Below are positions 1 to 50,464 of a stretch of 50,464 nt of DNA, piece after piece (positions within the stretch are counted from its first letter, which is position 1; every line of letters starts with the position of its first letter). A program made the translations under genes and the position numbers. Source of the DNA: Nitrobacter sp. 62-23 (GTDB taxonomy: Bacteria > Pseudomonadota > Alphaproteobacteria > Rhizobiales > Xanthobacteraceae); assembly GCF_001897285.1 (NCBI RefSeq), contig NZ_MKSM01000006.1, forward strand, positions 1-50,464. Direction: 5' to 3'. The notes under the pieces were generated by a model. It was not told the origin of the DNA and did not search any database. It worked only from the letters and a program-made list of their open reading frames with translations.

Positions 1-9
1 AAGTCTGCC

Positions 10-63
10 CGATAGCGCTTTCGAGCGAAGTGGGTACCGGTTCGCGTCCAGAAAACGCGTCAA
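10..63. repeat. F-family palindromic repeat (copy 1)
   Basis: This is an imperfect palindrome with arms of the type GCGCTTTCGAGCG and AAAACGCG around a GGTACCGGTTCGCG centre. Related copies in either orientation lie near 20301-20350, 25247-25321, 26810-26888 and 29879-29931. It is noncoding and resembles the short dispersed palindromes common in this bacterial group. Apart from a candidate promoter near position 360, I see nothing else supportable between here and the first gene at 529. Confidence 0.6.
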
Positions 64-353
64 ATTAAAATCATAGAGCCCCGCTTCTGATTCCGCGTGA
101 TCGGGCGTCGGCGTCAGGGACGATTTTTGTAAGACGGAGCGCTGGCGCAAAAATACGCAAAATAAAAGACCAGCTTTCGCCGGTCCGATCTCGTCTCGAT
201 TCCAATGTCGTCTCAAGCCGTAGGGTGAGGCTGTCGTCCCCTGCGATGAGGCCCGATCCTGACAACTCCGGGGGGCTGGGGGCTGAGGATCCGGTGCCGA
301 AAGAATCGGGCCATCGCAGAGCTGTTTGTTTCTCAATCCAGCGGGGCGGTTGC

Positions 354-380
354 TTGACGGAAATTGGGCTGCATTATGAT
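354..380 (+). promoter_or_regulatory. Candidate sigma-70 promoter for the DUF2794 gene
   Basis: A -35-like TTGACG (354-359) and a -10-like TATGAT (375-380) are separated by 15 nt, or 16 nt if CTTGAC is taken as the -35. They lie about 150 bp upstream of the start at 529. The hexamers are good but the spacing is slightly short, so this is a sequence-only guess. Confidence 0.35.
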
Positions 381-528
381 TTTTGATCACGGATCTGGTG
401 ATGACTGGCCGTCGCTCCGGCGCGGCTTTGCGGGACGGTTCCAGTTCGGTCTGTCGGAGGCACCCGCAAGCCTCTTGCGGTGAGGCCCATCCGGGGCGAT
501 CATGTCGTTGACCTGACAGGAGGCGCCG

Positions 529-900
529 ATGAGTTCGCTATCGGACGAGGTTGATCCGGGTGAGGCCCGTGCGGCGGAACGCGGCTCTGCCGCACTTTCC
601 GTTCCCAGCCGCGTGACATTCAATCGTCTCGAACTCAACCGCATCCTCAATCTTTATGGACGCATGGTCGCAGCCGGCGAGTGGCGGGATTATGCGATCG
701 ATTTCCTCAAGGATCGGGCGGTGTTCTCGATCTTCCGCCGCGCCTCCGAGGTTCCGATCTACCGTATCGAGAAAGATCCGCGGCTGACGCGCAAGCAGGG
801 CGCCTATAGCGTGATTTCGGCCAGCGGACTGATCCTTCGGCGCGGTCACGAACTCGACCGCGTCCTGCTTGTTATCGACCGCAAGCTGGCGCTGGTCTGA
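529..900 (+). CDS. DUF2794 family protein
   Basis: A 123-residue cytoplasmic protein of unknown function. The core, from about residue 28 (VTFNRLELNRILNLYGRMV) to the C-terminus, matches the DUF2794 family as I know it from Bradyrhizobium and relatives, including AGEWRDYAIDFLKDRAVFS and YRIEKDPRL. The first 27 residues are acidic and low in conservation. The ATG is supported by an AGGAGG sequence 6 nt upstream. There is no signal peptide or membrane segment. It is a single gene, and the next gene in the same direction starts about 150 bp downstream. The family identity is recognised; no biochemical role can be read from the sequence. Confidence 0.85.
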   Translation: MSSLSDEVDPGEARAAERGSAALSVPSRVTFNRLELNRILNLYGRMVAAGEWRDYAIDFLKDRAVFSIFRRASEVPIYRIEKDPRLTRKQGAYSVISASGLILRRGHELDRVLLVIDRKLALV

Positions 901-1049
901 CGCGGCTCCGGCCGTGGACCAGTGGGTGCCGTGGCCATATCGCGGGCGGTTGTTGCAGAAAATCTGGAAAATGCGAACAGCGGGATCGCCCGCGCCGGGA
1001 TCGGCGGCGGGTTGAACGGCGGCTGCTTTCGGGAATCCATTGTGAGCAA

Positions 1050-1781
1050 ATGCGGGATAAACCGCGATCGGGGCGTGACAAAGCGGCGATATTTCCCGAG
1101 AATCACGTGATCCGAGGAAGGTGGACGAATTTGTTGGCAGTGGCTGGCGCGAGAAGAATTCTGGCCGGTTTTGCAATGGCTTACGGCGCAATGGTGCTGA
1201 TCTCAACCCGCGCCGATGCGGGATGGTGGTCGCGTGCCCCGGCTGATTTCGAGGAATGCGCTGCGAGCGCGCAAAAGAACGCGACCTCGCCCGAGGACAA
1301 GGACAAGCAGCTGACGGCGTGCGAGGCGCGGTTCGCCGGCCGGCGCAAGCCCGGCGGCGGCTATACCTATTTCGACTTCATGCAGAACAGGCATTTCGAC
1401 ATCGCGGGGCCGAACCCGACCGCGGAAGAGCAGAAACACATCGATGAGCAGTATGCCGCCTTTCTCAAGGACCAGCGGCGCAGCATCATCGCGGCGGCAT
1501 TTCTTCAGAAGCGCCAGCAGGTCGAGCAGGCCACGGTGGCGGCTTCGGCTGTTGCCAAGCCGGCAACCGACCCTAAGACGCCTTCCGGCGGCGTCAGGCC
1601 TGCGGCCGCGCCAAAACCGGCCGAGGCGCGCATAGCCGTGCTTCCGCGTCCGCGTCCGAAAATGCTTGGCTGCGAAAAGGAACTTTTCTCGGCATGCAGC
1701 TGGTCGCGCATGTCAACCGGCGTGCGCGACCTCAAAAGGGCCCTGTTCGGCTCGTCCTCCGGCAAGGATGAGCGCAGCTAG
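1050..1781 (+). CDS. Conserved secreted protein, unknown function
   Basis: Up to 243 residues. The likely export signal lies at residues 20-57: a basic stretch (RGRW, then RR), a hydrophobic run (LAGFAMAYGAMVLIS) and an ADAG cleavage-like site. The mature part has three or four cysteines, a YTYFDFMQNRHFDIAGPNPT segment, an Ala/Pro-rich linker at about residues 165-205, and a C-terminal block with LGCEKELFSACSW. A GTG at 1107 (residue 20) would place the signal at the very N-terminus and may be the true start; neither start has a strong Shine-Dalgarno sequence. I do not recognise a characterised family. It is probably periplasmic, and a disulfide between the late cysteines is plausible. Confidence 0.65.
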   Translation: MRDKPRSGRDKAAIFPENHVIRGRWTNLLAVAGARRILAGFAMAYGAMVLISTRADAGWWSRAPADFEECAASAQKNATSPEDKDKQLTACEARFAGRRKPGGGYTYFDFMQNRHFDIAGPNPTAEEQKHIDEQYAAFLKDQRRSIIAAAFLQKRQQVEQATVAASAVAKPATDPKTPSGGVRPAAAPKPAEARIAVLPRPRPKMLGCEKELFSACSWSRMSTGVRDLKRALFGSSSGKDERS

Positions 1782-1842
1782 AGCATGACCCTGCTCCGGG
1801 CCTGATGCGAGGCCGGAACCGGTTTTTGACAAGATCCTGCTC
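1781..1842. repeat. R-family palindrome (GAGCATG...CTGCTC), diverged copy
   Basis: GAGCATGACC at the left and GATCCTGCTC at the right flank a GGAACCGGTTTTTGAC centre. It is the same type as the better conserved copy at 9836-9884 and the one at 30880-30928. It begins immediately after the stop codon at 1781 and could also act as a transcript-end hairpin. Confidence 0.6.
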
Positions 1843-1958
1843 AATCAAAAAGACCCCCTGAGACGGGTTCAACGAAGTTGGATCAGCCTCGAATTGTGGT
1901 CGCGCCTGATGTAACCGCCAGGATCCGTCACGGCGCGGCTTGCCGGGTGATATGCGGC

Positions 1959-2192
1959 TTACCGATAAAATCCGCGCTCGCGAAAAGCAACGCGGGGGTT
2001 GATGCCGCAATAGGCATCGGTTCCAGATGCCGTGGCCATGCATTGCCGATAGGTCGAGAACTGGCAGTTTCCCGGATAACCCCACTGCTTGCCTTGCAGG
2101 CAGTATCTGTAGTCACGAGCTGATGCCGGCGAAGCAGCGGCGATCGTCAGGATGAAAGCGGTCAATAAAGCCACACCAAGCAAATTCTGCAT
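1959..2192 (-). CDS. DUF3551 small secreted protein
   Basis: A 77-residue exported protein. A signal peptide (MQNLLGVALLTAFILTIAAA, then SPASA) is followed by a compact cysteine-rich domain with YCLQGKQWGYPGNCQFSTY and CMATASGTDAYCGINP. This is the pattern of the DUF3551 family, which is abundant in Bradyrhizobiaceae. The four cysteines suggest two disulfides in the periplasm. I chose the ATG at 2192 because AAGGAG lies just upstream and the signal peptide starts there; the reading frame extends 16 codons further upstream but that extension has no ribosome-binding site. The gene stands alone and its function is unknown. Confidence 0.8.
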   Translation of the reverse strand: MQNLLGVALLTAFILTIAAASPASARDYRYCLQGKQWGYPGNCQFSTYRQCMATASGTDAYCGINPRVAFRERGFYR

Positions 2193-2336
2193 CTCGCGTC
2201 TCCTTTGCGAATGAACGAACCGGAAACGAGGATGTTCCATAGATCGACAGATGCCATGGCGTCGACTGACGCGGCGAACAACTCGGCGTGTCGCTGACTT
2301 GGCCGGGATCGGCTTGCCGGCAAGGTGAACGCGGGA

Positions 2337-3404
2337 CTACTCCGCGCTGCTGACCAGCTTGATCTTCGGGGCCGCCGCCTCGATCAGATCGTGATAGGCA
2401 TCAAGGTAATCCAGCGCCATGCGGCGGGATGTGAAGCGCGCCTCGAATTCGGCCCGGATGGTCCTGCGGTCGAGCGTCGCTAGGCGGTCGACGGCTGTGG
2501 CGGCGCTGATCTCGTCCTCGACGATGAAGCCGGTCCGCCCGTCCTCGACAATCTCGGCAACGGAGCCGTGGTTGTAGGCGATGACCGGCGTTCCGCACGC
2601 CATGGCCTCGATCATGACGAGGCCGAATGGTTCGGGCCAGTTGATCGGCAGCAGCAGGCCGACGGCGCCGCTGAGGAAATCGGACTTCTCGCGGTCGCTG
2701 ATCTCGCCGATATAGTCCACGAGCGGATGGTCCATCATCGGGCGGATGATTTCATCGAAATAGTCCTGATCGTCGCGGTCGATTTTCGCGGCGATCTTGA
2801 GCGGGATGCCGCAGCGAACGGCGATCTTGATCGCGCGGTCGACGCCTTTTTCCGGCGCGATGCGCCCGAGCACGGCAAGATAGCCCGGCGTGACCGGGCG
2901 CGGCGTCAGCAGATCTTTCGGAAGCCCGTGATGGATCGTGCGCAGCCAGCGGGCCTGCGGAACCGGACGGCGTTGCGCGTTGGAGATCGAAATCACCGGA
3001 ATTGATGAAAATGCGTTGAAGACCGGCTGGTGCTCCGGAAGGTCGAGGCGTCCGTGAAGCGTCGTAAGAAACGGCGTCGGCTGGCGCGAGAACAGCGAGA
3101 ACGGATAGTAGTCGAGATGGAAATGAAGGATGTCGAACTCTTCATCGTCGCATTTACGGCGGACCCGTTCCAGCATCACCGTATGCAGGGCGTTTGGATC
3201 CCGAACGGCACCGTCGAGCCGCAGGGCTTTCGGCCAGGTCGCATCGAGCCTAGCTGAGGTGCGAGAATCGCCGCTGGCGAAAAGCGTCACGTCGTGACCC
3301 AGGGCGACAAGCTCCTCGGTCAACCAGTAAACCACGCGTTCAGTGCCGCCATACAGTTTCGGCGGGACAGCCTCCGTCAACGGAGCAACCTGCGCAATGC
3401 GCAT
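2337..3404 (-). CDS. Glycosyltransferase family 4
   Basis: A 355-residue GT-B-fold sugar transferase. The N-terminal domain opens with MRIAQVAPLTEAVPPKLYGG, including the glycine-rich acceptor-side loop of GT4 enzymes. The C-terminal domain has LGRIAPEKGVDRAI and the nucleotide-sugar-binding EX7E motif (EPFGLVMIE), followed by ACGTPVIAYNHGSVAEIVEDG. There are no membrane segments, so it should act in the cytoplasm or at the inner membrane face. AGGAGA lies 8 nt before the ATG. A debranching-type glucosidase is encoded 2.3 kb away on the other strand; GT4 and amylo-1,6-glucosidase-like genes often sit together in rhizobia, which suggests a role in making or remodelling a glucan. Donor and acceptor cannot be read from the sequence. 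Confidence 0.88.
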   Translation of the reverse strand: MRIAQVAPLTEAVPPKLYGGTERVVYWLTEELVALGHDVTLFASGDSRTSARLDATWPKALRLDGAVRDPNALHTVMLERVRRKCDDEEFDILHFHLDYYPFSLFSRQPTPFLTTLHGRLDLPEHQPVFNAFSSIPVISISNAQRRPVPQARWLRTIHHGLPKDLLTPRPVTPGYLAVLGRIAPEKGVDRAIKIAVRCGIPLKIAAKIDRDDQDYFDEIIRPMMDHPLVDYIGEISDREKSDFLSGAVGLLLPINWPEPFGLVMIEAMACGTPVIAYNHGSVAEIVEDGRTGFIVEDEISAATAVDRLATLDRRTIRAEFEARFTSRRMALDYLDAYHDLIEAAAPKIKLVSSAE

Positions 3405-3558
3405 CTAATCGTCTCCTATCACATTCACGTTTTCATGAGATTGAAAGCCCTCGACAGCGCCAGCATCGCCATTTCGGGAACGCATTCGCGTCAGCGCAGT
3501 TCCCTACATTCTTTCCACATTGTCGTCTTGCTGATGCCATCACGGCCTTTCAGACAAG

Positions 3559-3726
3559 CAAGTGTTCCGATTCCGGAGTTCGCCTGCCCTTCACACAACC
3601 TCCGACGCAAACTTCGAAATCAAAGGGGCACGAGCAACTTTATGAATTCGGTGCGGGTTGGTTTCAGTTCGCTTTGACGGATTAGCCAAGACTGATGGAG
3701 CGAACTTCCGAACGAACCTCCACACT
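3559..3726 (+). repeat. Two-hairpin CTAG element, unit 2 (decayed copy)
   Basis: A degenerate copy of the composite repeat also seen at 38004-38169 and, split, at 29942-30274. Hairpin C runs from about 3559 to 3632 (TTCCGATTCCGGAGTTCGCC at left; a partly mutated right arm ending AATCAAAGGGGCACGAG). The linker CAACTTTATGA follows, then hairpin D to the CTAG at 3723-3726 (GTTCGCTTTGACGG at left, GAGCGAACTTCCGAACGAAC at right). Several stem pairs are broken, so this looks like an old insertion. It occupies the 450-bp gap between the divergent glycosyltransferase and exporter genes. Confidence 0.8.
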
Positions 3727-3855
3727 AGGCGGTCAATGCAACGAAGTTTCTGCGCATTGACGGCTTTTCTGAGGGTCTTGTGGGGCGGCTGGATCCAAGG
3801 CGACGTCGCCATCCGGTCAACTTCAATCAACTTCAAAGCGGCACGGTGGGAACGC

Positions 3856-5619
<1,764 letters not shown>

Positions 5620-5681
5620 AACGCCGGGTTGGGGGCGGGTGTCGGCGGGGGCCGCGCGGCGATAAATCCGGGGGAGTCAGA

Positions 5682-7910
5682 ATGACGGCAATCAAAGCCA
5701 CGGCTGCTCAAATCAAGACGGCTGCTCAAATCAAGCTCCTGCCGTCGCCAGACGGTCTGGTGGAGGAGTCGCCGTTCTATATTCCGATGACGGGCCCCTC
5801 GGCCCGTCCGCGCCGCACGTTGAAGCACGACGACACCTTTGTGGTGCTCGACAGTCACGGTGATATCGGAGCCTCCGCGGGAGGACCCGACGGTCTGTTC
5901 AATACTGATACGCGCTATCTTGCCAGGCTCGAGATGGTTCTCAACGACATGCAGCCGCTTCTGCTCGGCTCCAATCTGCGCAACGATAATTCCGGTCTGA
6001 CGGTCGATCTGACCAACCCGGATATCTACGACGGTAACCGGATCGTATTCCGCAAGGATACGATCCATATCGTGCGCACGGTTTTTCTCTGGCGCGGCAC
6101 CGCGTATCAGCGGATCGGCATCCAGAACCACGGCGAGGAGACCGCGAGCTTCGATCTCTCCCTGCTGTTCGATAACGATTTCGCGGATCTATTCGAAGTG
6201 CGCGGCGAGCGTCGGGCCCGCCGCGGCGTCGGCACCGGCGAACTGTCCGATCTATCGACCGTCGTCCTGTCCTATGTCGGTCTCGACGACGTCGTTCGCA
6301 CCTCGCGCCTGCATTTCGAGCCACGCCCGACGCGCCTGTCCGTCAACAGCGCGATCTATCATCTCGACCTGCCGGCGCAGCAGACTGCTGCGATATTTCT
6401 CACCGTGTCCTGCAACAAGCCGGCGACGGAGACGCCCGCTCCGTTTTATCGGAGCTTGCTGGCGCATCGCCGCGAAATGCGACGTGCCTGGTCCGGCGCG
6501 ACGAATATCGAGACCTCGAACAACATCTTCAACGAGGTCGTATGCCAGTCGATGGCCGATCTGAATATCCTGATGACGCAGACGCCGCACGGTCGCTATC
6601 CCTATGCCGGAATTCCCTGGTACTCGACGACGTTCGGGCGTGATGGACTGATAACGGCGTTGCAGATGTTGTGGATCGATCCCGGCATCGCACGCGGCGT
6701 TCTCAACAGGCTCGCGGCGTTTCAGGCCCAGGTGGTCGATCCCAGCGCCGATGCGGAGCCGGGAAAGATTCTTCACGAGATGCGCGGCGGAGAAATGGCC
6801 GCGTTGCACGAGGTGCCGTTCGAGCGATACTACGGCAGCGTCGATTCGACGCCGCTGTTCGTGCTGCTTGCGGGACTCTACGTCGAGCGCACGGGCGATG
6901 AGTCGATCCTTGAAGGACTATGGCCGGCGATCGAGGCGGCCCTGGGCTGGATCGACGGGCCTGGCGATCCCGACGGCGATGGTTTCGTCGAGTACCGCCG
7001 CGCGTCCGAACAGGGCCTTGCCAATCAGGGCTGGAAGGATTCGTTCGACGCGATATTCCATGCCGACGGCACGCTTGCGGAGGGCAATATCGCGCTGGCC
7101 GAGGTGCAGGGTTATGTCTTTGCCGCCAAGCGGTCGGCGGCGCGGTGCGCAAGCGCGCTCGGTCTGACCGATCGCGCCCGTGAACTGGAACGCGCCGCGG
7201 AACGTCTGGCGTCCCGGTTCGAGGAGGCGTTCTGGCTGCCGGATCTGCGCACCTACGCGCTGGCGCTCGACGGAAAGAAGCAGCCTTGCAAGGTACGGAC
7301 GTCGAATGCCGGACAGTTGCTGTTCACCGGCATGGTCCGGGAAGAGCGGGCGCGCATGGTCGCCGCCGACCTGATGCGGTCGCAGCTCTTCACCGGCTGG
7401 GGGATTCGCACTGTCGCCGCCGGGGAGGCGCGTTACAACCCGATGTCCTATCACAACGGCTCGATCTGGCCGCACGACAATGCGCTGATCGCGCTCGGAC
7501 TCGCGCGATACGGCCTCAAGCATTCGGTCGAACAGGTCTTCAAGGGATTGTTCGACGCGGCCACCTACATGGATCTGCGGCGGTTGCCGGAACTGTTCTG
7601 CGGCTTCCGGCGCGAGCCACGGCGCGGGCCGACGCTCTATCCGGTCGCCTGTTCGCCGCAGGCATGGGCGAGCGCCACCCCTTTCACGCTGCTGGAAGCG
7701 GCGCTGGGTCTGGAGTTTGATGCCGCACGGAACGAGATCAGGCTGCGCAACCCGCGGCTTCCGGCATTCCTGAACGAGATCATCCTGCGTGGGCTGCATC
7801 TTGGCGAATCCAGTGTCGATCTGCGCCTGCGCCGTCATGATGAAGATGTGTCGCTCGAGGTGTTGCGCACGCGTGGCCACATTCAGGTGTCGATCGTTCT
7901 GACGCGCTAA
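5682..7910 (+). CDS. Amylo-alpha-1,6-glucosidase-like debranching enzyme
   Basis: A 742-residue protein with the two-domain layout of bacterial glycogen-debranching-type glucosidases. The N-terminal beta domain (about 50-250) has LDSHGDIGASAGGPDGLFN and DTRYLARLEMVL. The C-terminal (alpha/alpha)6 barrel (about 270-720) has GIPWYSTTFGRDGLITALQM, NQGWKDSFDAIFHADG and YNPMSYHNGSIWPHDNALIA, the usual catalytic-face motifs. It would hydrolyse 1,6-linked branch glucoses in glycogen or a related glucan in the cytoplasm; no signal peptide is visible. Near the N-terminus a short repeat (AAQIKTAAQIK) is odd and probably unstructured. GGGGGAG precedes the ATG. With the GT4 gene at 2337 it suggests a small glucan-metabolism locus. 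Confidence 0.88.
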   Translation: MTAIKATAAQIKTAAQIKLLPSPDGLVEESPFYIPMTGPSARPRRTLKHDDTFVVLDSHGDIGASAGGPDGLFNTDTRYLARLEMVLNDMQPLLLGSNLRNDNSGLTVDLTNPDIYDGNRIVFRKDTIHIVRTVFLWRGTAYQRIGIQNHGEETASFDLSLLFDNDFADLFEVRGERRARRGVGTGELSDLSTVVLSYVGLDDVVRTSRLHFEPRPTRLSVNSAIYHLDLPAQQTAAIFLTVSCNKPATETPAPFYRSLLAHRREMRRAWSGATNIETSNNIFNEVVCQSMADLNILMTQTPHGRYPYAGIPWYSTTFGRDGLITALQMLWIDPGIARGVLNRLAAFQAQVVDPSADAEPGKILHEMRGGEMAALHEVPFERYYGSVDSTPLFVLLAGLYVERTGDESILEGLWPAIEAALGWIDGPGDPDGDGFVEYRRASEQGLANQGWKDSFDAIFHADGTLAEGNIALAEVQGYVFAAKRSAARCASALGLTDRARELERAAERLASRFEEAFWLPDLRTYALALDGKKQPCKVRTSNAGQLLFTGMVREERARMVAADLMRSQLFTGWGIRTVAAGEARYNPMSYHNGSIWPHDNALIALGLARYGLKHSVEQVFKGLFDAATYMDLRRLPELFCGFRREPRRGPTLYPVACSPQAWASATPFTLLEAALGLEFDAARNEIRLRNPRLPAFLNEIILRGLHLGESSVDLRLRRHDEDVSLEVLRTRGHIQVSIVLTR

Positions 7911-7953
7911 ACCGCTTTCGCGCGCCGCGATTTCAATTGGGCAGCGAGGACTC

Positions 7954-8481
7954 ATGTCTCGAACAGGTTCGACGAAAGCCGTTCTTTCGATCGCCGTCCT
8001 GGTGCTCGCCGCCATGCACGCGATGGCCGACGACGCGGTTCAGCCGCAGGCCGGTCCCGCCCCCGCAAGTCCGCCGGTAGCAGCAAGTCCGCCGGCGGCC
8101 GCAAAGCCTTCGGACAAGGCGACCGCTCCGCCGCCATCGATCACCGTGATCGGTCCGGCCGATGCCCATAGCGTGTTGGGACGCGAGGTGCGAAGCACGA
8201 GCGGTCAGGACATGGGGCGGATCGTCGATGTGATCGTGGACCGGGCAGGCGCGGTTCGCGCCGCCGTGATCGATTTCGGCGGCTTCCTTGGGGTCGGCAG
8301 CCGGAAGATCGTGGTCGACTGGAATGCGCTTCGCTTCGGCAAGGTGAAGGGCGCGAGTGACAGCATCAGCCTCGAACTGACGCAGGACCAGGTGAAGGCG
8401 GCGCCGGAATACAAGGAAGGCGCGCCTGTCGTGGTGCTGGGCGCGTCGGGAACTCTTCAGCCCCTCAACCTGGGTCCTTGA
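7954..8481 (+). CDS. Exported PRC-barrel domain protein
   Basis: A 175-residue protein. A signal peptide (about 1-28, with AVLSIAVLVLAAMHAMA before DDA) is followed by an Ala/Pro-rich spacer to about residue 62 and a PRC-barrel domain (about 70-150) with VLGREVRSTSGQDMGRIVDV and AVIDFGGFLGVGSRKIVVDW. PRC barrels are small beta folds known from the ribosome maturation factor RimM and photosynthetic reaction-centre H subunits; the secreted version is common in alphaproteobacteria and has no assigned role. AGGA lies just upstream of the ATG. The gene lies 43 bp after the debranching enzyme on the same strand and may share its transcript. Confidence 0.8.
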   Translation: MSRTGSTKAVLSIAVLVLAAMHAMADDAVQPQAGPAPASPPVAASPPAAAKPSDKATAPPPSITVIGPADAHSVLGREVRSTSGQDMGRIVDVIVDRAGAVRAAVIDFGGFLGVGSRKIVVDWNALRFGKVKGASDSISLELTQDQVKAAPEYKEGAPVVVLGASGTLQPLNLGP

Positions 8482-8541
8482 TCAGGGAGGTATGCAATCT
8501 GTTTTGCGCGACGGGCCCAACGATCGTCCGATCCGGATAGC

Positions 8542-9813
8542 GTGCGCCAGCGGCGGGCGAGCGTAGGAGATGTGGATCCGCCGCCCCCGGCCGGCGGGCA
8601 GGACCCTCATCCGTCGGCACAAAGCCAGCGTGGTCTCGACTGGTTCATTTTCTTTCTTGCCGACGTGCAAACCGGATTCGGTCCCTTCGTCGCGGTCTAT
8701 CTCACCACGCAGAAGTGGACGCAGTCCGAGATAGGGCTGATTCTGTCGATCGGCGGGATTGTCGGCCTGATCGGTCAGATGCCGGGCGGCGCGATTATCG
8801 ATGCCGCCCGTTCGGAGCGTCTGGTTGCGGGGCTCGCCGTCGCCACGATCGGCGTCAGCGCTCTCGCCTATGCGGCCTGGCCGATCTTTCCGGTCATTGC
8901 GCTGGCGGCGATCCTGCATGCCGCGGCGAGTTGCGTGCTCGGCCCTGTGATTGCCGCCATCAGCCTCGGCCTTGTGGGGCCGCGAGCGATCGGCGAGAGG
9001 CTCGGACGCAATGCGCGCTTCGCCTCGCTCGGCAACGGCGTGGCGGCGGGCGTGATGGGCGTCGTCGGCTATCTGGTGTCGAGCCGGGCGGTGTTCGTGG
9101 TGAGCTTTGCCTTTGCGGGCGCGACGCTGCTTGCGCTGGCGCGGATCCGCGACCGGGAAATCGATCCGGAACAGGCCCATGGAGCCATTGCGCGCGTCGA
9201 GCCGGATCCCGACGCGACCAGCGTCGTCCATCTTCTGCATCAGAGGCCGCTGGTCATTTTCGCCTGTACGGTTTTCCTGCTCCAGTTCGCCAATGCGGCG
9301 ATGCTGCCGTTGATGGCGGGCATCGTGACCGAACGTTCAAGCGAGGGCGCGCCGGCGCTGATCGCGCTCTGCATCATCGTCCCGCAGGCGATCGTCGCCT
9401 TGATCTCGCCATCCGTCGGCCGCAAGGCGCAAGCCTGGGGGCGCCGCCCGCTGCTCATGATCGCCTTCGTCGCGCTGGCTGTTCGGGGGCTTTTGTTTGC
9501 GACGGTCCACGATCCGTCGCTGCTGGTTGTGGTGCAGGTGCTGGACGGCGTCACGGCCGCGGTCTTCGGCGTCATGATCCCGCTCATTGTCGCAGACGTC
9601 GCCTTCGGCTCCGGTCATTTCAACCTCGCGCAGGGCGTTATTGGCACCGCCACCGGAATAGGCGCGTCACTCAGCACGGTAGTTGCCGGTACCATGAGCG
9701 ATCACTTCGGGCATGGCGTCGCGTTCACGGGATTGGCCGCCGCCGCATTATCGGGCCTGCTGGTGGTCTGGACCCTCATGCCTGAAACCCGCCCTGCGGG
9801 ACTGCCGCGGTGA
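8542..9813 (+). CDS. Major facilitator superfamily transporter
   Basis: A 423-residue protein with about twelve hydrophobic segments, the first beginning near residue 33 (LDWFIFFLADVQTGFGPFVAV). Loop 2-3 carries a degenerate MFS motif (GQMPGGAIIDAARSERLVAGL), and a matching loop follows the midpoint (SPSVGRKAQAWGRRPLL). It is therefore an inner-membrane secondary transporter; drug-efflux-type members are closest in general look, but the substrate is not readable. The start is uncertain: the GTG at 8542 gives the full open frame, and a GTG near 8571 behind AGGAG is possible though the spacing is very short. The gene lies about 60 bp downstream of the PRC-barrel gene. Confidence 0.82.
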   Translation: MRQRRASVGDVDPPPPAGGQDPHPSAQSQRGLDWFIFFLADVQTGFGPFVAVYLTTQKWTQSEIGLILSIGGIVGLIGQMPGGAIIDAARSERLVAGLAVATIGVSALAYAAWPIFPVIALAAILHAAASCVLGPVIAAISLGLVGPRAIGERLGRNARFASLGNGVAAGVMGVVGYLVSSRAVFVVSFAFAGATLLALARIRDREIDPEQAHGAIARVEPDPDATSVVHLLHQRPLVIFACTVFLLQFANAAMLPLMAGIVTERSSEGAPALIALCIIVPQAIVALISPSVGRKAQAWGRRPLLMIAFVALAVRGLLFATVHDPSLLVVVQVLDGVTAAVFGVMIPLIVADVAFGSGHFNLAQGVIGTATGIGASLSTVVAGTMSDHFGHGVAFTGLAAAALSGLLVVWTLMPETRPAGLPR

Positions 9814-9835
9814 GGGTCGTAAGCCCGCACGTTTC

Positions 9836-9884
9836 GAGCATGATCCCGAAAAGTGAAAACCGGTTTTTGGAAAAGATCATGCTC
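9836..9884. repeat. R-family palindrome, best-conserved copy
   Basis: GAGCATGATC and GATCATGCTC are perfect 10-bp inverted arms around CCGAAAAGTGAAAACCGGTTTTTGGAAAA-type sequence. Copies also lie at 1781-1842 and 30880-30928. This is a familiar dispersed repeat of Bradyrhizobiaceae genomes. It sits between two convergent genes (MFS transporter and the 52-residue protein), where it could act as a two-way terminator. Confidence 0.75.
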
Positions 9885-9947
9885 AAACAAAAAGATAAGC
9901 GGACGAGTCTGGCGCCCGCTTCCGATCCATCAAAAACGAAAAGGCAC

Positions 9948-10106
9948 CTAACGGTGCCAGGGTTCCGAACTGCTTTTCTCGAATTCCTTGATCTGCAATT
10001 CGTATTCTTCGGCGAGCTTGAGCAGGCGCTTTTCGGTGAACGAATCGGTGCCTTTTGCAAGACGGCGGCAGCGTTCTGCCTGTTGTCTCAGGAAATCGAT
10101 ATCCAT
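9948..10106 (-). CDS. Small conserved protein, 52 residues
   Basis: A short reading frame on the minus strand encodes a 52-residue soluble, highly charged helical protein: MDIDFLRQQAERCRRLAKG, then DSFTEKRLLKLAEEYELQIK and a short Ser/Trp tail. The spacing FLRxQAxRCRxLA...RLLxLAxEYE matches a family of very small proteins that I recognise as scattered through Bradyrhizobiaceae genomes, usually unannotated or called hypothetical. Amphipathic heptads suggest a coiled coil or helical hairpin. There is no strong Shine-Dalgarno sequence close to the ATG. The function is unknown. Because the frame is under 60 codons it is easily missed. Confidence 0.7.
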   Translation of the reverse strand: MDIDFLRQQAERCRRLAKGTDSFTEKRLLKLAEEYELQIKEFEKSSSEPWHR

Positions 10107-10459
10107 GATGCCATCGGGTTTTTGAAGTCCTGAATGTCAGCCCGCCTTCAATGCTCGTCAGCAAAGCGCCGTCGAGGATCTAAACCGAAAAGGAAGCCAC
10201 GATCCCCGGATCAATGCGAATGCTGGGTAACCTGCGCAGCGGTTTTGCGTTCCCGGTTATGCACAGGAGTTACGGTGGCTCAGGGAAAGGCGGCGCGTCC
10301 AAACGCTGCAGATGTCGTGTAATATCGGGGAGACTCGAAGGGTCTGCGCTGCCGCTCCTTGCGGGCGGCGGCGGGGTTCTGCGCGGTCGTCGTCCTTTCG
10401 GCGCGCAGCGCGTTTGCCGGCAAGGGTTGGTTCGCACGGGATTGGTTCAGCGAGGAGTC
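10107..10459. other. Gap with no supportable gene
   Basis: About 350 bp between the 52-residue gene and the glutamate-synthase-like gene. The plus-strand frame of the latter is open back to 10214, but codons before 10460 lack a ribosome-binding site and read as low-complexity Arg/Gly. I see no RNA gene or repeat here; it may hold a promoter, but no clear hexamer pair is visible. Confidence 0.5.
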
Positions 10460-12094
10460 ATGGCAACGTTGCTTCTTCCCTTTTCGCCGCGCTTCATCGT
10501 CCTGACGATCTGCGCGGTGGTCACGGCGCTTCTGGTTGGCCTCGGGATCGAGGACCGCGGGATCCGCGACGTGCTCATTGTTCCGATCCTGATCTTCGGG
10601 GCGCTGACCGCGCTCGGGATCCGGGATCTCCTGCAAAAGAGTCACGCCATCCTGCGCAACTATCCGATTTCGGCGCACATCCGTTTCCTGCTTGAAGAAA
10701 TCCGCCCGGAGATGCGGCAGTATTTCTTCGAGAGCGAAAAGGACGGCATGCCGTTCAGCCGGGACACGCGCTCCGTGATCTACCAGCGCGCCAAGATGAT
10801 GCTCGACAAGCGTCCGTTCGGCACCCAGGAAAGGGTCTATGGCGAAGGCTATGAATGGATGCACCATTCGATGGCGCCGACGCTGCATGCGGAGGAGAAG
10901 TTCCGCATTACCATCGGCGGACCGGATTGCGCGAAGCCCTATTCGGCCTCGGTCTTCAACATATCCGCGATGAGCTTCGGCGCGCTCAGTCCCAATGCGG
11001 TGCGCGCGCTCAATGCCGGCGCCAAAAAGGGTGACTTCGCCCACGACACCGGCGAGGGCGGCGTCAGTCGTTACCATCGCGAAGCTGGCGGCGACCTGAT
11101 CTGGGAGATCGGCTCCGGCTATTTCGGCTGCCGCAATCCTGACGGCAGCTTCAATGCCCGCGAATTCGCGCGCGTCGCGGCCGACGACCAGATTAAGATG
11201 GTCGAGCTCAAGATCAGCCAGGGAGCCAAGCCCGGCCATGGCGGTGTCTTGCCGGCCGCCAAGGTTTCCGAGGAGATTTCCAGCATTCGCGGCGTCGGCA
11301 TGGGAGAGGACTGTATTTCGCCGTCCCGTCACAAGGCATTCTCGACGCCGGTCGGCCTGATGAAATTCATCGCCGAGATGCGGCGCCTGTCGGGTGGCAA
11401 GCCGGTCGGGTTCAAGCTCTGCATCGGGCACAAATGGGAATTTCTCGCCATCTGCAAGGCGATGCTGCAAACCGGAATCTATCCCGATTTCATCGTCGTC
11501 GACGGCAAGGAGGGCGGCACCGGCGCCGCGCCGCTGGAATTCATGGATCACCTCGGCATGCCGATGCGCGAGGGCGTCAACTTCGTCCATAATGCGCTGA
11601 TCGGCATCAATGCACGTGACCGGATCAAGATCGGCGCGTCCGGCAAGATCGCAACCGGATTCGACGTCGCGCGCGCCATGGCGCTCGGCGCAGACTGGTG
11701 CAACTCGGCGCGCGGCTTCATGTTCGCGCTTGGCTGCATTCAGTCGCTGAACTGTCACACCGATCGCTGCCCGACCGGAATCGCCACGCAGGATCCGTCG
11801 CGCAGCCGCGCATTGGTGGTGCCGCACAAGCTCGAGCGGGTCTACAACTATCATCGCGCCACGTTGCTCGCGCTCACCGAGCTGATCGCCGCGGCGGGAC
11901 TGGAGCATCCGAGGGAGCTGCGCCCGATCCATTTCTCACAGCGCGTATCGAATACCGAGGTGGCATCATTCGACGCGCTTTATCCAACGTTGCGGCAAGG
12001 GGAACTGCTCGACGGCACCACCGATCCGCGCTTCCGCGACGCCTGGGCGCGGGCGCAGGCGGATTCGTTCGCGCCGGCGGATAAGGGTGGTTGA
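10460..12094 (+). CDS. FMN-binding glutamate synthase family protein
   Basis: A 544-residue protein related to the synthase domain of the glutamate synthase large subunit, without the glutaminase domain. Two N-terminal hydrophobic segments (FIVLTICAVVTALLVGLGI and VLIVPILIFGALTALGI) should anchor it in the inner membrane. The FMN barrel shows FNISAMSFGALSPNA, GEGGVSRYH and DGKEGGTGAAP. Near residues 425-437 a Cys-x5-Cys-x4-Cys set (CIQSLNCHTDRC) matches the 3Fe-4S ligands of glutamate synthase. GAGGAG lies 5 nt before the ATG at 10460, so I reject the upstream 82-codon extension. Members of this stand-alone family have no firmly assigned reaction; a redox role at the membrane is an inference. 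Confidence 0.87.
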   Translation: MATLLLPFSPRFIVLTICAVVTALLVGLGIEDRGIRDVLIVPILIFGALTALGIRDLLQKSHAILRNYPISAHIRFLLEEIRPEMRQYFFESEKDGMPFSRDTRSVIYQRAKMMLDKRPFGTQERVYGEGYEWMHHSMAPTLHAEEKFRITIGGPDCAKPYSASVFNISAMSFGALSPNAVRALNAGAKKGDFAHDTGEGGVSRYHREAGGDLIWEIGSGYFGCRNPDGSFNAREFARVAADDQIKMVELKISQGAKPGHGGVLPAAKVSEEISSIRGVGMGEDCISPSRHKAFSTPVGLMKFIAEMRRLSGGKPVGFKLCIGHKWEFLAICKAMLQTGIYPDFIVVDGKEGGTGAAPLEFMDHLGMPMREGVNFVHNALIGINARDRIKIGASGKIATGFDVARAMALGADWCNSARGFMFALGCIQSLNCHTDRCPTGIATQDPSRSRALVVPHKLERVYNYHRATLLALTELIAAAGLEHPRELRPIHFSQRVSNTEVASFDALYPTLRQGELLDGTTDPRFRDAWARAQADSFAPADKGG

Positions 12095-12100
12095 GCAGCT

Positions 12101-14134
12101 TCAAAACTCTCCGTGCAGTCGTCCGGAAAACACATGCACGGGGCCGCGGTCGGCGTTGTAGGCGGGGTTCGTAATGAACTGATAGTCTGCGGTCAGCGTG
12201 AACCGCTTGTCCAGCGCGTAGGCATAGTAGGCTTCCAGCACGCGCTCGCGGCGGTAGTTGAGCTGGCCGTCGCCGATAAGCACGCCGAGGCCGCCGGCGG
12301 CGATGAAGTCGCGGTGATCCCGTGACAGCGCGTTGATCGCGCCGCCGAGGCCGATCACGTCGTCCGGCCGGCTCCAGCGCGCGCCCTTGATCGAGGCGCC
12401 GAGCGCGAGGCTGGCGTCGATGTCGGTGAACGCCATGATCTCGGTCTTGCCGTCGTTCCAGCTCCAGCGGCCGAACAGCCCGATGTCGTCGGTGACCGCC
12501 TGCTCGACGTTGACGACATAGCCGTACTTGATGCGCCCTGTGCGGGTCTGCGCGATGTCGAGGTCGAAAGCGGGATTGTTCAGCGTGTCGCGATAGCTGC
12601 CCATATAGGCGCTGTTGATCCAGCCGAGGGTCCGGATCGCGCCGGGCCGCCCGAACAGAGAGTGTCGCGTCTCCAATTCCACCACATATTCGCCGCGCTG
12701 GAACAGGCGGGTGTCGAAGCTGTTGGAGTTCGATTCCGAATCCATCAGGAAATAGCCGCCGCGCAGCGCCCAGCGTTTCTGGTTAAGTTCCGCTGTCACG
12801 CCGTAGCTCAGTCCGACCTTGTCGGCGGAATAGTCGAAGGCGCCCGGCGCCCACAGCGCCCAGTTCATGAAGTCCTTGCGGGTGTCCTTGGCATAGGCGT
12901 TGCCGTCGAAGACGTCGGTCACCGCGAACTTGCCGGCCTGAACTGTCAGCCGCGAAATGTCGGCCTTGCCCGCCAGTTGCGTCGGTCCGCTGGGCAAATC
13001 CTCCTGCTCGCCGCCGAAGCCAAAGGTCTGGCGCACGAACAGCCGCGACGTATTGTAGTGCGGGTAGGGGAAGTTGGACTTTTGCGCTTCGCCGCTCGGG
13101 AAGCCTGCGACGCCGACGGTATCGCTGAGGCCGAACCCCTGCAGCAGTTCGGGGTTGTAATAGACCTCGCCGCCGTCCCAGAGCCGCGCGTTCAAAAACA
13201 GGCTGTTGCTCCAGGTCGCCTGATATTGCGCGGCCGGACTCAGGCTGTTGGCGCCGCTGTAGGGCGCGCGGAACGACGGATAGCCCTGGCCGAGATAGGT
13301 GGTCTGGCCGTGAATCTCCCAGCGGTCGGATTCGGGATCGGCGAGGGCCCCGATATGACGGTCCGCGATTCCGGTCGAGTCACCGAACTGACGGTTGAGC
13401 CCGATGCGGATCGACTGAAAATCCATCGTCGAGGCGTATTGCGCAGCCGACGGGAACTGAACGGCCGCCTTGTCGAACCGGTAATAGAGATATTCGAGCC
13501 GGGCGCTCCAGTGCGGCGCAAAGGCGTATTCGAGGCCTGCGCCGGCAGCCCACCCGAGACGCATGTCAAGCGACTTCTCCTGATCGCCCGACGGCAGAAC
13601 GTTGAGATAGCGTTCGCCGGTGAAGGCAAGGCCGCCGCTGGCAAAAGCGAGCCACGGGCCTATTGCATAGCCGATCCGTCCGCGCGCCGATCCGATAAAG
13701 TCCCATTGATGCGTGACGTCGGAGCGCGGACTCGCGAGCGTTGAGATGATCGAATTCGAATCGATGTAGCTCGGAAACGAGATGTCGGCTTCGAGGCCGA
13801 GCAACAGGCCTGAGGGAAGCCGGAGGTTGTAGCCGGCCTGGATGCCACCGATGATGCCGCCGAAATCATTGCGGCCGATGGTCGGCGCAGGGTCGACGAG
13901 CGACGCCGCCGACCGGCCGCCACCAAACCCGGCATGTGCGCCGATATAGAGGCCGGTCCAGTCGAAGGCGGTCATGGGGCGGGCGGTCTCGACCACGGGC
14001 AGGTCTGCCGCGCGCGCGAACTCTTTCGGCGCCAGCAGGCTCGCCGTCAGGCTGGCGAGAACGCATGTCGCGCGTCCTAACGCTTGCACCGGCCGCACGT
14101 GACCCAATCTCATCCGCCCTGTCACAAGTTTCAT
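12101..14134 (-). CDS. Two-domain outer membrane protein: Omp25-like barrel plus OprB-type porin
   Basis: A 677-residue exported protein. After a signal sequence ending near residue 42, residues ~50-255 form an Omp25/Omp31-like eight-stranded barrel (FDWTGLYIGAHAGFGGG, GGIQAGYNL, ARLEYLYYRF, and IRIGLNRQFG as the closing strand). Residues ~275-677 match OprB-type carbohydrate porins (WEIHGQTTYLGQGYPSFRAP, RLTVQAGKFAVTDVFDGNAY, DVIGLGGAINALSRDHRDF, and a final strand ending in Phe). It should form sugar-permeable outer-membrane channels. Such a tandem of two barrel domains in one chain is unusual; both look complete. A good promoter lies 52-80 bp upstream. The gene is convergent with the glutamate-synthase-like gene, 6 bp from its stop. 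Confidence 0.85.
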   Translation of the reverse strand: MKLVTGRMRLGHVRPVQALGRATCVLASLTASLLAPKEFARAADLPVVETARPMTAFDWTGLYIGAHAGFGGGRSAASLVDPAPTIGRNDFGGIIGGIQAGYNLRLPSGLLLGLEADISFPSYIDSNSIISTLASPRSDVTHQWDFIGSARGRIGYAIGPWLAFASGGLAFTGERYLNVLPSGDQEKSLDMRLGWAAGAGLEYAFAPHWSARLEYLYYRFDKAAVQFPSAAQYASTMDFQSIRIGLNRQFGDSTGIADRHIGALADPESDRWEIHGQTTYLGQGYPSFRAPYSGANSLSPAAQYQATWSNSLFLNARLWDGGEVYYNPELLQGFGLSDTVGVAGFPSGEAQKSNFPYPHYNTSRLFVRQTFGFGGEQEDLPSGPTQLAGKADISRLTVQAGKFAVTDVFDGNAYAKDTRKDFMNWALWAPGAFDYSADKVGLSYGVTAELNQKRWALRGGYFLMDSESNSNSFDTRLFQRGEYVVELETRHSLFGRPGAIRTLGWINSAYMGSYRDTLNNPAFDLDIAQTRTGRIKYGYVVNVEQAVTDDIGLFGRWSWNDGKTEIMAFTDIDASLALGASIKGARWSRPDDVIGLGGAINALSRDHRDFIAAGGLGVLIGDGQLNYRRERVLEAYYAYALDKRFTLTADYQFITNPAYNADRGPVHVFSGRLHGEF

Positions 14135-14185
14135 CCGCCAAGCCGACGCAAACCACCGAGTGGGACGTGGTTGCTGCTGCCTTCG

Positions 14186-14214
14186 ATATTATTGCAACTA
14201 ATTCGCAATAGCAA
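14186..14214 (-). promoter_or_regulatory. Candidate porin promoter with internal inverted repeat
   Basis: On the minus strand TTGCTA (14209-14214) and TAATAT (14186-14191) are separated by exactly 17 nt, about 50-80 bp upstream of the porin ATG. The spacer contains an inverted repeat, ATTGC-N9-GCAAT (14191-14209), which would overlap bound RNA polymerase and looks like an operator. The local sequence is AT-rich compared with its surroundings. No regulator can be named. Confidence 0.5.
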
Positions 14215-14423
14215 CTACTATCAAGCACCCCCCAAGGAAACGCCCAGAGCCATCCAGAAATCCCATCCGGGTGTAACGGGGGTACGACGGGATTTGGCCG
14301 CGACGCCGTGCAGGAGAGCCAAAAACCATGGGTTTGCGGGTGGACGGCGGGTTGGGGACAGGATTGCCGGGTGCGTCGCGTTGATGGCGGCGGCAAATGC
14401 CGACGCGGGCGTTGTCGCAGCGG

Positions 14424-15242
14424 TTAGCCCCGATCGCCCGGGCCGGCCGTCAGCACCGCCGGATCGAACCGCGCCATGTCGGCCAGCAATTCGCAGAACG
14501 CGCGGGCGCCGTGCTCGATAAGTCGCTCGCCCTTTTCCGCCGACGCCTGGGTCGCATCGCCCACCGCGCCGCTCGGGTGAAGGTCCTGCGTCTGCCATGC
14601 AAACGGCGCCGGCCGCTGCGTGCCGAGCCAGCGATAGGTTTTTTCGATCGCGATGCTCGCAGGACGGAAGTTTGCGATTCTGTCGCGGCGGACGTGTTCC
14701 GGGTAGCGCGCCAGCATGATTGAGGTTTCAACCGCGCCGCCGTGGATGCCGTGACGCAATTCCGCCGCATCGAACAGCCCGTCCGGCACGCCGAAGCGCG
14801 ACCACGCGGTGGTGACCGCGAGCATCCGATGCCGCGCACGCAGGTCCTGCGCCACCATCGTCATCGTCGCGCTGTTGCCGCCGTGACTGGACACCATCAC
14901 GATTTTTCGAATCCCGCTCCGCGCGACCTCTTCGCCGAGCGCGGTCCACCCCTTCAGCGCCGCCTCGTTGGTCAATGTCTGCGTGCCCGGAAAGTCGGTG
15001 TGCTCGGTTGAAATGCCGACCGGCTGCACCGGCAGAACGGTCGCGGGTATGTGCTGCGGCAGCAGCTTGCGAAGGCGCGCAAGGTAGGCTTCCGCGATCA
15101 GCACGTCGGTCGAAAGCGGCAGATGCGGACCGTGCTGCTCGGTCGCCGCCAGCGGCAGCACCGCGATCCAGTTTGCAGCCGCGCCAGGCGGCACGTCGGG
15201 CCAGTGGATGGCGAGCCAGTCGAAAGGGGGTATCCGGGTCAT
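14424..15242 (-). CDS. Creatininase-family amidohydrolase
   Basis: A 272-residue protein of the creatininase fold. It shows the metal-binding motif EQHGPHLPLSTDVLIAE (about residues 34-50) and SSHGGN (about 118), plus a Glu in GGAVETSIML (about 164). Family members cleave cyclic or linear amides (creatinine, formamide intermediates in riboflavin and mycofactocin pathways) using two divalent metal ions in the cytoplasm. It is transcribed away from an ABC importer whose first gene starts 132 bp away, so the two units probably share a control region, and the enzyme may act on the imported compound. The actual substrate is unknown. Confidence 0.85.
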   Translation of the reverse strand: MTRIPPFDWLAIHWPDVPPGAAANWIAVLPLAATEQHGPHLPLSTDVLIAEAYLARLRKLLPQHIPATVLPVQPVGISTEHTDFPGTQTLTNEAALKGWTALGEEVARSGIRKIVMVSSHGGNSATMTMVAQDLRARHRMLAVTTAWSRFGVPDGLFDAAELRHGIHGGAVETSIMLARYPEHVRRDRIANFRPASIAIEKTYRWLGTQRPAPFAWQTQDLHPSGAVGDATQASAEKGERLIEHGARAFCELLADMARFDPAVLTAGPGDRG

Positions 15243-15373
15243 ATCACGCAGCGTTTCATCGAGCCGGAATGCGGGCTATAGCGTTTGCGGGCGAAGCATG
15301 TCCTCGGGCAGCCAGGGTTCGCGCCGATCCCGGTCGCCTCCCAATCATGAGCCAGAACGATCGAGAGAGTCCA

Positions 15374-16429
15374 ATGATGCGTCTTGTCCTTCTGCTGCGA
15401 ACGTTAACGGCCGGACTGGTGCTGGCGCTTGGCCTCACCGCGGGCGCTGTGGCCTCGCCAGCGCTGGACAAGGTCTCCTTTGGCACCAACTGGGTCGCCG
15501 AGGGCGAGCACGGCGGCTTCTTTCAGGCGCTGGCCGACGGCACCTACAAGAAATACGGCCTCGACGTGACCATCGTGCCGGGCGGCCCCAACGTCAATAA
15601 CCGGGTGCTCCTGATTTCCGGCAAGCTCGATTTCTTCATGACCGCGAACACGCTGCAATCGTTCGATGCGGTTGCCAACAACGTGCCGGTCGTCGCGGTT
15701 GCCGCCATGTTCCAGAAGGATCCGCAGGTTTTTCTCGCGCATCCTGAATCGAAGGTGACGAAAATCGAGGACCTGAAGCCGCTCACTCTGTACGTCTCCA
15801 AGGAAGGCATCGCGAGCTACTTCCAGTGGCTCAAATCGGAGTATGGTTTCAGCGGAGAGAAGGTCAAACCCTATACCTTCAACGCGCAGCCCTTTCTCGC
15901 CGACAAGAACAGCGCGATGCAGGGCTACGTCACCTCGGAACCGTTCGCGGTGGAGAAGCGGGCCGGTTTCAAGCCGACGGTGATCCTGCTTGCGGATGCC
16001 GGATTCAACCCGTATTCGACCCTGATCGAGACCCGTCGTGATCTGGTCGAGCACAAGCAGGACCTCGTGCAGCGCTTCGTCGACGCCTCGATCGTCGGCT
16101 GGTATACTTACCTGTACGGCGACAACACGGCCGGCAATGCCATGATCAAGAAGCTCAATCCCGAAATGACCGACGATCTCCTGGCCTATTCGGTGGCGAA
16201 GATGAAGGAGTATGGCATCGTCGATTCCGGCGACTCCTTGCGCGACGGCATCGGCGCCATGAGCGATGCGCGCTATGCGAACTTCTTCGACAAAATGGTA
16301 CGGGCAGGCGTGGTGCGCCGGGACATCGATTTCCGCAAGGCCTATACGCTGCAGTTCGTCAACAAGGGCGTCGGTCTCGACTTGAGACCTGAGAACTTGC
16401 GGCCCAAGAGCTCGCCGATCAAGAAATAG
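15374..16429 (+). CDS. ABC importer substrate-binding protein (SsuA/THI5-like)
   Basis: A 351-residue periplasmic protein. The signal peptide (MMRLVLLLRTLTAGLVLALG to about residue 28, AVASPA) precedes a type-II binding fold: VSFGTNWVAEGEHGGFFQAL, then NNRVLLISGKLDFFMTANT and GYVTSEPFAVEKRAGF. This is the NMT1/THI5/SsuA pattern used for sulfonates, thiamine precursors, pyrimidines and similar small molecules. I place the start at 15374, where GAGAGAG precedes paired ATG codons; the frame is open much further upstream, but that part overlaps the creatininase gene. It heads an operon with the ATPase, permease and dehydrogenase genes. Confidence 0.87.
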   Translation: MMRLVLLLRTLTAGLVLALGLTAGAVASPALDKVSFGTNWVAEGEHGGFFQALADGTYKKYGLDVTIVPGGPNVNNRVLLISGKLDFFMTANTLQSFDAVANNVPVVAVAAMFQKDPQVFLAHPESKVTKIEDLKPLTLYVSKEGIASYFQWLKSEYGFSGEKVKPYTFNAQPFLADKNSAMQGYVTSEPFAVEKRAGFKPTVILLADAGFNPYSTLIETRRDLVEHKQDLVQRFVDASIVGWYTYLYGDNTAGNAMIKKLNPEMTDDLLAYSVAKMKEYGIVDSGDSLRDGIGAMSDARYANFFDKMVRAGVVRRDIDFRKAYTLQFVNKGVGLDLRPENLRPKSSPIKK

Positions 16430-16440
16430 ATCCGGTGCCG

Positions 16441-17235
16441 ATGATCGAGCCCGCAACAGCGCCATCCGAGTCCGGCACGAGTCCGCGCGTGGGTGACGCC
16501 GTGAGCATGAAGGGCGTCACGAAACGCTACGACGGCGGTGTGGCGGCGCTGGGACCACTCGATTTCAATGTGCGCAAAGGCGATTTCGTGTCGCTGCTCG
16601 GGCCGTCCGGCTGCGGGAAATCGACCGCGCTACGGATCATCGCCGGCTTGAGCGCGCCGACCTCCGGCACGGTTCATGTTGCCGGCGGCGGCCGCTCCAT
16701 CGGCTTCGTGTTTCAGGAGCCGACGTTGATGCCGTGGGCCAGCGTGCGCGACAATGTGGCGCTGCCGCTGAAGCTTGCGCGCCGTTCACGCTCGGACATC
16801 GAGGGACATGTCGAGTCCGCGCTGGCGCGCGTCGGGTTGGCCGAATTCGCGGCCGCCTATCCGCGCGAATTGTCCGGCGGCATGAGGATGCGGGTGTCGC
16901 TGGCGCGCGCGCTCGTCACCGATCCGGATATTCTTTTGATGGACGAGCCGTTCGCGGCGCTCGACGAGATCACCCGCTTCCGCCTCAACAACGATCTGCT
17001 GGCGTTGTGGCGCGACTTGCGCAAGACCGTCATCTTCGTCACCCATTCGGTGTTCGAGTCGGTCTATCTGTCGCGCCGCGTCGTGGTGATGACGCCGCGC
17101 CCCGGCCGGATCAGCGCCGAACACCGCATCGACACGGTCGAGCCGCGGGACGAGGATTTCAGGACCTCGGCGGAATATGCCGCCTATTGCCGCGAGGTGT
17201 CGGCCGCGCTGTCGCGGGCGGCGGCACGCCCATGA
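16441..17235 (+). CDS. ABC importer ATPase (SsuB/TauB-like)
   Basis: A 264-residue ATP-binding subunit with Walker A GPSGCGKST (about residues 57-65), Q-loop VFQEPTLMPW, signature LSGGMRMRVSLARAL, Walker B DILLMDEPFAALDE and the switch H in VTHSVFESVYLS. VTHSVFE rather than the usual THD after Walker B, and the early MPWASVRDN, are typical of the nitrate/sulfonate/taurine subgroup. It powers uptake with the permease, whose start overlaps its stop by 4 nt (ATGA). It follows the binding-protein gene by 11 nt; a GTG at 16435 is an equally possible start, since neither has a clear ribosome-binding site. Confidence 0.88.
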   Translation: MIEPATAPSESGTSPRVGDAVSMKGVTKRYDGGVAALGPLDFNVRKGDFVSLLGPSGCGKSTALRIIAGLSAPTSGTVHVAGGGRSIGFVFQEPTLMPWASVRDNVALPLKLARRSRSDIEGHVESALARVGLAEFAAAYPRELSGGMRMRVSLARALVTDPDILLMDEPFAALDEITRFRLNNDLLALWRDLRKTVIFVTHSVFESVYLSRRVVVMTPRPGRISAEHRIDTVEPRDEDFRTSAEYAAYCREVSAALSRAAARP

Positions 17236-18068
17236 CCGTCTCCGCTCCGTCAGCGCCAGCCGGCCGCGAGGCATCGGAACGCGATCGGCGCGCGCCGGTC
17301 GCGCGCGTGCTGTTGCCGGTCGCGGTGCTGGGAGCCGGCGTTCTGGTGTGGCATGTCATCGTGCAGGTCTATGCCATTCCGCCCTATGTGTTGCCGGGCC
17401 CCATGCTGGTGGCGACGACGCTGGTACGGGACTGGCCGATCCTGTGGCAATCGCTGCTGACGACCCTGCTGACCACCGCCGAGGGTTTCGCCGCGGCAGT
17501 GGTGGGCGGCATCGCGCTGGCGCTCTTGTTCAATCAGTCGAAATGGCTGGAGCATGCGCTCCTGCCCTATGCGATAATCCTGCAGGTCACGCCGGTGATC
17601 GCGATCGCGCCGCTGCTTCTGATCTACCTGCCGCAGCAGACCGCGGTGGTGGTCTGCGCCTGGATCGTCGCGTTCTTTCCGGTGCTGTCGAACACCACGC
17701 TGGGCCTTAATTCGGTGGATCGTAATCTGGAGGGGATGTTCCGCCTTTACGGCGCATCGCGGCTGCAGACGCTGCGTCATCTGAAACTGCCGGCGGCGCT
17801 GCCCTACATCCTCGGCGGATTGCGCATCGCCGGGGGCCTGTCGCTGATCGGAGCGGTGGTTGCGGAAATCGCGGCGGGGTCGGCCGGCGCCGGCTCCGGG
17901 CTCGCCTACAGGATCGCCGAATCCGGTTACCGGCTCAACATTCCGCGCATGTTCGCGGCGTTGTTGTTGCTCTCGGTTGCGGGCATTGTCATTTATATGT
18001 GCCTTGCGGCGGTGTCGTATCTGATGTTGCGGCGCTGGCACGAAAGCGCGCTCGGAAAGGACAACTAG
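17232..18068 (+). CDS. ABC importer permease (SsuC-like)
   Basis: A 278-residue inner-membrane protein with about six hydrophobic segments: VLLPVAVLGAGVLVWHVIV, AEGFAAAVVGGIALALLF, ILQVTPVIAIAPLLLIYL, VVVCAWIVAFFPVLS, LSLIGAVVAEIAAG and MFAALLLLSVAGIVIYMCL. The cytoplasmic coupling loop RLYGASRLQTLRHLKLPAALPYI is the EAA motif of the nitrate/sulfonate family. The start is the ATG overlapping the ATPase stop by 4 nt; the frame is open for 166 codons further upstream inside the ATPase gene, which is an artefact. The next gene overlaps its stop by one base, so translation is very likely coupled. Confidence 0.88.
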   Translation: MTVSAPSAPAGREASERDRRAPVARVLLPVAVLGAGVLVWHVIVQVYAIPPYVLPGPMLVATTLVRDWPILWQSLLTTLLTTAEGFAAAVVGGIALALLFNQSKWLEHALLPYAIILQVTPVIAIAPLLLIYLPQQTAVVVCAWIVAFFPVLSNTTLGLNSVDRNLEGMFRLYGASRLQTLRHLKLPAALPYILGGLRIAGGLSLIGAVVAEIAAGSAGAGSGLAYRIAESGYRLNIPRMFAALLLLSVAGIVIYMCLAAVSYLMLRRWHESALGKDN

Positions 18069-19051
18069 TGGCTGCGCCTGCCTCATCGGACAAGATTGAC
18101 CTGCTGGTTTACGGGCCGCCCAAGCCGACCGTCGACAACGGCTTCACCGACCGCTTCGTGCTGCATCATGCCGAGAAACAAGCCGATCTGGAGAGGCTCG
18201 CGCCCGCGGTCGCCGGAAAAATCCGTGGCATGGCCGTCACCTGTCTGGTGCCGGCCGGCAGCGTGGTGCAGGCGCGTTTTCCCGAACTCGAAATCATATC
18301 GACCTTCGGCGTCGGCTACGATCACGTCGATACGGCTCACGCGCGCGACCACAACGTGGTCGTCACCAACACGCCGGATGTTCTGACCGAGGAGGTTGCG
18401 GACGTCGCGCTTGGCCTTCTGATCGCGACGCTGCGCGATTTCGTCAGGGCGGATCGCCATGTGCGGGAGGGATCGTGGGCGACGCGGAATTTTCCCCTGA
18501 GCGCCGGCTCGCTGCGCGACCGCACGGTCGGCATGGTCGGCATGGGCCGGATCGGTCAGGCGATTGCTCGCCGGCTCGATGCGTCGCGGGTACCGGTCGT
18601 CTATCATTCGCGCAGGCCGGCGGCGGGCGTGTCCTATCGGCACTATCCGAACCTGATCGAGATGGCGAAGGAGGTGGATACGCTGATCGTCATCACGCCG
18701 GGAGGGGCATCGACGGAGAAGCTGATCAATGCCGATGTGCTGGCGGCGCTCGGGACGCGCGGCGTCGTCATCAACCTGGCGCGCGGCTCGGTCATTGACG
18801 AACCGGCACTGATCCATGCCCTGAAATCCGGCATTATCCTGGCGGCTGGTCTCGACGTGTTCGCCAAGGAACCGCACGTTCCCGAGGAGTTGCGCGCGTT
18901 GCAGAACGTGGTGCTGTTGCCGCACATCGGTTCGGCGTCGGTGGTGACGCGCAATGCGATGGACCAGCTTGTCGTTGACAACATCAGGGCCTGGTTCGCC
19001 GGCAAGCCGCCGCTGACGCCGGTTCCGGAAACACCGGTGAAAGGGCGATAG
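18068..19051 (+). CDS. D-isomer-specific 2-hydroxyacid dehydrogenase
   Basis: A 327-residue NAD(P)-dependent oxidoreductase of the glyoxylate/hydroxypyruvate reductase type. The Rossmann domain shows GMVGMGRIGQAIARRL (about residues 157-172). The catalytic triad appears as Arg in NLARGSVIDE, Glu in GLDVFAKEP and His in PHIGSAS. It starts with GTG at 18068, sharing a single base with the permease stop (TAGTG). This tight coupling says it belongs to the importer operon and probably reduces or oxidises a 2-oxo or 2-hydroxy acid derived from the imported substrate. The exact substrate is unknown; hydroxypyruvate, glyoxylate or a branched 2-oxoacid are all possible. Confidence 0.88.
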   Translation: MAAPASSDKIDLLVYGPPKPTVDNGFTDRFVLHHAEKQADLERLAPAVAGKIRGMAVTCLVPAGSVVQARFPELEIISTFGVGYDHVDTAHARDHNVVVTNTPDVLTEEVADVALGLLIATLRDFVRADRHVREGSWATRNFPLSAGSLRDRTVGMVGMGRIGQAIARRLDASRVPVVYHSRRPAAGVSYRHYPNLIEMAKEVDTLIVITPGGASTEKLINADVLAALGTRGVVINLARGSVIDEPALIHALKSGIILAAGLDVFAKEPHVPEELRALQNVVLLPHIGSASVVTRNAMDQLVVDNIRAWFAGKPPLTPVPETPVKGR

Positions 19052-19052
19052 C

Positions 19053-19775
19053 ATGGGCACGTCGAGGGGCCGCGGGCCGGCGTCGCGCAAGCCATGGCTT
19101 GTCCTTGCCGCCGTCGCGACGCTGATGACCTGCGGGTCGGCCGCATCGGCGCAGGATGCCGCGGCCTTGAAAAAAAGCATGATCGGGCAGTGGGAGCTGT
19201 CGACGACCGAACGCAGCAAGACCTGCGTCGTGACGCTTGGGAGCGAGTCGTCGCCGCACGGTCTCAAGCTCGACCTTGAGCCTGGCTGCGCGGTATCCCT
19301 GCCGTTCACGAAGGACATCGCGGCCTGGACCGTCGCCGGCCTCGATATCGTGCGCTTGCAGACCGCCGCCGGAGAGCCGGTGATCGACTTCACCGAAGTC
19401 GAGAGCGGCATTTTTGAAGGCCGGCGGGAGAATGAAGGCATCTACATCCTGCAAAATCTCGCCGAAGCCCGCTCGCTCGCCAAATCGATGGATCAGATGA
19501 TCGGCGACTGGGCTTTTGTCCGGGGCAACGGCCAGACCGTCTGCGGTATTACGCTGACCAACACCGAGGTTCCGCCGGACAATTTCCAGGCTTTTCTCAA
19601 ACCCAAATGCGATCCTGCGATCGCCAGCTTCAAGCCGGAGGTCTGGCGGCTCGATCATGGTGAAATCCTGCTGATGTCGGCGGACGGAGAAACGTGGCAC
19701 TTCCAGGCCGACGACAACGCGCAGTGGCGACTCGTTCCCGACACCGCAAACCCGCTGATTCTCGTGAGACAGTAG
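19053..19775 (+). CDS. Exported protein with two Inh/AprI-type inhibitor domains
   Basis: A 240-residue protein with a signal peptide (PWLVLAAVATLMTCGSAASA, cleavage near residue 34) and two tandem copies of a small beta-barrel resembling the Inh/AprI metalloprotease inhibitor. Copy 1 (about 40-135) has IGQWELS and KTCVVTL. Copy 2 (about 140-240) has IGDWAFV and TVCGITL and ends with LVPDTANPLILVRQ. Each copy has a cysteine pair (KTC/PGC and TVC/PKC) in matching places. Family members inhibit secreted serralysin-type proteases in the periplasm. The usual family member has one domain, so the duplication is notable. It follows the dehydrogenase gene by 1 nt and is upstream of a double-glycine peptide gene. 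Confidence 0.75.
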   Translation: MGTSRGRGPASRKPWLVLAAVATLMTCGSAASAQDAAALKKSMIGQWELSTTERSKTCVVTLGSESSPHGLKLDLEPGCAVSLPFTKDIAAWTVAGLDIVRLQTAAGEPVIDFTEVESGIFEGRRENEGIYILQNLAEARSLAKSMDQMIGDWAFVRGNGQTVCGITLTNTEVPPDNFQAFLKPKCDPAIASFKPEVWRLDHGEILLMSADGETWHFQADDNAQWRLVPDTANPLILVRQ

Positions 19776-19952
19776 ACATCGTCATCTCCGCCGCGGACTG
19801 ATCGCCGGCCGGTCTGATGCGACACGAGGCGCAGTGTGACGTTCGCCACAGCGTCACGCGCGCGCGCCGGTCATGCTGAGGGAGCGACCTCAATGTCTCC
19901 CGTCAGCCGACATGCGTTGAGGATTCGCTTCACGACGAACACAGGAGGTCAC

Positions 19953-20147
19953 ATGGCCAGCATGAGCTTGAACGGCGGCATCGCGCCGCTGTCCAATGCC
20001 GAACTCGATCAGGTGAGCGGAGGGTTGTTTCCCTTCATCGCCCTCGGCGTCGCCTTGGGAATAGCCTATTGCATCGCAGACGGTACGCTCGATCCTCCGC
20101 CTGCGCCCAAAGGCGATTTCCCGACCGGCCCGAAAAACGCTGCCTGA
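19953..20147 (+). CDS. Small peptide with double-glycine leader, bacteriocin-like
   Basis: A 64-residue protein. A perfect AGGAGG sits 6 nt before the ATG, so I start here rather than at upstream in-frame codons. Residues 1-24 look like a double-glycine leader: the end NAELDQVSGG matches the ELxxVSGG pattern cut by C39-peptidase ABC exporters. The predicted 40-residue product starts LFPFIALGVALGIAYCIADG, with one cysteine and a hydrophobic stretch, and finishes with a Pro-rich tail (DPPPAPKGDFPTGP). The shape fits a microcin or class-II-bacteriocin-like precursor or a signalling peptide. No exporter, immunity or maturation gene is seen nearby. A GC-rich hairpin follows the stop. The function is an inference from the leader only. 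Confidence 0.6.
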   Translation: MASMSLNGGIAPLSNAELDQVSGGLFPFIALGVALGIAYCIADGTLDPPPAPKGDFPTGPKNAA

Positions 20148-20248
20148 TTAGCGGAATAGGTGAGAGAAACGTCGTGCCGCCTGGTGCGGCGTTTCGTGTG
20201 AACGACAAGCTGAGCGTCTGCTGCAACGGAATGCAGATCTTAGATCGG

Positions 20249-20350
20249 AGAGTCTTTCACCATTTCATGGCAACCGTGAAAGACTCTGGCATCTTGATTT
20301 AACGCGTTTTCTTCACGCGAGCCGGTATCCACTCCGCTCGAAAACGCCCT
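20249..20350. repeat. E hairpin joined to F palindrome (unoccupied arrangement)
   Basis: E is a hairpin with perfect 12-bp arms AGAGTCTTTCAC (20249-20260) and GTGAAAGACTCT (20276-20287). It is followed directly by GGCATCTTGATTTAACGCG and the F palindrome (AACGCGTTTTCTTCACGCG ... GCTCGAAAACGC). The same E-then-F order occurs at 25025-25321, but there unit 1 lies between them, so this copy shows the site before insertion. The right end reaches the radC stop codon at 20349. Confidence 0.75.
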
Positions 20351-21059
20351 ACATCAGCCGCAAGCCTTTCAGGCTGGCGTGGCCGTTCTTGCCGACGATG
20401 ATGTGGTCGTGCACGGAAATCCCAAGCGGCGCGGCGATATCGACGATCGCCTTGGTCATCTGGATGTCGGCCTGTGACGGCGTGGGATCGCCGGACGGAT
20501 GGTTGTGGACCAGGATGATCGCGGTCGCCGACAGCTCGAGTGCGCGCTTGACGACCTCGCGCGGATAGACCGGCGTGTGATCGACGGTGCCGACCTGCTG
20601 CAATTCGTCCGCGATGAGCTGGTTGCGCTTGTCGAGGAACAGAATACGGAACTGCTCCTTGTCGGCGAACGCCATCGAGGTCCGGCAATAGTCGATCACC
20701 GCGGTCCATGACGACAGCATGGTCCGCTGCTTCAGTTGTCCCTTGGCCACGCGGTTGGCGGTTGCCGCGATCAGCTTGATCTCGATGATCGCTGCCTCCC
20801 CGAGCCCGCTGATTTCGCGGAGCCGGGCGTCGGGCGCATGAACCACTTCGGCGAACGACCCGAACCTGCCGATCAGGGTCTTGGCCAGCGGCTTGACGTC
20901 CCGGCGCGGCAGTGCGCGGAACAGCACCATTTCGAGCAGCTCGTAGTCGCTGAGCGCATCCGGTCCCGCGTCGCGAAATCGCTCCCGCAGCCGCTCGCGA
21001 TGGCCGTGGTAATGCGGCGCTTCGGCAAATCCTGGGGGGCTCTTGGCGTCTGCGGGCAT
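20349..21059 (-). CDS. radC: RadC family JAB/MPN-type protein
   Basis: A 236-residue member of the RadC (UPF0758) family. The N-terminal region (about 20-110) holds a helix-hairpin-helix-like part ([28 protein letters not shown], and [11 protein letters not shown]). The C-terminal JAB1/MPN domain has the metal motif [14 protein letters not shown] (about residues 185-198) with an upstream Glu, as in JAMM proteases. The historical name suggests DNA repair, but the role is not established. It lies 126 bp downstream of map on the same strand, an arrangement common in alphaproteobacteria. Its stop codon lies at the edge of the F palindrome. Confidence 0.88.
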
Positions 21060-21185
21060 CAGGATGCAGCGAACCGGTTGGTTACCGCAACCTTGCTGCG
21101 GTCGACGGTATTTGCAACCCCCATTCGGGGAGACGAGTCACGAAAGGGCAAGCGGTCCAACGCGATCTTTGACCGGGTTGGAGAT

Positions 21186-22010
21186 TCAGCCTCCGGAGAG
21201 CGGATTGTTGAGGCCGCGCGGCGATAGCGTGAAGATTTCGACTCCGGTCTGGGTCACGCCGACCGAATGTTCGAACTGCGCCGACAGCGAGCGATCGCGG
21301 GTCACGGCGGTCCAGCCGTCGGACAGGATCTTCACGTGCGGCCTGCCCAGATTGATCATCGGCTCGATGGTGAAGAACATACCCGGCCTGAGAGGAACGC
21401 CGTCGCCGGGTCGGCCGACATGGATGATGTTCGGCTCGTCGTGGAATATGCGGCCGAGGCCGTGGCCGCAGAAGTCGCGCACCACGCTCATGCCCTGCGG
21501 TTCGACGAAACTCTGGATGGCGTGGCCGATGTCGCCGGTCGTCGCGCCGGGCTTGACCGCGGCGATGCCGCGCATCATCGCCTCATGGGTCACCTCGATC
21601 AGCCGTTCCGCCTTTCGCGCGATCGGGCCGACCGCGTACATCCGGCTCGAATCGCCGTACCAGCCATCGACGATTAGGGTTACGTCGACGTTGACGATAT
21701 CCCCCTCTTTCAGGGCGCGATCGCCGGGCATTCCGTGACAGACCACGTGGTTGATCGATGTGCAGGTCGAGTAGCGATAGCCGCGATACATCAGCGTCGC
21801 CGGATAGGCGTCGTGGCTGAAGGCGAATTCGCGCACGAACTCATCGATTTGCGAAGTCGGTACGCCCGGTTTCACCAGGTCGCCAAGTTCGTCGAGGCAG
21901 CGCGCCGTCAGGGCGCCGGCCTTGCGCATGCCGGCGAATCCGCTCGGGCCGTGCAGCTTGATCTGCCCGGTCTTGCGCAGGGAGGTTTCTGTGGCTTCGA
22001 CGTAGCTCAT
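21186..22010 (-). CDS. map: Methionine aminopeptidase, type I
   Basis: A 274-residue cytoplasmic metallopeptidase that removes the initiator methionine from new proteins. The five metal ligands are visible: Asp in VNVDVTLIVDGWYGD (two Asp), His in CGHGLGRIFHDEPN, Glu in FFTIEPMI and Glu in SAQFEHSVGVT. The substrate-side His is in INHVVCHG. It lacks the zinc-finger N-terminal extension of eukaryotic type I enzymes. The length and motifs are normal. Its ribosome-binding site is weak (no clear GGAG before the ATG). Confidence 0.93.
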   Translation of the reverse strand: MSYVEATETSLRKTGQIKLHGPSGFAGMRKAGALTARCLDELGDLVKPGVPTSQIDEFVREFAFSHDAYPATLMYRGYRYSTCTSINHVVCHGMPGDRALKEGDIVNVDVTLIVDGWYGDSSRMYAVGPIARKAERLIEVTHEAMMRGIAAVKPGATTGDIGHAIQSFVEPQGMSVVRDFCGHGLGRIFHDEPNIIHVGRPGDGVPLRPGMFFTIEPMINLGRPHVKILSDGWTAVTRDRSLSAQFEHSVGVTQTGVEIFTLSPRGLNNPLSGG

Positions 22011-22367
22011 CTCAATCTGATTTTTGGAAAGATAAGGCGTGGTCCACCTCTAGTGTAGTGCATGGCGCTGCCAGCGCAAGCTCGACAACTTGATGAGGCT
22101 TCGAGCCGGTGATCCGGCTTCGGATCAGGACCGGTGTTGAGCCGTCCACAGGCTCGTCGCTGCCGGGGTGCGTCGTGTTGACGCCCGCCCGGCTCCATCG
22201 CCGCGCCGGCCGGCTTCGATGAGTTCCTATCAAGCGGCGATACAACGGTTTTTACGCATGGCAGCCGCGCTCCGGAGAGCGTGACGCTGATGGACAGAAA
22301 TCGGTTGGCGCGCGGCGATGGCGGCGATAAGGATGAAAATGCAAGTGTTTACAGCTTCGGACCTTTG
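22011..22367. other. Divergent gap between map and the antiporter gene
   Basis: About 360 bp between divergent genes must hold both promoters. I see no convincing hexamer pairs, repeats or RNA structures. The antiporter frame is open from 22281, but the 29 codons before 22368 are polar and do not resemble the family's usual N-terminus. Confidence 0.5.
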
Positions 22368-24161
22368 ATGGCATCTCTGGATTCGGTCAGTCTGGCGATC
22401 TTGCTCGGCGCGATTCTGGTTATGGCCGGAATCCTGTCGAGCCTGTTGGCGCTGCGATTCGGCGCCCCGTTGCTGCTGGTGTTTCTGTTCATCGGCATGC
22501 TGGCGGGGGATTCCGGGCCCGGCGGCCTGTCGTTCAGCGACGTCCAGAACACCTATCTCGTCGGGTCGGCCGCGCTGGCCCTGATCCTGTTCGACGGCGG
22601 CCTGAAGACGCGATTCCAGAGCATCCGCACGGTCCTGGCGCCCTCGATGGTGCTCGCCACGTTCGGCGTGCTGCTGACCGCGCTCGTCACCGCGCCGGTC
22701 GCGAAATATGCGCTCGATCTCAACTGGACCGAGGCGCTGCTGATCGGCGCGGTCGTCGCCTCCACCGACGCGGCCGCGGTGTTTCTGCTGGTGCATGCGC
22801 AAGGGCTGCGGCTGCGTCCGCGCGTCGGCGCCACGCTGGAAGCGGAGTCCGGCACCAACGATCCCTTCGCGGTGTTCCTCACGCTGATGCTGGTGGAACT
22901 GATCTCGGTGGGCGACAGCTCGGTCTGGCATGTGGTGATCGAGTTCCTGCGAGAGTCGATGCTCGGTGGGATCGTCGGTCTGATCGGCGGGCGGATTGTG
23001 GTCGCCGCGCTGAATCGCGTGGCGCTTCCCCAGGGGCTGCACGCGCCGTTTGTCACGACCGCGGCGCTCGTGATCTTCGGGGTGGCGCAGATATCCCACG
23101 CGTCCGGGTTTCTCGCGGTCTATCTCGCGGGAATCATCATCGGCAACCGCCCGACCCGCGCCCACAACTCCGTCGTGACGTTTCTCGATGCCGCCACCTG
23201 GCTGGCGCAGATCGTGATGTTCGTGCTGCTGGGTCTGCTGGTCTCGCCGCAGCGCCTTTTGGATAGCGTCGTGCCGGCGGTGCTCGTCGCGCTGGTGCTG
23301 ATGCTGGTGGCGCGGCCGCTCGCGGTGTTCCTCTGCCTCGCGCCGTTTCGCTTCAACTGGCGGGAAAAGCTGTTCATCGCCTGGACCGGGCTGCGGGGCG
23401 CGGTCGCGATCTTCCTCGCCTCGATCCCGATGCTGGTCGGCTTGTCGAAGGCCTATCTGTATTTCGATGTCGCGTTCGTGGTGGTCATCATCTCGCTGCT
23501 GCTGCAGGGCTGGACCCTCGCCGCGGCTGCGCGGCGGCTTCATGTGGCGCTGCCGCGCGCCGAACGAGGCCCGCGCCGCGTCGAACTCGATCTGCCGGGG
23601 CAACTCGAGCAGCAGCTGGTCGGCTATCCGGTGCGGCAGAAGAGCCTGTTCCTGCGGCGCGGGCTGATTCCATCCTGGTCGAAGCCGACGCTCGTGATTC
23701 GCAACGAGAAAATCCTGACCCCGGCCGAAGCGGCGCCGATCGCCGCGGGAGACTACCTCTATCTGCTCGCGCCGCCGGAAAAGGCCGAGGCGCTCGACCG
23801 CTTCTTTGTCGAGATGCAGCCGATGGCATCGCCGGACCCGCATCTGCTCGGCGACTTTCTGGTCTCGGGCGAAATCACCGTAGGGGATCTCGCGCAGATC
23901 TACGGCATTTCCGTCGATCCGGCGGCCGCGCAACTGACGCTGGCGGATTACTTCGACGTCAATCTTGACCGTGCTCCGAAGGACGGCGCGACCTTGCCGC
24001 TCGATACCATCGTTCTTGTCGCGCGCAACATCAGCGAGGGCCGCGTCAACGTTGTCGGCCTCCGGCTGCCCGAAGACGAAGAGAAACCGCCGTCGCTGAC
24101 GCGGACGGCGGCGCTCCGGCAGAAAGCCTCGAAAGCCTGGTCGTCAATTGCGCGGATCTGA
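22368..24161 (+). CDS. Potassium/proton antiporter, CPA1 (NhaP2/CvrA) family
   Basis: A 597-residue inner-membrane antiporter. About twelve helices (1-390) start MASLDSVSLAILLGAILVMA. The ion-binding core shows STDAAAVFLL and the signature ESGTNDPFAVFLT. After the membrane part comes a TrkA_C-like domain (about 400-480: GQLEQQLVGYPVRQKSLFLR and GDYLYLLAPPEKAE). It ends with a CorC/HlyC-type domain (about 500-580: SGEITVGDLAQIYGI and ISEGRVNVVGLRLPEDEE), the same order as E. coli NhaP2. It would exchange K+ (or Na+) for H+ and help pH or osmotic balance. I chose the ATG at 22368 by similarity to the family start; 22281 is the longest alternative. An IS element begins 6 bp past its stop, so the gene is intact. 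Confidence 0.87.
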   Translation: MASLDSVSLAILLGAILVMAGILSSLLALRFGAPLLLVFLFIGMLAGDSGPGGLSFSDVQNTYLVGSAALALILFDGGLKTRFQSIRTVLAPSMVLATFGVLLTALVTAPVAKYALDLNWTEALLIGAVVASTDAAAVFLLVHAQGLRLRPRVGATLEAESGTNDPFAVFLTLMLVELISVGDSSVWHVVIEFLRESMLGGIVGLIGGRIVVAALNRVALPQGLHAPFVTTAALVIFGVAQISHASGFLAVYLAGIIIGNRPTRAHNSVVTFLDAATWLAQIVMFVLLGLLVSPQRLLDSVVPAVLVALVLMLVARPLAVFLCLAPFRFNWREKLFIAWTGLRGAVAIFLASIPMLVGLSKAYLYFDVAFVVVIISLLLQGWTLAAAARRLHVALPRAERGPRRVELDLPGQLEQQLVGYPVRQKSLFLRRGLIPSWSKPTLVIRNEKILTPAEAAPIAAGDYLYLLAPPEKAEALDRFFVEMQPMASPDPHLLGDFLVSGEITVGDLAQIYGISVDPAAAQLTLADYFDVNLDRAPKDGATLPLDTIVLVARNISEGRVNVVGLRLPEDEEKPPSLTRTAALRQKASKAWSSIARI

Positions 24162-24186
24162 CCGCTAGGTGGTGGTGACGATTTAA

Positions 24187-24947
24187 CTATCTGAGCCATA
24201 TTGCGATTGCGGCGAGTTTGACGAAGCTCATGAAGTTGACGAGGAGCTTGTCGTACCGGGTTGCGACACGCCTGAACTGTTTGAGCTTGGCGAAGAAGCG
24301 CTCGATGCGGTTGCGCTCCTTGTAGAGATCGACGTCGTAGGTTCGTTGGACCTTTCGGTTGCGCTTGGGCGGGATAACGACCTCGGTGCCGGCTTCGGCG
24401 ATCCTGTTTGCGAGGTGATCGGCGTCGTATCCCTTGTCGGCGATGGCGACATCGGCCTTGATGCCGTCAATGAGGTCGTGGGCGAAGGCGATGTCGTTGC
24501 GCTGGCCGGGCGAGGCGATTAAGCGAATGGGGAGGCCAAGCGCCTCAGTGGCGGCGTGGATCTTGGTGCTCAGGCCGCCGCGAGACCGGCCAAGGCCCTG
24601 GGCATCCGCCCCCCTTTGACCTTGCGCGCTCCGGCGGCGTGCTGATGAGCGCGAACGATGGTCGAGTCGATCATCAGCCATTCCAGATCGGCTTCGCGGG
24701 CAAGCCTGGCCAGCATGTCGTCCAGAACGCCCATTTCGATCCAGCGATAGTAGCGCCGCTTTACCGAGCGGTAGTCGCCAAGCCGCTCCGGCAGATCGCG
24801 CCAGCGGCCACCAGAACGCGCCATCCATAGCAGCGCGTCGAGGAGCTTGCGGTTATTCGTGCGCGGACCGCGCTTGCCCTTCGTACCGCCCGGCACAAAA
24901 CTCTTGATCCGCTCCCACTGGTCGTCACGAAGCGCATCGCAGTCCAT
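24187..24947 (-). CDS. IS5-family transposase OrfAB, -1 frameshift
   Basis: A transposase of about 253 residues made from two frames. OrfA (24570-24947, 125 residues if unshifted) carries the DUF4096-type N-terminus (DDQWERIKSFVPGG) and the first catalytic Asp (LMIDSTIVRAHQHAAG). After slipping back one base at AAAGGGGGG the chain continues GADAQGLGRSRGGLSTKIHA. It then supplies the second Asp (IADKGYDADH) and the Glu (ERNRIERFFAKLK) of the DDE triad, with the terminus FVKLAAIAIWLR at 24187. The frame of OrfB is open further upstream to 24828, but that part is a shadow of OrfA. No stop or deletion breaks either frame, so it is probably functional. Confidence 0.9.
24609..24617 (-). other. Slippery sequence for programmed -1 frameshift
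   Basis: On the minus strand AAAGGGGGG (24609-24617) lies where OrfA and OrfB of the transposase must be joined. A six-G run after A's is a typical slip site for IS5-family -1 frameshifting. OrfA alone would end soon after at 24570. Confidence 0.75.
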
Positions 24948-25024
24948 CGCCGATCTCCAAAATCAGCGTTGAATCTGATTTGCTCTGCAAAGGGAATCCC
25001 TGTTCCTTAAATCGTCACCACCAC

Positions 25025-25067
25025 CTAGAGTCTTTCACCGTTTCAGGGAAACAGTGAAAGACTCTAG
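25025..25067. repeat. E hairpin (copy next to the IS element)
   Basis: CTAGAGTCTTTCACCGTTTC at the left and GAAACAGTGAAAGACTCTAG at the right form a near-perfect stem with a 3-nt loop, with CTAG at both ends. It is closely related to the stem at 20249-20287. The left CTAG is also the target of the IS element and the right CTAG is shared with unit 1. Confidence 0.8.
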
Positions 25068-25234
25068 TGGAGTGAATTTGACATTCGCTACCCACTTTGC
25101 AGCGAACGTGTCAGGCGAATGTCAAATTCAAAACTCCACTAGAAACCTGATAGTTGCTAGTGGTCCTTTGATTCTAACATTTGCAAGAACTCCCTGCCGC
25201 AACGGGATGCAAATGTTAGAATTTGGACCACTAG
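25064..25234 (+). repeat. Two-hairpin CTAG element, unit 1 (copy 1)
   Basis: 171 bp. Hairpin A (25064-25142) has arms GAATTTGACATTCGC and GCGAATGTCAAATTC. The 14-nt linker AAACCTGATAGTTG follows (25143-25156), then hairpin B (25157-25234) with arms CTAACATTTGCA-type TTCTAACATTTGCA and TGCAAATGTTAGAA. CTAG bounds every module. The second copy at 30031-30200 is nearly identical. It separates E from F, which are adjacent at 20249-20350. Confidence 0.88.
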
Positions 25235-25246
25235 GCTCTTGATTTG

Positions 25247-25321
25247 ACGCGTTTTCTTCACGCGAAACCCGTCCCTATCCTCGTCACGCCCGAGGACATG
25301 TTTCGCTTGAAAACGCTTTAG
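25247..25321. repeat. F palindrome (copy after unit 1)
   Basis: GACGCGTTTTCTTCACGCG at the left and CGCTTGAAAACGC at the right, with a small inner stem (CCTCGTCACGCCCGAGG). It is preceded by GCTCTTGATTT, which matches GGCATCTTGATTT before the F copy at 20301. It lies just after the modC stop on the opposite strand and could end that transcript. Confidence 0.65.
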
Positions 25322-25336
25322 ATCAGGCGGGCAAGA

Positions 25337-26002
25337 TCAGGTGGGCAGGACCTCGGTGCCGCCGAATGCGGCGACCCGCCCGCGTTTGAGCATCACGATA
25401 TGCGAGGCAAGCTGGCGCAGTTCATCCGGATCGTGGCTGACATAGACCATCGGCACGCCGGCTTCGTCGCGCAGCCGCATCAGGTAGGGCAGGATCTCCG
25501 CCTTGCGATCCTCATCCAGCGATCCCAAAGGTTCATCCAGCAGCAGGAGTCTGGGGCGTGAGAGCAGCGCACGGCCGAGTGCAACCCGCTGCCGCTCGCC
25601 GCCTGAGAGTTGGCCGGGGCGACGATCCAAAAGGTGACCGATATTGAGCATGTCGTTAAGCCGTGTTTCCTGCGCGGGGTCGCGGGTCAGGCGGTTCATC
25701 CGGCGTCCGTAGTCGAGGTTCCGTCGCACATCGAGATGCGGAAACAGCCGGGCATCCTGGAAGACATAGCCGATGCGGCGCTGATGCACGGCGATATGGA
25801 GAGATTTCGTGGTGTCGTCGAGCGCTTCGCCGTCGACCGAGATCACGCCGCGATCGGGCTTCTGCAACCCGGCGATCATGCTAATAAGCGATGTCTTGCC
25901 GGCGCCTGACGCCCCGAACAGCCCGGTGACGCGCCCTTCGCTGGTAAACGCGACCTCGACCGAGAAATCGCCAAGCTGTTTCGACACCTCGACATGCAGC
26001 AT
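25337..26002 (-). CDS. modC: Molybdate ABC importer ATPase, short form
   Basis: A 221-residue ATPase. It has Walker A GASGAGKTS (about residues 30-38), Q-loop IGYVFQDARLFPHL, signature LSGGERQRVALGRALL, Walker B LLLLDEPLGSLD and switch His in VYVSHDPDEL. E. coli ModC is about 350 residues because of a C-terminal molybdate-binding MOP/TOBE domain; here the chain ends right after the ATPase core (GGTEVLPT), so that regulatory domain is absent. I start at the ATG at 26002, two bases after the modB stop; the open frame that reaches 26677 is a shadow of modB. It drives molybdate uptake for molybdenum enzymes. Confidence 0.9.
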   Translation of the reverse strand: MLHVEVSKQLGDFSVEVAFTSEGRVTGLFGASGAGKTSLISMIAGLQKPDRGVISVDGEALDDTTKSLHIAVHQRRIGYVFQDARLFPHLDVRRNLDYGRRMNRLTRDPAQETRLNDMLNIGHLLDRRPGQLSGGERQRVALGRALLSRPRLLLLDEPLGSLDEDRKAEILPYLMRLRDEAGVPMVYVSHDPDELRQLASHIVMLKRGRVAAFGGTEVLPT

Positions 26003-26004
26003 GG

Positions 26005-26700
26005 TCAGTTTCCGTGCAGGCGGCGGGTCGCGCGACGCGCGAACACCTCGGAGGTGACCAGCGCCGCCATGGACATGACGATCGACACGATCACCAGCCG
26101 CAGCGCCGCCGTGTCGCCGTCGGGCGTCTGGATCAGCGAATAGATCGCCGAGGAAATCGTCTGGGTCTCGCCCGGAATATTGGACACGAATGTGATGGTC
26201 GCACCGAATTCGCCGATCGCTTTGGCGAAGCCGAGCACCATGCCGGCCAGAATGCCCGGCAATGCCAGCGGCAGCGTCACGGTGGCGAAGACCTGCCACG
26301 GCGATGCCCCAAGCGTGCTCGCGGCCTGCTCCAGCCGCCGGTCCACGGCTTCGATCGACAGCCGGATCGGCCGCACCAGCAGCGGAAACGACATCACGCC
26401 GCAGGCGAGCGCCGCGCCGGTCCAGCGGAATGCGAAAACGATGCCGAGGTGATCGGCGAGCCAGCCGCCGACCAGCCCGCGTTTGCCGAAGGTCAGAAGC
26501 AGGAGATAGCCGGTTACGACGGGGGGCAGCACCAGCGGCAGATGAACCGTGGCATCGATAACCGATTTGCCCCAGAACTCGTATCGCGCCAGCGCCCATG
26601 CCAGTGCGATGGCGATCGGCGTCGCCAGCAGGGTCGCGACCACGCCCACCTTGAGTGAGAGCAGGACCGCCGTCCATTCGGTGGGAGAAATTTCAAACAT
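26005..26700 (-). CDS. modB: Molybdate ABC importer permease
   Basis: A 231-residue inner-membrane subunit with about five hydrophobic segments (VGVVATLLATPIAIALAWAL at the start). The loop ASTLGASPWQVFATVTLPLALPGI is the EAA coupling motif, followed by the conserved GFAKAIGEFGATITFVSNIPGETQT of ModB/CysT-type permeases. It is followed within 2 nt by modC. Upstream, 331 bp separate it from modA, an unusually large gap containing an F-like palindrome. A downstream start within modC is not needed. Confidence 0.92.
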   Translation of the reverse strand: MFEISPTEWTAVLLSLKVGVVATLLATPIAIALAWALARYEFWGKSVIDATVHLPLVLPPVVTGYLLLLTFGKRGLVGGWLADHLGIVFAFRWTGAALACGVMSFPLLVRPIRLSIEAVDRRLEQAASTLGASPWQVFATVTLPLALPGILAGMVLGFAKAIGEFGATITFVSNIPGETQTISSAIYSLIQTPDGDTAALRLVIVSIVMSMAALVTSEVFARRATRRLHGN

Positions 26701-26809
26701 GCGCTTGCAATATTGTTGTCGCTACGGAGACAAGACGGGACTGGCGAACCAAACTCGCTCCTGGAGCCTCGCTTCCGGCGAAATCGGAAGCGGAGCTCCA
26801 GGGGTCTGT

Positions 26810-26888
26810 TTTGACGCGCCATCTTCAAGCGAACCGGCATCCGATCCTCAGGCCGGGCCCGAGGATGCTTCGCTCGGATACGCTATCG
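26810..26888. repeat. F-like palindrome between modA and modB
   Basis: TTTTGACGCGCCATCTTCAAGCGAACCGGCATCC at left (only its ends match the F family) and GGATGCTTCGCTCGGATACGC at right, with an inner stem around GGCCGGGCCC. It is a diverged F-family copy. It lies within the 331-bp gap between modA and modB and may reduce read-through from modA. Confidence 0.5.
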
Positions 26889-27031
26889 CTCAGGGACGAT
26901 ACGCAAGCCGTCCCCCAGACGAAGCAATGAGACGAAGCAATGCGGCGTTCCTTGAGGTCGCCGGATTGCTTCGCCGAGCGGTGCTCAGACCCGCCAGGCC
27001 GGACGGGTCGGCTCGCGATGATCGCGACCGT

Positions 27032-27856
27032 TCAGGTCGTGGGGCTGACCAGGAACGAGAAGCCGTACTTTTCGAAGATCGCCTTGGCTTCCGAACTGCG
27101 CAGGAAGGCGAGGTAATCATCCGTGCCTTTATGAGCGGTGGAGGTGGCCGCCACCGGATAGACGATCGGCGGATGCGAGCTTGCCGGGAAGGTGCCGACG
27201 ATCTTCACGCCCGGCTCGACCTTGGCGTCGGTGGAATAGACGATGCCAAGCGCGGCTTCGTTTCGCGCCACCAGCGCAAGTGCGGCGCGAACATTTTCCG
27301 CCATCGCCATTTTCGGTTCAACCGCGGTCCATGCGCCGAGCTTCTCCAGCGCCGCCTTGGCATATTTGCCGACGGGGACGGCCTTGACGTCGCCGGTCAC
27401 GACCTTGCCGTCGCCGGCGAGCTTGGCCAGATCGAAGCCCTGGTCGATGGTGACTTTGTCGATCTTCGAATCTTTCGGCGCGATCAGCACGATGCTGTTG
27501 CCGAGCAGGTTGACGCGGGTCGGTTCGTTGATGGCTTTCTTGTTGCTCACGTAATCCATCCACGCGGTATCGGCGGATATGAAAACATCGGCCGGCGCGC
27601 CCTGCTCGATCTGTTTGGCCAGCGCCGAACTCGCCGCATAGCTCGGGACGATCTTGACCCCGGTCTTGGCGGTATACGCTTTGTTGACGTCGTCGAGTGC
27701 GTTCTTCATCGACGCGGCTGCGAACGCGGTCAGCGTCGTCTCCTGCGCCGCGGCGGGCGCCATGGCCGAGGGCTTGGCGTCCTTGGCGGAGGCCGGCGCG
27801 GCGAGGAAGGCACCGACCAGCAATGCCGAGAACAATGAACGGACGAATATCTTCAT
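27032..27856 (-). CDS. modA: Molybdate-binding periplasmic protein
   Basis: A 274-residue exported binding protein. The signal peptide (MKIFVRSLFSALLVGAFLAA, APASA) is followed by an unusual Lys/Ala spacer and then the ModA core. TLTAFAAASMKNALDDV and YAASSALAKQIEQGAPADVF contain the serines that hold the oxyanion in the family, and VGKYAKAALEKLGAW, ENVRAALALVARNEAALGIVY and PVAATSTAHKG complete the fold. The ATG at 27856 is preceded by GGAGCG. It captures molybdate or tungstate in the periplasm for ModBC. I looked for a ModE-type palindrome upstream and saw none. Confidence 0.93.
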   Translation of the reverse strand: MKIFVRSLFSALLVGAFLAAPASAKDAKPSAMAPAAAQETTLTAFAAASMKNALDDVNKAYTAKTGVKIVPSYAASSALAKQIEQGAPADVFISADTAWMDYVSNKKAINEPTRVNLLGNSIVLIAPKDSKIDKVTIDQGFDLAKLAGDGKVVTGDVKAVPVGKYAKAALEKLGAWTAVEPKMAMAENVRAALALVARNEAALGIVYSTDAKVEPGVKIVGTFPASSHPPIVYPVAATSTAHKGTDDYLAFLRSSEAKAIFEKYGFSFLVSPTT

Positions 27857-28032
27857 GAGACGCTCCAAATCGATCCGGCGCGAAGGTTCGCGCAGATGTG
27901 CAAGGGATTGACAAGACGATCGAATGGAAGCGCCGTTCCAGGAATTCCGGCGGCTTACGGCCAGCCGGAAAGATCGCTGGGCCCGACAATATCAGCCGCA
28001 GCCCAGACGTAAAGGGCTGCGGCCATTGGATT

Positions 28033-28533
28033 TTAGTGGGAAGCCGGTGACACGGCGAGGTTGATGGTCTCCTTGGCGGCGCCGCTGACCTGTATGGTCA
28101 CCGGACCGGCGGGAAGGTTATACCGGACGCTTTTCCTGACCCCGGCGCAGCCGGTGACCCCGCTGAATGAATTAACCTTGAGATACGCGTCGTTCTGGAT
28201 CACGTCGATCCAGCCGTATTCCGAGATTGTCACGACATAGAGTCCCGCGGACGTCACGTTGGCGCGAACGAACCCGGCATAGCTGCCCGGTTTCTGCTGG
28301 CGCTCTGGCGGTTTGGGCAGAACCGCCTCGGCGATGGGGCTCAGCTTCATCGTGACGGCGACCGGGGCGGCGGGCGTCTCGGCGCCGGCCGCCAGCTTCG
28401 GCAGCGAGGGCGCGGTCAGGAGCGCGATTTCCTTGTCCATCGGCCATTTGAACTTGTCGCATCCCTCGGGGTCGGCTGCGAAGGCCGGCGTCGCGGCGAC
28501 CAGAAGCAGCGCAATCGACAGCGTCGGTTTCAT
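28033..28533 (-). CDS. Secreted protein of unknown function
   Basis: A 166-residue protein with a clear signal peptide (MKPTLSIALLLVAATPAFA). The mature part has CDKFKWPMDKEIALL, a Pro-rich region (about 45-80), and a C-terminal beta-like domain: AGFVRANVTSAGLYVVTISEYGWIDVIQND, then VTGCAGVRKSVRYNLPAGPVTIQVSGA. The latter reads like a carbohydrate- or cell-surface-binding beta sandwich, and two or three cysteines may pair. I do not know a named family. Its ATG follows the preceding small gene's stop by one base, so the two are probably translated together. Confidence 0.75.
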   Translation of the reverse strand: MKPTLSIALLLVAATPAFAADPEGCDKFKWPMDKEIALLTAPSLPKLAAGAETPAAPVAVTMKLSPIAEAVLPKPPERQQKPGSYAGFVRANVTSAGLYVVTISEYGWIDVIQNDAYLKVNSFSGVTGCAGVRKSVRYNLPAGPVTIQVSGAAKETINLAVSPASH

Positions 28534-28534
28534 A

Positions 28535-28675
28535 TCAGTTCACCGCGACCATGATGCGGGAGCCTTGCAACGCGGCGACAACCGGGTTTTTGGCGTTGAG
28601 GCCGGGTTCATCGACCGCCTCGGGGATGATCGATGACGTCATGATCGACGGATTGCGTTCACTGATGCGCATCAT
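28535..28675 (-). CDS. 46-residue protein coupled to the secreted-protein gene
   Basis: A short frame (MMRISERNPSIMTSSIIPE, then VDEPGLNAKNPVVAALQGSR and IMVAVN) ends one base before the next gene's ATG. GAAGGA precedes the ATG at 28675. The frame is open to 28765, but that extension lacks a ribosome-binding site. It has no signal peptide or membrane segment. The tight spacing is the main support. It might be a translational-coupling leader or a real small protein, and it resembles no family I recognise. Confidence 0.45.
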   Translation of the reverse strand: MMRISERNPSIMTSSIIPEAVDEPGLNAKNPVVAALQGSRIMVAVN

Positions 28676-28900
28676 GAATCCTTCGCAAAATATGCTCCCT
28701 GCGTCACAACGTTGCGCGCGGGGCTTGCTGTTGAGGAAAGGAGGATCAGTCGCTCTGATCGGCAATCTCGCCGGCGCTTACGGCGCGGCGACGTTCAACA
28801 CGTAGCATTTTCGATCAGGCCTGTCTTCGGGCTTGACCCGAAGGCGGGCCGCGGTGCGCGAAGAAACGCGGCAATCAAAAACCGGAACATAGAGACGCGT

Positions 28901-29863
28901 CTATTGCCCGGAGGCCGGCGCGGCGAGAACCTGGCGGCAATCCGCGGGCAGTTGCGCCAGCGTGATCGGCGGCTTCGGCTTCGGCGGCACCTTCGGCGGC
29001 TTCGGATGCAGCACGGCGTCGCTGAACCAATAGGCCAGATCGTGGGCGCTGCACCCTTCAGTCGGCTCGGGCGGGGTCTGTGATTCGCACTGGGGATTGC
29101 CGGGCGGACATTTGATTCGGATATGGAAGTGGTAGTCGTGGCCGTACATGGGTCGGACCTTCGAGAGCCAGCTGCGGTCGCCCCTGGCCTCGCGGCACAG
29201 CGCCTTCTTGATCGCGGCATTGACGAAAATGCGTTCGACCGACGGCTCCCTCGCTGCATCGCGGATCACGGCGAGATGGCTTGGCGTCCAGGCGCGGGGA
29301 TCGATGTCGAGACGATCCTTGCGCACCATCATGACCGCCGACATTTCCTCGCGCTCGTTGCGCGACAACAGCCGGTTCGGCATCGGCGTCAGCCAGACGT
29401 CGGCATCCAACCCGATCTGGTGACTGGCATGGCCGGTGATCATCGGCCCGCCGCGGGGCTGCGCCATGTCGCCGATCAGAAGCCCCGGCCAGCCGGCGTC
29501 CCTGTGCACCTTGGCGGACAACCGTTCGAGTAGCGCGACCATGGCGGGATGGGCCCAGTTGCGATTGCGCGACAGCCGCATCACTTGCCACGTCGGCCCG
29601 GTGATCGGCAGCGCTTGGGCGCCGGCGACGCAGCCCTTCGCATAAAAACCAATGACGTGCGGCGGGCCGGCGGTGGGGAGCATTTTGCGGCCGAACAGTT
29701 GCTTGGCGGCGAGCGTGGGATCGTCGGGATTGGCCAATGGCGGCAGCGGCTTCGGATACAGCGTGCCCTTGGTTTGCGCGAAGGCGTCGGGCGCCAGCGC
29801 GCCGCCGCCCAGGCCGGCGATGGCGGACACGAGAAGCAGGGAGAGAATCGCGCGGATGGCCAT
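28901..29863 (-). CDS. mepA: Penicillin-insensitive murein endopeptidase
   Basis: A 320-residue periplasmic zinc peptidase that cuts D-alanyl-meso-diaminopimelate crosslinks in peptidoglycan. The signal peptide (MAIRAILSLLLVSAIAGLGG) ends near residue 30. The family motifs follow: QPRGGPMITGHASHQIGLDAD (first zinc ligands) and GHDYHFHIRIKCP (last His pair). Cysteines in NPQCES and EGCSAHD are typical of the family. I use the ATG at 29863, where the signal starts; the 24 upstream codons overlap an F repeat. The ribosome-binding site is weak. The C-terminal Pro/Lys-rich stretch (KPPKVPPKPKPP) is a flexible tail. Confidence 0.9.
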   Translation of the reverse strand: MAIRAILSLLLVSAIAGLGGGALAPDAFAQTKGTLYPKPLPPLANPDDPTLAAKQLFGRKMLPTAGPPHVIGFYAKGCVAGAQALPITGPTWQVMRLSRNRNWAHPAMVALLERLSAKVHRDAGWPGLLIGDMAQPRGGPMITGHASHQIGLDADVWLTPMPNRLLSRNEREEMSAVMMVRKDRLDIDPRAWTPSHLAVIRDAAREPSVERIFVNAAIKKALCREARGDRSWLSKVRPMYGHDYHFHIRIKCPPGNPQCESQTPPEPTEGCSAHDLAYWFSDAVLHPKPPKVPPKPKPPITLAQLPADCRQVLAAPASGQ

Positions 29864-29878
29864 GACCGGCGATTCTAT

Positions 29879-29931
29879 AGAGCATTTTCCGGCGAAGTGG
29901 ATACCGGTTCGCCGCAAGAAAATGCGACCAG
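29879..29931. repeat. F palindrome (copy beside mepA)
   Basis: AGAGCATTTTCCGGCGAAGTGG at left and GCCGCAAGAAAATGC at right around GATACCGGTTC, the reverse-oriented F type with a TATAGAGC edge as at 1-63. It overlaps the upstream region of mepA and is followed 10 bp later by the unit 2/unit 1 nest. Confidence 0.6.
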
Positions 29932-29941
29932 ACAATAACTG

Positions 29942-30274
29942 CTAGTGTCCCGATTCCGAAGTTCGCATACCCTTGCCGCAACCCTTGATGCGAACTTCGG
30001 AATCAAAGGGACACTAGCAACTTTATGATTCTAGTGGAGTGAATTTGACATTCGCTACCCACTTTGCAGCGAACTTGTCAGGCGAATGTCAAATTCAAAA
30101 CTCCACTACAAACCTGATAGTTGCTAGTGGTCCTTTGATTCTAACATTTGCAAGAACTCCCTGCGGCAACGGGATGCAAATGTTAGAATTGGACCACTAG
30201 TGTGGTTTGGGTTCAGAAGTTCGCTTGACGGACTCGATGGGGCAATGAAGCGAACTTCTGAACCACCACACTAG
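29942..30274 (+). repeat. Unit 2 two-hairpin element interrupted by unit 1
   Basis: Order: hairpin C (29942-30017; arms CCGAAGTTCGCA and TGCGAACTTCGG), linker CAACTTTATGATT (30018-30030), then a unit 1 copy (30031-30200), then hairpin D (30197-30274; arms GTTCAGAAGTTCGCTT and AAGCGAACTTCTGAAC). In the uninterrupted unit 2 at 38004-38169 the linker is followed directly by D at one CTAG. Here CTAG occurs on both sides of unit 1, which marks an insertion with target duplication. The whole gap 29932-30410 holds no gene. Confidence 0.88.
30031..30200 (+). repeat. Two-hairpin CTAG element, unit 1 (copy 2, nested)
   Basis: A second copy of unit 1, nearly base-for-base the same as 25064-25234. Hairpin A occupies 30031-30109 (its right end reads CTAC instead of CTAG), the linker AAACCTGATAGTTG 30110-30123, and hairpin B 30124-30200. 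The near identity of the two copies suggests recent mobility, unlike the decayed unit 2 at 3559-3726. Confidence 0.88.
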
Positions 30275-30410
30275 CGTTTTCGCAAGGTCGCGGCCACAAA
30301 TGGTCGAACGGTTGTTCCGCCGCGCCGCCCGCCAGAGCGGCCGCTAGCCGGTCGGCATGCTGACAAGACTAACGAGCGACGAGGGCAGGCGCCGTTGCCT
30401 CTTCATTCTG

Positions 30411-30782
30411 CTATCGCTTGCGCGCGGTTTTCTTCGCCGGAGAACGCCTTGCTTGTGCCGGCGAGCGTTTCGCGGCGTTGCGCTTGCGGGTTGCGGCCGC
30501 TTTCTTTGCCGAGCGCGACCGATCGGCCGCCGGGCGTGAGGCCGAAGCCTTGCCGCCGCGCGGTCCGCCGATACGCCCGCCGCGTTTCGAAGACACCTTG
30601 GTGGTCTTGCGGCCGCGGCCCGAGCCGCTCTTCTTGCCGCCGCCGCTTTCGCGGTTCACCGTGGCCCATGCCCGCCGTTCGGCTTCCTTCTTCTTTACGC
30701 CGCGCTTCTCGTAGCCTTCCTCGATATGTTCGGCCTTGCGCTTCTGCTTGTCCGTATAGCTCGACTTGTCGCCGCGCGGCAT
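30411..30782 (-). CDS. Small basic protein with histone-H1-like tail
   Basis: A 123-residue cytoplasmic protein. Residues 1-50 (MPRGDKSSYTDKQKRKAEHI, then EGYEKRGVKKKEAERRAWATVN) form a conserved helical module found in many rhizobia, often labelled plasmid stabilisation protein without evidence. Residues 52-123 are a low-complexity Lys/Arg/Ala/Ser tail, with KRNAAKRSPAQARRSPAKKT resembling histone H1 tails. This suggests DNA or RNA binding. GAGAGG precedes the ATG. The tail is encoded by GC-rich repeated codons and may vary in length between strains. No partner gene is close. Confidence 0.72.
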   Translation of the reverse strand: MPRGDKSSYTDKQKRKAEHIEEGYEKRGVKKKEAERRAWATVNRESGGGKKSGSGRGRKTTKVSSKRGGRIGGPRGGKASASRPAADRSRSAKKAAATRKRNAAKRSPAQARRSPAKKTARKR

Positions 30783-30879
30783 GACGCCTCTCCCGGTTCT
30801 GTTTCGATGGACTCGAAACGTTCGGCGGTTGCGAGGGTTCCTTTGCGTTGAATCAGGCTCATCGCTGATCTTCTTGTTT

Positions 30880-30928
30880 GAGCATCGTATCTTCCGAAAA
30901 CCGGTCTCTACTTTTCAAGATCATGCTC
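30880..30928. repeat. R-family palindrome, diverged copy
   Basis: GAGCATCGTATCTTCCGAAAACCGG at left and CTTTTCAAGATCATGCTC at right, the same family as 9836-9884. It sits between the basic-tailed protein gene and the end of lepA, which run in the same direction, and may form the lepA transcript end. Confidence 0.6.
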
Positions 30929-30981
30929 CAGCCGGCGCGCCGGAGCGCGGCTGCGGTAAAGTCACGCGTTGATGCGGAGCG

Positions 30982-32793
30982 TCAGCCATCGACCTTCAGC
31001 GCGGCGATGAAGGCTTCCTGCGGAATGTCGACCTTGCCGAACTGCCGCATCTTCTTCTTGCCTTCCTTCTGCTTCTCAAGAAGCTTGCGTTTGCGGCTGA
31101 CGTCACCACCATAGCATTTCGCGGTGACGTCCTTGCGCAGCGCGCGCACCGTTTCGCGCGCGATCACCTTGCCGCCGATCGCCGCCTGGATCGGAATCTG
31201 GAACATGTGCGGCGGGATCAATTCCTTCATCTTCTCGACCATGGCGCGGCCACGGCCTTCGGCGCGGGTCCGGTGCACCAGCATCGACAGCGCATCGACC
31301 GGCTCGCCGTTGACGAGGATCTGCATCTTCACGAGATCGGCCGGCTTGTAGTCGGTGAGGTGATAGTCGAACGAGGCGTAGCCTTTGGAAACGGACTTGA
31401 GCCGGTCGTAGAAGTCGAACACCACTTCGTTGAGTGGCAGATCGTATTTCACCATCGCGCGCGAGCCGACATAGGTGAGTTCTTTCTGCACACCGCGACG
31501 ATCCTGGCAGAGCTTCAGCACGCTGCCGAGGTAGTCGTCGGGAGTGAGGATCGTGGCCTCGATCCAGGGCTCCTCGATCTCGGCGATCTTCACAACATCC
31601 GGCATGTCGATCGGGTTGTGAATCTCGATCTCGCCGCCGTCGGTCAGCTTCATCCGGTAGATGACGCTCGGGGCGGTGGCGATCAGGTTGAGATCGAATT
31701 CGCGGGAGAGGCGTTCCTGGATGATTTCCAGATGCAACAGGCCGAGGAAGCCGCAGCGGAAGCCGAAGCCGAGCGCGGCGGAGGTTTCCATTTCAAACGA
31801 GAAGCTGGCGTCGTTGAGGCGAAGCTTGCCCATCGCCGCGCGCAGCGTCTCGAAATCGTCGGCGTCCACCGGAAACAGGCCGCAGAACACCACCGGGATC
31901 GCCGGCTTGAAGCCGGGCAGCATCTCTGTGATCGGCTTGCGGTCGTCGGTGATGGTGTCGCCGACGCGGGTGTCGGCGACTTCCTTGATCGCCGCGGTGA
32001 TGAAGCCGATCTCGCCGGGGCCGAGTTCGTCCACCTGCTGCATTTTCGGGGTGAAGAAGCCGACGCGCTCGACATCATAGGCCGCGTTGGTGCCCATCAT
32101 CCGGATGCGGCTGCCCTTCTTCATGACGCCGTCGACGATGCGGACGAGGACGACGACGCCAAGATAGACGTCGTACCAGCTATCGACCAGCAGCGCTTTG
32201 AGCGTGGCGTCGCGGTCGCCCTTCGGCGGCGGCAGGCGGGTGACGATCGCCTCCAGCACGTCGGGCACGCCGAGGCCGGTCTTGGCCGAAATCATCACCG
32301 CATCGGAGGCGTCGATGCCGATCACGTCCTCGATCTGCTGCTTCACCTTGTCGGGCTCGGCGGCCGGCAGGTCGACCTTGTTGAGAACCGGCACGATCTC
32401 GTGGTTGTTGTCGAGCGCCTGATAGACGTTGGCGAGGGTCTGCGCTTCGACGCCCTGGCTTGCGTCCACCACCAGCAGCGAGCCCTCGCAGGCGGCGAGC
32501 GAGCGCGAGACCTCGTAGGCGAAGTCGACGTGGCCGGGCGTGTCCATCAGGTTGAAGACGTAATCCTTGCCGTCCTTGGCGCGGTATTTCAGCCGCACCG
32601 TCTGCGCCTTGATGGTGATGCCGCGCTCGCGCTCGATGTCCATGGAGTCGAGCACCTGCTCCTTGCCCGCCATCTCGCGATCGCTCAGGCCGCCGGTCAT
32701 CTGGATCAGGCGGTCGGCCAGCGTCGACTTTCCATGGTCGATATGGGCGACGATGGAGAAGTTGCGGATGTTGGTTATGGGAGAGGTCGTCAT
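30982..32793 (-). CDS. lepA: Elongation factor 4
   Basis: A 603-residue ribosome-bound GTPase that back-translocates or remobilises stalled ribosomes and affects initiation. The G domain shows the P-loop [10 protein letters not shown] (about 14-23), the switch [10 protein letters not shown], and NKVDLP. Later come domains II, III and V, and the LepA-specific C-terminal domain ([20 protein letters not shown], ending AALKVDG). The length equals the usual ~600. I use the ATG at 32793 ([20 protein letters not shown]); the frame is open for 12 more codons. It lies downstream of the HPr/EIIA/hprK/chvGI genes on the same strand. Confidence 0.96.
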
Positions 32794-32898
32794 GGGGCGC
32801 GGGATAGCACCGGCCCGAACGGCGGGCAAGCAAGGGTCAACCGCGAGAAGCGCATTCTTGAGGTTTCCCGTGCAACAGCCGAGAGCGCCTGATGCCGG

Positions 32899-33243
32899 TC
32901 ACTCTTCTTCGTTGAACTTGTCGCGGACGAGTTCGGCGATCGCCGCTATCGCGGCTCTGGCCTCCGGGCCGGTCGCGGACACCGTGATCGTCGTTCCGAT
33001 GCCCGCGGACAGCATCATCAATCCCATGATCGAGTTGCCGCCGACCGTCTCGCCGTTGCGCGTGACGCTGACGTCGGCGTTGAAACGCTCGACCATCTGG
33101 ACGAATTTCGCGGACGCCCTCGCATGCAGGCCGCGCTTGTTGACGATCGGGATTTCTCGGGAGGCCGCGCCAGGAGCAGCGGATGCTCTCGCCGTCGCCG
33201 GCTCCTCGTTCGACGAGACTGCGTCGTCCGGCTTTCCGGTCAT
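32899..33243 (-). CDS. hpr: HPr phosphocarrier of a regulatory PTS
   Basis: A 114-residue HPr-like protein with a ~28-residue Ala/Ser-rich N-terminal extension. The active-site His is His40 (NKRGLHARASAKF), phosphorylated by enzyme I. Ser71 (GGNSIMGLMML) lies exactly 31 residues on, matching Ser46 of Bacillus HPr that HprK phosphorylates. With EIIA and HprK next door and no sugar-specific EIIBC nearby, this is the partial, regulatory PTS of alphaproteobacteria rather than a sugar importer. Its ATG overlaps the EIIA stop by 4 nt (ATGA), so the two are coupled. Confidence 0.92.
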   Translation of the reverse strand: MTGKPDDAVSSNEEPATARASAAPGAASREIPIVNKRGLHARASAKFVQMVERFNADVSVTRNGETVGGNSIMGLMMLSAGIGTTITVSATGPEARAAIAAIAELVRDKFNEEE

Positions 33244-33641
33244 TTCCCGGCGAGCACCCGGCTGGCGATCGTCACGTATTTGCGGCCGGCCTCCTGCGCC
33301 ATCGCGATGGCGTCGGGCAGCGTGCGCTCCTCGCGCACCTTGGCGAGCTTGACGAGCATCGGAAGATTGATTCCCGCGAGCACCTCGACCTTGGGCCGGC
33401 TCATGCAGGAGATCGCGAGGTTTGAAGGCGTACCGCCGAACATGTCGGTGAGAATAGCGACACCGTCGCCGCTGTCGACACGGTTGACGGCTTCGATGAT
33501 ATCGCCTCGGCACAAATCGGCATCGTCTTCGGCGCCGATGGTGATGGCTTCGATTTGCTTTTGCGGGCCCATTACATGTTCGAGCGCCGCCTTGAACTCA
33601 TCGGCGAGGCGCCCGTGGGTCACAAGTACCAGACCAATCAT
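33240..33641 (-). CDS. manX: PTS EIIA, mannose/fructose family
   Basis: A 133-residue soluble EIIA of the mannose type. The phosphorylated His is His9 (MIGLVLVTHGRLADEF). Further family marks are AILTDMFGGTPSNLAI and GINLPMLVKLAKVREERTL. GAGGAG lies 7 nt before the ATG at 33641. It accepts phosphate from HPr. In rhizobia and Caulobacter this lone EIIA is a regulatory end point. The chain is short compared with full EIIAB proteins because no EIIB domain is attached. Confidence 0.92.
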   Translation of the reverse strand: MIGLVLVTHGRLADEFKAALEHVMGPQKQIEAITIGAEDDADLCRGDIIEAVNRVDSGDGVAILTDMFGGTPSNLAISCMSRPKVEVLAGINLPMLVKLAKVREERTLPDAIAMAQEAGRKYVTIASRVLAGK

Positions 33642-33771
33642 TGAAAACTCCTCGCGGGTGCCCTTGGTGCACCGCACGAACGAGCCACTTTGACCATCCG
33701 TAGCCCTCATGCAAGGGGGAGCGACAGGTTTTTCCGTTGAAAAGCGCTGCCGCTCCGAAAGCCGCGATGGT

Positions 33772-34299
33772 CTACTTCGTGGCTATAGTGGGATTTATAT
33801 GGTTACCAGATTTCTCCCGGCAATCAGCAGTCAAGCGAGTGTCGCTACAGCCCGGAATGGTCGTCAGCGCCGCGATTATCATCGGAAGTGGCGAAAAAGC
33901 AGCCCCGACCGGGATTCGCGCCAGTTCGACCCCCAAAATGGTGGTTTGCAGCGCCTGCGTCGGGGGCAGGCGCTCTGCATCGGGCGCGTCAAGGTCGATC
34001 ACGAGGCCGACCGGCGCCTCCGCGACAAAAGCGCACCGGCGAATGCCGAGCCCGCGGATTTCCATCAGTCCCTCAAGTTCGCGCGGCGGCCTGACGAGGA
34101 GACGGCCACGGACCGGCTCCAGGCAAAGCCGGTCGTCGGCGACCAGCGTCGCTGCCGGGATCAGGCCGCCACGGCCGGCTAAAATGAGATCGAACGCAAG
34201 GCGCGACTTGCCGGCGCCGGAAGGTCCGCGGATCAGAACGGCGTCATCTCCCACCAGAACCGCGGAGCCATGGATCGTCGGGCCGGGGGATGCGGTCAT
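33772..34299 (-). CDS. hprK: HPr kinase/phosphorylase, kinase domain only
   Basis: A 175-residue P-loop kinase equivalent to the C-terminal half of Gram-positive HprK. Walker A is GPSGAGKS (residues 25-32). The HprK signature MEIRGLGIRR and the acidic VADDRLCLE are present. The N-terminal domain of Bacillus HprK is missing, as usual for alphaproteobacteria. It would phosphorylate Ser71 of the HPr encoded just downstream. The start overlaps the chvG stop by 4 nt, so it is translated with the sensor kinase, linking the two-component system to the PTS. Confidence 0.92.
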   Translation of the reverse strand: MTASPGPTIHGSAVLVGDDAVLIRGPSGAGKSRLAFDLILAGRGGLIPAATLVADDRLCLEPVRGRLLVRPPRELEGLMEIRGLGIRRCAFVAEAPVGLVIDLDAPDAERLPPTQALQTTILGVELARIPVGAAFSPLPMIIAALTTIPGCSDTRLTADCREKSGNHINPTIATK

Positions 34300-36113
34300 G
34301 TCGCGGGAAGCCGGACCACGAAGCGCGCGCCTGCGATCCGGGTGTCGCCATGGGCATCGGTCGGGCCGGGACGGTTTTCCGCCCAGATGCGTCCGCGATG
34401 CGCCTCGATGATCTGCTTGGAGATGGACAGACCGAGGCCGGAGTTCTGGCCGAAACCCTGGTGCGGCCGGTCGGTGTAGAAGCGTTCGAACACCCGCTCC
34501 AGCGCGTCGGGACGAATGCCTGGCCCGTCGTCGTCCACGATGATCTCGATTTCGGATTTCAGGCGCCGGCACACGATGCGCACGCGCCCGCCGGATTTCG
34601 AGAACGATTGCGCGTTGGTCAGGAGGTTGGAGATGACCTGGCCAAGCCGGGAGTCATGCCCCGGCACCGAGAAGGTGTCGGCCCGATTGCCCTCGAAGCG
34701 CACCTCGACGCCGACGTCGTGGCCAAGCCTGGTTTGGTTCGCAACCGACGTCAGCGTGGTCAGCAGGCGGCGGACATCGACCGGGGCCACGTCCGTGCGC
34801 TGCAATTCGGCGTCGAGGCGGCTTGCGTCGGAAATGTCGGAGATCAGGCGATCAAGCCGGCGCACGTCATGCCCGATCACCTCGAGCAGGCGGCCGCGGC
34901 TGGCCTCGGTTTTTGCAAGCGGCAGGGTCTCCACCGCTGAGCGAAGCGAGGTGAGGGGATTCTTCAGTTCATGGGAGACGTCGGCCGCGAACGTCTCGAT
35001 CGCCTCGATGCGGTTGTAGAGCGCGTCGGTCATGTCGCGCAGCGCGCCGGACAGGTGTCCGATCTCGTCGCGGCGGCGGGTGAAGTCGGGGATCTCGATG
35101 CGCGTCTTGATGCGGCGGCGAACGCGCTCCGCGCCGTCGGCGAGTCGCCGCACCGGACCGGCGATGGTGCTGGCCAGCAGCAGCGAGAGCACGATCATGA
35201 CGACCATGGCGACGCCGAACACCTTCAAGATCGCGAGCCGCTCCGCCGTCACCATCTGGTCGATGTCGTCGCCCTGAGTGGACAGCATCAGCGAGCCGAA
35301 GATGGTGACGCGCGGCCGCTCCACCGGAACCGCGACCGAGACGATGATTTCGCCGCGGTCGTTGATGCGAACCATGCTTGACTTCTTGCCCTTGAGCGAC
35401 TGCGCGACCTCGTAATAACCGTTGCCGTTTTCAGGGCCGAGTTCGCGGTAGAGCGGAAGGTCGCCGCGATTGAGCCAGGTGCGGATCGCGATCGTGGTGC
35501 GCTCCAGGAAGCCGGGCTTGACTTCGGTCGGGGGCGGCAGTTCGAAACGAATGACGTCGCCGCGGCGAAAAAGGCTGCGGCTGTCGAGGATCAGCACGCC
35601 GTCGCGGTCGTAGATGCGCGCGCGCGTTTTGGTCGGCGAGATCAGCCGCAGCAGCACGGGAGCGACGCGCTCGGGATTGATCGGAAAATCCAGCCCTGAA
35701 AATTCATCCGGCGCGCCGTAGCTCTCGCCGGGCTTGAGATCGAGCAGGCGGTCCGGATCGATGGTGATGGTGTTGGTTTCCACCGTGGCGGAGGCGGCGA
35801 TTGCGCTTGCGATGATCTCGCCCTGAACCAGCAGGCTTTGTGCGCGCGCGTCGATCAGGCCGGCGCGGAACTGCGAGAGATACAGAATGCTGGCGACCAG
35901 CGCGATCAGGCCCGCCAGATTCAACGACACGATGCGGCGGGTCAGGCTCGAAAAGCTGAGCGTGAAAAGAAACTGTCCGGCCCGGCGCAGCCAGCCGAGC
36001 GGCCGCTGCCAGCGCGGCGTCGGCTCGACATGATCGGCAGGGGCTTCCGTCACGAGGATCTGCGAGGTGTCCTCGGTATCCGGATCGAGATCAGACTGCG
36101 TTCGATCAAGCAA
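34296..36113 (-). CDS. chvG: Sensor histidine kinase ChvG
   Basis: A 605-residue inner-membrane kinase. After a ~50-residue acidic cytoplasmic N-terminus, TM1 (about 58-78, SLNLAGLIALVASILYL) is followed by a periplasmic sensor domain to about 290 and TM2 (VFGVAMVVMIVLSLLLAST). Then come a HAMP linker, the H-box with His381 (FAADVSHELKNPLTSLRSAV) and the ATPase part with N-box SNLLTNAQSFSKSG, DDGPGIR and GLGLSISKQI. In rhizobia and Agrobacterium ChvG senses acid and envelope conditions and phosphorylates ChvI. Here it is encoded 201 bp after chvI and overlaps hprK. Confidence 0.94.
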   Translation of the reverse strand: MLDRTQSDLDPDTEDTSQILVTEAPADHVEPTPRWQRPLGWLRRAGQFLFTLSFSSLTRRIVSLNLAGLIALVASILYLSQFRAGLIDARAQSLLVQGEIIASAIAASATVETNTITIDPDRLLDLKPGESYGAPDEFSGLDFPINPERVAPVLLRLISPTKTRARIYDRDGVLILDSRSLFRRGDVIRFELPPPTEVKPGFLERTTIAIRTWLNRGDLPLYRELGPENGNGYYEVAQSLKGKKSSMVRINDRGEIIVSVAVPVERPRVTIFGSLMLSTQGDDIDQMVTAERLAILKVFGVAMVVMIVLSLLLASTIAGPVRRLADGAERVRRRIKTRIEIPDFTRRRDEIGHLSGALRDMTDALYNRIEAIETFAADVSHELKNPLTSLRSAVETLPLAKTEASRGRLLEVIGHDVRRLDRLISDISDASRLDAELQRTDVAPVDVRRLLTTLTSVANQTRLGHDVGVEVRFEGNRADTFSVPGHDSRLGQVISNLLTNAQSFSKSGGRVRIVCRRLKSEIEIIVDDDGPGIRPDALERVFERFYTDRPHQGFGQNSGLGLSISKQIIEAHRGRIWAENRPGPTDAHGDTRIAGARFVVRLPAT

Positions 36114-36314
36114 TGACTACAACTGCCCGGTTATCTGTCCCACACTTCAACGATCGTCATTTGCGCGCTCGCGCGTCGCATTTACGCTGAGTGATGCGCC
36201 CGCGCCGATTAATGCTTCGCGCTCCCCGCCGCCGACCGCCGCCTCGGATATGAACAGCGCGTGGGGGAATACCTGCTCCCAGGCCCGGACGGCCCACCCT
36301 GGAACAATAGTCTA

Positions 36315-37016
36315 TCAGGTTTCCTTGAAGCGGTAACCCACGCCATAGAGAGTTTCGATCATCTCGAAATCGTCGTCGACGACCTTGAACTTCTTGCGCA
36401 GCCGCTTGATGTGGCTGTCGATGGTGCGGTCGTCGACGTAGACCTGATCGTCATAGGCGGCGTCCATCAGCGCGTTACGGCTCTTGACCACGCCGGGTCG
36501 CGTCGCCAGCGCCTGCAGGATCAGGAATTCGGTGACGGTCAGGGTGACGGGCTCGTTCTTCCAGGTGCAGGTGTGGCGCTCCGGGTCCATGCGCAGCAGG
36601 CCGCGATCGAGCGCCTTGGCGTCATTCTCCTTGGGGACTGCGGCCGGATCTTTCGGGCAGGCGCGGCGCAACACCGCCTTGACGCGTTCTACCAGCAGCC
36701 GCTGCGAGAACGGCTTGCGGATGAAGTCGTCGGCACCCATCTTGAGACCGAACAGTTCGTCGATCTCTTCGTCCTTGGAGGTGAGGAAAATAACGGGCAA
36801 GTCGGATTTCTGACGCAGCCGTCGCAGCGTCTCCATTCCGTCCATGCGCGGCATCTTGATGTCGAGGATCGCAAGATCGGGCTGGCTGGTGCGGAAGCCG
36901 TCGAGCGCCGACGCGCCGTCGGTGTAGGTCATGATGCGATAGCCTTCGGCTTCAAGCGCGATCGAGACCGATGTGAGAATGTTGCGGTCGTCATCGACCA
37001 GGGCGATTGTGGGCAT
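36315..37016 (-). CDS. chvI: Response regulator ChvI
   Basis: A 233-residue OmpR/PhoB-type regulator. The receiver has Asp8-Asp10 (LVDDD), the phosphorylated Asp52 ([12 protein letters not shown]), Thr/Ser in FLTSKDEE and Lys in FIRKPFS. The C-terminal winged helix (about 135-233) has [17 protein letters not shown] and [16 protein letters not shown]. It binds DNA after phosphorylation by ChvG. In related rhizobia ChvI controls envelope, exopolysaccharide and acid-response genes. The gap of 201 bp to chvG is larger than normal for the pair and could contain an internal promoter. The start at 37016 fits GGAAAGCAGG upstream. Confidence 0.95.
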
Positions 37017-37232
37017 ATGCCTGCTTTCCGAAGCGGATGGCGAGAGGCGAAGGATTCGGCCGTCTGCCGTTGGAGTGGCTTTGAGAACGCAGTCAACGAG
37101 CAATGCAAGCTGGGCTGAAGTGTGACCGAGTTCCCGGAAAACGCGCGGAGGGCGCCACTGTTCCGCACCTGTTCAATCTTTTAATTTTAGCCCGAGAGGG
37201 TGGTTTTTTCAAATGAATTGAGGACTTACGCC

Positions 37233-37976
37233 ATGCAGCCGACCGCTAATTTCACCGCCGCCAACCTCACCCGATCGCTGCTGCGCCGAAGCCGCCAGGG
37301 CGCGCTGGCAACCCTGATGGGCGGCAGCGGCGACCCCTATTGCTCGCTCGTCAATGTCGCAAGCTATTACGATGGCTCGCCAATTCTTCTCATTTCACGC
37401 CTTGCGGTACATACCAAAAATGTGATCGCCGATCCCCGGGTATCGTTGATGCTGGACGAGCGAGCCGAGGGCGATCCGCTGGAGGGTTCCCGGATCATGG
37501 TCGGCGGAACGGCCGAGGAGGCGGACGGGGAACTCAGGACCACCCTGCGTCGACGCTATCTGAACGCTCACCCGTCGGCTGAATCCTTTGCCGATTTCAA
37601 GGATTTTTCGTTTTTCCGGATCCGGCCGACGGGCGTTCATCTGGTGGCGGGCTTCGGGCGCATCGTCGATCTCAAGCCGGAAAAGATTCTGACCAGCCTT
37701 GAGGGCGCGGAGGCATTGATTGAGTCCGAACAGGGGGCGATCGACCACATGAACGCCGATCATCGCGACGCACTGAACCTTTATGCGACGCGATTGCTGG
37801 GCGCGGGGGCGGCCGACTGGCGCTGCACCGGCTGCGATCCCGATGGCCTGGACATGAGCGCCGACGGTCATGACGCACTGCGGCTTGATTTTCCGCGACG
37901 GATCGTCACGCCGGCCGAGCTTCGCGTCGTTTTGAAGGATCTGGCGGAAAAGGCCCGGGCCGCAAAGCAGTCTTGA
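37233..37976 (+). CDS. HugZ-like pyridoxamine-oxidase-fold protein with DUF2470
   Basis: A 247-residue cytoplasmic protein. The N-terminal half (about 10-150) is a split-barrel flavin/heme-binding fold of the pyridoxamine-5'-phosphate-oxidase superfamily (GALATLMGGSGDPYCSLVNV, ISRLAVHTKNVIADPRVSLM, FFRIRPTGVHLVAGFGRI). The C-terminal half (about 165-245) matches DUF2470 (IDHMNADHRDALNLYATRLL). This pairing is known from HugZ-type heme-utilisation proteins, though not every member degrades heme. TTGAGG precedes the ATG at 37233. It is read away from chvI across a short gap. No heme uptake gene is nearby, so a heme role is only an inference. Confidence 0.82.
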   Translation: MQPTANFTAANLTRSLLRRSRQGALATLMGGSGDPYCSLVNVASYYDGSPILLISRLAVHTKNVIADPRVSLMLDERAEGDPLEGSRIMVGGTAEEADGELRTTLRRRYLNAHPSAESFADFKDFSFFRIRPTGVHLVAGFGRIVDLKPEKILTSLEGAEALIESEQGAIDHMNADHRDALNLYATRLLGAGAADWRCTGCDPDGLDMSADGHDALRLDFPRRIVTPAELRVVLKDLAEKARAAKQS

Positions 37977-38003
37977 TCGGGATTCAAGCCGTTCTGGAAT
38001 AAA

Positions 38004-38169
38004 CTAGTGTGGTAGTTCAGAAGTTCGCTTCAGTGCCCGATCAAGTCCGTCAAGCGAACTTCTGAACCTAAACCACACTAGGATCATAAAGTTGCTAGCG
38101 TCCCTTTGATTCCGAAGTTCGCATCAGAGGTTGCTGCAAGGTATACGAACTTCGGAATCGGGACACTGA
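38004..38169 (-). repeat. Two-hairpin CTAG element, unit 2 (intact copy)
   Basis: 166 bp, read as C-linker-D on the minus strand. Hairpin D (38004-38081) has arms GTTCAGAAGTTCGCTT and AAGCGAACTTCTGAAC. The linker on the plus strand is GATCATAAAGTTG (38082-38094). Hairpin C (38095-38169) has arms CCGAAGTTCGCA-type TTCCGAAGTTCGCA and a partly mutated right arm, and its far end is CTGA instead of CTAG. This is the uninterrupted reference for the split copy at 29942-30274. Apart from this repeat the 344-bp gap before pckA holds no gene I can support. Confidence 0.88.
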
Positions 38170-38320
38170 GGTTGCCACGGATCGGCTTGGCGGTTCCGGC
38201 GTTTCATCAACCATCCGGCCGCGGGATGCGGGCCGGAGAGGTTATATTGAGGTCGTTGCGGCAGCTGTGCGATCGGCGATGATCGCGCCGGCGATGCGGG
38301 AGTTCGAGGAGGAATTCTCC

Positions 38321-39937
38321 GTGCATGAGACGGGCGAGCGTAACGGCGCCTTCGGCGCTGACAAGTTCGGCTTACGGAATCTCAAGGCCGTGTACTGGAA
38401 TCTCGGCGCGCCGCAACTCTACGAGCACGCGCTACGCAACGGGGAAGCGATGGTGAACGCCGACGGCGCGCTGTGCGCGGACACCGGCGTGTTCACCGGC
38501 CGAAGCCCGAAGGACAAGTTTACGGTCCGCGACGCGGTGACCGAGACCAAAATCTGGTGGGATGGAAACCAGTCGATCACGCCCGAGCAATTCGCAGCGC
38601 TGCATGCCGATTTCATTGCGCATGCCGGGGGCATGACGCTGTTCGCGCAGGATCTCCATGCCGGCGCGGATCCGAATTTCGGCATCAGGACCCGCATTTT
38701 CACCGAGCTGGCCTGGCATTCACTGTTCATCCGCACGCTGCTGCGCCGCCCGCAAACCTCGGAACTCGCGGACTTCGTTCCCGAACTGACCCTCATCGAC
38801 CTGCCGAGTTTCCGTGCCGATCCAAAACGGCACGGCGTGCGCTCGGAAAATGTCGTGGCTCTCGATCTCACCCGCGGGATCATTCTGATCGGCGGGTCTC
38901 ATTATGCGGGGGAGATGAAGAAGAGCATCTTCACCACGCTGAATTACCTGCTGCCGGACAAAGGCGTGCTGCCGATGCACTGCTCGGCCAATGTCGGCGC
39001 AGGCGGCGACAGCGCGATCTTCTTCGGCCTTTCGGGTACGGGAAAAACCACGCTGTCCGCCGATCCAAAGCGCACGCTGATCGGCGACGACGAGCATGGC
39101 TGGAGCCGGGGCGGCATCTTCAATTTCGAGGGCGGCTGCTATGCCAAATGCATCAGGCTGTCGCAGGAGGCCGAGCCGGAGATCCATGCGGCCTCGAAAC
39201 GTTTCGGCGCGGTGCTGGAGAACGTCGCCCATGACGAGTCCACGCGCGTGCCCGATTTCGATGACGGCTCGAAGACCGAGAACACCCGTTCGGCCTATCC
39301 GCTCGAATTCATTCCGAACGCCTCGCCGACCGGTTGCGCCGGCCAGCCCAGGAATCTGGTCATGCTGGCCGCCGACGCCTTCGGCGTGCTGCCGCCGATC
39401 GCCAGGCTGACGCCGGCGCAGGCGATGTATCATTTCCTGTCCGGCTACACCGCGAAGGTCGCAGGCACCGAGCGCGGCCTCGGCGACGAGCCGCAACCGG
39501 AATTCTCCACCTGCTTCGGCTCGCCGTTCCTGCCGCGCGATCCCGGCGTTTACGGCAATATGCTGCGCGAACTGATCGCGAGGCACAATGTCGATTGCTG
39601 GCTTGTCAACACTGGCTGGACCGGCGGCAAATACGGCACCGGTCGCCGCATGCCGATCAGGGTGACTCGCGCGCTGCTTGGCGCCGCGCTCGATGGTTCG
39701 CTGCGCAAGGTCCAGTTTCGCTCCGACCGCTATTTCGGGTTCGCGGTGCCGACATCGGTGCCGGGCGTCGAGCCCCATATCCTCAACCCGATCAAGACCT
39801 GGGCCGACAAGTCCGAGTTCGACCGGACCGCGCGCGCGCTGGTCGGCATGTTTCAGAAGAATTTCGTCAGGTTCGAAAACGATGTCGATGCCGAGGTTCG
39901 GGCCGCGGCGCCCGAGGCACGGATGGCGGCGGAGTAG
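38321..39937 (+). CDS. pckA: Phosphoenolpyruvate carboxykinase (ATP)
   Basis: A 538-residue enzyme that converts oxaloacetate and ATP to phosphoenolpyruvate, CO2 and ADP, the first gluconeogenic step from organic acids. Visible motifs are [12 protein letters not shown], the nucleotide loop [16 protein letters not shown] (about 236-251), the metal-binding GDDEHGWS, and [13 protein letters not shown] set the start at the GTG at 38321, because GAGGAGG lies 8 nt upstream and it gives the family's usual N-terminus ([16 protein letters not shown]); an ATG at 38294 or 38267 would only add residues without a ribosome-binding site. Neighbouring chvGI and the regulatory PTS are a common arrangement in rhizobia. 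Confidence 0.95.
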
Positions 39938-39963
39938 GCCGGCACCGCGCGCGGGTGCTGCGT

Positions 39964-40941
39964 TCAACGTCGGTCCGGCCTCAGGGTGTTGCTGGGGGTC
40001 GGACGGTCGGTGATCTGTTGCCCGAACAGGCTGGCGATCAGTTCGACCGCGACCCGCGCGGTGCGCCCACGCTCGTCCAGAAACGGATTGAGTTCGACGA
40101 TATCGACGGAACGAACCAGCCCGGAATCGTGCAACAGCTCCATGATGAGATGCGCCTCGCGATAGGTCGCGCCGCCGGGAACGGTGGTGCCGACCCCGGG
40201 CGCCACCGTTGGATCAAGAACATCGAGATCGAAGCTGACGTGCAGCACCCCGTTTTGCGCTTTGACCCGATCGATGACGCGGCGGATTAGCACCGCCACG
40301 CCGAACTCGTCGATCTCACGCATGTCGGCGATGGCGATGCGGCGGTCATGCACGAGCTTCTTCTCGAGCGGGTCGATCGAATGGATGCCGAACAGGTCGA
40401 GATGCGCTGATGGGATCGACGCACGCGGTTCGTCGCCGAGCAGGCCGTCGAGCCCAGGCTCGCCACACAGGAAGGCGGCGGACATGCCGTGCATGTTGGA
40501 GGTCATCGTCGTCAGCGGCGTGTTGTAGTCGGCGTGGGCGTCGAGCCAGAGTACGAACAGCTCGCGGCCTCGTTCATGCCAATAGCGCGCGACGCCGTTG
40601 ACCGAACCCATCGACAGGCTGTGGTCGCCGCCGAGAAAGATCGGTATCGCGCCGGACTTCGCCACATCATAAGCGCGCGGGCTGAGCGCGCGGACCCATG
40701 CCTGGATGTCGCGGTAGTGGTTGGCGTTTGCGGGAACAGGGCCGGTTGCCGGCGCAAGGTTATCGATCGAGACGTCGCCGTGATCGGTCACGTCGATGCC
40801 GAGGCCCTCCAGCACCGGCTTGATGCCCGCGGTTCGCAGCGCCGCCGGCCCCATCAGGGTGCCGCGCTGCGCCGCGCCCATGTCGATGGGAACGCCAAGC
40901 AGCGCAACCTGTCCGGCACGGCCGCCGGTCGTCTCCGTCAT
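39964..40941 (-). CDS. rocF: Arginase
   Basis: A 325-residue binuclear Mn enzyme hydrolysing arginine to ornithine and urea. Its metal and catalytic motifs are [12 protein letters not shown] (His), DAHADYNTP (Asp/His/Asp) and [14 protein letters not shown] (Asp/Asp). The N-terminal [17 protein letters not shown] is the usual start of the fold. The ATG overlaps the ligD stop by 4 nt (ATGA), so it is coupled to the NHEJ ligase gene in a way that has no obvious functional logic. It is convergent with pckA, 26 bp apart. Ureohydrolase relatives (agmatinase, formiminoglutamase) are possible but the motif set and length fit arginase best. Confidence 0.9.
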
Positions 40942-43658
40942 CGGACCAGCTTTCCGATCGCGGCCGTCAGCGGGCGCGTGGCCTCGTCGTAGTCCGACCA
41001 CGCCTTGCTCTTTTTCAGAAGATCAGGCGCGGTGCGTAACGTGAAGCGCTTTGGGTCGAGGCCGGCTTTCACCTGCGACCAGTTCAGCGGCATCGACACG
41101 GTGGCGCCGGGGCGCGCGCGCGGCGACAGCGGCGCAACCGCGGTCGACTTGGTGTCGTTGCGAAGATAATCGAGAAAGATTTTGCCCTCGCGCTGCTTCT
41201 TCGACATGTTGACGAGATAGTTTCCCGGTGCGTCGGCGGCCATTTGTTCGCAGACGGCCTGCGCGAACATTTTTGCCTGCTTCCAGTTCAACCTGTCCTT
41301 TGGCCTGACTGCAAGTGGCGTGACCACGTGCAGCCCCTTGCCGCCGGTGGTCTTGCAGAATGTTGCAAGTCCGAGCGCTTCCAGGCGCTCCTTCATCTCT
41401 TTTGCGGCGGCGATAACGCGGGCGAAGGCCACTTCCGGCGCCGGGTCCAGATCGAACACCAGCCGCCCTGGCACGGCGTATTGGTCGGGCGCGCAATTCC
41501 ACGGATGCAGTTCGATACCGCCGATCTGCGCGACTGCGACCAGCGCTTCGACGCGGTCGATCTGCAAATAAGGCTTGCGGTCGCCGGACACCTTCGCCTG
41601 CGTGACAAGATCCGACAGGCCCGGCATGGCATGGCGTTGAAAAAATTGTTGGCCGTCGATGCCGTCCGGAGCGCGCACGATCGAACAGGGCCGCCCCTGA
41701 ATGTGTGGCATCATCCAATCGCCGACGGTCTCCATGTATTCGGCAAGGTCCCGTTTGGTGACCGGCTGTTTGTCCCCGGCATCGGGCCATAGCGCCTTGT
41801 CCGGGTGCGAGATCGCAATGCCCATCACCGCCGCGCGGTCTCGCGCCGAATATGCGCGTGGCTGGCGCGAGGTGGTGGTCTCCGTGCGCACGGCGGCCGC
41901 TGCCCTTGCATCGAGCTTGGGCACCGCGGTGCGGACCGGCATCTCCGCCTTGACCTCGCCGGCCGGCTTGTCTGTGCGCAAACCCTTGAAGGCAGCCTGC
42001 CGGACCATGCCGTCATTGGTCCAGCCGGCGAATTCGATCTCGGCGACGAGATTCGGCTTGAGCCAGTGCACCTCGCGTCCGCCGGAGGGGGCATTCTTGC
42101 CGGAGAACGGACTTTTCGAGGCTGCGGCGGCCTTCAGCGCCGGCATGATGCGCTTCACGGTGTCGCGACCATAGCCGGTGCCGACGATGCCGGTATAGAC
42201 GAGACGATCGCCCTCATAGACTCCGGCCATCAGCGAGCGGAATTTTCCGCCCGTTGTTTTCCAGCCGCCGATCACGACTTCATGGCCGGGGCGGCTCTTG
42301 ACCTTGAGCCAGCTTCCACCTCGGCCGGGGCGATAAGGCGCATCCGCTTGCTTTGAGATGATGCCTTCGAGGCCGGACTTGCGAGCCGATGCGAGCATCT
42401 GCTCGCCATCGGCCTTGAAATGCTCGACGTAGCGGATCGGGGAGCGGCTCGATTGCGCCGAGCGCCCGAGCAATTTGCGAAGCCGTTCCTTGCGCGCGAG
42501 CAGCGGCAGGGGACGCAGATCCTCGCCCCCGGCGAACAGCAGGTCGAAAGCGAAGAACACGAGATTGTCCGTCTTGCCATCGGATAGCGCGGCCTGCATC
42601 GCGGAAAAGTCCGGATGGCCCTTGCTGTCGAGTGCGACGATCTCGCCGTCGATGATGGCGTCGGGCAACTTCGCGGCGGCTTTTGCGATGGCAGAAAACT
42701 TCTCGGTCCAGTCGAGCCCCTTGCGGGTTTTGAGTGTCACCTCACCGTTCTCGATCCGCATCTGGATGCGGTAACCGTCGAACTTGATCTCGTGCACCCA
42801 GCCTTCCGCCGTTGGCGGACGCGCCGAAATTTCGCATAGCTGAAACCCGGTGAAGTCGGGCATATCGTCCTTGATGGCGCGGGCGTTCGTTTGTGCCCGG
42901 CTCGCTCGTGTCTTGCTCGCTCGTGTCGTGGCTTTTTTCGGCACTCGCTTGCGCGTTGACGCCGGTTTGGCGCTTGTCTTTGTCGCGCGCGCCTCCGCTG
43001 CAATGCCTTTGTTGGAATTCCAGACCGCATCGGAACCGGCTGTTCGCGCGGTCATCATGAAAGGCTCCGGCGCCTTGCCCTGGCCTTGCGCGATCTGTTC
43101 GAGCGTGCGGCCCGACGCGACAGAGCGGTCCTGCTTCAGCACGTCCTCGCCGCTGCCGGGCTTGGCGTAGTCATCGCGGTGCTTGATCAGCAGCCAGTTG
43201 GTGCGCTTGCCGCCGCTGCGGTCGTGCTTCATGCGCACCAGCACCCACTCGCCCTTGAGTTTCTCACCCATCAGCGCGAATTTGAGGTCACCCTTGGCGA
43301 GACCTTTCGCCGGGTCTTCGGCGTACCAGTAGCCGCGGTCCCAGATCTCCACCGTGCCGCCGCCGTACTGGCCCTTGGGGATGGTGCCCTCGAAGTCGCC
43401 GTAGTCGAGCGGATGATCCTCGACCTCCACCGCGAGCCGCTTCTCGCCCGGATCGAGGGAGGGCCCGCGCGTCACCGCCCAGGACTTGAACACGCCGTCA
43501 TATTCGAGACGAAAATCGTAATGCAGCCGCGTGGCGGCGTGCTTCTGAATCACGAAGCGCCGTTGGTTTGAAGCCGCGACGCGCGCTTTGCCGCTCGGCT
43601 CTGTGGTTTTCGAGAAGTCGCGCTTCTTGATATAGGTGCTGAGCTTTCGGGAGGACAC
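40938..43658 (-). CDS. ligD: Multifunctional NHEJ DNA ligase D
   Basis: A 906-residue enzyme for bacterial non-homologous end joining. Order of domains: 3'-phosphoesterase (about 15-190, [20 protein letters not shown], and [20 protein letters not shown]), a basic linker (about 225-265), ATP-dependent ligase (about 270-560, catalytic Lys292 in [10 protein letters not shown]), and C-terminal polymerase/primase (about 610-900, FDLDPAPEV and [14 protein letters not shown]). This PE-ligase-polymerase order is one known for alphaproteobacteria, whereas Mycobacterium has the polymerase first. It works with Ku, encoded two genes upstream in the same operon. The arginase gene overlaps its stop. Confidence 0.95.
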
Positions 43659-43722
43659 GGCGTCGGTTCCAGTTGGATCATCCGATGTGCAACGCCCGGA
43701 AACGCTCGCGGGTGCCGCGACG

Positions 43723-43911
43723 TTACGATTTTTTGCGTCTTACGCCCGCGCTCTTGCGCAAGGCGTCCTTCAGGTCGATCGGCACGCCGTGCTTCTTCAG
43801 GAGGTCGGCGAATGCCTCGTCGGCCAGATCCTGTATCGTCGCCATGCGATCCCGACCGAGACGCGTCAGCGCCGCCATGGTCTCGTCGTCGAAGGCGATC
43901 AGCTTGCGCAT
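43723..43911 (-). CDS. 62-residue protein between ku and ligD
   Basis: A small basic protein ([20 protein letters not shown], then [19 protein letters not shown], ending AGVRRKKS). The layout, a short strand followed by two helices with ALTRLGRDR and [13 protein letters not shown], resembles a ribbon-helix-helix DNA-binding fold. It begins 13 nt after the ku stop and ends 65 nt before ligD, so it belongs to the NHEJ operon. It may be an accessory DNA-binding factor or a regulator; that is an inference. Its start lies in an overlap-prone area with no strong ribosome-binding site. Confidence 0.6.
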
Positions 43912-43923
43912 CGGCGCGATGAG

Positions 43924-44898
43924 CTAACCGGCCTTGCGCTTCGCCGCGGGCGTCTTGTTCGCGCCGCGCGTCCTGGCCGGACGCTTCGCAGGCTCGCGCT
44001 TGGACTCCTTTGCCGCCTTCTTGCCCTCGATCGGAAACAGCATCTCGCGCTGGCCTTCGATGCGCTTTTTGGGTTTCCTGCCTTTCGCTGGCGCCGGCTT
44101 GTCGCTTGAGGCCGGTGCGGATTTGCCGCCCTTCAAACTCTGCCGTAGCGCGTCCATCAGGTTGATGACGTTGCCTTCGGTTTTGACCTTGGCCTTGGCG
44201 ATCGGGTGGCCGGCCTGCTTCTGCTCGATCAGGTCCAGCAGCGCGGCCTCATAGTGGTCCTCGAAAGCGGTCGGCTCGAAGCGGCCCGATTTCTGCTCGA
44301 CGATGTGCCGCGCGAGATCGAGCATGTCCTTGGTGATCTTCACGTCCTTGATGTCGTCGAAATAATCCGATGCGTCGCGCACCTCGTAAGCGTAGCGCAG
44401 CAGCAGGCCGACCAGCCCGTTGTCGCGCGCTTCAAGCGCGATGACGTGCTCGCGGTTGGTGAGCACCACCCGCGCCAGCGCGACCTTTCCCGTCGCCTTG
44501 ATGGTGTCGCGGATCACGGCATAGGCATCGTGGCCGACCTTGCCGTCGGGCACCAGATAATACGGCCTGACGATATAAAGATCGTCGATCTCGGCGCGCG
44601 GCACGAACCGGTCGATCTCGATGGTGTGGGTGGACTCCAGCGCGATATTGTCGAGTTCGTCTTTCGTCACTTCGAGATAGGTGTCGCTGTCGATCTTGTA
44701 GCCCTTGACGATATCGGCGTTATCGACTTCCTCGCCGGTCTCGGCGTCGACCTTCTGATATTTGATGCGGTGGCCGGTCTTGCGATTGATCTGGTTGAAG
44801 CTGACCTTCTCGGATTCCGACGTCGCCGGAAACAGGGCGACCGGACAGGTCACGAGTGAAAGGCGCAGAAAGCCTTTCCAGTTCGCACGCGGGGCCAT
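43924..44898 (-). CDS. ku: Ku protein for non-homologous end joining
   Basis: A 324-residue bacterial Ku that forms a homodimeric ring on double-strand DNA ends and recruits LigD. The core (about 10-260) shows WKGFLRLSLVTCPVALFPAT, INRKTGHRIKYQKVD, ALARVVLTNREHVIALEARD and PTAFEDHYEAALLDLIEQKQ. The C-terminal tail (about 265-324) is Lys/Arg/Ala-rich (AKESKREPAKRPARTRGANK), as in the extended tails that help DNA binding. GGAG precedes the ATG. It heads the operon with the 62-residue gene, ligD and rocF. Confidence 0.95.
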   Translation of the reverse strand: MAPRANWKGFLRLSLVTCPVALFPATSESEKVSFNQINRKTGHRIKYQKVDAETGEEVDNADIVKGYKIDSDTYLEVTKDELDNIALESTHTIEIDRFVPRAEIDDLYIVRPYYLVPDGKVGHDAYAVIRDTIKATGKVALARVVLTNREHVIALEARDNGLVGLLLRYAYEVRDASDYFDDIKDVKITKDMLDLARHIVEQKSGRFEPTAFEDHYEAALLDLIEQKQAGHPIAKAKVKTEGNVINLMDALRQSLKGGKSAPASSDKPAPAKGRKPKKRIEGQREMLFPIEGKKAAKESKREPAKRPARTRGANKTPAAKRKAG

Positions 44899-45049
44899 CG
44901 GACAAACTCCATACGCGACGGGCCGGGGGACGGCAGACCTGATTCAATATCACGGAGCGGGAAACGTTCCGAGTCGGGAACGTGGCTGAACACCCGCGGC
45001 CGCCGCAGCAGTCCGTGTGTTCCGGTTGTGTTCTTGAAGTCCGAAGCGG

Positions 45050-45613
45050 TTACCGGTTGAGGAATTCGCTCGCCTTGTACAGCGCGCGGAACGGCACGCC
45101 GGCCTGCGCGAAGGTTTCCGTAGCACCCTCCTCGCGGTCCACCATGGTGAAGACCAGCACGATCTCGCCGCCGGCTTCGCGCACGGACTCCACCGCCTTG
45201 ATGGCGGAGCCGCCGGTGGTGGTGACGTCCTCGACGATGACGACGCGCTTGCCCTTGAGGCTCTCGCCCTTGGCGAGGCCTTCCACCGCCAGCCGCGCGC
45301 CATGCTCTTTCGGCTTCTTGCGCACGAAGAACGCGGCGATCGGCTGATGCTTCAGCCATGACAACTGTGCGATGGCGCCGGCGAGGGGCACCGCGCCCAT
45401 CTCCAGCCCGCCGATATAGTCGAGTCCGTCGTCCTTGAGCGCCTCGAAGCTCAGTTCCGCGAGCAGCGCCGCGCCTTCGGGGTCGAGCATGGTCGGCTTC
45501 AGGTTAAAGTAGAAATCGCTCTTGCGGCCTGAGGCCAGCGTGATTTCGCCGCGCCCGAACGAGCGGGTGCGGATGATCTCGGCGAGGCGGGCGCGGGAGG
45601 CGGATTGGGACAC
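45050..45613 (-). CDS. pyrE: Orotate phosphoribosyltransferase
   Basis: A 187-residue enzyme of pyrimidine synthesis that joins orotate and PRPP to give orotidine monophosphate. The N-terminal helix and [20 protein letters not shown] fit the family, and the PRPP-binding motif is [18 protein letters not shown]. The length is slightly short but normal for the alphaproteobacterial type. It is the only pyrimidine gene in view. The neighbouring ku gene is in the same direction 151 bp downstream. Confidence 0.93.
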
Positions 45614-45704
45614 GGACAGGCTCGAAAGGGTGGCGCTAATCTAGCGACGATCGGAAGGGTGAACCACTTTTCCGCGCGTCCATCAACAGTTCAGTGCGGC
45701 ACCA

Positions 45705-46340
45705 TCAGCGGGCGGTGCTGAAGGCGAACCACACGGCGATGGCGGCCAGCGCAACCGCCAGCACGCGGCGGATGCCCCGTCGCTTCTCCGGCGTATGGAT
45801 CGCGCTTTGCAGGCGCGAAGCCAGCAGCACGATCACGAGGTGGACGAGTGTGGCGATGCCGACATAGAGCGCCGACAGCCCAAGCGTCTGCGTCACGACC
45901 GATCCCCTGTCGGGCTGGATGAAGTCCGGAAGCACCGCGACGTAGAACACCGCCGCCTTGGGGTTGAGCAGGTTGGTGATCAGGCCGCGACGAAACGCCT
46001 GTCCGGGCCGGATGTCGGAATCGCCGGCTTTTTCGGGGGCGGTCTCCGCCTCGCTCGCCCACGCCTCCCAGGCGAGCCACAGCAGATAAATGACTCCGCC
46101 CCAGCGCAGCACCTCATAGAGCAGCGGCGAATTGTCGATCGCCGCGCTGAGGCCGAGCGCCGCCACTGCGCCATAAACGGAGAGTCCGAGCGCGACGCCG
46201 CCGACGGCGGCGAGCCCGGCGCGGATGCCTTGCGACAGCGACAGCGCCGCAAGATAGGCCATGTTCGGCCCCGGCGTCATCTCGATGACGAGCGATGTCA
46301 GCGCGAAGGCGGCGAGCGAGCCCGAAAAAATGTCGCTCAT
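45705..46340 (-). CDS. LysE-family exporter
   Basis: A 211-residue inner-membrane protein with about six hydrophobic helices. The N-terminus has the family signature FALTSLVIEMTPGPNMAYLAA, followed by GIRAGLAAVGGVALGLSVYG and FRRGLITNLLNPKAAVFYVAVLP. LysE/RhtB proteins export amino acids or related amines by proton exchange; the substrate is unknown. It ends 92 bp before pyrE and lies 21 bp after polA, all in the same direction. Confidence 0.9.
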   Translation of the reverse strand: MSDIFSGSLAAFALTSLVIEMTPGPNMAYLAALSLSQGIRAGLAAVGGVALGLSVYGAVAALGLSAAIDNSPLLYEVLRWGGVIYLLWLAWEAWASEAETAPEKAGDSDIRPGQAFRRGLITNLLNPKAAVFYVAVLPDFIQPDRGSVVTQTLGLSALYVGIATLVHLVIVLLASRLQSAIHTPEKRRGIRRVLAVALAAIAVWFAFSTAR

Positions 46341-46361
46341 CGGTCAGGCCGCAGACATGCT

Positions 46362-49300
46362 TTAATGCGCCTCGTCCCAGTTGTCGGCGGCGCGGGCGTC
46401 GACCCGCAGCGGCACCGACAGCAGCACCGCCGGGAACGGCGCGTCCTGCATCACATGCTGCACCACCGGCAGCGTCGCCGTCACCTCGTCGTCGGGCACC
46501 TCGAAGATCAATTCGTCGTGGACCTGCAGCAGCATCTTCGCCGACAGCTTCTTCTCGGCAAGCGCCTCGTCCATCCGCGCCATGGCGCGGCGGATGATGT
46601 CGGCGGCGGTGCCCTGCAATCGCGCATTGATCGCGGCGCGCTCGTTGAACGCGCGGTGCGACGGGTTCGGCGACCGGATGTCGGGGTAGTGGCATTTACG
46701 GCCGAACAGGGTGGTGACATAGCCGTGCTCGCGGCAGAAGTCGCGGGTCGCGTCCATGTAGGCGCGGATGCCGGGAAAGCGCTCGAAATACTTCTTGATG
46801 TAGGCGGCCGCCTCCTCGCGCGGGATGCCGAGCTGGTTGGCGAGACCGAACGCCGAGATGCCGTAGATGATGCCGAAGTTGATCGCCTTGGCGCGGCGGC
46901 GGATTTCGCCGGGCATGCCCTGCACCGGCACGCCGAACATCTCCGATGCCGTCATGGCGTGAATGTCGAGCCCGTCGCGGAACGCCTGCTTCAGGACCGG
47001 AATGTCGGCGATCTCGGCGAGCAGCCGCAGCTCGATCTGGGAGTAGTCGGCCGACACCAGCTTGTGGCCCGGCGTCGCGATGAAGGCGCGGCGGATTTTG
47101 CGGCCCTCTTCATTGCGCACCGGGATGTTCTGCAGGTTCGGCTCGTTCGACGACAATCGTCCCGTGGTGGTGGCGGCGAGTGCGTAGGTTGTGTGGACAC
47201 GGCGGGTCTGCGGATCGACGTGTTCCGGCAGCGCGTCGGTATAAGTTGATTTCAGCTTCGAGACCTGACGCCAGTCGAGGATCTTGCGCGGGAAGTCGTG
47301 ACCCTGCTCGGCGAGTTCGTCGAGAATCTGCGCCGAGGTCGACCAGGCGCCGGTCTTGGTCTTGCTGCCGCCCGGCAAACCCATCTTGCCGAACATAATC
47401 TCGCCGATCTGCTTCGGGCTGCCGACATTGACCGGCTCGCCTGCCAGTTCCTGAATCTCGGCTTCCAGGCGCGCGGCGGTCTGCGCGAATTCACCCGAGA
47501 GCCGCGACAGCACCTGACGGTCGATGGTGATGCCGCGCTGTTCCATCCGCGCCAGCGTCGCGATCATCGGCCGCTCCAGCGTTTCGTAGACGGCGGTCAT
47601 GCGCTCGGCGACCAGCCGCGGCTTCAAGACCTGCCACAGCCGCAAGGCGAGGTCGGCATATTCCGCGGCATAGGTCGTGGCGCGATCGATCGGCACCTGA
47701 TCGTAGGCGAGCTTGTTCCTGCCGCTGCCGATCAGCTCGCCATATCCCAAGCTGCCGTGGCCGAGCCAGCGCTTTGCCAGCGATTGAAGATCATGCGAGC
47801 CGCGCCCGGCATCGAGCGCATAGGAGATCAACTCGACGTCGTCGTTGTTCTTCATGATGATGCCGTGCCGGGCCAGTAGCACGGCGGTGAATTTGACGTT
47901 GAAGCCGACCTTCAGATGGCCGCGGGATTCGAGAACCGGCTTCAGGAGCTTCAACGCATCGGCGGTTGCGATCTGGTCCGGCGCAAGCCCGGCGGCAAAC
48001 AGCCCGGCCCCGTCTCCGGACTGCCTGTGGCCAAGCGGCACGTAACAGGCATCGTTCGGCGCGAGCGCCAGCGCGATGCCGCACAATTCGGCCTGCATGG
48101 GATCGATCGTCGGCGCCAGCGCCTCGAGCGCGAAGCTGCCGTCGTTGTCGATGCGGGCGATCCAGTTCGTCAGCCGCTCCAGTGAGCGGACGATCTCATA
48201 CTTGTCTGGCTGAACCGGCAACTTGCGCACGGCTTCAAGGCGCGCCGCAGCGAGGGCCTGCGGCGTCTTGATTGCAGTGTCGCTTGTCGCCTTTGCCCTG
48301 ATCGCCGGAGCGGCTTTCGCGCTGCTGTCGTTTCCGAACAAGTCTCCAGTGACCGCGTCCTTCGAGGCCACGGCCGCCACCGATGATACGCCGCTCGCGT
48401 TTTTTCTGTCCGGCTCGATTTCGGCGGCATTGACTTGCGAATACTCCGCGACGCGCTTCGTCAGCGTGGTGAATTCCATCGCCTTGAGGAAAGCGATCAG
48501 CTTGCGCGCGTCCGGCTCCTGCACGGCGAGGTCTTCCAGCGGCACGTCGAGCTGCACTTTGTCGTCGAGCAGCACGAGTTGCCGTGAAATGCGCGCCTTC
48601 TCCGCATTCTCGATCAGTGCCTCGCGCCGCTTCGGCTGTTTGATCTCGCCGGCGCGCGCCAGCAGCGTTTCGAGGTCGCCGTATTCGGTGATGAGCTGAG
48701 CCGCGGTCTTGACGCCGATGCCGGGCACGCCCGGAACGTTATCGACGCTGTCGCCTGCCAGCGCCTGCACCTCGACGACCTTTTCCGGCGGCACGCCGAA
48801 TTTCTCGATCACCTCGGGAACGCCGAGGCGGCGATCCTTCATGGTGTCGTACATGGTGACGCAGTCGGTGACGAGCTGCATCAGGTCCTTATCCGAGGAG
48901 ACGATGGTTGCGGTCGCGCCGCGCTCGCAGGCCTGCCGCACATAGGTCGCGATCAGGTCGTCGGCCTCGAAGCCGATCTGTTCGAGGCAGGGAAGATCAA
49001 ACGCCTTCACAGCCTCGCGGATCAGCGCGAATTGCGGGATCAGGTCGTCGGGCGCGGGCGGCCGATGCGCCTTGTAGTCGGCATAGAGCTTGTTGCGGAA
49101 CGTGACTTCGGATTTGTCGAAGATGATCGCGAGATGGGTCGGCTTGTCGTCCTTCGGCATATCGCGCAACAGCTTCCACAGCATGTTGCAGAAGCCGAGC
49201 ACCGCATTGACCTGCAGCCCGTCGGATTTGCGGTTCAGCGGCGGCAGCGCGTGATAGGCGCGGAAGATATAGGAGGAGCCGTCGACCAGAAAGACGTGCT

Positions 49301-49409
49301 GGCCCTGCATGCTGGCACCTGCCGCCGCAGGCGCAGAGATGGCTCTGGCGGGGAGCCTGGCTGGGGCAGGTGTCGTGGCGGCAGGTTCGGCGGCTGGCTT
49401 CTTCGGCAT
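46362..49409 (-). CDS. polA: DNA polymerase I, probably lacking proofreading
   Basis: A 1015-residue polymerase for repair and Okazaki-fragment processing. After an Ala/Pro-rich N-terminal extension (about 33 residues) comes the 5' nuclease (HVFLVDGSSYIFRAYHALPP, to about 330). A Klenow 3'-5' domain (about 405-605) and the polymerase (about 620-1015) follow, the latter with SADYSQIELR, RRAKAINFGIIYG and the catalytic VHDE. The exonuclease site looks dead: compared with E. coli, Asp355 is Glu429, Glu357 is Leu431, Asp424 is Thr508 and Asp501 is Tyr584, while Tyr497 is kept. This is read by hand alignment. All polymerase and 5' nuclease residues that I can check are normal. Confidence 0.95.
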   Translation of the reverse strand: MPKKPAAEPAATTPAPARLPARAISAPAAAGASMQGQHVFLVDGSSYIFRAYHALPPLNRKSDGLQVNAVLGFCNMLWKLLRDMPKDDKPTHLAIIFDKSEVTFRNKLYADYKAHRPPAPDDLIPQFALIREAVKAFDLPCLEQIGFEADDLIATYVRQACERGATATIVSSDKDLMQLVTDCVTMYDTMKDRRLGVPEVIEKFGVPPEKVVEVQALAGDSVDNVPGVPGIGVKTAAQLITEYGDLETLLARAGEIKQPKRREALIENAEKARISRQLVLLDDKVQLDVPLEDLAVQEPDARKLIAFLKAMEFTTLTKRVAEYSQVNAAEIEPDRKNASGVSSVAAVASKDAVTGDLFGNDSSAKAAPAIRAKATSDTAIKTPQALAAARLEAVRKLPVQPDKYEIVRSLERLTNWIARIDNDGSFALEALAPTIDPMQAELCGIALALAPNDACYVPLGHRQSGDGAGLFAAGLAPDQIATADALKLLKPVLESRGHLKVGFNVKFTAVLLARHGIIMKNNDDVELISYALDAGRGSHDLQSLAKRWLGHGSLGYGELIGSGRNKLAYDQVPIDRATTYAAEYADLALRLWQVLKPRLVAERMTAVYETLERPMIATLARMEQRGITIDRQVLSRLSGEFAQTAARLEAEIQELAGEPVNVGSPKQIGEIMFGKMGLPGGSKTKTGAWSTSAQILDELAEQGHDFPRKILDWRQVSKLKSTYTDALPEHVDPQTRRVHTTYALAATTTGRLSSNEPNLQNIPVRNEEGRKIRRAFIATPGHKLVSADYSQIELRLLAEIADIPVLKQAFRDGLDIHAMTASEMFGVPVQGMPGEIRRRAKAINFGIIYGISAFGLANQLGIPREEAAAYIKKYFERFPGIRAYMDATRDFCREHGYVTTLFGRKCHYPDIRSPNPSHRAFNERAAINARLQGTAADIIRRAMARMDEALAEKKLSAKMLLQVHDELIFEVPDDEVTATLPVVQHVMQDAPFPAVLLSVPLRVDARAADNWDEAH

Positions 49410-49512
49410 GGCCGCAACTTAAGGACTCTTGCGCGCAATGGCACCCCCTTGCGGCCCGCCATCGCCAGCAAATTCGCGGCGGGTCCGTTCGGTTTCGCGC
49501 GTGATGGCTGGC

Positions 49513-50464
49513 TTATTCCGCCGCCTGCAGCGCGGCCGGGCGTTTTCTCGGCGCGATCCAGAAGGCGTCCGGGCGCTCGAACAGGAAGTTCGCCCGCGTA
49601 TTGCGGCAGGCCCACCAGGTCAGCACCGCGCCGACCACGCCGGCGATGGTGACGATCAGCGACACCGTGCCGATATCGTGGATGATGCCGGTCTTCAGCA
49701 GCAGCGTGCGCGTCGTCGCCATCGGCAGGAAGAACGCGAGGTAGATGACGATGGAATGCTCGCCGCAATAGCGCACGGCGTCCAGCCAGCGCATTTTGGC
49801 CAGCAACGTGCCCGTTGTGATGATGGCGCAGGCACCGGCCAGCCCGAGCGCGAGCGAGATGATAGGCCATTCGCTGACGCCGGTATAAACGAGGCCGGCA
49901 TTCGTGACCGCCCACAGTGCCAGTCCGGCAAGCGCAAGTACCGGATAGGCGCGGGCGCGGTTGGACAACGCGAACACATGGCTCGCGAACAGGTAGCCGG
50001 AATAGATGTAGACGAAACGCGCGGCGAATTCGTCGATCAGCGTCCACCCCGTGGAGATATGCGCCGCCTCGAGCGCCGCGGCGGCGCCCCAGATCGCCCA
50101 TGGCGAAACGTTGCGTGTGGCCTTGATGACCACGAAAAACACCGGCAGCAGGTAGATGAACCACAGCGTGCCGAACGGCTCGATGAACGACATCAGGTAA
50201 AGCCGGGCGACGCCTGGCCAGCCAACTTCGGCGGCGAACGAGGGCGCCTTGAAGCCGAACTGGATCGTCACCCAGAGCACGTAGAAATATGCGAAATGCA
50301 CCACCTTGCGGTCGAGATAGGTACGCCAGTCGCGATTGATCACGAGGGGCAGGAACAGGCCGGAAATCAGGAAGAAATCGGGCATCCGGAACGGTTTGGC
50401 GAAGGCGACCACGAGGTGCATGAAGCCGGTCTGGCCGGCCGCGGCCTCGACCCCCAGCACCGAG
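49513..50464 (-). CDS. Acyltransferase-family membrane protein, cut by window edge
   Basis: At least 317 residues; the N-terminus lies beyond position 50464. About ten hydrophobic helices are visible. FAKPFRMPDFFLISGLFLPLVINRDW is the conserved helix and loop after the first TM in acyltransferase-3 family proteins, and FGTLWFIYLLPVFFVVIKAT and YCGEHSIVIYLAFFLPM are further family marks. These proteins O-acetylate or otherwise acylate surface sugars from the cytoplasmic side. The substrate cannot be read. About 100 bp separates it from polA. The frame stays open to the window edge, and the GTG at 50460 is internal. Confidence 0.82.
   Translation of the reverse strand, partial: SVLGVEAAAGQTGFMHLVVAFAKPFRMPDFFLISGLFLPLVINRDWRTYLDRKVVHFAYFYVLWVTIQFGFKAPSFAAEVGWPGVARLYLMSFIEPFGTLWFIYLLPVFFVVIKATRNVSPWAIWGAAAALEAAHISTGWTLIDEFAARFVYIYSGYLFASHVFALSNRARAYPVLALAGLALWAVTNAGLVYTGVSEWPIISLALGLAGACAIITTGTLLAKMRWLDAVRYCGEHSIVIYLAFFLPMATTRTLLLKTGIIHDIGTVSLIVTIAGVVGAVLTWWACRNTRANFLFERPDAFWIAPRKRPAALQAAE

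What the first reader, a model, noticed from the sequence alone, without database searches (positions are those of the whole stretch)
29942..30274. A family of composite two-hairpin elements with CTAG-bounded modules and covarying stems
Seen: unit 1 (25064-25234, 30031-30200) and unit 2 (3559-3726, 29942-30274 split, 38004-38169) have the same plan: hairpin, CTAG, 13-14 nt linker, CTAG, hairpin. Read unit 1 in reverse complement and the parts line up in order: B with C, linker with linker (both start CAACT), A with D. The stems differ but stay paired: B has CTAACATTTGCA/TGCAAATGTTAG and C has CCGAAGTTCGCA/TGCGAACTTCGG, with five changed positions all compensated. A and D show the same for about six positions. 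Both keep the one-sided bulge (TTTGATTC on one arm only). Within each unit the two hairpins share a core (ACATTYGC in unit 1, AAGTTCGC in unit 2). Inference: structure is maintained and both hairpins of a unit are recognised by one factor, which co-evolves. I know of no described element with this plan, but I could not search.
Basis: partly seen in the sequence, partly recalled or inferred. Interest (0 to 1): 0.85.

Follow-up and report, generated by a model that had tools for sequence, protein, structure and literature searches.

The report
Mobile double-hairpin DNA element of Alphaproteobacteria
A 120-170-base piece of DNA made of two hairpins has spread dozens of times into CTAG sites of this genome and is found in many relatives without carrying any gene, and its hairpin ends change in matched pairs, as if the element picks its insertion sites by base pairing.

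Summary
Units 1 and 2 are two subtypes of one non-coding, multicopy, mobile element: hairpin, CTAG, short linker, CTAG, hairpin. The loci held from the own genome give 48 distinct full unit-1 sequences (43 at least 94% like the consensus); 15 near-full unit-2 matches were found. Copies are bounded by CTAG; one relative keeps an empty site with a single CTAG. A covariance model finds the element in 14 of 210 sampled alphaproteobacterial genomes, own included, with a 121-bp short-loop form in one. Pairing covaries strongly (33-36 of 48 pairs change on both sides; 0 of 500 shuffles). Recent resident copies decay equally in stems and loops, so pairing seems needed for mobility rather than for the host. 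New here: outer tetranucleotides that differ from CTAG match the complement of the inner tetranucleotide of the same hairpin far more often than chance (23 ends; 0 of 10,000 permutations), and left and right ends vary independently. That favours structure-directed insertion with guide-like pairing over a simple target-duplicating MITE. No moving enzyme was found: no Y1/RAYT domain in the own genome, no element with matching ends among the IS5 and IS630 elements examined. Closest known: REPIN/BIME, double-foot REPs and RIME.

The parts
30031..30200 (+). Unit 1, copy 1: hairpin A 30031-30109, linker 30110-30123, hairpin B 30124-30200; inserted in unit 2
25064..25234 (+). Unit 1, copy 2: hairpin A 25064-25142, linker 25143-25156, hairpin B 25157-25234
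29942..30030 (-). Unit 2, copy split by unit 1: hairpin C 29942-30017 and linker 30018-30030
30197..30274 (-). Unit 2, split copy, second part: hairpin D
38004..38169 (+). Unit 2, intact copy: hairpin D 38004-38081, linker 38082-38094, hairpin C 38095-38169 (right CTAG changed to CTGA)
3559..3728 (-). Unit 2, degenerate old copy

Best explanation
It is a non-autonomous mobile DNA element (a double-hairpin element) that carries no gene and is moved in trans. Shown: multicopy, recent spread, precise insertion at CTAG, paired hairpins kept across the mobile lineages but not in recent resident copies, and outer and inner tetranucleotides of a hairpin that co-vary by exact complementarity, independently at the two ends. 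Inferred: an enzyme that recognises the folded hairpin cuts at the outer tetranucleotide, and the inner tetranucleotide acts as a guide that pairs with, and so selects, the cleavage or target site. This works like the guide:cleavage-site pairing of IS200/IS605 elements and the foot of REP sequences. The enzyme is unidentified; it need not be a Y1 HUH enzyme. Because the two hairpins are inverted, the two strands are equivalent, which would fit the absence of orientation bias.
For: Mobility: 41 matches over at least 159 of 170 bases of unit 1 in the own genome (40 of 87 candidates scored, so a lower bound); 29 of the 30 copies printed with flanks have CTAG at both ends, in flanks that are mostly unrelated, some of them other repeats; 48 distinct full sequences in the loci held, 43 at least 94% identical to the consensus. 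Empty sites: of 10 insertion sites asked in 8 congeneric genomes, 5 gave a match running across the junction; one (in G001) reads a single CTAG exactly at the joint, one has CTAG with poorly aligned neighbours in G001, one has CTGG in two genomes, two are diverged at the joint. The nested insertion in the window shows the same on a paralogue. Structure: 95.7% of cells paired, 36 of 48 pairs with double changes, 0/500 shuffles, slid controls 28-43% paired; 98.3%, 33 of 48, 0/500 in the other set. Role in mobility: in 43 recent copies private substitutions are as frequent in paired (43 at 98 sites) as in unpaired sites (24 at 63 sites), while variants shared by 4 or more copies fall at 2 of 100 paired and 7 of 70 unpaired sites (small numbers). 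Guide-like pairing: among 168 copies with both hairpins resolved (of 187 distinct), 43 left and 26 right outer tetranucleotides are not CTAG; 14 and 9 are the exact complement of their inner tetranucleotide, against permutation means of 1.6 and 0.5 (3.5 and 1.5 when only non-CTAG inner ones are shuffled), 0 of 10,000 each. Of the 21 copies concerned, 0 have equal left and right tetranucleotides.
Against: No enzyme found: PF01797 (Y1) has no match at E <= 0.001 in the own genome and in 7 of 8 congeners, although all 9 carry the element. Four of five Y1 loci looked at, in three element-bearing relatives, have their own GTAG-type repeats, and R1 finds no unit at any of the 16 Y1 loci. No replication-strand bias, unlike IS200/605, unless the strands are equivalent. 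The permutations treat copies as independent; relatedness was not corrected for. The left-unequal-right result is partly imposed: 12 of the 21 copies come from loci of a scan that demanded CTAG at one end; the other 9 do not, but two of those (L088, L142) are partly deleted copies. 13 left and 8 right ends have a changed outer and an intact inner CTAG, as decay would give. No empty site was available for a variant end, so it is not shown that the variant tetranucleotide was in the host before insertion. Variant hairpins are not significantly less damaged than others (no stem mismatch in 63% of 27, against 47% of 66 and 47% of 235; P 0.20 and 0.40).
Confidence: 0.5

Rival explanations
1. An ordinary MITE: a deletion derivative moved by a DDE transposase of the IS5/IS427 or IS630 type that targets CTAG (TA or CTAG duplication), the hairpins being paired transposase-binding sites.
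For: The own genome has IS5-family and IS630 elements with perfect or near-perfect inverted ends inserted at C-TA-G, one of them at window 24165-25028, separated from unit 1 only by a small CTAG-bounded hairpin. The filled site has CTAG at both ends and the empty site one CTAG. No strand bias. No Y1 gene found in the genome.
Against: No element with matching ends among the IS5 and IS630 elements examined and none convincing in about 2.1 Mb held; other transposase families were not searched. The first bases of left and right end differ (TGGAGT and TGGTCC) yet match inside each hairpin. A target duplication does not make outer and inner tetranucleotides co-vary, and predicts equal left and right ends; 0 of 21 variant-ended copies have them.
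Confidence: 0.3
2. Host-beneficial structured RNA or terminator module spread by selection: hairpins act downstream of stop codons.
For: 102 of 272 CTAG ends sit on a TAG that closes an open frame of 90 codons, against 42 and 54 in the other frames; CTAG sites outside units 145 of 527. Strong folds.
Against: Recent resident copies change stems as fast as loops; precise recent insertions in different places; no Rfam match in the units at the gathering threshold. The position at stop codons may follow from CTAG being rare and an insertion being harmless there.
Confidence: 0.07
3. Apparent covariation is made by mutation, not selection: template switching in quasi-palindromes copies one arm onto the other.
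For: Few one-sided intermediates between lineages.
Against: In 43 recent copies 66 one-sided changes and 1 two-sided change, so arm-copying is rare in residence; the one-sided bulge on the inner arm persists in the aligned lineages.
Confidence: 0.08

Closest known systems
BIME / REPIN (REP doublets) with RAYT (TnpA-REP)
   Same: Two palindromes in inverted orientation with a short linker; non-coding, multicopy, moved in trans; tetranucleotide foot at each palindrome. Seen: passages of PMC8266576 and PMC6006769; abstract, passages and two sections of PMC3733652.
   Different: Foot is CTAG on both sides of each hairpin, not GTAG; hairpins about 75 bp, not 20-50; no Y1 gene found in the own genome.
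Double-foot REP sequences of TnpA-REP subclass 2.4 (PMC6006769, passages)
   Same: A foot tetranucleotide and its reverse complement close one hairpin, as here for CTAG/CTAG, CCAG/CTGG, CTCG/CGAG.
   Different: Described there with GT[AG]G / C[TC]AC and a Y1 gene, abundant in Cyanobacteria and Bacteroidetes; single hairpins.
IS200/IS605 guide: cleavage-site pairing (PMC8266576, passages)
   Same: Element-borne tetranucleotide selects the cleavage or target tetranucleotide by pairing; changing it re-targets the element.
   Different: Encodes its own Y1 enzyme, strand-specific; the guide lies 5' to each palindrome; hairpins in direct orientation (recalled).
RIME1 / RIME2 of Rhizobium (Osteras 1995; paper not held; abstract recalled)
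   Same: 108-109 bp with two large palindromes, intergenic, multicopy, same order of bacteria.
   Different: Model R1 finds nothing in 300 kb of S. meliloti pSymB and NGR234 pNGR234b although two 108-113 bp double palindromes, probably RIMEs, are there with other stems and ends.
Double-hairpin elements of fungal mitochondria (Paquin 2000, as cited in PMC2800124; passages of the latter seen)
   Same: Mobile pairs of hairpins; no gene mentioned.
   Different: Mitochondrial; no sequence comparison done; flanking duplications reported absent.

Membership tests
GTAG REP / BIME / REPIN with RAYT | two palindromes, inverted, short linker | tested here: met
   bulge on inner arm of both hairpins, 13-14 nt linker
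GTAG REP / BIME / REPIN with RAYT | GTAG (or GGAG) foot, 20-50 nt palindromes | tested here: not met
   outer foot CTAG at 125 left and 142 right ends of 168 copies; hairpins about 75 nt (about 50 nt in the short form)
GTAG REP / BIME / REPIN with RAYT | cognate Y1 (RAYT) gene in the genome, flanked by the repeats | tested here: not met
   (a gene lost in an assembly gap cannot be excluded)
IS200/IS605-type transposition | guide tetranucleotide pairs with the cleavage or target tetranucleotide | tested here: inconclusive
   outer and inner tetranucleotides co-vary by complementarity; empty sites of variants not available
IS200/IS605-type transposition | orientation bias with the replication fork | tested here: not met
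   tallied by hand from a capped list: G005 3+/2- and 8+/4-, G003 7+/5- and 13+/6-, G032 contig 1 10+/6-; origin placed roughly from sampled GC skew
MITE of an IS5 or IS630 element | inverted ends shared with an autonomous element | tested here: not met
   only IS5-type (PF01609) and IS630 (PF13358) elements of the own genome and the loci held were looked at
MITE of an IS5 or IS630 element | target-site duplication | tested here: inconclusive
   one CTAG before, two after; left and right tetranucleotides differ in all 21 variant-ended copies
RIME | sequence of RIME1/RIME2 | tested here: inconclusive
   no match of R1; identity of the double palindromes as RIME inferred from length and host only
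CGTC REP | CGTC foot, 8-9 bp stem, 4-5 nt loop (PMC3733652 section 6) | tested here: not met

The most novel reading that the evidence does not exclude
A widespread family of gene-less double-hairpin elements in Alphaproteobacteria is inserted by an enzyme of an undescribed kind that reads the hairpin and takes its target tetranucleotide from an element-borne inner tetranucleotide, so that the target is re-programmed naturally by changing four bases (CTAG to CCAG, CTCG, CGAG, GTAG, TTAG and others).
Probability: 0.3. Interest if true: 0.85.

Novelty: new variant of a known kind. Interest (0 to 1): 0.62.

Why it matters
If right, this is an abundant class of small mobile DNA in Alphaproteobacteria, not matched in Rfam and not described in the paper listings and passages seen here, with natural guide and target variants that make the pairing rule directly testable, and a missing enzyme to find. 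It also gives a case in which hairpin pairing is conserved for transposition and lost in resident copies.

Tried and rejected
Y1/RAYT mobilisation: PF01797 has no match at E <= 0.001 in the own genome; 4 of 5 Y1 loci looked at in relatives carry their own GTAG-type repeats. IS630 partner: the two with readable ends begin TAGAGC, not TAGTGG. IS5 partner: PF01609 gave 5 places in the own genome; ends differ where readable. An IS427-like element (ends GGGTCCGTACTCAAT) sits at CTAGs of some units but has other ends (plasmid searches found nothing). Other transposase families were not searched. Recurrent neighbouring gene: the largest cluster among 5172 frames of the loci used is ABC ATPases, 15 loci. 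Ends of units flanking a gene: none convincing. G.T against A.C mismatches as a sign of RNA: 22 and 23 in 46 pairs, but resident decay alone gives this, so no conclusion. Age test of variant ends: not significant. Plasmid empty site for L142: none. One pattern search was wasted by a pattern one base too long. Paper searches; none described this element in the listings or passages seen; most subscription papers are not held, so the element may be in print elsewhere.

Full report
What was checked. Units 1 and 2 fold as single strands into two hairpins each (z -10.7 and -11.1). Window 29942-30274 is a unit 2 into which unit 1 has been inserted at the CTAG between linker and hairpin D: taking unit 1 out leaves 167 bp, 156 of 167 identical without gaps to intact unit-2 copies elsewhere in the genome. 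Some of the CTAGs that the scheme implies are changed in single copies (CTAC at the inner left of 30031-30200, CTGA at the right end of the 38004 copy), and the copy at 3559 is old and degenerate.

Copies in the genome. Unit 1 has 41 matches over at least 159 of its 170 bases in the own genome (3.79 Mb in 142 contigs, 40 of 87 candidates scored). A pattern for its outer arm gives 127 matches against 0 for the reversed pattern. From the loci held, 48 distinct full sequences were taken; 43 are at least 94% identical to the consensus. Unit 2 has 15 matches over more than 160 of 169 bases at 73% identity or more, besides the split copy, weaker matches and solitary hairpins. A third subtype with the same plan but other stems is present (L057, L058). 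In 29 of 30 unit-1 copies printed with flanks both ends are exactly CTAG; the flanks are mostly unrelated, though some copies sit in or beside other repeats.

Distribution. A BLAST search with unit 1 hits 15 of 61 genomes, own included: all 9 of the genus and 6 other genera of the family. Plasmid records of Aminobacter, Martelella, Agrobacterium, Rhizobium, Ochrobactrum, Bradyrhizobium, Roseibium/Labrenzia, Sphingobium and Sphingopyxis carry it, some only in part. A covariance model R1 built from 32 sequences finds it in 14 of 210 genomes drawn from the class, the own one included (strict filters, so a lower bound); one genome has a 121-bp form with loops of about 4 nt. The genus of the window is probably Nitrobacter: a Nitrobacter MAG carries a full unit of this kind (L285), and the contig length of G005 equals the size I recall for N. 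winogradskyi; no call names it.

Structure. RNAalifold on the 32 sequences gives two hairpins with 48 pairs. 95.7% of cells pair, 36 of 48 pairs have two-sided changes, and none of 500 shuffles reaches any of the five measures. In 69 matches from other genomes, aligned to the model, the figures are 98.3% and 33 of 48 (one locus is counted on both strands, and an alignment fitted to the model leans towards it). One pair shows AU, CG, UA and GC forms. In the sequences read, the inner arm carries about 3-5 extra bases between the two stem parts, the outer arm 0-1. The linker, 12-14 nt in most, keeps A-A-T-C-A...TTG.

Insertion. Ten insertion sites of the own genome were joined without the element and sought in 8 congeners. 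Five gave matches across the joint. One (G001) shows a single CTAG with matching neighbours on both sides; one shows CTAG in G001 with poor neighbours and is diverged in four other genomes; one shows CTGG in two genomes; two are diverged. So a site with one CTAG becomes CTAG-166 bp-CTAG. Of 272 CTAG ends tested, 102 lie on a TAG that closes a 90-codon open frame, against 42 and 54 in the other frames; for CTAG sites outside units it is 145 of 527. The element often stands right behind a gene and leaves its stop codon intact, as in annotated plasmid cases.

What the hairpins are for. In the 43 recent copies, private substitutions are as frequent in paired as in unpaired sites (43 at 98 sites and 24 at 63), but variants that were passed on (shared by at least 4 copies) lie at 2 of 100 paired and 7 of 70 unpaired sites. 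Resident copies are thus free to lose pairing, while lineages that keep moving are not. That points to mobility, not to a host function. The numbers of shared sites are small.

The ends. Copies exist whose outer tetranucleotide is not CTAG while the inner one of the same hairpin is its exact complement: CCAG/CTGG, CTGG/CCAG, CTCG/CGAG, CGAG/CTCG, GTAG/CTAC, CTAC/GTAG, TTAG/CTAA, CAAG/CTTG, CCAA/TTGG, CCGG/CCGG. Of 187 distinct copies, 168 have both hairpins resolved. There, 14 of 43 changed left ends and 9 of 26 changed right ends are exact complements; permutations give means of 1.6 and 0.5 (3.5 and 1.5 in the harsher shuffle) and never reach the observed value in 10,000 (relatedness of copies not corrected for). 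13 left and 8 right ends have a changed outer and an intact inner CTAG, as decay gives. In the 21 copies with a complementary variant end, left and right tetranucleotides are never equal; 12 of the 21 come from loci of the scan that required CTAG at one end, 9 do not (two of these are partly deleted copies). A simple 4-bp target duplication explains neither fact. Pairing between an element-borne tetranucleotide and the cleavage or target tetranucleotide does, as in IS200/IS605 (passages of PMC8266576). In the own genome 36 of 48 unit-1 copies have CTAG at all four places and one old copy has a complementary variant.

What moves it. Not found. No Y1 domain at E <= 0.001 in the own genome; 4 of 5 Y1 loci looked at in three element-bearing relatives have their own GTAG-type repeats. 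IS630 and IS5-family elements in the genome also sit at CTAG, but their ends differ; other transposase families were not searched. Copies show no bias with replication direction in three genomes (tallied by hand from a capped list), with the origin placed roughly from sampled GC skew; since the unit is built symmetrically, this does not exclude single-strand transposition. No recurrent transposase-like neighbour gene was seen.

Comparison. In plan the unit is like a BIME or REPIN, and each hairpin like a double-foot REP, but the foot, the size and the missing Y1 gene set it apart. Two double palindromes of 108-113 bp in Sinorhizobium plasmids, probably RIMEs, have other stems and are not hit by R1. 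I therefore call it a new variant of the known kind 'mobile palindrome doublet', and leave open that the mechanism is new.

Noticed in passing
window 24165-25028: IS5-family element (DUF4096 and DDE_Tnp_1 frames) with perfect 18-bp inverted ends inside CTAG; it abuts, through a 43-bp CTAG-bounded hairpin (25025-25067), the unit 1 at 25064.
   Followed up: partly
window 14-78, 20284-20351, 29878-29926: GAGC... palindromic repeats whose ends resemble, by eye, the inverted ends of IS630 elements of the same genome (L105, L108): possibly IS630-type MITEs.
   Followed up: no
window 164-402, minus strand: BjrC174 sRNA family match.
   Followed up: no
L379 43393-43500; L378 25546-25658: Double palindromes of 108 and 113 bp in NGR234 and S. 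meliloti plasmids, probably RIME1 and RIME2; the second begins with the GAGCGGGATG end of IS630-type repeats.
   Followed up: partly
L365 11-336 and 2321-2485: Tandem units sharing one CTAG at one side, and another unit at the other side, of a gene that looks like an Hsp70 chaperone (label from memory).
   Followed up: partly
L234, L269, L277, L311, L326: Single hairpins made of the left arm of one hairpin and the right arm of the other: internal deletions between the shared cores.
   Followed up: no
L094, L101, L103, L098: Y1 genes of RAYT size with GTAG-type inverted repeats beside them in relatives.
   Followed up: no
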